Positions 1 to 32,368 of a stretch of 32,368 nt of DNA are shown here, piece after piece (position 1 is the stretch's first letter; each line of letters opens with the position of its first letter). Made by a program: the position numbers and the translations under genes. The notes below the pieces were generated by a model that was not told where the DNA came from, did not search any database, and saw only the letters and a list, made by a program, of their open reading frames with translations. The DNA is taken from contig JAAYBL010000093.1 in assembly GCA_012718945.1 (NCBI GenBank), positions 1 through 32,368 on the forward strand, read 5' to 3'. The DNA comes from Bacteroidales bacterium. Lineage in GTDB: Bacteria; Bacteroidota; Bacteroidia; Bacteroidales; UBA1402.

Positions 1-918
1 CATGGGCGAGAAGGCTGGAAATGATTGGACGTAGCTGGTGGTACGTATACCAGGTGCGGCGATGCGGTACTGAATGTAATCAGGGCGTTGTAAGGTGGCA
101 GGTCCGGGCTTGTAGTAATTGTTGACGATGTTGACATTCATGCCTTCCCCCCCGTAGCAACCTAAACCACCCCAATTGTAGATCACATTGTTGCGCATGT
201 CCATACGTTCATCGGTTTGCGTGGAGGCCCTGGGGCCCAGGCGGGGTGTACGGCTGCCGTGGTGGCAAAGCAAGTTGTGGTGGTAGCTGGCGCCCGATCC
301 ACCCCAATTGCCTCCGTAGCCGTGGGCACCCTTGGAATGACCGGCGTCGTAAAGACTTTGGGCAATGAGGCACCACTGTACGGTCAGGTTTTTCATGCCG
401 TACACCGAACAGCATTCATCGATGCTCCAACTCACGGAGCAATGGTCGACGATGACGTTCTCCTGGTCCATGCCTCCCAGACCATCACCTTCGTGATTGG
501 CCACATAGGTATTACCCAAGCGGAAGCGCATAAAGCGGATGATGACGTTGCTGGCGTTGATGGTGAAGGGGTAATCGGCAATGCAGATGCCATCGCCTGG
601 AGCCGTCTGACCTGCGATGGTGACGTTACCGGTAGTAAGGGGCAAGGCGCTGGTCAAGCGGATGGTGCCGGACACGTCGAACACGATGGTGCGGCGTCCT
701 CCTTGGTTGATGGCCCAACGGAAAGTGCCTACGCTGCCATCGTCGGCCAGGGATGTCACATGGTAAACGGCACCGCCCCTCCCCCCTGTTGTGTAACGGC
801 CAAAACCCTCGGCACCGGGGAAGGCAGGGGTATCTTCGGCCATCAGGTTAGGAACAAGGAGGACCATTAAGATTAGCAGGCAGGTTTTCAGCCTGTGTTT
901 TGAGGCATTGGGAATCAT
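1..918 (-). CDS. Secreted pectate lyase-like protein (PL1-type), partial
   Basis: This reading frame is open for 306 codons from an ATG at 918 to the left edge, so its C-terminus is missing. The start is followed by a basic stretch and a hydrophobic segment (TCLLILMVLLVPNLMAED), which is a signal peptide. Mature sequence begins FPGAEGFG, then TGGRGG.VYHVTSL and a GTFRWAIN segment. That opening is typical of Bacteroidota pectate lyase-like PL1 proteins. The later runs of short beta-strand repeats with stacked Asn (IVDHCSVSWS, YHHNLLCHHGSR, RNNVIYNWGG) fit a right-handed parallel beta-helix. The expected activity is calcium-dependent beta-elimination of pectate outside the cytoplasm. No SusC/SusD pair is visible here; it could lie to the left. 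The family is clear, but the substrate is not proven because the C-terminal catalytic part is cut off. Confidence 0.85.
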   Translation of the reverse strand, partial: MIPNASKHRLKTCLLILMVLLVPNLMAEDTPAFPGAEGFGRYTTGGRGGAVYHVTSLADDGSVGTFRWAINQGGRRTIVFDVSGTIRLTSALPLTTGNVTIAGQTAPGDGICIADYPFTINASNVIIRFMRFRLGNTYVANHEGDGLGGMDQENVIVDHCSVSWSIDECCSVYGMKNLTVQWCLIAQSLYDAGHSKGAHGYGGNWGGSGASYHHNLLCHHGSRTPRLGPRASTQTDERMDMRNNVIYNWGGLGCYGGEGMNVNIVNNYYKPGPATLQRPDYIQYRIAAPGIRTTSYVQSFPAFSPM

Positions 919-948
919 AAAACAGTCGTTTTCCGGGTTCTTAAGGTT

Positions 949-965
949 AGATAGGCAAGTGAGCG
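949..965. repeat. 17-bp repeat, copy 1 (upstream of pectate lyase)
   Basis: The string AGATAGGCAAGTGAGCG occurs here and again exactly at 20717-20733. Both copies lie just upstream of minus-strand genes, here 31-47 bases before the pectate lyase ATG. In the second copy it overlaps a clear -7 element. Here the equivalent octamer is TATCTAAC, which is not a good -7 element. The rest of the 919-1093 divergent gap shows no convincing promoter. Confidence 0.5.
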
Positions 966-1093
966 ACAGAGACCATACTTAGGTGTGGGAGGCGTCTTGC
1001 GAAAACAAAGTAAAGTATTTTCCACCCGATTCAGGGTGAAATTTTGACGGGAATGCCGTACTTTTACTGACACTTGATTTAACACGTACATTC

Positions 1094-1861
1094 ATGAAAA
1101 ATGCCCTCATATTCATCACTGGTGCCAGTAGCGGCATCGGTGAAGGCTGTGCCCGAAAATTCGCCACTCAAGGCGCCAACCTCTTACTCAACGGCAGGAA
1201 CACGGTAAAACTGGAAGCGCTTAAGGCTGAACTGGAAAAAGACTATGGTATCAAGGTGCGCCTCCTGCCTTTCGATGTCAGGGACAGACAGTCGGCAACC
1301 GAAGCCATGGCTTCCCTCCCATCTGATTGGCAAGCCATCGACGTGCTCATCAACAACGCAGGTCTGGTCCTGGGCGTTGACAAGGAACATGAAGCGCAGC
1401 CAGAAGAATGGGACGTGATGATAGACACCAATATAAAAGGCTTGTTGACCTTGACCCGCCTGGTCGTGCCAGGGATGTTGAAACGCGGACGGGGTCACAT
1501 CATCAACATCGGCTCCATTGCCGGTGACGCAGCCTACGCCGGTGGCAGCATCTATTGCGCCACCAAAGCTGCTGTTAAAGCTTTGTCGGACGGTTTACGC
1601 ATTGATCTGGTTGACACACCCTTGCGTGTCACCAACATCAAACCCGGCATGGTGGAAACCAACTTCACGGTGACCCGTTACCGTGGCGACAAAGAGAAGG
1701 CCGATGCGTTTTACAAGGGAATAAGACCCCTGACCGGAGAGGATGTGGCCGAGACCGTCTATTTTGCAGCGGCTTCCCCAGCCCACATACAAATCGCCGA
1801 AGTGTTGCTCATGCCTACCTACCAGGCAACAGCAAGCATCGCCCATCGGAAAACGGAGTAA
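1094..1861 (+). CDS. SDR family NAD(P)-dependent oxidoreductase, YdfG-like
   Basis: This is a 255-residue classical short-chain dehydrogenase/reductase. The cofactor loop TGASSGIG is at residues 9-16, the structural NNAG motif near 90, a catalytic Ser in NIGSIAGDA, and the YCATK catalytic Tyr/Lys pair near 155-159. The PGMVETNF segment after the core matches the YdfG subgroup, which reduces 3-hydroxy acids or malonic semialdehyde with NADP(H). The substrate here is not proven. An Arg (NGRN) after the second beta-strand favours NADPH. The gene is single: divergent from the pectate lyase and convergent with the MurU-like gene. A weak TACTTTTA (-7-like, 7 of 8 matches) lies at 1059-1066. Confidence 0.88.
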   Translation: MKNALIFITGASSGIGEGCARKFATQGANLLLNGRNTVKLEALKAELEKDYGIKVRLLPFDVRDRQSATEAMASLPSDWQAIDVLINNAGLVLGVDKEHEAQPEEWDVMIDTNIKGLLTLTRLVVPGMLKRGRGHIINIGSIAGDAAYAGGSIYCATKAAVKALSDGLRIDLVDTPLRVTNIKPGMVETNFTVTRYRGDKEKADAFYKGIRPLTGEDVAETVYFAAASPAHIQIAEVLLMPTYQATASIAHRKTE

Positions 1862-1914
1862 TCAACGACAGGATTTACTGTCACCCAATGCGTAACCTGA
1901 AGGTTCGAGCCTTG

Positions 1915-2676
1915 TCAGCGGGGTAATTGTTGCAACCAGACCAGCTCAGCCGCACGCCGTTGCTCGGGTGTGCCAATGTCGTACCAGTGGTTGGCGGTAA
2001 CATCGAAAAAATGGATGGCATGCGTGGCAGCCAGCCTAAGGTAAACATCGGTGATGGAAAAAACGCCGGTTTCCGTCATGGCCTCAAACAAACAGGGGTG
2101 TATGACATGAATGCCGGTAAAGGCATAACGGGTCAATGGTTCATCCAGGTGACCCGTCAATTTTTGCTCACCTGTCTTAACGTTTTCCCATCCACACAAC
2201 AAGCCGTCCTTGTTGAACAAAAAGTAGCGATCGCTCTCCACCTGTCTTACGGCCAGCGTAGCCAAATGTGGCTGATTGACCTCTGCCATGGAGGCGTAGG
2301 TTTTGTCGGCATTGATCAGTTCGGTGAGGTGAATATCCGACAAGACATCTACGTTGTGCACCAGAAAAGTATCTCCTTCCAGACACGGCCGCATCTTTTT
2401 TAGTCCTCCGCCGGTTTCCAACAACAGATCCCGCTCGTCGGACACCTGTATGTCCATTTCCGGAAACCGCACTGACCAGGCTCCCAGCCAAAGGTCAACC
2501 TTGTCGGCAAAAGCGTGGACATTGACCACGACTTCACGTATACCGGCCCGATGAAGCTTTACCAAGGTGTGTTCCAGCATGGTTTTACCAGCCACTTCAA
2601 CCAGGGCTTTTGGCCTATCCTGGGTCAAGGGATACAAACGGGTACCCAGCCCGGCAGCAAAGACAACGGCCTTCAT
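1915..2676 (-). CDS. murU: Sugar-1-phosphate nucleotidyltransferase, MurU-like
   Basis: The 253-residue protein opens with MKAVVFAAGLGTRLYPLTQ followed by DRPKALVEVAGK, the nucleotidyltransferase signature (GxGTRxxPxTxxxPK). The ATG at 2676 is preferred because this motif must be N-terminal and because it overlaps the stop of the upstream kinase gene in an ATGA arrangement. Downstream are a metal/nucleotide segment (FLVHNVDVLSD) and a C-terminal NHWYDIGTPEQ segment typical of short pyrophosphorylases without an acyltransferase extension. In the known AmgK-MurU route, MurU converts MurNAc-1-phosphate and UTP to UDP-MurNAc, bypassing de novo synthesis. The direct overlap with an AmgK-like kinase supports this role. 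Other NDP-sugar substrates remain possible. Confidence 0.82.
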   Translation of the reverse strand: MKAVVFAAGLGTRLYPLTQDRPKALVEVAGKTMLEHTLVKLHRAGIREVVVNVHAFADKVDLWLGAWSVRFPEMDIQVSDERDLLLETGGGLKKMRPCLEGDTFLVHNVDVLSDIHLTELINADKTYASMAEVNQPHLATLAVRQVESDRYFLFNKDGLLCGWENVKTGEQKLTGHLDEPLTRYAFTGIHVIHPCLFEAMTETGVFSITDVYLRLAATHAIHFFDVTANHWYDIGTPEQRRAAELVWLQQLPR

Positions 2677-3719
2677 GGCTTGAGGGTTGGAACCGGCAGG
2701 GTGGCCAGCAGTTTGTTGAGGTAATCGGATGTCAGCATGCGACCGAAACAAGCCTTGAGTTCGGGTATGTCAACCGGTAGGGACCAACCGTCGAGCAGGT
2801 CGGCAAACATGGTCAACGCCGGCGGAATGCTTTCCATAAAGCCAGGTTTCTTTTCCACGATACCCCTGAATCCGAAGGCGCCCATGGCCTGCATGAGACG
2901 GATGAGCACAAAGCCTTCGTAAAAATGGAGAAACTCGGTGCGGAAAACGGGCTGGTGCTGGGCCAATGTATCAAGGTAGTGGTGCACCAGTTCTTCGCGG
3001 ACAGATTTAGACAACCTGGCCTTGGCGTCAAACAGCAAGCTGGCCACATCGTATTGCAAGGCTCCTCGTCGCCCACCCTGGTAGTCGATGAAGTAAGGCC
3101 TTTCCTCTTTTATCATGATATTGGCCGACTGGAAATCCCTGAACAGGAAGTAGTCGGCGCGCTCTTGAAGCAGGTAGTCAGTAAACCGGCGGAAATCATC
3201 CTCCAGGGCTTGTTCATCGAAGGGAATGCGCACCAGTTTGAGGAAGTAGTACTTGAAGTAGTTGAGGTCCCACATCATGGAGTCGCGGTCGAAAGCAGCT
3301 CTGGGGTAGCACTTACTGAAATCAACGCACTCCCTGCCTTTGAGTTGCAAGTCGACCAGGCCTTCGAGGCTGGCTTTGTAGAGAGCTATCACGGCTGCAT
3401 CGTCGGCGTGACCGTGTACCCTGTCGAAAAGCATGACGGAGCCCAGGTCTTCCAACAGGTAGCAGTCGACCTCATCGTCGATGGCGTAGATGGCTGGAAC
3501 CGGTACGCCGGCGTTTTTAAAAGCTGCGGTGAACGACAGAAAGGCATCGTTCTCTCGCTTGTCTGCGTTCCAGGCGCCCAAGGCAGAAAAGGTCCCTGAT
3601 TGTAAGCGCCAGTAGCAACGGTACGAACCGCTGGGCGGCAAGGCAGTGATGGTTTCGGGTTGACGGCCGCACCATTGGGCAAACAAGGCTTGCAGGCGGC
3701 TTAATTGAACGGTTTCCAC
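2673..3719 (-). CDS. amgK: Aminoglycoside phosphotransferase-fold sugar kinase, AmgK-like
   Basis: The protein has an APH/choline-kinase fold. The catalytic segment is FLFRDFQSANIMIK (Asp as base), followed by the metal-binding FIDYQGG and QYDVASLLFDAKA. An N-lobe LPPSGSYRCYWRL segment corresponds to the nucleotide loop. AmgK phosphorylates MurNAc (and GlcNAc) at the anomeric position, feeding MurU, whose gene overlaps by 4 bases. No ATG precedes the conserved domain. The frame extends upstream to a TTG at 3866, but a TATCTTTG -7 element at 3749-3756 would lie inside that extension. I therefore choose GTG at 3719 (348 aa); GTG at 3731 or TTG at 3737 are alternatives. Family and pairing are firm; the exact N-terminus is not. 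Confidence 0.8.
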   Translation of the reverse strand: METVQLSRLQALFAQWCGRQPETITALPPSGSYRCYWRLQSGTFSALGAWNADKRENDAFLSFTAAFKNAGVPVPAIYAIDDEVDCYLLEDLGSVMLFDRVHGHADDAAVIALYKASLEGLVDLQLKGRECVDFSKCYPRAAFDRDSMMWDLNYFKYYFLKLVRIPFDEQALEDDFRRFTDYLLQERADYFLFRDFQSANIMIKEERPYFIDYQGGRRGALQYDVASLLFDAKARLSKSVREELVHHYLDTLAQHQPVFRTEFLHFYEGFVLIRLMQAMGAFGFRGIVEKKPGFMESIPPALTMFADLLDGWSLPVDIPELKACFGRMLTSDYLNKLLATLPVPTLKP

Positions 3720-3748
3720 AGCTTTTTCCACAGCTATCAAGTTTGCCC

Positions 3749-3756
3749 CAAAGATA
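3749..3756 (-). promoter_or_regulatory. Bacteroidota -7 element before amgK-murU
   Basis: TATCTTTG on the minus strand exactly matches TAnnTTTG and lies about 30 bases before the chosen GTG start. No convincing -33 TTTG is visible at 19-20 bases upstream. If used, it makes the amgK-murU transcript separate from the thioredoxin gene upstream. Confidence 0.55.
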
Positions 3757-3876
3757 CAAAAAAAGCCGCGGCACCACCGGTTTAATCCGAATGATACCGC
3801 TACGGTAGGTAACGAACTGTCGTTCGCCTGATTGCATAATGTTTGTCGTCGAAAAAACGGTGACAAACAGTCCTTC

Positions 3877-4401
3877 TTACTTCACCAACAGGACTTCGTC
3901 AATGGCCTTCTTTAGCTGATCCTTGGGCATGGCTCCCATGCTCATGCGGGGTTGGCCTTCCATGGGCACGAAAAGCAGGCTTGGAATGCTGCGAATACCA
4001 AAGGCACCGGCCAATTCTTGTTCCTGGTCTGTATTGATTTTGTAAATGTAGATTTGACCGTCATACTCTTTAGCCAGTTCTTCCAGAATGGGGGCTACTG
4101 CTTTACATGGTCCACACCAATCGGCGTAAAAATCAATCAAGCAAGGTTTGTCACCCAGGTATTTCCATTCATTGGGGCTGGTTTCGTAGTTGACCACCTT
4201 TTCCAAAAATTCGGCTTTTGTCAAATAAATTGTTCCCATTTTCTTCGTTTTATTAGTTGTATTGATTGTTGATTTAGTTGTGTTTGTGGCATCCGGTTGT
4301 TTGGCCTGACAAGCAGGCAGGAAAAACAACGCCATGAAAGCCAGGGCCATCATACGCCCATGTGGTTTGCCCATTGAGGTCTTTAGTTTGTTGAGGTTCA
4401 T
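3877..4401 (-). CDS. Thioredoxin-fold lipoprotein
   Basis: The N-terminus has a basic segment, a hydrophobic stretch and a lipobox (FLPAC, Cys31), so the protein should be a lipid-anchored envelope protein. A low-complexity Thr/Asn/Lys linker (about residues 36-54) leads into a full thioredoxin domain with the WCGPC active site at residues 95-99 and the cis-Pro segment RSIPSLLFV. It probably reduces disulfides or works in oxidative stress in the periplasm; the partner is unknown. An internal Met55 (MGTIYLTK, at 4239) would give a typical cytoplasmic thioredoxin of about 120 residues, so two products are conceivable. It sits alone between the MarR gene and amgK, with gaps of roughly 100-160 bases on either side. 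Confidence 0.87.
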   Translation of the reverse strand: MNLNKLKTSMGKPHGRMMALAFMALFFLPACQAKQPDATNTTKSTINTTNKTKKMGTIYLTKAEFLEKVVNYETSPNEWKYLGDKPCLIDFYADWCGPCKAVAPILEELAKEYDGQIYIYKINTDQEQELAGAFGIRSIPSLLFVPMEGQPRMSMGAMPKDQLKKAIDEVLLVK

Positions 4402-4499
4402 ATTGTTAAAATTTTTCTATTCATTATAGTTGCTAGTAGAAACTTTCTGTTTAAAAAAAACCGCTGTTCATCAAGTAGCCTCAAATGGCCGACTACCGA

Positions 4500-4871
4500 T
4501 TACGTGTCACATTGCTTGGAGATGGTTTTAAGCAGATCAGAGAAATGCAGCTTCTTGCCCATCATTTCGTTCATTTTTTTCTTTCCCTTGTCAGATAGCG
4601 AGAAAAACATCTGGCGTCTGTCGTTGGATCCGAGCCTGCGAACAATGTAACCTTCGTCTTCCACAGCACACAACACCTTGGATACTCTGGAGTTGGACAA
4701 ACCGACAAAATCACAAATCTCACCGGCAGACTTTTCCTCGCCATTCTTAAGGCAACAAAGTACCATGGCGTCATTGATACTGATGTGATGCGTTTCCTGG
4801 AAGTCTTTCTCGAACTGATAAAGCATCCGGTAAATCTCTTTTATGACACAAATATCTTCCACCTTGCTCAT
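4500..4871 (-). CDS. MarR family transcriptional regulator
   Basis: This 123-residue protein has a winged helix-turn-helix. The helices ISINDAMVLCCLKN, SAGEICDFVGLSNSRVSKVLCAVEDEG and the wing IVRRLGSNDRRQMFFSLSDKG are in MarR order, including the DRR wing motif. The frame reaches back to 4937, but a TATCTTTG -7 element at 4883-4890 lies inside that extension, so the ATG at 4871 (MSKVEDIC) is the real start with a leader of only a few bases. The ligand and targets are unknown. The neighbours (thioredoxin downstream, pseudouridine synthase upstream) suggest no clear partner. Several Cys residues (in EDICV, VLCCL, EICD, VLCAV, KQCDT) could make it redox- or metal-responsive, but that is speculation. 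Confidence 0.87.
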   Translation of the reverse strand: MSKVEDICVIKEIYRMLYQFEKDFQETHHISINDAMVLCCLKNGEEKSAGEICDFVGLSNSRVSKVLCAVEDEGYIVRRLGSNDRRQMFFSLSDKGKKKMNEMMGKKLHFSDLLKTISKQCDT

Positions 4872-4882
4872 GTTTGTTGCTG

Positions 4883-4890
4883 CAAAGATA
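4883..4890 (-). promoter_or_regulatory. -7 element of the MarR gene
   Basis: TATCTTTG on the minus strand, 11 bases before the ATG at 4871. With a start point about 5-7 bases beyond the element, the mRNA would be almost leaderless. It decides against the upstream in-frame start at 4937. Confidence 0.6.
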
Positions 4891-4966
4891 CCACTTTTTT
4901 CTAATAAACATATTTTTTTAAGAGAAATAATTTCCAATTACTCCTCTTGTTTTGATTGACAGGTAC

Positions 4967-5650
4967 TTATTCGTTCAACAACGGTACAAAAAAGCGCCAA
5001 ACAGCATCCTTAGATGGGATGGGTGCCTTCACATCAATTTCCACCCCGCTTACCGGATGCACAAAACGGATGCGCCAGGCATGCAGTGAGATGCCTCCGT
5101 CGGGATTGGACCGGGAAAAACCGTATTTTAAATCGCCTTTGATGGGACAACCCATGGCTGCCAGCTGGCAACGTATCTGATGGTGACGCCCTGTCATTAA
5201 ATTTACTTCCAGCAAATGATAGGTATCTGAGCGTCCGAGCACTTTGTACGTAAGCTTGGCCAGCTTCGCACCGGGTTTGTCGGCGGCACACACAAAACTT
5301 CTGTTTTGTTGCTCATTTCGACAAAGGTAGTTTTCCAACAAGCCTTCGGTAGCCCTGGGCGCTTGTTTTACCAATGCCAAATACGTCTTTTGTACTTCCC
5401 CTTTTTTAAAAAGCTCGTTAAGTCTGGCCAGGGCTTTGCTGGTTTTGGCAAAAACCACAATGCCGGTCACCGGACGGTCAAGCCGGTGTGTAACGCCTAA
5501 AAAGACGTTACCCGGCTTGTCGTGCGTTGTTTTTATCCATTCCTTGACCGTCTCTTCCAATGAGGGATCGCCGGTCTTGTCTGGTTGTACGATTTCACCA
5601 CAGGCTTTGTTGACAATCAGCAAGTGGTTGTCTTCGTAAAGAACAGTCAT
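4967..5650 (-). CDS. RluA-family RNA pseudouridine synthase
   Basis: This 227-residue protein isomerises uridine to pseudouridine in rRNA or tRNA. It opens directly with the catalytic domain (VLYEDNHLLIVNKACG) and carries the HRLDRPVTG motif with the catalytic Asp. The later segments RHHQIRCQLAAMGCPIKGDLKYG and ISLHAWRIRFVHP are the family's C-terminal motifs. It has no N-terminal S4 RNA-binding domain, so it resembles the short TruC/RluA-like enzymes; the target base cannot be told. It starts 12 bases after the fabG stop, so it is the last gene of a tetR-fabG-rluA-type operon. Confidence 0.9.
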   Translation of the reverse strand: MTVLYEDNHLLIVNKACGEIVQPDKTGDPSLEETVKEWIKTTHDKPGNVFLGVTHRLDRPVTGIVVFAKTSKALARLNELFKKGEVQKTYLALVKQAPRATEGLLENYLCRNEQQNRSFVCAADKPGAKLAKLTYKVLGRSDTYHLLEVNLMTGRHHQIRCQLAAMGCPIKGDLKYGFSRSNPDGGISLHAWRIRFVHPVSGVEIDVKAPIPSKDAVWRFFVPLLNE

Positions 5651-5662
5651 CAGCTACAGTTT

Positions 5663-6409
5663 TTATCGGTTCATACCACCATCGCAATGGATGACTTGAC
5701 CCGAGACATACGATGAAAGGTCTGAGCCCAGGAACACGCAAACGTTGGCCACATCTTCGGGCGTACCACCGCGCTTTAGGGGAATTTTTTCTGCCCAGGA
5801 GGCCCTGACTTCTTCAGGCAACTGGCCTGTCATTTCGGTAATAATGAAACCAGGGGCGACAGCGTTGGCACGGATGCCTCTGGAACCCATTTCAGCGGCG
5901 ATGGACTTGGCTAGACCAATCATACCAGCCTTGGAGGCCGAGTAGTTGGCTTGACCGGCGTTTCCGGAAACGCCTACCACTGAACTCATATTGATGATAC
6001 TGCCTCCTTTTTGCTTCATCATGATGGGCGTCACGGCGTGAATAAAGTTGAAGGCCGATTTCAGGTTGACGTTGATGACCATATCCCATTGTTGTTCGGT
6101 CATGCGCATCATGAGGCCGTCACGGGTGATGCCGGCGTTATTGACCAGGATGTCGATACGGCCGAATTCCTTGTGTATGGCTTCCACCACCTGGTGGGTA
6201 TCTTCGAAGTTGGCGGCATTGGATGCAAATCCCATGACCTTGACACCATAAGCGGCAATCTCAACCTCGGTAGCCTTAGCATTGTCGTCGATGGCCAGGT
6301 CGGTGAAGGCAATATTGGCGCCTTCCTGGGCAAATTTGAGGGCAATGGCCTTACCAATGCCACGGGCAGCGCCAGTAATGAGCGCTGTTTTTCCTTCGAG
6401 TAATTTCAT
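5663..6409 (-). CDS. fabG: 3-oxoacyl-[acyl-carrier-protein] reductase
   Basis: This 248-residue SDR has the cofactor loop TGAARGIG, NNAG, the Ser of SSVVGVSG, the YSASK catalytic pair and the C-terminal GQVIHCDGGM. Together these are the standard signature of FabG, which reduces 3-oxoacyl-ACP with NADPH in fatty-acid elongation. The conserved SDR start MKLLEGKTALITG fixes the ATG at 6409 rather than the upstream in-frame codon at 6454. It begins 10 bases after the TetR gene and precedes the pseudouridine synthase by 12 bases, so the three are likely co-transcribed. The TetR partner suggests lipid-linked control, which is an inference from position. Confidence 0.92.
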   Translation of the reverse strand: MKLLEGKTALITGAARGIGKAIALKFAQEGANIAFTDLAIDDNAKATEVEIAAYGVKVMGFASNAANFEDTHQVVEAIHKEFGRIDILVNNAGITRDGLMMRMTEQQWDMVINVNLKSAFNFIHAVTPIMMKQKGGSIINMSSVVGVSGNAGQANYSASKAGMIGLAKSIAAEMGSRGIRANAVAPGFIITEMTGQLPEEVRASWAEKIPLKRGGTPEDVANVCVFLGSDLSSYVSGQVIHCDGGMNR

Positions 6410-6419
6410 GTGAGCGGTT

Positions 6420-7070
6420 TTAATGTGATACGTTAGGATTGAGAACCACGCCATTCATCGCAAGCGATTCGCTGGCTCCATCAGCCTCAATGGGCTCATG
6501 TCCTTTCAATCCATAGAATAAAAAGTCAAAAATATGTTGAATCTGTTTCTTGCGGTTGAGCACAGTCTCTCTGATGTAGGGCACCTCAAGCCCCTTGATG
6601 GCTAATTGCAGAATCTGTGCCGTGTGCTTTATGTCCTTTATGTGAAATATGCCTTTGGTCTGTCCGAAGCTGAGCAACTGCCCCAACATGACGGCTTCTT
6701 TTTGATCGAGTTTGCGGCGGGCTTTCTCGACCTCTACGATGTTACGGAAAAACTGTCCGTTCAGATTGCCGTTTCGTAGCACGGCATCCCTGAAGACATC
6801 ATAGTGAGTGGAAATGAACGTGCGAATCTTTTCCTCCGGCTCGAGTTCCAGCTTCATGACAGACTGCAGGGAAGCGGTAATTAGCTGCAACTCTGCCTCT
6901 ATACAGGCGACATATATTTCTTCCTTGTTTCTGAAGTAGGTATACAACGTACGACGACCCTTGCCCGATGCTTCCGCTATATCGTTCATGGTTGTCTCCG
7001 GCACGCCGTTTGTGGTGAATAGTTGCCTGGCAACTTCCACCAGCATGGTTCTTGTTTTGGATACGGCCAT
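6420..7070 (-). CDS. TetR/AcrR family transcriptional regulator
   Basis: This 216-residue protein has a TetR N-terminal HTH: VARQLFTTNGVPETTMNDIAEASG then KGRRTLYTYFRNKEEIYVACIE (residues about 13-58). The C-terminal ligand domain is helical and not recognisable by eye. It heads the operon with fabG and an RluA-type gene. Its promoter region contains an 8-bp inverted repeat with a 13-bp spacer (7072-7100) that overlaps the -7 element, which suggests autorepression. By context it may sense an acyl chain or adjust fatty-acid synthesis, but the ligand is unknown. Confidence 0.9.
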   Translation of the reverse strand: MAVSKTRTMLVEVARQLFTTNGVPETTMNDIAEASGKGRRTLYTYFRNKEEIYVACIEAELQLITASLQSVMKLELEPEEKIRTFISTHYDVFRDAVLRNGNLNGQFFRNIVEVEKARRKLDQKEAVMLGQLLSFGQTKGIFHIKDIKHTAQILQLAIKGLEVPYIRETVLNRKKQIQHIFDFLFYGLKGHEPIEADGASESLAMNGVVLNPNVSH

Positions 7071-7071
7071 C

Positions 7072-7100
7072 TTTGCACAAAAGGAACAACAATGTGCAAA
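7072..7100. promoter_or_regulatory. Candidate TetR operator (inverted repeat)
   Basis: TTTGCACA at 7072-7079 and TGTGCAAA at 7093-7100 form a perfect 8-bp dyad with a 13-bp spacer, starting 2 bases upstream of the TetR ATG. The right arm overlaps the TACATTTG -7 element, so a bound dimer would block transcription. That it is the TetR protein's own site is inferred from position. Confidence 0.5.
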
Positions 7101-7104
7101 TGTA
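7097..7104 (-). promoter_or_regulatory. -7 element of the tetR-fabG operon
   Basis: TACATTTG on the minus strand is an exact TAnnTTTG match, 26 bases upstream of the ATG at 7070. No good -33 box is seen at the usual distance. Confidence 0.5.
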
Positions 7105-7164
7105 CAAAATAAAAACGTCCACGAGGCGGCCTGCTGTTATATTTTGGTAAATTTTCGTGAAAGA

Positions 7165-7196
7165 TTTGCACGAAGGATAAAAATAGACTACTTTTG
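7165..7196 (+). promoter_or_regulatory. Promoter of tRNA-fMet
   Basis: TTTG at 7165-7168, a 20-base spacer, then TACTTTTG at 7189-7196 match both elements of the Bacteroidota promoter (TTTG-N19/20-TAnnTTTG). It ends 13 bases before the mature tRNA. A small dyad (TTCGTG/CACGAA, 7154-7174) overlaps the -33 box. Confidence 0.6.
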
Positions 7197-7209
7197 TGCC
7201 ACAATTGAT

Positions 7210-7277
<68 letters not shown>

Positions 7278-7281
<4 letters not shown>

Positions 7282-7322
7282 CAACAAAACGCTGCAGCAA
7301 CCCTGCAGCGTTTTGTTGTTGC
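7278..7322 (+). terminator. Terminator hairpin after tRNA-fMet
   Basis: A perfect 20-bp stem (7278-7297 against 7303-7322) with a CAACC loop has a strong GC core, CGCTGCAG/CTGCAGCG, and a U-rich 3' arm (TTTTGTTGTT). This fits intrinsic termination right behind the tRNA. The left arm starts inside the last bases of the mature tRNA, so the hairpin competes with the acceptor end in the precursor. Confidence 0.7.
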
Positions 7323-7382
7323 ACTATCTCCTCCAACGACAGGTTCAGCCTCCAAACACATCAGTACTTCGATTCCGTTTTG

Positions 7383-7390
7383 TATCTTTG
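7383..7390 (+). promoter_or_regulatory. -7 element of radA
   Basis: TATCTTTG matches TAnnTTTG exactly, 19 bases before the radA ATG. A 14-bp perfect palindrome, TTGGATTAATCCAA (7392-7405), lies between it and the start codon, at or just after the expected transcription start, and could be an operator. Confidence 0.6.
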
Positions 7391-7409
7391 TTTGGATTAA
7401 TCCAACCCC

Positions 7410-8777
7410 ATGGCCAAAACGAAAAGCGTGTACGTCTGCTCCAACTGTGGAGCCGACTCCCCCAAATGGATAGGCAAATGCCCGGCCTGCGGGGAATGGA
7501 ATACCTACCAGGAAGAGCTGATCAGACCTGATTTTCAGATCAAACCTTCTGTCTCCGGTTTCCACGCCCCAAAGTCAAAACCTGTACTGCTGTCCGACAT
7601 TGAACTAAGCGAGCAACCCCGCATGAGCACAGGCGGTGCTGAATTAGACAGGGTGCTGGGCGGCGGTATTGTACCTGGCTCCCTGGTTTTAATCGGGGGT
7701 GAACCCGGTATCGGCAAGTCCACCCTGGTGCTGCAAACCGTCTTAGCCATGAAGGGCACCAAGATTCTCTACGTTTCCGGGGAAGAAAGCGTTCAGCAAC
7801 TCAAACTAAGGGCCGAACGCCTCGGTGGAGAAAACGCCCACGCTTGGTTTGTCAGCGAAACCTCACTGGAGGAAATATTCGTCCATACCGCCAACCTTAA
7901 GCCCGACTTATTGATCGTTGACTCCATCCAGACCGTGGCCACCGAACAAGCGGAATCCTCGCCGGGCAGCATCACTCAGGTGCGAGAATCGGCGGCCGCC
8001 CTGCTACGGTACGCCAAGGAAAGCGGCACCCCCGTCATCCTCATCGGACACATCAACAAGGAAGGTAACCTGGCAGGCCCCAAGGTGCTGGAGCACATCG
8101 TTGATACGGTTTTGCTCTTTGAAGGCGACCAACAATACCTCTACCGCATGATGCGGTCCATCAAGAACCGTTTTGGTAGTACGGCTGAAATCGGCATCTA
8201 TGAAATGCGGCAATCCGGCTTGCGGGAAGTGCTCAATCCCTCCGAACTCTTGCTTTCTCAACACCATACCGGGCTGAGCGGTGTAGCCATTGCCGCTGCC
8301 ATCGAAGGTGTCCGCCCCTTCCTCATCGAGGTGCAGGCCCTGGTCAGCACGGCAGCCTACGGTACCCCACAACGTTCGGCTACCGGTTTCGACTTGCGTA
8401 GACTGAGCATGTTGCTGGCCGTGCTGGAAAAACGTGCCGGCTTCAAGTTGGCGCAGAAAGATGTTTTCCTCAACATTGCCGGGGGCATCAAGGTGAACGA
8501 TCCAGCCATTGACCTGGCCGTACTCTGTTCCATCCTTTCCTCCTCGCTCGACATCGTAATCGACAAGGATATCTGTATGGCCGGAGAGGTAGGTTTGTCG
8601 GGGGAAATTCGCCCCGTCAATCGATTGGAACAGCGTCTGATGGAAGCTCAGAAACTAGGTTTCAGTCAGATCATCGTGCCCAAACTGCCTGGCAACTCCC
8701 TCGATTTGAGCCGTTTTACCCTGACTATCCATCAGGTCACCAAGGTCGAGGAAGTCTTTCGATTGCTCTTTGCCTAA
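7410..8777 (+). CDS. radA: DNA repair protein RadA
   Basis: The 455-residue length is normal for RadA. An N-terminal zinc finger has Cys10, Cys13, Cys24 and Cys27 (CSNC...CPAC). A RecA-like ATPase follows with Walker A GEPGIGKST and Walker B LLIVDSIQ. The RadA-specific KNRFG motif is in MMRSIKNRFGST. The C-terminal third is the Lon-protease-like domain (YGTPQRSATGFDLRRLSMLLAVLEKRAG). RadA is a branch-migration helicase that processes recombination intermediates in the cytoplasm. It is followed after 12 bases by the COG2509 flavoprotein gene, so the two are probably one transcript. Confidence 0.97.
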   Translation: MAKTKSVYVCSNCGADSPKWIGKCPACGEWNTYQEELIRPDFQIKPSVSGFHAPKSKPVLLSDIELSEQPRMSTGGAELDRVLGGGIVPGSLVLIGGEPGIGKSTLVLQTVLAMKGTKILYVSGEESVQQLKLRAERLGGENAHAWFVSETSLEEIFVHTANLKPDLLIVDSIQTVATEQAESSPGSITQVRESAAALLRYAKESGTPVILIGHINKEGNLAGPKVLEHIVDTVLLFEGDQQYLYRMMRSIKNRFGSTAEIGIYEMRQSGLREVLNPSELLLSQHHTGLSGVAIAAAIEGVRPFLIEVQALVSTAAYGTPQRSATGFDLRRLSMLLAVLEKRAGFKLAQKDVFLNIAGGIKVNDPAIDLAVLCSILSSSLDIVIDKDICMAGEVGLSGEIRPVNRLEQRLMEAQKLGFSQIIVPKLPGNSLDLSRFTLTIHQVTKVEEVFRLLFA

Positions 8778-8789
8778 AACAATCCCTTC

Positions 8790-10433
8790 ATGATACACGA
8801 ATACACCTTGCGAGTGCTCCCTGAAGAAGCAGCCCAGGAAACCGCCATTATTGCCTGCGTGTCCCGTGAGAAGGGTCACAAAATAACCAGCATCAAGGGA
8901 ATACAGGTGCTGCGCCGTTCCATCGATGCCCGCCAGCGCACCATCTACGTTAACCTGACCGTACGGGTCTTTGTCAACGAACCAGTCTCCGACCCCGTTG
9001 CAACGCCTTTCAACTACCCTGACGTCAGCGATAAGCCCACCGTATTGGTGGTCGGTGCCGGCCCGGGTGGTTTGTTCGCTGCCTTGCGCCTTATCCAGCT
9101 AGGTCTTAAACCCATCGTCATAGAACGGGGCAAATCGGTACACGATCGCCGCAAGGACATCGCCGCCATCTCTCGTCAGGGACTGGTCAATCCAGACTCC
9201 AACTACTGTTTTGGCGAAGGTGGTGCCGGTGCTTTTTCTGACGGTAAGCTCTACACCCGCAGTAAAAAGCGGGGCAACGTAGAGCGGGTACTGCAACTTT
9301 TCTGTCAATTCGGAGCTTCTCCGTCCATCTTGATCGATGCCCATCCTCACATAGGGAGCGACAAACTCCCGGCCATCATCGAAGGTATGCGCGAACAGAT
9401 CAAGGCCAGCGGCGGATCGGTTCATTTTGAGACCCGCATGGAAGCCCTCCTCCTGCACGAAGGCAAGGTAGTTGGGTTACGCACCTCAAAGGGCGAAACG
9501 CTGGAAGGCCCTGTCATCCTGGCAACCGGTCATTCCGCCAGGGATGTGTACCGTCAACTTTACCAACAAGCCATACCCCTGGAAGCCAAAGGGCTGGCCC
9601 TGGGAGTGCGGTTGGAACATCCCCAAATCCTCATCGACCAGATTCAATACCACAACCCCAAGGGACGTGGCGACTTTTTACCCCCGGCCGAATACAGCCT
9701 CGTGGCCCAGGTGGAACAACGCGGTGTCTACTCCTTCTGTATGTGTCCAGGCGGTTTTGTGGTGCCTTCGGCCAGTGGTCCGGCTCAAGTCGTGGTCAAC
9801 GGCATGTCGCCCTCCAATCGCGGTTCCCGCTGGGCCAACGCCGGTCTGGTGGTGGAAATTCGTCCCGAGGACCTGACTCCCCGCCTGCAGGACAGCCTTG
9901 ACAAAGCCCTCAACGCGGCCGGCTCAAACAATGGCATTCCTCCTGGCTCTGTCATGGAAGCCTTGGGCGCTCCCCTGCCTGCAGAACTGGGACTGCTCCA
10001 GTTGCAGGAACAGCTTGAATACCTCTGCTTCCTGCATGGTGGCAGCAATCAGACAGCCCCAGCCCAGCGCATGACCGATTTTGTACAGGGTAAACGTTCG
10101 GCCGATCTGCCAGTCTCCTCCTACACACCCGGCATCGTCAATTCGACGTTACACGCGTGGATGCCACCATTCATCACCAAGCGGCTACAACAAGGTTTTA
10201 CGGCCTTTGACACCGCTCACAAAGGCTTCCTCACCAACGAAGCGGTGTTGATCGGAGTAGAAACCCGTACCTCCTCGCCCGTGCGTATTCCCAGGAATCC
10301 AATCACGTTGGCCCACGTCAGTGTGCCCGGCCTCTACCCCTGCGGAGAGGGCGCCGGTTACGCCGGTGGCATCGTCAGCGCGGCCATTGACGGCGAACGC
10401 TGTGCCGAACAGTTAGCAGCATCCTTGATTTAA
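8790..10433 (+). CDS. FAD-dependent dehydrogenase-like protein (COG2509 type)
   Basis: This 547-residue flavoprotein has an N-terminal region of about 80 residues, then a Rossmann FAD-binding motif VVGAGPGGLFAALRL (glycines at 89, 91 and 94) and an E/R-containing second strand (IVIERGKSVHDRR). The YCFGEGGAGAFSDGKLYTR segment, the internal ATGHSARDVY and the C-terminal GLYPCGEGAGYAGGIVSAAIDG are typical of COG2509 uncharacterised FAD-dependent dehydrogenases found in most Bacteroidota. The reaction is unknown. It follows radA by 12 bases. Its stop codon overlaps that of the convergent SGNH gene by 4 bases, leaving no room for a terminator between them. Confidence 0.85.
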   Translation: MIHEYTLRVLPEEAAQETAIIACVSREKGHKITSIKGIQVLRRSIDARQRTIYVNLTVRVFVNEPVSDPVATPFNYPDVSDKPTVLVVGAGPGGLFAALRLIQLGLKPIVIERGKSVHDRRKDIAAISRQGLVNPDSNYCFGEGGAGAFSDGKLYTRSKKRGNVERVLQLFCQFGASPSILIDAHPHIGSDKLPAIIEGMREQIKASGGSVHFETRMEALLLHEGKVVGLRTSKGETLEGPVILATGHSARDVYRQLYQQAIPLEAKGLALGVRLEHPQILIDQIQYHNPKGRGDFLPPAEYSLVAQVEQRGVYSFCMCPGGFVVPSASGPAQVVVNGMSPSNRGSRWANAGLVVEIRPEDLTPRLQDSLDKALNAAGSNNGIPPGSVMEALGAPLPAELGLLQLQEQLEYLCFLHGGSNQTAPAQRMTDFVQGKRSADLPVSSYTPGIVNSTLHAWMPPFITKRLQQGFTAFDTAHKGFLTNEAVLIGVETRTSSPVRIPRNPITLAHVSVPGLYPCGEGAGYAGGIVSAAIDGERCAEQLAASLI

Positions 10434-12412
10434 CGGGCTACAACAAGGGTACAATGTCCCCAGCCCTGTTCAGAACGAACGTTGCATAAATAAGAGCCCG
10501 AGGGCCATGTTGACACATCAAACGCAACCTGGTGCCGGCCTGCGTGGAAAGCTTTGTTTGCCCATGCATTGACCAACGTGCCGTCAGGCCTGTACACCTG
10601 TATGGTCAAAGTGGTCGGTGCCGAGATATCGAGGGTCAATTCAGCCCTGTCAAACGCAGGATTGGGTATCACACCGGCTAGTTTGAAAGCCTGAGCGTGT
10701 TGTACAGGTCGTAGCCCTGTCAACAGAGGATCATCGCCCCCCATTCCGGTAGGGGCACCTTCAAAACTGGACACACAAAGTTTGTCAAGGCAAGCACCGT
10801 CTTCGCGGTTGGCTATGGCAAACACATGCGCGCCGGCCTTCAAATTGTAGCTGCCCAGCAACTTCCACTGCCAACCACTGGTAGCCAAACCGTTGCACAT
10901 GGAAAAACTCCCATTATCCAACATGATCCAGTAGGAATCATCGTCCCAGGAAGGGCAATTGAGACGGGCATAGATATGATAGGTGGTGTCTTTGCTGGTT
11001 GTAAAACGGAAATAAACGGTTCCGGCACTATCGGTAGGGGCGGCACCCACCACGTTGTTGACCGTTTTCAAATAAACGCCATTGGAGGCAGCCGCGTCTG
11101 TCACTTGTTGGTAGTTTTTACCCTGGGTGGCTGTAACCATCCGTTCGGCTTCCATCCAGATGGATTCTGAACCAGCCCTGGGATCAACCCAGACCAAGGT
11201 ATCCGTGCCGGAAAAGAGGGTCAGGTCCACGTAATTACCCATGGCTCTGTGACCGGCGGCGTTGGGGTGCAGGTAGTCGGCCTGCAAATCGGTGGCCAGG
11301 CTAAGCGTATCGGCCGTGTTTCGCATGGCCTTGTCGAAATCGATGACCCCGTCGAAGGCTCCACCGTTGCGTATCCACTCGTTGACCAGTCCACGTCCCA
11401 CTTCGTGATCGGCGGTGTAGTAACCGTTACCTTTGAAAGGCATGATGGTGGCGCCATAGACAAAAATACCCTTGGCATGCGCCGCGTTGATGAGTTGCTT
11501 GTAGGCGTTAATCAGGTTGTTGGCCGTCTGTGCTCCGTTGGACGTGTACCCCAGATCGTTCACCCCTTCGAAAATGATGGCCCATTTCACACCGGGCTGG
11601 TTGAGAATATCCCGTTCAAACCGGCTGACACCGGATGGGCCCAGGCAATTACCCAGCACACAGTTACCGCCGATACCCATATTCAAGACACCAACCTTGC
11701 TGGTCTCCGGCTGCTTGAGCAGGCGTTCCGAGAAAATATCTGTCCAACGGTTCTGCTGGTCAGTAACGGAGCCTCTCCCGTCTGTGATGGAATTACCCAG
11801 GATGGCCACGGCATGCGCTTCTTCGGGAGCCCTTACCTCAAGGGCGTTGATCACATACCAATGTTCGGTACGGACAGCCTTGGTAAAATCAGAAGAGGGG
11901 GTTGAAAAACCGGTCAACAAATAGGACGTGGTGCGCGAGCCTGGATGCCCCGTCACCGATGCCGAGGTTTGACCAAAATTGATGGTGATGGCCAACTCCA
12001 TGCGGGGTGTCAAGGCAAACGCCACAGGATCGGAATAAACGGTCGTTCCCGGTTGCATGGTCGCATCGGGTTTGCTGCCAAAGGTCAAGTCCTTGCTGGT
12101 GGCGACATCGATGGTGCCACCCCCTTTGGATACGGCGATAGACACTGATTCCAGGGTGACCGGACTGGTGCTGAACTCGTTGGAAAACTTGAGTCGCAGG
12201 GTATCGCCCCCTATGGATACTTTGATGATTTGTCGTAGAGCGTTGTCTGTCAATCCGGGAGCCGGCGGATTATTGTTGGTTTCAACCAATTGAGGCGCCG
12301 TGCTCCAGCTGCCCACCCATTTGGTGGCGGCCATGGAAGACAAGCCGACGCTTAAGCAAAAAAGAAGGCTCCAAACACGGAAACGGAAAAAAGAGAATCG
12401 TGACGAAAACAT
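10430..12412 (-). CDS. Secreted SGNH/GDSL esterase with carbohydrate-binding region and T9SS tail
   Basis: This 660-residue protein has a signal peptide (VWSLLFCLSVGLSSMAA). An N-terminal beta-sandwich opens WVGSWSTAPQLVE. The SGNH catalytic domain has block I GNSITDG (nucleophile Ser208), block II GIGGN, block III GVND (283-286) and block V DYLHPNAAGH (Asp379, His382). A central region with IWMEAERM, VYFRF and YHIYARLN looks like a CBM6/35-type sugar-binding module. The end (VIPNPAFDRAELTL ... SGSYLCNVRS) is a T9SS type A sorting domain, so export across the outer membrane is expected. The catalytic layout resembles XynE-type acetyl-esterases acting on plant polysaccharides; the ester is not known. 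It lies 86 bases behind the CE15-like gene on the same strand, a likely operon. Confidence 0.88.
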   Translation of the reverse strand: MFSSRFSFFRFRVWSLLFCLSVGLSSMAATKWVGSWSTAPQLVETNNNPPAPGLTDNALRQIIKVSIGGDTLRLKFSNEFSTSPVTLESVSIAVSKGGGTIDVATSKDLTFGSKPDATMQPGTTVYSDPVAFALTPRMELAITINFGQTSASVTGHPGSRTTSYLLTGFSTPSSDFTKAVRTEHWYVINALEVRAPEEAHAVAILGNSITDGRGSVTDQQNRWTDIFSERLLKQPETSKVGVLNMGIGGNCVLGNCLGPSGVSRFERDILNQPGVKWAIIFEGVNDLGYTSNGAQTANNLINAYKQLINAAHAKGIFVYGATIMPFKGNGYYTADHEVGRGLVNEWIRNGGAFDGVIDFDKAMRNTADTLSLATDLQADYLHPNAAGHRAMGNYVDLTLFSGTDTLVWVDPRAGSESIWMEAERMVTATQGKNYQQVTDAAASNGVYLKTVNNVVGAAPTDSAGTVYFRFTTSKDTTYHIYARLNCPSWDDDSYWIMLDNGSFSMCNGLATSGWQWKLLGSYNLKAGAHVFAIANREDGACLDKLCVSSFEGAPTGMGGDDPLLTGLRPVQHAQAFKLAGVIPNPAFDRAELTLDISAPTTLTIQVYRPDGTLVNAWANKAFHAGRHQVAFDVSTWPSGSYLCNVRSEQGWGHCTLVVAR

Positions 12413-12498
12413 GATGTTGGTTTAATGGTTTACAATCGCTTTTGAGTGGTATTTGTCAGGGAATAAAGGCATGAAACGATGTTCGACGGCCACGGTTA

Positions 12499-13776
12499 TC
12501 AAGGCTTAGGTGTCAACACCGGTTTGTTGCTGCCCCACCATTTGATCCAGCGGGATACATCCTGGTTTTCAATGGTGCTCTTGGTGCAGTGGGTGTCGAC
12601 ATCCTGTCGTCCCAACAGGAAACGATCGATGAACGCTTCCAATTCAGGGTATTGACTTTTGGGTAATTGACAATGACCGTGCTTGCCCTCAATGGAATAC
12701 CCGCAACGGTCTTCAATGCCAAACGTTTTGTAGACTTCCCTGGCTGCTGCCATCGACACGAAGCCCGATGGATCGGCCAACCATTCGTAATCCGGGTTGC
12801 CAAACATCAGCAAGGCCCTGGGAGCAACCATGGCGCAGAGTTCGTGGTGGTCAAAAGGCAACTGGGCCGTATTGGCTCCGCTGAAGGCGCGCATGGGGTT
12901 GGCAAACCAGTTGTAGTCGGTAGCGCCCAACGTTTCCACCTTGCCCAGGGTTTCGGAGACCCGCCAGGCCGCCGCACCCCCGCCACCAGGTTCCTGGGAA
13001 ATGGTTAATGCGATGCGTTCATCGAAAGCTCCCGCAAACAAGGCCATCTTACCGGCGTACGAACAGCCCGTCACCGCCAGTCGGCTCAGGTTGATGGGCA
13101 GGGTTTCCCGGCAACGTTCCAACCCATCAATCAGACGGCTCACTCCCCAGGACCATGCCGCGTACTGGCCCGAATTGTCCACATTCAGATAAGGGTATAA
13201 TTGATAAAAGGGATCATTATTGCTGTGCCTGTAGTAGGTCGTTACCTGGTTGTGGCTAAAAGTAATCAAGGCGATGTTTCGGCTGGTGAACAGGTTGGCC
13301 GGCAAACTACCACTGGGCATGTTCATTCCAATTACAGCCGGGAAAGGTCCCTCCCCCTCTGGCAGTTGCACGTTGGCTGTCAGGGTCAGGGATCGCCCCT
13401 CGTGCCTGACAACAACGGTCAGTTGTCCCTCGACAAACTGGGCTGTGACACTGTCGGGATGGACCACCGGTCGTTCCCCGATTTCGTAGTGTTGGATTTC
13501 CCAGGCTATCTCAGCCCTGCGGCGGCTCCAGTCCTTGAATTTGGTGGACCTAGCCTTGGACGCCTGTTTCCACTGGTACGGATTGGTGGCCGACCACATG
13601 AAGGGATCGGTCAATGGTTCCACAACGGGCAGTTCTTCCAACGTTGGCAAGGCAGGCTTTGGGAAGGAGACACCCGTATTCTCCACTGGGTACACCAACG
13701 GAATGGTTTTGGCAGCCATAGCCGGCATGAAGGAAAGGGCCAACAAACCAACAAACAGCAGTGAGGTCTTTTTCAT
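12499..13776 (-). CDS. Glucuronoyl esterase-like (CE15) alpha/beta hydrolase
   Basis: This 425-residue secreted protein has a clear signal peptide (TSLLFVGLLALSFMPAMAA), which fixes the ATG at 13776 rather than the in-frame codon at 13821. The catalytic set matches CE15: GCSYAGK with Ser239, SQEPGGGGAAAWR with Glu262, and GKHGHCQLP with His368. CE15 enzymes cut ester bonds between lignin alcohols and 4-O-methyl-glucuronate on xylan. The usual GCSRxGK motif here is GCSYAGK, replacing the Arg that stabilises the oxyanion, so bacterial variants with altered activity should be considered. It pairs with the SGNH esterase downstream, consistent with stripping decorations from xylan. A hairpin sits in its 5' region. 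Confidence 0.85.
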   Translation of the reverse strand: MKKTSLLFVGLLALSFMPAMAAKTIPLVYPVENTGVSFPKPALPTLEELPVVEPLTDPFMWSATNPYQWKQASKARSTKFKDWSRRRAEIAWEIQHYEIGERPVVHPDSVTAQFVEGQLTVVVRHEGRSLTLTANVQLPEGEGPFPAVIGMNMPSGSLPANLFTSRNIALITFSHNQVTTYYRHSNNDPFYQLYPYLNVDNSGQYAAWSWGVSRLIDGLERCRETLPINLSRLAVTGCSYAGKMALFAGAFDERIALTISQEPGGGGAAAWRVSETLGKVETLGATDYNWFANPMRAFSGANTAQLPFDHHELCAMVAPRALLMFGNPDYEWLADPSGFVSMAAAREVYKTFGIEDRCGYSIEGKHGHCQLPKSQYPELEAFIDRFLLGRQDVDTHCTKSTIENQDVSRWIKWWGSNKPVLTPKP

Positions 13777-13823
13777 GGTCTTCAAGGATAAGGTGTCGAA
13801 CGGTACCAATAAAAAATGCAATG

Positions 13824-13841
13824 CCCCGCTTTTTGACGGGG
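13824..13841. other. Hairpin in the CE15/pirin divergent region
   Basis: CCCCG and CGGGG are separated by 8 bases (CTTTTTGA). On the minus strand the stem is followed after a few bases by a T run. It sits 47 bases upstream of the CE15 ATG between divergent genes, where an ordinary terminator is not expected. It may be an attenuator or simply chance. Confidence 0.35.
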
Positions 13842-13890
13842 TAAAAATACGCCTTTTACAAGAGCCGAAGTATCAACTATGTAAACGCTG

Positions 13891-13920
13891 TTGTCAATCT
13901 GGAAACAATCGGTATATTTG
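13891..13920 (+). promoter_or_regulatory. Promoter of the pirin gene
   Basis: TTG at 13891-13893, a 19-base spacer and TATATTTG at 13913-13920 match both promoter elements. The ATG follows 29 bases later. Confidence 0.6.
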
Positions 13921-13949
13921 TTACACCAACCACTCAGCCTGCAACCATC

Positions 13950-14813
13950 ATGAACCAACGCAAAGCAACCTGGATTGTCAGAGGCCAACGCGCCATTGAC
14001 GGCGCCGGCGTCAGCCTGAGGCGGGTATTGGGCGCACAAACGGCCCGCTCATTCGACCCCTTCCTGATGCTCGACGGCTTTGACTCCGTCGACCCCAACG
14101 ATTACCTCAAAGGCTTTCCCTGGCACCCACACAGGGGCATCGAGACCATCACCTACCTGATAAAGGGCGAAGTAGAACACGGTGACAGCCTTGGCAACAA
14201 AGGCACGATCAACGACCTGGAATGTCAATGGATGACAGCAGGCTCAGGCATCGTACACCAGGAAATGCCCAAACAGGCAGAACGCATGCTGGGTTGTCAG
14301 TTATGGGTCAATTTGCCCGCTAAAGATAAAATGACAACCCCGGCTTATGGGGATATCACCCGCGGCAAGGTGACAGTCGTTGAAGAAGCAGACGCTGTGG
14401 TGCGCATCCTGGCCGGTCAATACAAAGGCAGCAAGGGTGTGTTTGAAGGAAAATACGTAAAAGTGACCTATCTGGACATCGACTTGAAGCCAAACACGAC
14501 CTGGACCTATACCGGCACGCCCAACAACGAAACCCTGTTTACCTACCTGCTTGACGGTACATTGGCGGTCAACGAGGACCTTTCCGAGGAAGAAGAAAAG
14601 GCCTGTGCCGTCCTGTTTTCCGCTTCCGATGAAAACGCGTCAACCAACGATGCCGTTGTGGTGCGCTCGGGCAAACAAGGTGCCCGATTCGTCGTGTTGG
14701 CAGCCCAACCGCTGCGCGAGCCCATTGCCTGGGGCGGCCCCATCGTCATGAACACCCAGGAAGAGTTACAGGTTGCCATGGAAGAACTCAACAACGGGAC
14801 CTTTATCAAGTAA
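13950..14813 (+). CDS. Pirin family protein
   Basis: This 287-residue bicupin matches the pirin length. The metal ligands are visible: His59 and His61 in WHPHRGIET, and His103 and Glu105 in GIVHQEM. The N-terminal DPFLMLDGF and the C-terminal cupin (FVVLAAQPLREPIAWGGPIVMN) are standard pirin motifs. Pirins bind Fe(II) in the cytoplasm; some have quercetinase activity and others act as redox-sensing co-regulators, so the exact role is open. It has its own promoter. Downstream, before the siderophore receptor, lies a CTAG-rich inverted repeat. Its closeness to an iron-uptake unit is suggestive but proves nothing. Confidence 0.92.
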   Translation: MNQRKATWIVRGQRAIDGAGVSLRRVLGAQTARSFDPFLMLDGFDSVDPNDYLKGFPWHPHRGIETITYLIKGEVEHGDSLGNKGTINDLECQWMTAGSGIVHQEMPKQAERMLGCQLWVNLPAKDKMTTPAYGDITRGKVTVVEEADAVVRILAGQYKGSKGVFEGKYVKVTYLDIDLKPNTTWTYTGTPNNETLFTYLLDGTLAVNEDLSEEEEKACAVLFSASDENASTNDAVVVRSGKQGARFVVLAAQPLREPIAWGGPIVMNTQEELQVAMEELNNGTFIK

Positions 14814-14836
14814 GCGAGACGTTGAAGGAAGGCTAG

Positions 14837-14889
14837 ATACCTAGTTGTTGTGAGAACACGCCAGGGAAAAAACCCTAGTAACTAGGTAT
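14837..14889. repeat. CTAG-rich inverted repeat before the TonB receptor gene
   Basis: ATACCTAGTT (14837-14846) and AACTAGGTAT (14880-14889) form a perfect 10-bp dyad around 33 bases. Inside lie a small AGGG-A6-CCCT hairpin and a second CCTAGT, which pairs with the right arm as CCTAGT-A-ACTAGG (14874-14886). The right arm ends at a possible -33 TTG (14889-14891), followed by N20 and the -7-like GACCTTTG (14912-14919). It could be an operator, an RNA structure or the pirin terminator. Confidence 0.5.
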
Positions 14890-14933
14890 TGCGGTACAAG
14901 GCACAGGAAGTGACCTTTGCCGAAAAAAAATTC

Positions 14934-17276
14934 ATGGACAAAAAATACTTTCTCACAGCCTTATTTTCTGCACTTATTGGATTTGTTCTGGCCAGTCCCG
15001 GCCAACTTAATGGCTACGTTACAACATCAGAAGGTCAACCAGCATCCTACGTAAACGTTGTGCTGATAGGAACGGGCAAAGGGGCCGTGGTCGACACGAC
15101 GGGGCGCTTTCAATTCAACCGCATTGAACCCGGCTTTTATACGGTAAAGGCCAGCTTTATAGGTCTTAAACCCAGCCAGAAGCAGGTGGAGATAAAGGCC
15201 GGTCAGACAACAGAAGTCAACCTCACCCTGGAAGAAGACTGGCAAGGATTGAGAGAAGTGGTTGTCAAGGCCTCTCCCAACCGCTACGTCTCCGATTACC
15301 CATCCATCTCGCTCCGCCTTAAAACACCCCTGGTTGACGTACCTCAAAACATACAAGTCGTCAGCAAAGAGACGTTGGAAGATCAGCAGGTCTTTGATAT
15401 GCTGGAAGGTGTAACCCGCAATGTGAGTGGAGTGACCCGCATGGAACATTGGGACAATTACGCACAAATCAATATGAGAGGTGCCCAGATTGCCGGTTTC
15501 CGTAATGGCATGAATGTGCAGTCAACCTGGGGTCCACTAACAGAAGACATGAGCGTGGTGGAACGCATCGAGTTCGTCAAAGGGCCGGCCGGATTCATGT
15601 TGGCCAACGGAGAGCCCAGTGGATTCTACAATGTGGTCACCAAAAAACCAACCGGTTTGACCAAAGGTGAAATCGGCCTGACAGTGGGCAGTTTCAACAC
15701 GTTTCGCAGCACCCTTGACCTGGATGGTAAACTCAGCAAGGATGGCAAGGTCTTGTACCGACTCAATGTGATGGGCAGTGCCAAAGACGCTCCCAGGGAT
15801 TATGAATACGCCAACCGCCTGACGGTGGCACCTGTCATCAAGGTTCAATGGTCTCCTCAGACGTCATTGACCGCCGAATACACCTATCAGAAACTGGAGA
15901 CCTCCCCGTTAGGTTCAAATTATGCTTACTCAGCCCGTGCCTTAGGCGAGTTGCCGGTGAGTTTTACCACAGCCGAAGCCAACCTGGATCCAACCAACAT
16001 TCAGGACCAGAGTTTGCTCCTGACGTTGTCGCACACCTTTAATCCTCAGTGGAAGTTTACGGGTCAATTGGCTTACCTGCTTTACGAACAGGAAGGGCAG
16101 TCACTGTGGCCAACCTCGGTTTCAGCTAACGGTGATACCCTGTTTCGGGCCGCTTCAAACTGGGATGTGTTGGGGCAGACCAAAGTGGGACAGTTTTTCC
16201 TGAATGGAGCATTTACGACAGTTGGTATCGACCACCACTTACTGGCAGGTTTGGACATGGGGGATAAAGATTACTACCACGACTGGTCACAAGGTGGAAG
16301 CATCGGCCCTCTGGCTATATACAACCCGGTTTATGGTCAGATTCCAGCTGGAGGGTATCCAGTCTATGACAGGGAACGGAGCATCCGTGAACGGGGGGTG
16401 TATTATCGAAATGCCTACTACGCCGCGTACCTGCAAGATGAACTGCACTTATTAGGAGACAAACTACGCCTGACATTGGCGGGACGCTACACATCTGTCT
16501 CCGATGTCGATCCCTACTCAGGAAATGGTGCAGCAGCCAAACTGACTCCTCGTATCGGTATTAGTTACTCACTCGACAAAAATACCAGCCTATACGGCGT
16601 GTACGACAAGGCTTTTGTGCCTCAGTTGGGCCGTGACTTCCATGGCAAATCCTTCAAACCGGTCACTGGCGACAACAGGGAAATTGGGTTGAAGCGGGAC
16701 TGGTTGGAAGGACTGTGGACAGCCTCCCTTTCGGGGTATCAGATTACCAAAAACAATGTATTGACCAGCGATCCCGACCATCCTTACTTTTCCATACAAC
16801 TTGGTCAAACGCAGACCAAGGGCGTGGAATTCGACGTCAGAGGACAACTTGTTCAAGGTTTGCACGTGACGGCCAATTACGCCTATACCGATGGAAAAAT
16901 CACCCGGAACAGCGATGCCACGGTTATTGGCCGACAAATCGCCGGTACCTCCAAACACATCGCCAACGCATGGTTAAACTATCGACTGATGGACGGTTTT
17001 CTAAGCGGACTTGGTTTCTCAGCCGGTATACAATATGCCGCGGGACGTACCAACTGGTACGGGATGTACGATAACAGTCTGCAACACATGCCTGATTATT
17101 GCAGGATTGATGGAGCCATCTCCTACCAGGCCGACCGTTTCCAGGTGGCTCTAACCATGAACAACGTGTTCAACACCTATCTCTATTCCGGTGCTTATTA
17201 CACGTATTCCAACTACTATTTCTGGCAAGCCGAACCGCTTCGCAACGCCAGGCTGACCATCACACACCGATTCTGA
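14934..17276 (+). CDS. TonB-dependent siderophore receptor with CarboxypepD_reg-like domain
   Basis: This 780-residue outer-membrane receptor starts at ATG 14934, chosen because a signal peptide follows (YFLTALFSALIGFVLA). Domain order is a CarboxypepD_reg-like beta-sandwich (GYVTTSEGQPASYVNVVLIGT..), a TonB-box-like LREVVV, a plug (VPQNIQVVSKETLEDQQVFDMLEGVTRNVSGV .. RIEFVKGPAGFMLANGEPSGFYNVVTKKP), and a 22-strand barrel ending in the usual C-terminal Phe (LTITHRF). The plug wording is that of FhuE/FpvA-type ferric-siderophore receptors, not SusC. It should import a ferric siderophore using TonB energy. The PepSY gene starts 2 bases after its stop, so they form one unit. The siderophore cannot be told. 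Confidence 0.92.
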   Translation: MDKKYFLTALFSALIGFVLASPGQLNGYVTTSEGQPASYVNVVLIGTGKGAVVDTTGRFQFNRIEPGFYTVKASFIGLKPSQKQVEIKAGQTTEVNLTLEEDWQGLREVVVKASPNRYVSDYPSISLRLKTPLVDVPQNIQVVSKETLEDQQVFDMLEGVTRNVSGVTRMEHWDNYAQINMRGAQIAGFRNGMNVQSTWGPLTEDMSVVERIEFVKGPAGFMLANGEPSGFYNVVTKKPTGLTKGEIGLTVGSFNTFRSTLDLDGKLSKDGKVLYRLNVMGSAKDAPRDYEYANRLTVAPVIKVQWSPQTSLTAEYTYQKLETSPLGSNYAYSARALGELPVSFTTAEANLDPTNIQDQSLLLTLSHTFNPQWKFTGQLAYLLYEQEGQSLWPTSVSANGDTLFRAASNWDVLGQTKVGQFFLNGAFTTVGIDHHLLAGLDMGDKDYYHDWSQGGSIGPLAIYNPVYGQIPAGGYPVYDRERSIRERGVYYRNAYYAAYLQDELHLLGDKLRLTLAGRYTSVSDVDPYSGNGAAAKLTPRIGISYSLDKNTSLYGVYDKAFVPQLGRDFHGKSFKPVTGDNREIGLKRDWLEGLWTASLSGYQITKNNVLTSDPDHPYFSIQLGQTQTKGVEFDVRGQLVQGLHVTANYAYTDGKITRNSDATVIGRQIAGTSKHIANAWLNYRLMDGFLSGLGFSAGIQYAAGRTNWYGMYDNSLQHMPDYCRIDGAISYQADRFQVALTMNNVFNTYLYSGAYYTYSNYYFWQAEPLRNARLTITHRF

Positions 17277-17278
17277 AC

Positions 17279-18406
17279 ATGAAGCTAAAAAAGATAGCTC
17301 ACGTGCTACACCTTTGGCTCGGCCTTCCGGCCGGGCTACTGGTGTGTGTGATTGCCCTGACCGGCAGCCTCTATGTGTTCAAGCCAGACATTGAATGGCT
17401 CACTCAACCTTACCGCCGGGTTGCCAGTCAGGAAGTCGCCCTACTCCCACCTTCCACGTTGGGCGCCAACGCCAGGACAGCCTTGCCAGGTAAAACGTTG
17501 CAAACCCTGAAGTACACGGCTGATGGCCGCTCCGTTGAAGCATTGTTTTACGGCTATGATCCTCCCTACTACCTGTCTGTCTTTCTAGACCCCTATACAG
17601 GCGAGGTATTGAAGGTACACGACAACAACAAGGGATTCTTTGCCTGGGTACTCGACGGGCATGCCTATTTGTGGCTAAAACCGTCCATCGGCAGAACCAT
17701 CGTAGCCACAGCCACGCTGGTCTTTGTCCTGATCCTGCTGACCGGCCTGTTTCTTTGGTGGCCCAAAAACCGCAAGGGATGGAAGCGAGCCCTTTGGTTC
17801 ACGTGGACCAGGCAGACGGGCGTGAAACGTAAAGTGTTCGACACACACAACATTCCCGGATTCTACGTGTTCTTTTTTGCCCTGGCTGTCTCCCTGACCG
17901 GATTGGTGTGGGGATTCCAATGGTTTTCCGAAGCCACCTATTCAGTGACCGGTGGCACAAAAGCGCTGTATGCGCCAACACCAACCTCTGTGGCTCTCCA
18001 AAAGACAGCAGAGCCTACGTTCATGTCACTGAATACAGCGCTGGATCGTGTGTTTGAACGTATGTTGAAAGAAAACCCTGATGCCCGTGTGGTAGGTATT
18101 CAGTTTCCAACAAACGACAGTGCTGCCATCGGCGCCACAGCCAATGCCTCCTCCAGCACCTATTGGAAAACGGATTACCGCTATTTTGACCGGCACACCC
18201 TGACAGCAATACCCTCGTCTTCGCTGTATGGCCGCATCGAAGACGCCAGTGGAGCCGACCTCCTGCGTCGGATGAATTACGACATTCATGTAGGTTCCAT
18301 CGGTGGATGGGCGGGTAAATGCCTCCTGTTTTTTGTCAGTTTGTTCATCGCCAGCCTTCCGGTATCGGGCTTCCTGATCTGGTGGCAACGGCGCAAAAGA
18401 AAATAA
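17279..18406 (+). CDS. PepSY-associated transmembrane protein
   Basis: This 375-residue inner-membrane protein has about four membrane segments: HVLHLWLGLPAGLLVCVIALTG near the N-terminus, one near residues 140-162 (IVATATLVFVLILLTGLFLWW), one near 194-218 (YVFFFALAVSLTGLVWGF), and one at the C-terminus ending WWQRRKRK. Conserved His residues in the first segment and in the HAYLWLKP and HVGSIGGWAG segments fit heme ligands. PepSY_TM proteins next to siderophore receptors are thought to act as ferric-siderophore reductases or uptake helpers. Translation is likely coupled to the receptor gene upstream. Its 3' end faces the response regulator gene across about 50 bases. Confidence 0.88.
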   Translation: MKLKKIAHVLHLWLGLPAGLLVCVIALTGSLYVFKPDIEWLTQPYRRVASQEVALLPPSTLGANARTALPGKTLQTLKYTADGRSVEALFYGYDPPYYLSVFLDPYTGEVLKVHDNNKGFFAWVLDGHAYLWLKPSIGRTIVATATLVFVLILLTGLFLWWPKNRKGWKRALWFTWTRQTGVKRKVFDTHNIPGFYVFFFALAVSLTGLVWGFQWFSEATYSVTGGTKALYAPTPTSVALQKTAEPTFMSLNTALDRVFERMLKENPDARVVGIQFPTNDSAAIGATANASSSTYWKTDYRYFDRHTLTAIPSSSLYGRIEDASGADLLRRMNYDIHVGSIGGWAGKCLLFFVSLFIASLPVSGFLIWWQRRKRK

Positions 18407-18459
18407 CGACCAGCAACAGCCTCTACATTTATGGCACGGACACTACATATTCAGGATTC

Positions 18460-19215
18460 TCAGCGATCCATCCATTGTTTGAAATCCGCCACTCGCTCTC
18501 GGCTCACCAGAAGACTGTCGGGCCCTTGCCACGTGGGTACGTTGAGTTTCAGTCGACTGGAGGAGTAGGCCAACATGTCCTTGATGGCGGCGTAGTGAAC
18601 GATGCACGTGCGGTTGATTCTGAAAAAGCAATGAGGATCAACTTGTAGTTCAATCTTGTCGAGCGAACCATCCACAGCGTAACTCCTGCCTGTGTCGGTC
18701 AGCAGAAAGGTGCTGCGTTCATCAATGTAAAAAGCGTGAATGCTGGTGGCAGGGATGGATTTGTAATGATCCCCCACCTTAATGAGAAAACGCTCCTTGG
18801 GTCGGTGCTGAAACTGGTTGGCAACCGTCTTGATGAGGGTGGGCTGGGTGTAGGTTTTATATTTGTCCAACGCTGCTTTTAACTCCTCCGGATCAATGGG
18901 CTTCAGCAGGTAATCGACGCTGTTCACTTTGAAGGCCTTGAGGGTGTAGGCATCGTAGGCTGTGGTGAAAATGACGGGGATGGTCACGTCGATTTGTTCG
19001 AACAGTTCAAAGCAAACCCCATCTTCAAGTTGGACATCCATGAAAAGAAGGTCAGGCGACGGGTGTTTCAACAACCAGTTCGCCGCCTTTTCTACCGAAG
19101 GAATGACCTCCACAACCTCCAAGTCGGGCGCCACGGCTTTCAGCAAGCGTATCAACTTGTTGGCAGCCGGGCGTTCGTCTTCAATCAAGAGCGCTTTAAG
19201 GGGTGCGTTGGTCAT
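18460..19215 (-). CDS. LytTR family response regulator
   Basis: This 251-residue protein has a receiver domain (LIEDERPAANKLI; phospho-acceptor Asp in LLFMDVQLEDG; Thr/Ala switch in FTTAYDAY; Lys in VDYLLKPID) and a C-terminal LytTR DNA-binding domain (RFLIKVGDHYKSIPATSIHAFYIDE .. FFRINRTCIVHYAAI). The ATG at 19215 (MTNAPLKALLIEDE) is preferred over the in-frame codon at 19257, which overlaps the kinase gene. It starts 17 bases after the kinase stop and is clearly its partner. LytTR regulators bind direct repeats; targets are not visible. Its gene converges with the receptor/PepSY unit, which may or may not be a target. Confidence 0.92.
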   Translation of the reverse strand: MTNAPLKALLIEDERPAANKLIRLLKAVAPDLEVVEVIPSVEKAANWLLKHPSPDLLFMDVQLEDGVCFELFEQIDVTIPVIFTTAYDAYTLKAFKVNSVDYLLKPIDPEELKAALDKYKTYTQPTLIKTVANQFQHRPKERFLIKVGDHYKSIPATSIHAFYIDERSTFLLTDTGRSYAVDGSLDKIELQVDPHCFFRINRTCIVHYAAIKDMLAYSSSRLKLNVPTWQGPDSLLVSRERVADFKQWMDR

Positions 19216-19232
19216 GGCTGGCTGTTGACGAC

Positions 19233-20267
19233 TTAAACGAGTGGCAAGGTAACACAAAAATGGGTTGAATCCTGCGTGATGGTCAATTCTTTGCCGGTAA
19301 TGAGTTTAAGACGTTCGTTCAAATTAGACAACCCTGTTTGGGGAGAGTCCTCGAGTGGGGTTTTCTTTTGTACGTTATTGGTTATGACCAAGCAGTCTTT
19401 CGAATAGCGAATGCTCAGACTCAAAGGGACCTCCTCAGATAGAACATTGTGTTTCAAGGCGTTTTCAACCAGGATTTGCAGCGAAACGGGCAGAACCTGG
19501 CGGCCAACCGCATCCTTCACATCCATCTCCAGTTTGATCTTACCTGCGTTTCGGGCTTGCTGAAGGCTGACATACCGATTGACAAAGTCGATTTCCTGTT
19601 CAATGGGTACCAGATTCGTGTCCTCATGCTCCAGGATGTAGCGGTAGATGTCGGCCAATTGTCTAATGTAAGCATCGGCTTTGGCTGCATCTTCGTACAC
19701 CAGTTCGGACAAGGTGTTCAGACTGTTGAACAGAAAATGAGGATTAACCTGGGCCTTGAGGTTCTGGTACTTGTACCGCAAATTTTCCTCCCTGAGTTGC
19801 TGTTCTTTCTTGACCGACTTATGCCAGAGCACATACACAAAACCAATGGTGAAACACAGCAACCAAAAAAAGAACCCGAAGCCGGCAAAGGGCAATTCAT
19901 ACAACCGCAGGTGAAGCCAATACTCGGAAAAGGGCCTGCCGATGCAGACAAACCAAATGGCAGTACTGAGGGCGATGGCCAGGTTGGCGATGAGGGTGGC
20001 TCCCAGGTAAAACAGCAATAGTGTTGGAATCATCCGTTTGGCCAACTGGACAGATGAGTACCGTTGAGCTCGTTTGAGCATAAAAATGACCAATCCGCCG
20101 ATACCACCGGCTGTCAGCAGCATGGAGAGGAAAGCAGGTATGACGGTGATGTGAAATGGATTGCCCGTCATCACTGACTTACGGAACATGGCAGAGGCAA
20201 AACAGAAGACGACGATGGCAGCTGACAACAACCACCAACGGTTTTTTTTAAAAAAGAGCTTGTTCAT
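19233..20267 (-). CDS. LytS/YehU-type sensor histidine kinase
   Basis: The ATG at 20267 (MNKLFFKKNRW) gives 344 residues. The N-terminal half has about four membrane helices (WLLSAAIVVFCFASAMF, FLSMLLTAGGIGGLVIFML, TLLLFYLGATLIANLAIAL, FGFFFWLLCFTIGFVYVLW) with no large extracellular sensor domain. The cytoplasmic part has the His_kinase motif QVNPHFLFNSLNTLSELV with the phospho-accepting His, the N box ILVENALKHNV and a GLSNLNERL ATP-lid segment. This class signals to LytTR regulators, and the next gene is one. The stimulus is unknown; short loops suggest membrane sensing. A partial -7-like TTACTTTG lies about 30 bases upstream. Confidence 0.9.
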   Translation of the reverse strand: MNKLFFKKNRWWLLSAAIVVFCFASAMFRKSVMTGNPFHITVIPAFLSMLLTAGGIGGLVIFMLKRAQRYSSVQLAKRMIPTLLLFYLGATLIANLAIALSTAIWFVCIGRPFSEYWLHLRLYELPFAGFGFFFWLLCFTIGFVYVLWHKSVKKEQQLREENLRYKYQNLKAQVNPHFLFNSLNTLSELVYEDAAKADAYIRQLADIYRYILEHEDTNLVPIEQEIDFVNRYVSLQQARNAGKIKLEMDVKDAVGRQVLPVSLQILVENALKHNVLSEEVPLSLSIRYSKDCLVITNNVQKKTPLEDSPQTGLSNLNERLKLITGKELTITQDSTHFCVTLPLV

Positions 20268-20368
20268 AGGTGTATGGGTTTTAACAAGCGTCAAAGTAAG
20301 GGGCTGCCCCTGTTGTTTGAAAATAATTGTCGCTGAGTCGTTGAACAAGGGGGCTGAACGGTTCTATT

Positions 20369-20695
20369 TTATTCGGATACCACTTTCAACCCCACGATGG
20401 AAGCGATCAGGGTCGTAAGGAAAAACAACCGCCAGAAGGTGGCCGGCTCCTTAAAGACGAAAATACCCACCAATACCGTACCTATGGCACCAATGCCAGT
20501 CCAAACGGCGTAGGCAGTCCCCAAAGGTAAAGACTGGGTAGCCTTGATGAGCAGGACCATGCTGAGTGTCAATGAAAGAAGGAAGCCCCCGTACCATAGG
20601 TACATCTCTGAGCCGGTAGCCTCCCTGGCCTTGCCCAAACAAAAGGTAAAGCCCACTTCAAATAATCCGGCTATGGTCAAAAGAATCCAATTCAT
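20369..20695 (-). CDS. Small multidrug resistance (SMR) transporter, SugE/Gdx-like
   Basis: This 108-residue protein has four membrane helices, the standard SMR size. The start MNWILLTIAGLFEVGFTFCLGKA holds the essential helix-1 Glu14. The LPLGTAYAVWTGIGAIGTVLVGI segment is the SugE/Gdx version of the family signature. Gdx proteins export guanidinium with proton antiport; Qac-type drug export is the alternative, and sequence alone cannot fully separate them. The ATG at 20695 is chosen because a TATCTTTG promoter element at 20714-20721 lies inside the longer frame that reaches 20782. The gene is divergent from GH43 with a 98-base gap. Confidence 0.9.
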   Translation of the reverse strand: MNWILLTIAGLFEVGFTFCLGKAREATGSEMYLWYGGFLLSLTLSMVLLIKATQSLPLGTAYAVWTGIGAIGTVLVGIFVFKEPATFWRLFFLTTLIASIVGLKVVSE

Positions 20696-20713
20696 GGTGT
20701 TGTTATTATCGGG

Positions 20714-20721
20714 CAAAGATA
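20714..20721 (-). promoter_or_regulatory. -7 element of the SMR gene
   Basis: TATCTTTG on the minus strand, 18 bases before the ATG at 20695. It overlaps the second copy of the 17-bp repeat (20717-20733). Confidence 0.6.
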
Positions 20722-20733
20722 GGCAAGTGAGCG
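20717..20733. repeat. 17-bp repeat, copy 2 (SMR promoter)
   Basis: Exact second copy of AGATAGGCAAGTGAGCG, first seen at 949-965, lying in the -7 and spacer region of the SMR promoter. Both copies have the same orientation relative to the downstream minus-strand gene. Confidence 0.5.
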
Positions 20734-20793
20734 CGTACAAAGCCCATCCATCTACAAAAAAATGCTTATTTTCGAGCCCCATATACGTGTATC

Positions 20794-22371
20794 ATGATAA
20801 AAAAGTACCTCCTATTGCCCCTCCTGTGCCTAAGCCTTTCATTGAGTGCTCAATCGACCCGTTTGTGGGGAAACTGGATCACCTGGGGCGACCAAGGCAA
20901 TGGCACCTACCAAAATCCTGTCATCCCTAGCGACTTCAGCGATATCGACTGTATTCGTGTGGGCAATGATTTCTACGCCATATCTTCCACCTTCCAATAT
21001 TCACCGGGGATGACTCTGTTGCACTCCAAGGATTTGGTCAATTGGGCATACTGCACCAACATCGTTGAAGACCTCACCCAGATAGGGCCTGAACTGAGTT
21101 GGCAACGCATGAACCGTCCGGCCAAAGGCATTTGGGCAGGCACATTACGCTATCACAACAAACGGTTTTACCTGTTTTTCGGCACCCCCGACGAAGGGTA
21201 CTTTATGACCAGCGCCCCTCAAGCAAAAGGGCCCTGGGCTCCACTGACCCAACTCCTTGACGAACCGGGCTGGGATGACTGTACCGTCCTATGGGACGAG
21301 GATGGTCAGGCTTGCTTTGTCGGTACGCATTTCGCCGATGGGTATAAAACCTACCAGTTCAAACTGTCAGCCGACGGCACCCGATTGGATAGAGCCTCGG
21401 CCGTACTCATCAATGAGGGAAGCGGTCGGGAGGCCAGCAAATTGATCAAAGTTGGTGATTGGTATTACCTGATTTTCAGCGAACATAAAAATGGAATTGG
21501 CCGGTATGTGATGGCCAAACGCGCACGTTCCATGTGGGGCCCCTTCAATGAAGAACGGCAATTGGCGTTGGCGAGCCGTGAAGCCAATGAACCCAACCAG
21601 GGCGGCATCATCCTGGGGCCAGACAACGCCTGGTACTTCCTCACCCACCACGGCTCCGGCGATTGGAGCGGGCGTATCGTCAGTTTGTTGCCCGTCACCT
21701 GGGTGGATGAATGGCCCGTTCCCGGAACCCTGACGCAAGAAGGATTAGGCACCATGCAGTGGTCAGGCAAGATGCCGGCCAAAGCCGCCAAAAAAGTCAA
21801 ACTGAATCGAAGTGATGATTTTAAGACAGCGACGCTTGGACCTCAATGGCAATGGCACTACCAGCCCCGTTCAGACATGTTTTCGTTAAACGAACGAAAG
21901 GGTTGGTTGCGACTGAAAGCCTATCGCCCACTAGTGGCCAACGATGTCACCAAAGCAGGCAACACACTGACACAGCGCAGCTTCCGGACATCGAGCAACA
22001 CCGTTACGGTTAAACTGGATATAGCTGGCATGACACCAGGACAGAAAGCCGGTCTCTGCCACCTGTCTTCTCAACACGCAGCCATCGGCTTGACCAAAGA
22101 GACGGATGGTTGTTGGTTGGAATACCGTAAGAACAGCCTCATCGACCGTGGCATTCCTGTAATGCAACAAACACTTTGGTTGCGTTCCACCTGGGGGCTC
22201 GATGGTTTGTCACAGTTTCACTACAGCCTGGATGGTCAAACGTTCGTGCCGTTCGGTGAACCCTATCAACTGGTCTGGGGCCACTACCGCGGTGATCGCC
22301 TCGGCCTTTACAGCTTCAACGACCTGGAAGAAAGCGGCTTCGTGGATGTTGATTACCTGACGTACGACTGA
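20794..22371 (+). CDS. GH43 family glycosidase with C-terminal DUF1349-like domain
   Basis: This 525-residue secreted enzyme has a signal peptide (YLLLPLLCLSLSLSAQS). The five-bladed propeller begins NPVIPSDFSDIDCIRVGNDFY (likely base Asp50), continues with WDDCTVLWDEDG (pKa-tuning Asp) and holds the acid Glu in GREASKLIK. This pattern resembles GH43 subfamily 12. The last ~190 residues (RSDDFKTATLGPQWQWHYQP ... YDLTYD-like end) form a beta-sandwich of the XynB/DUF1349 type. GH43 members of this sort remove arabinofuranose or xylose from arabinoxylan and similar polymers. It fits the nearby CE15, SGNH, PL1 and GH2 genes as plant-wall degradation. A -7-like TATTTTCG (7 of 8) is at 20767-20774. 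Confidence 0.9.
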   Translation: MIKKYLLLPLLCLSLSLSAQSTRLWGNWITWGDQGNGTYQNPVIPSDFSDIDCIRVGNDFYAISSTFQYSPGMTLLHSKDLVNWAYCTNIVEDLTQIGPELSWQRMNRPAKGIWAGTLRYHNKRFYLFFGTPDEGYFMTSAPQAKGPWAPLTQLLDEPGWDDCTVLWDEDGQACFVGTHFADGYKTYQFKLSADGTRLDRASAVLINEGSGREASKLIKVGDWYYLIFSEHKNGIGRYVMAKRARSMWGPFNEERQLALASREANEPNQGGIILGPDNAWYFLTHHGSGDWSGRIVSLLPVTWVDEWPVPGTLTQEGLGTMQWSGKMPAKAAKKVKLNRSDDFKTATLGPQWQWHYQPRSDMFSLNERKGWLRLKAYRPLVANDVTKAGNTLTQRSFRTSSNTVTVKLDIAGMTPGQKAGLCHLSSQHAAIGLTKETDGCWLEYRKNSLIDRGIPVMQQTLWLRSTWGLDGLSQFHYSLDGQTFVPFGEPYQLVWGHYRGDRLGLYSFNDLEESGFVDVDYLTYD

Positions 22372-22375
22372 TAGA

Positions 22376-22404
22376 TTCCAGCCTCCCTTCAGGAACGGCT
22401 GGAA
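22376..22404. terminator. Possible shared terminator between GH43 and acr3
   Basis: TTCCAGCC (22376-22383) and GGCTGGAA (22397-22404) form an 8-bp stem with a 13-base loop between two convergent genes. The right arm lies inside the last codons of acr3. There is no good T run, so the call is tentative. Confidence 0.35.
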
Positions 22405-23450
22405 CGGTTAAGAAACGCCGGTCTGGTTGTGTTGGCCAGGCGAACCAAAGTCAGCATAAGGGGTACCTCGACCAACACACCCACCACGGTGACCAGCGTA
22501 GCGCCTGAATCAAACCCAAACAGCACAATGGCCACGGCCACGGCAAGTTCGAAAAAGTTGCTGGCACCAATGAGGGCAGCCGGTGCGGCCACATCGTGCG
22601 GCAGCTTCCATCGATACGCCCAGCCGTAACCAATGCCGAAAATAAGAAAGGTTTGCAGGGTCAATGGGACAGCAATCAGCAGAATACTGAACGGATTGTG
22701 CAGGATAACCTCGCCTTGAAATGAAAAGATGATAATCAGGGTGAGCAATAAGCCGCCAATGGTGGTGCCGGTAAAGGCTTTCAAAAACGTGCTTTCAAAC
22801 CAGGCCAACCCTTTTCGTTTGATGACCAAACGTCGAGTAATCATGGCTGAGACGAGAGGTATGACCACAAATAAGACCACGGACAGCAACAGGGTATCCC
22901 AAGGAATGGCGATGCCGCTGACACCAAGCAGAAGGCTGACAATGGGAATGAAAGCCACCAAGATAACCAGATCGTTGACAGCCACTTGCACCAGCGTGTA
23001 GGCCGGATTGCCTTTCGTTAAGTGACTCCACACAAACACCATGGCTGTACAGGGAGCAGCCCCCAACAACACAGCGCCGGCCAAATATTCAGAGGCCAAC
23101 TCACCCGGTAAAAGCGACTTGAAAACCACAAAGAAAAACAGCCAGGCCAGGCCAAACATGGTAAAGGGCTTGATCAGCCAATTGACCACGAGGGTAACGG
23201 TCAAGCCTTTGGGGTTTTTGAATGCGTTGACGATGCTACCGAAGTCGATCTTGAGCATCATGGGAAAAATCATGATCCAGATAAGGATGGCGATGGGGAT
23301 AGACACGTTGGCGTACTCAAACTGACTTAAGGTGTCAGGCACCATGGGCAACCACTTTCCAATGGCAATGCCGGCAATAATGCACAACGTCACCCAAAGC
23401 GTGAGGTATCGGTCAAAAAAGGACATAGCGGGTTGAGGGTGCTTTTTCAT
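22389..23450 (-). CDS. acr3: Arsenite efflux transporter, ACR3 family
   Basis: This 353-residue inner-membrane protein has about ten hydrophobic helices. The ACR3 signature GAAPCTAMVFVWS holds the conserved Cys134 needed for As(III) binding, and the C-terminal EVPLMLTLVRLANTTR holds the conserved Glu. It exports arsenite using the proton gradient, the last step of arsenate detoxification after ArsC. Its ATG overlaps the arsM stop by 4 bases (ATGA), so translation is coupled. It is the last gene of the arsenic cluster. The older alternative name is arsB, but the sequence is ACR3, not the unrelated ArsB family. Confidence 0.95.
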   Translation of the reverse strand: MKKHPQPAMSFFDRYLTLWVTLCIIAGIAIGKWLPMVPDTLSQFEYANVSIPIAILIWIMIFPMMLKIDFGSIVNAFKNPKGLTVTLVVNWLIKPFTMFGLAWLFFFVVFKSLLPGELASEYLAGAVLLGAAPCTAMVFVWSHLTKGNPAYTLVQVAVNDLVILVAFIPIVSLLLGVSGIAIPWDTLLLSVVLFVVIPLVSAMITRRLVIKRKGLAWFESTFLKAFTGTTIGGLLLTLIIIFSFQGEVILHNPFSILLIAVPLTLQTFLIFGIGYGWAYRWKLPHDVAAPAALIGASNFFELAVAVAIVLFGFDSGATLVTVVGVLVEVPLMLTLVRLANTTRPAFLNRSSRS

Positions 23451-24304
23451 GGTTTTGTTCCTGTTACTGTGATGCTGAAGATACCATTGTCACCATTTAT
23501 ATAAGCCGCTTTTTCGGCAGATGTTAGATACTTGTCCAACACCGCTTCCGGTATGATGATGGGTTTTTGTTTGTGAATAGTCACCATGGGAAATCCCTGA
23601 AGACGAATAATGTCCAAATAGTCTTCCTGCTGAAGGGCTCCGGCAACGCAGCCCACATATAGTTCCGCCTCACTTCTGAGACCTTCCGGCAGTGTACCAG
23701 CCAGTACCACATCGGATACACAAAAATGGCCACCCGGTTTCAACACCCTCCAGACCTCGGCAAACGCTTTCCGTTTGTCGGGGACCAGGTTGAGGACACA
23801 GTTGGAGATCACTACATCAAAGGCTTCATCGGCCAAAGGCATGTGTTCAATATCTCCGAGGATAAACGTCAGGTTGTTATAGCCCAACTTCTCGGCGTTG
23901 ACCCTGGCTTTGTCCACCATGGCTTCCGTGAAATCCAATCCTGTCACACAACCTTCTGCCCCCACGATGGCGCGGGCCACAAAGCAGTCATTGCCCGCTC
24001 CGCTGCCAAGATCCAGCACATGGTCACCGAGTTTGATGCCAGCATATTGGGTGGGCAAGCCACAGCCTAGCCCCAAATCGGCATCGGGATTATACCCCTC
24101 CACGTGTTGGTACTCATCACCAATCATACTGAATTCCAGGGCGTTGCAGCAGCCTTTTGACCCACAACAGCCTGAAGAAGCTAGTTTGGTCGTTTCTGTA
24201 GCAATGCGTCCGTACTTGTCTTTGACAAGCCCTTTAATATCTTCGGGTTTCATCTGATTTTTGTTTTTTTTATTGGCCATTTTTACGTCACGGGAAACAG
24301 GCAT
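23447..24304 (-). CDS. arsM: Arsenite S-adenosylmethionine methyltransferase
   Basis: A 285-residue class I methyltransferase with the SAM motif VLDLGSGAGNDCFVAR and the ArsM cysteines: ISNCVLNLVPDK and YVGCVAGALQ correspond to the two As-binding Cys of algal ArsM. An extra Cys-rich N-terminal stretch (SSGCCGSKGCC) and GLGCGLP are present. ArsM turns As(III) into methylated and volatile arsenicals in the cytoplasm. The ATG at 24304 overlaps the arsC stop as TGATG, which favours this start; Met codons at residues 9 and 18 are alternatives. It overlaps acr3 by 4 bases. With acr3 and arsC it gives both export and biotransformation of arsenic. Confidence 0.94.
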   Translation of the reverse strand: MPVSRDVKMANKKNKNQMKPEDIKGLVKDKYGRIATETTKLASSGCCGSKGCCNALEFSMIGDEYQHVEGYNPDADLGLGCGLPTQYAGIKLGDHVLDLGSGAGNDCFVARAIVGAEGCVTGLDFTEAMVDKARVNAEKLGYNNLTFILGDIEHMPLADEAFDVVISNCVLNLVPDKRKAFAEVWRVLKPGGHFCVSDVVLAGTLPEGLRSEAELYVGCVAGALQQEDYLDIIRLQGFPMVTIHKQKPIIIPEAVLDKYLTSAEKAAYINGDNGIFSITVTGTKP

Positions 24305-24735
24305 CAAGCCTTCATCGACGTCTTCAGAACATCATCATAAAAACGCCGGAAACCCTCCTTGATTTCGTCCCTTACCCGGATGAATTCGCTCCGGATAAAG
24401 GCATCGCTGCCAACAGCGTGGCTTGGATCGTCAAAACCGATGTGCAAGCGGTGCTTGACCTTGCCCAGAAAAACGGGGCAGTTTTCGTTGGCGCCTCCAC
24501 AAACGGTAATTACATAATCCCAGGGCTGATCAATGTACAATGCCACCGAATCGGAGGTGTGGTGGCTGATGTCAATTCCAGCCTCTTTCATAACTTCGAC
24601 GGCCATGGGATTGAGTTTGCCAGAAGCCTCTGTACCAGCCGAACAGACTGTCAGGCCGGCATCAAACGACTGTAAAAAGCCATGGGCCATTTGACTGCGG
24701 CAACTATTGCCTGTGCAAAGAATTAGTATGTTCAT
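24304..24735 (-). CDS. arsC: Arsenate reductase, thioredoxin-coupled LMW-PTP type
   Basis: A 143-residue protein with a phosphatase-like P-loop, LCTGNSCRS (C-x5-R; nucleophile Cys7, Arg13), and the redox relay pair Cys79/Cys86 in VCGGANENCP, as in staphylococcal ArsC. The DDPSHAVG segment carries the general acid Asp. It reduces arsenate to arsenite; the disulfide made in each cycle is normally reset by thioredoxin. The real start is MNILILC at 24735. The frame runs further upstream to 24924 but only over the 3' end of the permease gene. It begins 13 bases after that gene's stop and overlaps arsM by 1 base. Confidence 0.95.
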   Translation of the reverse strand: MNILILCTGNSCRSQMAHGFLQSFDAGLTVCSAGTEASGKLNPMAVEVMKEAGIDISHHTSDSVALYIDQPWDYVITVCGGANENCPVFLGKVKHRLHIGFDDPSHAVGSDAFIRSEFIRVRDEIKEGFRRFYDDVLKTSMKA

Positions 24736-24748
24736 CGTTTTTATGTGA

Positions 24749-26089
24749 TTACAAGGCTCCATACAATAAACCAGCCAGCGTGGAAAGCACCACGACCAGG
24801 GAAACGTAGACGACTGTTTTCTGGGTACCCATGACATTCCGAATAACGAGCATGTTGGGGAGTGACAAGGAGGGTCCGGCCAGCAACAGGGCCAAAGCAG
24901 GACCTTTACCCATACCAGAGGCAATCAGTCCTTGCAGAATGGGCACCTCGGTGAGGGTGGCGAAATACATGAAGGCGCCCACAACGGAAGCAAAGAAATT
25001 GGAGAAAATCGAGTTCCCTCCTACCAGTGCCGTTATCCATTCATTGGGAATTACCCCGGCTATGGTTTGGCCATCATGTGTAGATCCCAGCAAGAAGCCG
25101 GCGGTGACCACCCCCACTGCCAAAAGGGGCATAATCTGTTTGGCAAAGCCCCAGGCAGACAGGGCCCACTCCTTGTTGTCGGGATCCCGTTTGTCAAACA
25201 AGGTGATGAGACTAAGACCGCTTATGGCCACCAGCATCGGTACTAGTGGGCTTATTTTGGCATTGTCGATGAAGCTCGTCGCCAAAAAAGCTGCAGCTAT
25301 CGTTGCGAGTACAGTAGCCACCACCCACTGCCATTTGATTTTCAAGATGGCGATGAGCGACCAGGCCAGCAACAAGCCCAAAAAACCTGTGATGTACCAT
25401 TTGTAGCTCCAAATCACATACCAGGCACTCGACGTATCACCCCCCGACGGAGCACCCCAGTTGGCAAACACCAAGATCAGCACGAGGGTAAAAAAGTGAA
25501 ACAGGGTTTGCCACATCGGGCGCTTTTCAGGCTCAGGCACAATGGTCAGTTGTTGTTCTTTCTTGACGCGTTCTTCCTTGCGATAAATAAGGGCCATGAT
25601 CAATCCGATGATCACACTGAACGTCACCGCACCGATGGTTCGAGCCAGTCCCATTTCAAAACCTAAAATACGGGCTGTCAAAATGATGGCTAAAATATTG
25701 ATAGCCGGGCCTGAATACAAAAACGCAATGGCCGGGCCCAGACCAGCACCCCGCTTGTGGATGCTGGAAAACAAGGGCAAGATGGTGCAGGAACAGACAG
25801 CCAGGATGGCACCTGATACGGAAGCCACCGTATAGGCCAACCATTTTTTGGCATTGGCACCAAAATACTTAAGCACCGAGCCTTGACTCACAAAAATGGC
25901 AATGACACCGGCAATGAAGAAAGCTGGCAGCAAACACAAGACCACATGCTCTCTGGCATACCATTTCACCAAATCCAAGGAGGCGGCAACAGCCGTATTG
26001 AACCGAGCACTTTCAATGGGTAAGAAGAAGGCCAACGCAAACACGGCCACCATCCAACCCAGTATTTTCACTTCTTTTTTCGTTTCCAC
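24749..26089 (-). CDS. ArsP-like permease (PF03773 type)
   Basis: This 446-residue membrane protein has about ten helices. The helix pair CSCTILPLFSSIHKRGAGLGPAIAFLYSGPAINILA and the repeat-like FASVVGAFMYFATLTEVPILQGLIASGMGKGPALALLLAGPSLSLPNML are characteristic of the ArsP_1/DUF318 permeases. ArsP exports trivalent methyl and aromatic arsenicals; other family members are of unknown substrate. Its position between the ArsG-like gene and arsC supports an arsenical substrate. Translation starts at a GTG (26089); the next Met is residue 13. One of the three predicted ArsR operators lies 20 bases upstream, so the gene may have its own promoter. Confidence 0.85.
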   Translation of the reverse strand: METKKEVKILGWMVAVFALAFFLPIESARFNTAVAASLDLVKWYAREHVVLCLLPAFFIAGVIAIFVSQGSVLKYFGANAKKWLAYTVASVSGAILAVCSCTILPLFSSIHKRGAGLGPAIAFLYSGPAINILAIILTARILGFEMGLARTIGAVTFSVIIGLIMALIYRKEERVKKEQQLTIVPEPEKRPMWQTLFHFFTLVLILVFANWGAPSGGDTSSAWYVIWSYKWYITGFLGLLLAWSLIAILKIKWQWVVATVLATIAAAFLATSFIDNAKISPLVPMLVAISGLSLITLFDKRDPDNKEWALSAWGFAKQIMPLLAVGVVTAGFLLGSTHDGQTIAGVIPNEWITALVGGNSIFSNFFASVVGAFMYFATLTEVPILQGLIASGMGKGPALALLLAGPSLSLPNMLVIRNVMGTQKTVVYVSLVVVLSTLAGLLYGAL

Positions 26090-26108
26090 AGTTACTTATT
26101 TTTGTATC

Positions 26109-26130
26109 TGTTCGTCTTTCAACGAACAAT
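26109..26130. promoter_or_regulatory. Predicted ArsR operator, site 3 (before the ArsP-like gene)
   Basis: TGTTCG (26109-26114) and CGAACA (26123-26128) flank 8 bases. Read on the minus strand it is TTGTTCG-N7-ACGAACA, the same pattern as the sites before arsR and before the thioredoxin-like gene. No clear -7 element follows it. Confidence 0.6.
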
Positions 26131-26143
26131 CAAAGGAAAAAAA

Positions 26144-26845
26144 TCAAAAGACTAACATAATCACGTAATACAACCCGACACCAAGAAACAGGATGGCCAC
26201 AATACGGCGAAACCAGGTTTCAAACACTTTCATCTTGTTGTAAAAACCACCAATGGAGCCGACCGAAAAAGCAATGAGCCAGGCGAACACGATGACCGGT
26301 ATACCCGTGGCCAAGGCAAACACCAAGGGCAGATAGAGGCCGGATGCGCTGCTGATGGTCAATGGGATGAGCATGCCAAAATACAGTACACCGCTGTAGG
26401 GACAAAATGCCAGCGCAAACACCACCCCCAACAACAATACGCCCCAAAAACCTTTGTTGGCCCGGTTTTCCATGGTTGATGTCAGGGAGCCGACACCAGG
26501 CAGGCGGATGAAATTAAACGCACCCAGCATGAACAAGCCTATCAGTATCAACAAGGGGCCCAATATTTTCTCTCCCCATTGTTGCAGGAAGCCGGCAATG
26601 TTGATCTTTCCTGCACCGAAATAGAAAAGCAGCCCAATGACCGTATAGGTGATGGCACGTCCGAGGGTATAAACCAAGCCATTGTAAAATACCTTCTTAC
26701 GGCTGACAATATCCTTGCTGATATAGCCGATGGCCGTGATGTTGGCGGCCAGGGGACAAGGACTGATGGCTGTCATCAGCCCCAGGAGAAATGCCGACAA
26801 GAAGGGAAGCTGGGTCGAATCCAGCCATTGTTGCAATACATCCAT
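26144..26845 (-). CDS. CcdA/DsbD-like permease, ArsG-like
   Basis: This 233-residue protein has about six membrane helices. Two conserved Cys are in equivalent positions at the helix ends, SPCPLAANI near the N-terminus and FCPYSGVLYFG in the middle, which is the DsbD/CcdA core layout. Proteins of this form next to an ArsF-like protein are annotated as ArsG, a permease for aromatic arsenicals. An alternative is a plain thiol-disulfide electron carrier across the membrane for the ArsF-like protein. It begins 12 bases after the ArsF-like gene, so the two are co-transcribed. No single residue proves arsenical transport. Confidence 0.8.
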   Translation of the reverse strand: MDVLQQWLDSTQLPFLSAFLLGLMTAISPCPLAANITAIGYISKDIVSRKKVFYNGLVYTLGRAITYTVIGLLFYFGAGKINIAGFLQQWGEKILGPLLILIGLFMLGAFNFIRLPGVGSLTSTMENRANKGFWGVLLLGVVFALAFCPYSGVLYFGMLIPLTISSASGLYLPLVFALATGIPVIVFAWLIAFSVGSIGGFYNKMKVFETWFRRIVAILFLGVGLYYVIMLVF

Positions 26846-26857
26846 GTGGTCAGTAAA

Positions 26858-27313
26858 TTACAGTGCGTCCACCGCTTTCTTAATCGCTACTTTCAGCTTA
26901 TCCGGATTGGAGCGGGCGTACATAAAACCATCGTTGGTCAGTTCGGTTTTCTTTGCCCCTTTCACCACGATCAAGGTTTGGCCGTTGATCCCCAACTTTT
27001 CGACCAGCGCTTCATGACCTTTTTCATCCAGGTTGATGGATTTCAGCACGATCTTGCCACCGTACAACGTTTTAAGTGCGTCTGCCGTGACGCTTTCCAC
27101 AGCTTGACAGGTGACGCAACGACGTGTGTAGTGGAAATAATACGCTTCAACCTGAGTCGATTGCGTATTCGCTGCCAGTAACTGACCCTCTTCAGCCAAT
27201 GAGGTCTGTTCGTTTTCAACGGAGGGATTTTTGGGGGCGTTGCTGCAGCTTTGGGCGTGAATACCAAAGACAAAAAGAGCAGCACAGAAGCCTAAGACAA
27301 GACGCTTTTTCAT
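26858..27313 (-). CDS. Exported thioredoxin-like protein, ArsF-like
   Basis: This 151-residue protein has a signal peptide (LVLGFCAALFVFGIHA). A Cys follows at once (QSCSN), but the lipobox is poor. The mature part has a low-complexity start, then a thioredoxin-like core with CVTC in YFHYTRRCVTCQAVE and a GQTLIVVKGAKKTEL strand/cis-Pro-like region. This resembles ArsF proteins, annotated as a subunit for reduction of nitro-aromatic arsenicals. It lies between a small CxxC protein and the DsbD-like ArsG-type permease, so a thiol relay of cytoplasm, membrane and periplasm is a reasonable model. Function is inferred from resemblance and position. Confidence 0.75.
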   Translation of the reverse strand: MKKRLVLGFCAALFVFGIHAQSCSNAPKNPSVENEQTSLAEEGQLLAANTQSTQVEAYYFHYTRRCVTCQAVESVTADALKTLYGGKIVLKSINLDEKGHEALVEKLGINGQTLIVVKGAKKTELTNDGFMYARSNPDKLKVAIKKAVDAL

Positions 27314-27350
27314 ACGTGGTTAATGATTGAATGTTTAACTATTATCAGTC

Positions 27351-27584
27351 TCAAGCAGTAATCAGGCGTTTGATTTCCTCCACCGAGGGCACCCTGCCTT
27401 TCACGACTATTTTACCGTCGATGATCAGAGCGGGGGTCATCATGACACCGCTACTCATAATTTCCGTGATATCTTCCACTTTGGTGACAGTAGCGTCCAC
27501 TCCCGTTTCAGCCACTGCTTCCCGAGTTACTTTTTCCAACGTTTTACATTTGGGGCAACCGGTGCCCAGTACTTTGATTTCCAT
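27351..27584 (-). CDS. Small thioredoxin-like redox protein
   Basis: This 77-residue cytoplasmic protein has a CPKC motif in VLGTGCPKCKTLEK and a MMTPALIIDGKIVVKGR segment with the cis-Pro. This is the short redox-active disulfide protein family (thioredoxin_3 type). In ars clusters such proteins precede ArsF/ArsG-like genes; it may correspond to ArsE, though I cannot confirm that name. It could feed electrons to the ArsG-like permease or reset ArsC. A predicted ArsR site lies about 50 bases upstream of its ATG, in the 85-base gap after arsR, so it may start a second transcript. Confidence 0.85.
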   Translation of the reverse strand: MEIKVLGTGCPKCKTLEKVTREAVAETGVDATVTKVEDITEIMSSGVMMTPALIIDGKIVVKGRVPSVEEIKRLITA

Positions 27585-27633
27585 GTTTGATCGTTTAAAA
27601 GGGGTTTTTCAACTTATACACTTATTGGTACTC

Positions 27634-27655
27634 TATTCGTAAAACAACGAACAAT
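27634..27655. promoter_or_regulatory. Predicted ArsR operator, site 2 (between arsR and the thioredoxin-like gene)
   Basis: TTCG (27636-27639) and CGAA (27648-27651) flank 8 bases. On the minus strand it reads TTGTTCG-N7-ACGAATA. It matches sites 1 and 3 in arm sequence and spacing. A loose -7-like sequence lies downstream but not an exact TAnnTTTG. Confidence 0.6.
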
Positions 27656-27669
27656 AGCGGCAAAAAAAA

Positions 27670-28008
27670 TCAACAGTCGCAGGATCGGTTGTTTACCTTC
27701 GTGCCTTGCTTAAGAAAATGATCGAACAGTTGCCTGGCCTCTTCCCAATTGGTTTGGTTCAAGCAGTACTTGACCTTGGGGGCCTCGATCTCTCCTTGAA
27801 TAAGGCCTGCCTCTTTCAACGCCTTCAAGTGCTGTGACAAGGTGGATTTGGCGATGGGCAGTTCCTCGCTCAAATCCCCGCTGTAACAACAGGCTTGCCT
27901 GGAAAGTAATTCCAGGACATACATCCGTACAGGATGGCCCATCGCTTTGGCATAGCGAGCCATGCGCTTGTGCTGCTCTGTAATGGGTATTTGACGCTTG
28001 ACGGCCAT
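27670..28008 (-). CDS. arsR: ArsR/SmtB family metalloregulator
   Basis: This 112-residue winged-helix repressor has the recognition region CYSGDLSEELPIAKSTLSQHLKALKEAGLIQGE, typical of ArsR. Candidate As(III) ligands are Cys40-Cys41 (ACCYSGDL, near the place of the E. coli ELCVCDL motif) and the C-terminal Cys110/Cys112 (SCDC). In the apo form it should repress its own promoter; arsenite binding releases it. The operator dyad at 28012-28033 overlaps its -7 element. It heads the arsenic cluster, and matching dyads before two later genes suggest it controls the whole set. Confidence 0.94.
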   Translation of the reverse strand: MAVKRQIPITEQHKRMARYAKAMGHPVRMYVLELLSRQACCYSGDLSEELPIAKSTLSQHLKALKEAGLIQGEIEAPKVKYCLNQTNWEEARQLFDHFLKQGTKVNNRSCDC

Positions 28009-28011
28009 CTA

Positions 28012-28033
28012 TTGTTCGTATTATTGCGAACAA
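28012..28033. promoter_or_regulatory. Predicted ArsR operator, site 1 (arsR promoter)
   Basis: TTGTTCG (28012-28018) and CGAACAA (28027-28033) form a 7-bp dyad with an 8-bp spacer. It lies 3 bases upstream of the arsR ATG and overlaps the end of the -7 element, so binding would block transcription. Confidence 0.7.
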
Positions 28034-28038
28034 AGATA
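28031..28038 (-). promoter_or_regulatory. -7 element of arsR
   Basis: TATCTTTG on the minus strand, 22 bases before the ATG at 28008, exact match to TAnnTTTG. Its TTTG end is shared with the operator dyad. Confidence 0.65.
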
Positions 28039-28092
28039 ATCACTTTTTCCAAACCTCCTTCTTATAGGAACAAAAAAAGAATGGCTTCCCTT

Positions 28093-28144
28093 TGCTGAAG
28101 TGACCCCCAAAAGTCAAATCCAACTATTGGGGGTCAAATCAGCA
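28093..28144. repeat. 18-bp imperfect inverted repeat between arsR and the repeat protein
   Basis: TGCTGA-AG-TGACCCCCAA (28093-28110) is matched by the reverse complement TGCTGA-TT-TGACCCCCAA (28127-28144), with only the two central bases different. The spacer is 16 bases. Inside, GTCAAATC occurs twice (28113-28120, 28133-28140). It may be a miniature mobile-element remnant or a terminator for the repeat-protein gene. The nearest T run on the minus strand is about 14 bases beyond the stem, which is a weak point for the terminator view. Confidence 0.5.
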
Positions 28145-28168
28145 GGGTTGGCATCCCTTAAAAAAATC

Positions 28169-30088
28169 TTACTTGATAATCTTCACCACCTGCTTTCCCA
28201 CCTGAACCAGGTAAGTGCCAGCCGGTACATTCGCCATATTCACACTGGCTTCCTCTCCATCAACCTTGAGCATTCGCACGATGCGGCCGTTCAAATCAAA
28301 CACCTTGATGAGTTCACCTTGGGTAGCCCCCTTGATTTTCAAACAATCAGCCACCGGATTGGGATATACCTCAAGCTTAACCTCAATAGATTGCACACCC
28401 ACCATTCGTTGAGAATAAAAGTAGGTAGTGCGGTTTCTTTCCACCCAATCGGTTACTTCCCAATCATAAAAGATCGAGTAAGCATAATCACCGGCTTCGT
28501 TGATCGTGTATTCGCGCTTCGAATAGTTGACCCACACCTGGTTGGTTTCATCCCAATCGTACGTGCGCGTTATTGACCTGAGTCCATTTTCGTGGAATTG
28601 GAACGTCCGCTTGAACGTATATTCGTCTATCCATGGTTCCAAGGACGAATAACGATAAAATTGAATAAACCATGCCTGCTCACCACTCAAATAATACTCA
28701 GATTCCCATGAATACGTTATCAGCCACTCGTCATTGGTCAAATTATCATATTCGAGCCACAACTCATAAGTCATAACCCATCCATTATCTGAAGAATACG
28801 AATATCGGTTTAACGACTGCAAATTGCCGTAGTCATACCATGATTTTTCCCAGTAGGTTACCCCCTTCCATATGCTTGCCTCCACATCCCAATCATACCG
28901 TACATATTTGGATGTATCACCCTTTTCACTATCGTATTCAAGGTTTGATTTTGTATCGTTGACCCAGGCTGATTTTGAAGCATTCCATTGCTGTTCGATG
29001 GTTAATTCATCAAACCACTGATCGCCTTGTTTATCATAGACGTAACGAATGTCCGGACTCCAGGTTTGCGTCGATACGGCGTATTCGAAGTAGGCTTTCG
29101 ATTCAAGGCTACCACCAGGCAAGTATGTTTCATCGGTACGTTGGCTCCATACTCTCAATGAATCACTCCAATAATACTGACTGTACAGTGTTTCTTCACC
29201 CGTCACCTCGTCGCTAACATACCCGTATTTTTCTTTTCCTATCCATATTTTGAGGCTATCATCCCAATCATAATACTCATATTGATAGGAATAGCCATTC
29301 ACATTTCTGTATTGCAGATCTTTACGATAAGCCATCCACTCCCCAACGGTGGAATCATAGCTATAATCAGTCCATTCCTTGTAGAATTCACGCTGAGGCC
29401 CATCAAAAACGATCTCTCCTCTGTAATTACAGACCCACTTGGAACTGTCCTTGTCCCAATAATAATCAACCTGGTGTTCCAACAGGTTGTTTTCACCGTC
29501 ATACTCAAAAACAGAGGTTTCTTTTTCATCCGGCAGCAGTTGTTGCTTCGACTCGTCCCATTCGTAATAGATCCACAACAATAGGTGACCAGCATCATCA
29601 TAAAGTCTCGTCTCTAATTCAGTGGTATCCCAGATAGCCGTGTTTTCATTGAATGACATATAGGCCTCTAGAATTCTGCGACCATAGGCATCGTAATCGT
29701 ACACCGTTTTAGAGGTTGAAAGACCTTCTTTAGATACCACAACGCTATCCAGAAAAGTCTTCGTAGACTGTAAGCCTGCCTTCCTGACTGGACTTTTCCT
29801 CCTGCCTGAGTCCAAAGCACGCGCCTTGTCAACGATGGGCGTACGCATAAGCGATCTCTCTTTGACCGTTTGATTGGATTCATCCTCATTCATACTTCTC
29901 AGTAACGGACTGATAGGCTTCTTGATTTTTTGTGCCGCTACAGACTTTGAAGCCAAGCGTTGATTTGATGCCACCACTTTCTGAGAAATGGGCCCTTTAC
30001 CGCCGGTTGCCAACAAGGGCAACGATACCATGGCCACTCCTACCAAGGTAAGGAAGGTCAAACAATGTCTCAAACTCATTTTTTTCAT
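28169..30088 (-). CDS. Secreted Tyr/Trp-rich repeat protein with T9SS type A sorting domain
   Basis: From ATG 30088 it has 639 residues; ATGs at 30097 and 30079 are alternatives. A signal peptide (CLTFLTLVGVAMVSLPLLA) and a basic, Ser/Lys-rich region lead to about 12 degenerate repeats of 30-33 residues, from roughly residue 130 to 560. Each has a Y-D/E-W-D-x(5)-W core, as in YYWDKDSSKWVCNYR, YDWDDSLKIWIGKE, YDWDETNQVWVNYS. The C-terminus (LEVYPNPVADCLKIKGATQG .. VPAGTYLVQV) is a T9SS type A sorting signal, so it is exported to the surface or medium. The repeats look like antiparallel beta hairpins, similar in style to YD-repeat or DUF3836-like proteins, but I recognise no function. It has its own promoter. 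Confidence 0.85.
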   Translation of the reverse strand: MKKMSLRHCLTFLTLVGVAMVSLPLLATGGKGPISQKVVASNQRLASKSVAAQKIKKPISPLLRSMNEDESNQTVKERSLMRTPIVDKARALDSGRRKSPVRKAGLQSTKTFLDSVVVSKEGLSTSKTVYDYDAYGRRILEAYMSFNENTAIWDTTELETRLYDDAGHLLLWIYYEWDESKQQLLPDEKETSVFEYDGENNLLEHQVDYYWDKDSSKWVCNYRGEIVFDGPQREFYKEWTDYSYDSTVGEWMAYRKDLQYRNVNGYSYQYEYYDWDDSLKIWIGKEKYGYVSDEVTGEETLYSQYYWSDSLRVWSQRTDETYLPGGSLESKAYFEYAVSTQTWSPDIRYVYDKQGDQWFDELTIEQQWNASKSAWVNDTKSNLEYDSEKGDTSKYVRYDWDVEASIWKGVTYWEKSWYDYGNLQSLNRYSYSSDNGWVMTYELWLEYDNLTNDEWLITYSWESEYYLSGEQAWFIQFYRYSSLEPWIDEYTFKRTFQFHENGLRSITRTYDWDETNQVWVNYSKREYTINEAGDYAYSIFYDWEVTDWVERNRTTYFYSQRMVGVQSIEVKLEVYPNPVADCLKIKGATQGELIKVFDLNGRIVRMLKVDGEEASVNMANVPAGTYLVQVGKQVVKIIK

Positions 30089-30168
30089 GATGTTCATTGA
30101 TTAAAAGAGAGTTGTTAGTTCAAGTGAACGGAAGATATGGAGACGAAGATTGTTTTTCGGTATAAACG

Positions 30169-30176
30169 CAAAGATA
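30169..30176 (-). promoter_or_regulatory. -7 element of the repeat-protein gene
   Basis: TATCTTTG on the minus strand, about 80 bases before the ATG at 30088, giving a leader of roughly 70-75 bases. It is an exact match to the -7 consensus; no clear -33 box. Confidence 0.5.
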
Positions 30177-30218
30177 GTAAACCATTGTAATTGATTCACC
30201 AACACGTTAGTAAATGAG

Positions 30219-30248
30219 AAAAAAAAAATGACACCTGCCGGGTGTCAT
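30219..30248 (-). terminator. Rho-independent terminator of the GH2 gene
   Basis: An 8-bp stem, ATGACACC/GGTGTCAT (30228-30235, 30241-30248), with a 5-base loop is followed on the minus strand by a run of ten T (30219-30228). It lies about 30 bases beyond the GH2 stop codon. A T run on the plus strand side would also let it work in reverse. Confidence 0.85.
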
Positions 30249-30277
30249 CCTTTTTTTGAGTCACTAAATCCTTAGGA

Positions 30278-32368
30278 TTATTTGCTGAGAGGCGTAATCA
30301 CAAAGCCGTAACTGTATGATTTATCCATGAAACGGTACCTGTCCAGCGGTTTGGCACCCCAGGATTGAAGGCCACCGACGCCCCGTTGGAACAAATCGAC
30401 ACAGAGAACGGTTTCCCAGCGGGGATTGATGTCAGACCAGTGTTGCTGTTTTTTGGTGCGACCCGGATCGAGATCCTCGGGCTTGTAGTTGGTAGCGCTC
30501 ACCGATAAAGGTTGCAACCCATCAACACGTACGCCCTTGCCCTGTTGGTTTGTCAGGGTCAACCAGCGCACATCGGTCTTGTTGCCCGTTTCCTGGGGAC
30601 GGTAATAGGCAAACGCCTGCTCACTGACTTTCCCTTTCCAGACACCCATGAAGGTTTCCAGATGACGGTCCACATAGTTCTCTCCAGGGCCTCGTCCGTA
30701 CCAGGTAAAGTCGGCAAAGTCACCCGACAAGGTCATCAACATACCGAAGCGCATCATTTCAGGCAGGTCATCGGAGAGGGCTTTGTAATCGGCTTGAACA
30801 GCCAGGCTGCCATCAGAACGTACAGTGTATGTCAGATTGACAACAGCCTCAATACCACGCAGTTTGGCCTGATAATCGAAAGACACGGCACCACCAACGG
30901 CTTGCTTGCCTTTAAACGAATACACCACATTTTGTCCGGCAGCATCCCATAACCGTAAACGGGTCTGGGCATTTTCACCGAATTCATTGTCGTTGGGAGC
31001 CCGCCAGAAATTGAGCGTCGGCAATTCGTCGAAGACGTTGCGGCCATCCTGTTTCATTTCCAACAACGTTTGCCCGTCCCTGGTAGAAAAGACATACGAC
31101 ACAGTGCCAGATTTGACCGTCACCCTGTTATCTTTTTCTTCCGTCTCCAGCGGGGTAGCGCTTGCAGCGGCCTGAGCACGCTTCGCATCAACCTTTACGG
31201 GATCAGCCTTGTCGGCAAAATACGCATTCGATGTCAGTGCAAACTCGCCTTTGGCCACTTCAAAACCAGCCGGCAAAAAGGTATCGGCTTTCTTGGTGGT
31301 AGCAAAGACTTGCAGGTAATACTCCACCCCGTCTTGCTTGGCAATGGTAGGCAGCGGTAAGACTACATCCTTTTGGGAGTCTGCCGGTATGGTCACATCA
31401 AACGCTCCTTCGGCTGCTTTTTCTCCGTTTTTCAACAATACCCATGTAAACGTCGTCGTAGCTGGCGAAAGCGATGTGAATTTATAATCGTTCACCACTG
31501 TCAAAACACCTTTGCTCAAGTCTTTGGCCTCAAACAAAATGTTCTGATAGACCTTCTTGACAATCAGGGTGTGCGGTACATACTGCTGGTCGGGACTGAT
31601 GATACCGTCCATGCAGAAATTGTCGCTGTTCATTTTTCCGTAACTACCCAGGTCGCCGCCGTACGCCCAATAGGGACGTCCCTGTTCGTCCTTGGTCTTA
31701 AAGCCGTGGTTGTACCATTCCCAGATAAAACCACCCTGCATGTTCTTGCTCGACCGCATCAGGTCCCAGTAATCCTGAAAGTTACCCATGCTGTTACCCA
31801 TGGCGTGGGCGTATTCACACATGATGTAAGGGCGACCCAGGTCTTTTTTTGCATCACGCAGCATGCTTTCCCAGGATGGATACATGTGGCAAATAATGTC
31901 GGTGTTCTTATCCCGTTGATAGGCTTGCTCGTATTGCACCGGACGGCTGTTGTCACGCGCCTTGACCCAATCGTACAAATCGAAAAAGGCCTTACCGTTG
32001 CTAGCCTCGTTGCCCAGGGACCAAATAATCACCGAGGGGTGGTTTTTATCCCGTTCAACCAATCGCTTCACCCTGTCCAGGTGAGCGGCTTGCCATTCAG
32101 GGAAGTTGGAAACATTGTCCGGACCGTACCCCAATCCGTGCGACTCGAGGTTGTTTTCATCGACCAGGTAAAGGCCGTATTGGTCACACAGCTTGTACCA
32201 GAGCGGTGGCTGAGGGTAGTGCGATGTACGTACCGCGTTGATGTTCAGCTCTTTCATCAATTTAATATTACGCATCATCACCGCTTCAGTCACGACCTGC
32301 CCCTTTTCTGTATTGAACTCGTGCAGATTGACCCCTTTGATGAAGATTTTCTTGCCGTTCACAAACAG
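30278..32368 (-). CDS. GH2 beta-galactosidase (LacZ-like), 5' end missing
   Basis: The frame is open through the right edge, so the N-terminal part (sugar-binding domain) is outside the window; about 696 codons are visible. The catalytic TIM barrel has VDENNLESHG, the acid/base Glu in IIWSLGNEASNG and the nucleophile Glu in IMCEYAHAMGNSMGNFQDYWD, followed by FIWEW. The C-terminal Bgal_small_N domain shows WRAPNDNEFG and GRGPGENYVDRHLETFMGVWKG. This is the long LacZ-type GH2 enzyme, hydrolysing beta-galactosides; Bacteroidota versions are usually periplasmic and take part in glycan use. A strong terminator follows. It is separate from the repeat protein gene. Confidence 0.95.
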   Translation of the reverse strand: MFVNGKKIFIKGVNLHEFNTEKGQVVTEAVMMRNIKLMKELNINAVRTSHYPQPPLWYKLCDQYGLYLVDENNLESHGLGYGPDNVSNFPEWQAAHLDRVKRLVERDKNHPSVIIWSLGNEASNGKAFFDLYDWVKARDNSRPVQYEQAYQRDKNTDIICHMYPSWESMLRDAKKDLGRPYIMCEYAHAMGNSMGNFQDYWDLMRSSKNMQGGFIWEWYNHGFKTKDEQGRPYWAYGGDLGSYGKMNSDNFCMDGIISPDQQYVPHTLIVKKVYQNILFEAKDLSKGVLTVVNDYKFTSLSPATTTFTWVLLKNGEKAAEGAFDVTIPADSQKDVVLPLPTIAKQDGVEYYLQVFATTKKADTFLPAGFEVAKGEFALTSNAYFADKADPVKVDAKRAQAAASATPLETEEKDNRVTVKSGTVSYVFSTRDGQTLLEMKQDGRNVFDELPTLNFWRAPNDNEFGENAQTRLRLWDAAGQNVVYSFKGKQAVGGAVSFDYQAKLRGIEAVVNLTYTVRSDGSLAVQADYKALSDDLPEMMRFGMLMTLSGDFADFTWYGRGPGENYVDRHLETFMGVWKGKVSEQAFAYYRPQETGNKTDVRWLTLTNQQGKGVRVDGLQPLSVSATNYKPEDLDPGRTKKQQHWSDINPRWETVLCVDLFQRGVGGLQSWGAKPLDRYRFMDKSYSYGFVITPLSK

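Follow-up and report, generated by a model that had tools for sequence, protein, structure and literature searches.

Arsenic resistance (ars) operons controlled by ArsR/SmtB-family repressors are generally described with one operator, located at the promoter. The cluster reported here resembles the ars operons of E. coli R773 and K-12 in having arsR first, an operator over the promoter, and then genes for efflux, reduction, and methylation; it differs from them in carrying two extra predicted operators inside the operon, and in the cysteines of its repressor (CC at positions 40–41, and C82). The arsEFG genes have been described for nitro- and amino-aromatic arsenicals. A second ArsR site has reportedly been placed behind arsR in the E. 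coli arsR-ABS-reporter circuits built by Stocker in 2003 and by Merulla and van der Meer. Those circuits share with the present cluster an autoregulated arsR, an operator copy directly downstream, and a lower background expected for the genes behind it; unlike them, the layout here is natural and conserved, has up to two internal sites, and combines the operator TGTTCGT-N6-ACGAACA with a Bacteroidota promoter and with a stop codon and an A-tract at constant spacing. In E. coli, a second ArsR site downstream of arsR lowers background (PMC3918153), and ArsR appears among the proteins listed as roadblocks (PMC10310618). Roadblocking by ArsR is known from E. coli, where the repressor has an operator unlike the dyad described below. 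Known elements include ArsR and the operator at its promoter, the arsEFG genes, and auxiliary sites for ArsR. In the open-access papers searched we found neither a naturally occurring ars operon that has conserved ArsR operators in its interior nor a description of the combination of stop codon, A-tract, and dyad set out here, such absence being weak evidence.

The window (the whole stretch of DNA analyzed, 32,368 nt from a Bacteroidales bacterium) encodes a cluster in the order arsR-arsE-arsF-arsG-arsP-arsC-arsM-acr3 (Table 1). ArsR scores 60.6 bits against NF033788 (cut-off 55) and has an ArsR-type winged helix-turn-helix; it carries K54 within the sequence PIAKS, as well as C40, C41, and C82, and a search of the whole genome returned one match to it. 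CC and YC motifs are present in 97/99 ArsR relatives, a pattern that differs from the CVCDLC of E. coli. The C-terminus of the window ArsR is CDC (27670–27690), and a cysteine within the last 12 residues occurs in only 5/99 relatives. The genes that the initial annotation had termed a redox-permease block are the known arsEFG set: homologues of arsE, arsF, and arsG stand in order, and all score above the cut-offs of curated models, as in the described arsEFG operon, from which the cluster differs in that arsEFG is followed by arsP, arsC, arsM, and acr3, with a predicted ArsR site between. The N-terminus of ArsF (26858–27313) is signal-peptide-like and ends near a cysteine (GIHAQSCSN), so that a lipoprotein is possible. 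An inverted repeat with 22-nt arms (TGACCCCCAA..., 28093–28144) separates the arsR promoter from the end of the gene at 28169–30097 and resembles a terminator belonging to the latter.

Table 1. Predicted regulatory elements and genes of the ars cluster, listed in the direction of transcription.
Feature	Position	Strand	Basis and remarks
Site 1, predicted promoter operator, TGTTCGCAATAATACGAACA	28013..28032	-	exact match; kept before arsR in 62 loci
-7 box of the arsR promoter, TATCTTTG	28031..28038	-	10.9 bits; shares TG with site 1
arsR, ArsR/SmtB-family repressor, 112 aa	27670..28008	-	Pfam HTH_5 (PF01022) 5e-13; NF033788 above cut-off
A-tract before site 2, ATTTTTTTT	27662..27670	-	sequence; tract rule; ends 9 bases ahead of site 2
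Site 2, predicted internal operator behind arsR, TGTTCGTTGTTTTACGAATA	27634..27653	-	exact match; arsR/arsE gap in 62 loci
arsE, MTH895/ArsE-type thioredoxin-like protein, 77 aa	27351..27584	-	TIGR00412 2.4e-35, above cut-off
arsF	26858..27313	-	NF040494 4.4e-26, above cut-off
arsG, DsbD-like permease	26144..26845	-	NF040495 2.7e-90, above cut-off
A-tract before site 3, ATTTTTTT	26137..26144	-	sequence; tract rule; ends 9 bases ahead of site 3
Imperfect -7-like box before site 3 (TA to TT), TTCCTTTG	26131..26138	-	9.6 bits
Site 3, predicted internal operator behind arsG, TGTTCGTTGAAAGACGAACA	26109..26128	-	exact match; 29 loci with a site here
ArsP-type permease	24749..26089	-	Pfam ArsP_1 1.7e-68
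arsC, thioredoxin-type arsenate reductase-like	24304..24735	-	LMWPc 3e-17; TIGR02691 1.1e-36, below cut-off
arsM, arsenite methyltransferase	23447..24292	-	NF008823 3.5e-99, above cut-off
acr3, arsenite efflux transporter	22389..23450	-	TIGR00832 1.3e-114, above cut-off

Three dyads of the form TGTTCGY-N6-ACGAAYA were identified in the cluster, the symmetric unit being TGTTCGT-N6-ACGAACA (20 bp). The initial annotation had reported TTGTTCG-N7-ACGAAYA three times on the minus strand; exact 21-mer matches are indeed found there at 26109–26129, 27634–27654, and 28013–28033 (the ends first given were one base off at each site), and their placement is as it had described, with site 1 over the arsR -7 box, site 2 between arsR and arsE, and site 3 between arsG and arsP. 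With up to two mismatches on both strands, the window holds seven matches vs. 0.33 expected from 100 dinucleotide shuffles (shuffle maximum 3). The genome scan that it had suggested found the pattern to be uncommon away from ars genes: across 2,962,290 bases in 316 contigs, the exact matches to TGTTCGYNNNNNNACGAAYA are the three cluster sites only. Tolerating one mismatch adds two genome sites (on contigs C30 and C170), compared with about one per strand in a reversed control; no adjoining ars gene was seen at either, and the C30 site lies inside a 542-codon open reading frame. As no ars neighbors were seen, these were rejected as further operators.

Conservation of the dyads was assessed in 80 public-genome loci that encode ArsR relatives, together with the window and one relative of the same genus. 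A dyad occurs just before arsR in 62 loci, behind arsR in 62, and behind arsG in 29; because the loci are related rather than independent, p-values for such counts would overstate significance, and no weight is placed on them. Sites 1 and 2 thereby recur in approximately 60 Bacteroidales arsR-arsEFG clusters, and site 3 in approximately 29, site 3 not having been found in L011, the nearest relative with the cluster. Over 984 kb, an arm spacing of 8 gave 174 matches vs. 27–75 at other spacings. A DNA-only pattern search of the order matched 49/295 genomes (12 for the reversed control), and 29/30 of the loci fetched from this search adjoin ars genes. A third half-site, ACGAA, at +20 to +24 from the dyad start, is present in approximately 88% of site-2 loci (e.g., L015, L047, and L051); it is absent at window site 2 and at site 3.

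The operator arms change together with the start of the ArsR recognition helix. Repressors with PIAKS pair with GTTCG/CGAAC arms, at least one G arm being present in 72/73 upstream dyads, and those with PIARS pair with TTTCG/CGAAA arms (9/9 upstream and 4/4 downstream); the exception is site 1 of the K-type locus L044, which is of the T type. The tree places the K/R switch at a single point (97/90 support), and therefore this is one co-change retained in 11 relatives, not eleven events; many independent switches were rejected, given that the tree requires one change only. Judging from ArsR-family structures, K54 would contact the DNA. The PIARS clade with TTTCG-N8-CGAAA operators comprises L012, L014, L087–L093, L125, L126, L135, L137, L144, L146, L148, and L154, and two tandem operators precede arsR in L144 and L146. 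Because this genome has the dyads in the cluster alone, relatives keep their layout, and the operator co-varies with the recognition helix, we assign them to the adjacent ArsR: they are almost certainly its operators, and the earlier proposal that one repressor serves all three holds. By analogy with the family, ArsR would bind the dyads and be released by arsenic.

Comparison of the flanking sequences divides the sites into two operator types, a predicted promoter type (site 1) and a predicted stop/A-tract type (sites 2 and 3). Site 1 overlaps TAnCTTTG, the -7 element used by the primary sigma factor of Bacteroidota (PMC7366714), and in 62 loci a TA..TTTG consensus stands at -6 to +1. A strong -7 box accompanies site 1 in 55/62 cases (89%), vs. 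11/63 (17%) for site 2 and 4/29 (14%) for site 3, in a search range of -80 to +40 with a background of 15% in random 121-nt tiles; -7 boxes at sites 2 and 3 are therefore no commoner than in random tiles. The -7 box of a sigma-ABfr promoter (TAnnTTTG) is accordingly present at site 1 and not at sites 2 and 3. Scored with a -7 matrix built from other loci, the window has only TT-variant boxes at its internal sites (TTTTTTTG before site 2 and TTCCTTTG before site 3). This matrix would miss the further promoter types of Bacteroidota, namely PM2 and those with unknown ECF motifs (PMC7366714), and a sigma-70-type promoter scan returned nothing useful, as expected for Bacteroidota. The internal sites may still have weak promoters, above all window site 3, where TTCCTTTG is a near -7 box (9.6 bits).

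What the internal sites have instead is a fixed arrangement of stop codon (at about -19, range -17 to -20), A-tract ending at -9, 8-base spacer, and dyad. Both internal sites of the window fit this module. The arsR stop TGA (27672–27670) lies at -19 to -17 relative to site 2, and its last base is the first base of the tract ATTTTTTTT, which ends at -9; the arsG stop TGA (26146–26144) lies at -18 to -16 relative to site 3, and likewise shares its last base with the first base of ATTTTTTT, which also ends at -9. The tract is a run of A followed by T, with no TpA step, and has at least 8 bases in 83% of site-2 and 100% of site-3 cases; it ends at -9 in 49/56 and 27/29, respectively. Such a tract is found at 73/80 dyad-bearing stops vs. 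34/1239 other stops, and the module is present in 15/19 dyads of loci that played no part in its definition. In the T-type clade (L126, L135, L148, and L154), the arms are changed, and tract and spacing are kept. Across the full set of loci, the tract accompanies 75/81 stop-adjacent dyads and a TA..TT -7 box 10/81, whereas the figures for other dyads are 20/81 and 46/81. Phylum-wide, the module was at or below the reversed control in 247 sampled genomes (11 matched), and therefore belongs to Bacteroidales ars clusters. The tract was rejected as a general promoter part, as A4WWTTTR elements without a dyad lack a downstream -7 consensus, and the module was rejected as an antisense promoter or terminator, there being no box and no U-run in place.

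The initial annotation held that arsR, the arsEFG genes, and the arsP-arsC-arsM-acr3 block can be controlled separately by one repressor, that is, as three ArsR-controlled units in which the internal dyads are operators of their own promoters. On this view, the A-tract would be part of a non-standard promoter. The high conservation and fixed spacing of the module are like those of promoter parts, the centers of site 2 read T[TA]nTTTTG, and window site 3 has TTCCTTTG at -10. Furthermore, three loci (L020, L036, and L086) have no dyad before arsR, and their sole upstream-type dyad lies approximately 240 bases behind it, with a full TATCTTTG box in L086 and TTTATTTG in L020 and L036. However, the canonical -7 boxes of sites 2 and 3 are at background, with a stop codon and A-tract in their place; the distance from TTTR to the center box is 13 bases, vs. 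a promoter peak at 18–19 in these loci, so that the two were rejected as a -33/-7 pair; and because the A-tract has no TpA step, a TAnnTTTG box at the tract is excluded. We therefore regard promoters at the internal sites as unlikely, although a serious alternative. Separate control requires a promoter for each internal site, and since these sites have no excess of -7 boxes, graded control of one transcript is the more likely arrangement.

The reading that we prefer, with a probability of roughly 0.6, is that the cluster forms one ArsR-controlled transcription unit in which site 1 would block initiation and sites 2 and 3, operator copies on the coding strand behind arsR and arsG, would act as roadblocks to elongating RNA polymerase. 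Without arsenic, an ArsR dimer would occupy all three operators. At site 1, ArsR over the -7 box and the start point would block initiation, as in classic autorepression; at sites 2 and 3, bound ArsR would stop those polymerases that have passed site 1. Transcripts from leaky or partly induced initiation would thus stop behind arsR at site 2 or behind arsEFG at site 3, with the last reading frame intact, and such stops behind stop codons would leave complete arsR or arsREFG messages, by which the repressor would still be made and the downstream genes stay shut. From general polymerase dimensions, the RNA end of a stalled polymerase is estimated to lie near the stop codon and tract. The A-tract would probably aid the stopping or release of blocked polymerase, or set the shape of the DNA. 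Trivalent arsenic would remove ArsR, and the downstream genes would then be transcribed in full.

Two further roles for the internal dyads were weighed against roadblocking. Sites 2 and 3 might be only extra ArsR sites, which raise the local repressor concentration or form loops with site 1 and leave elongation unblocked. The distances of 379 and 1904 bases would permit loops, and in other systems DNA loops reinforce weak roadblocks and repressors (PMC10310618), but placement tied to the stop codon (-17 to -20) is unnecessary for loops, and we consider this role improbable. ArsR-family dimers are, moreover, not known to tetramerize for looping. Alternatively, the dyads might act mainly as RNA hairpins, in attenuation or in mRNA protection or processing, as in the ars1 operon of Bacillus sp. 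CDB3, where an attenuator hairpin within the operon, like the dyads here an inverted repeat, parts a short from a long transcript (PMC4562236). Each internal dyad folds to an 8-bp hairpin (-8.0 and -9.3 kcal/mol), yet folding energies in longer context are unremarkable (z of -1.8 and -0.35). In CDB3 the element is an RNA terminator hairpin with a U-run, whereas here a repressor-type dyad stands with no U-run behind site 2 or 3, no terminator was called, and neither site qualifies as an intrinsic terminator. Additionally, the sequence itself is kept around the core beyond mere pairing (the TTCG/CGAA core being imposed by the scan), an A/A or G/A end breaks a pair in 15/75 K-type site-2 dyads, and the same dyad also lies over the site 1 promoter. 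RNA hairpins as the main function are thus likewise improbable.

The specific operator and the K/R–G/T recognition pairing would be usable for annotating arsenic regulons in Bacteroidota. More tentatively, and at somewhat less than even odds, the conserved stop codon, A-tract, spacer, and dyad could constitute an elongation-control module that gates successive operon segments, so that repressor, organoarsenical, and inorganic-arsenic genes would be expressed in steps, with an A-tract that has a function of its own in arresting or releasing the blocked polymerase. If the roadblock reading is true, the cluster would offer a clean system for the block of elongating polymerase by a small repressor and for the contribution of the A-tract, and staged operon expression without extra promoters would be open to study; many Bacteroidales would then naturally use a design that biosensor engineers built into E. 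coli, with extra sites behind the repressor gene.
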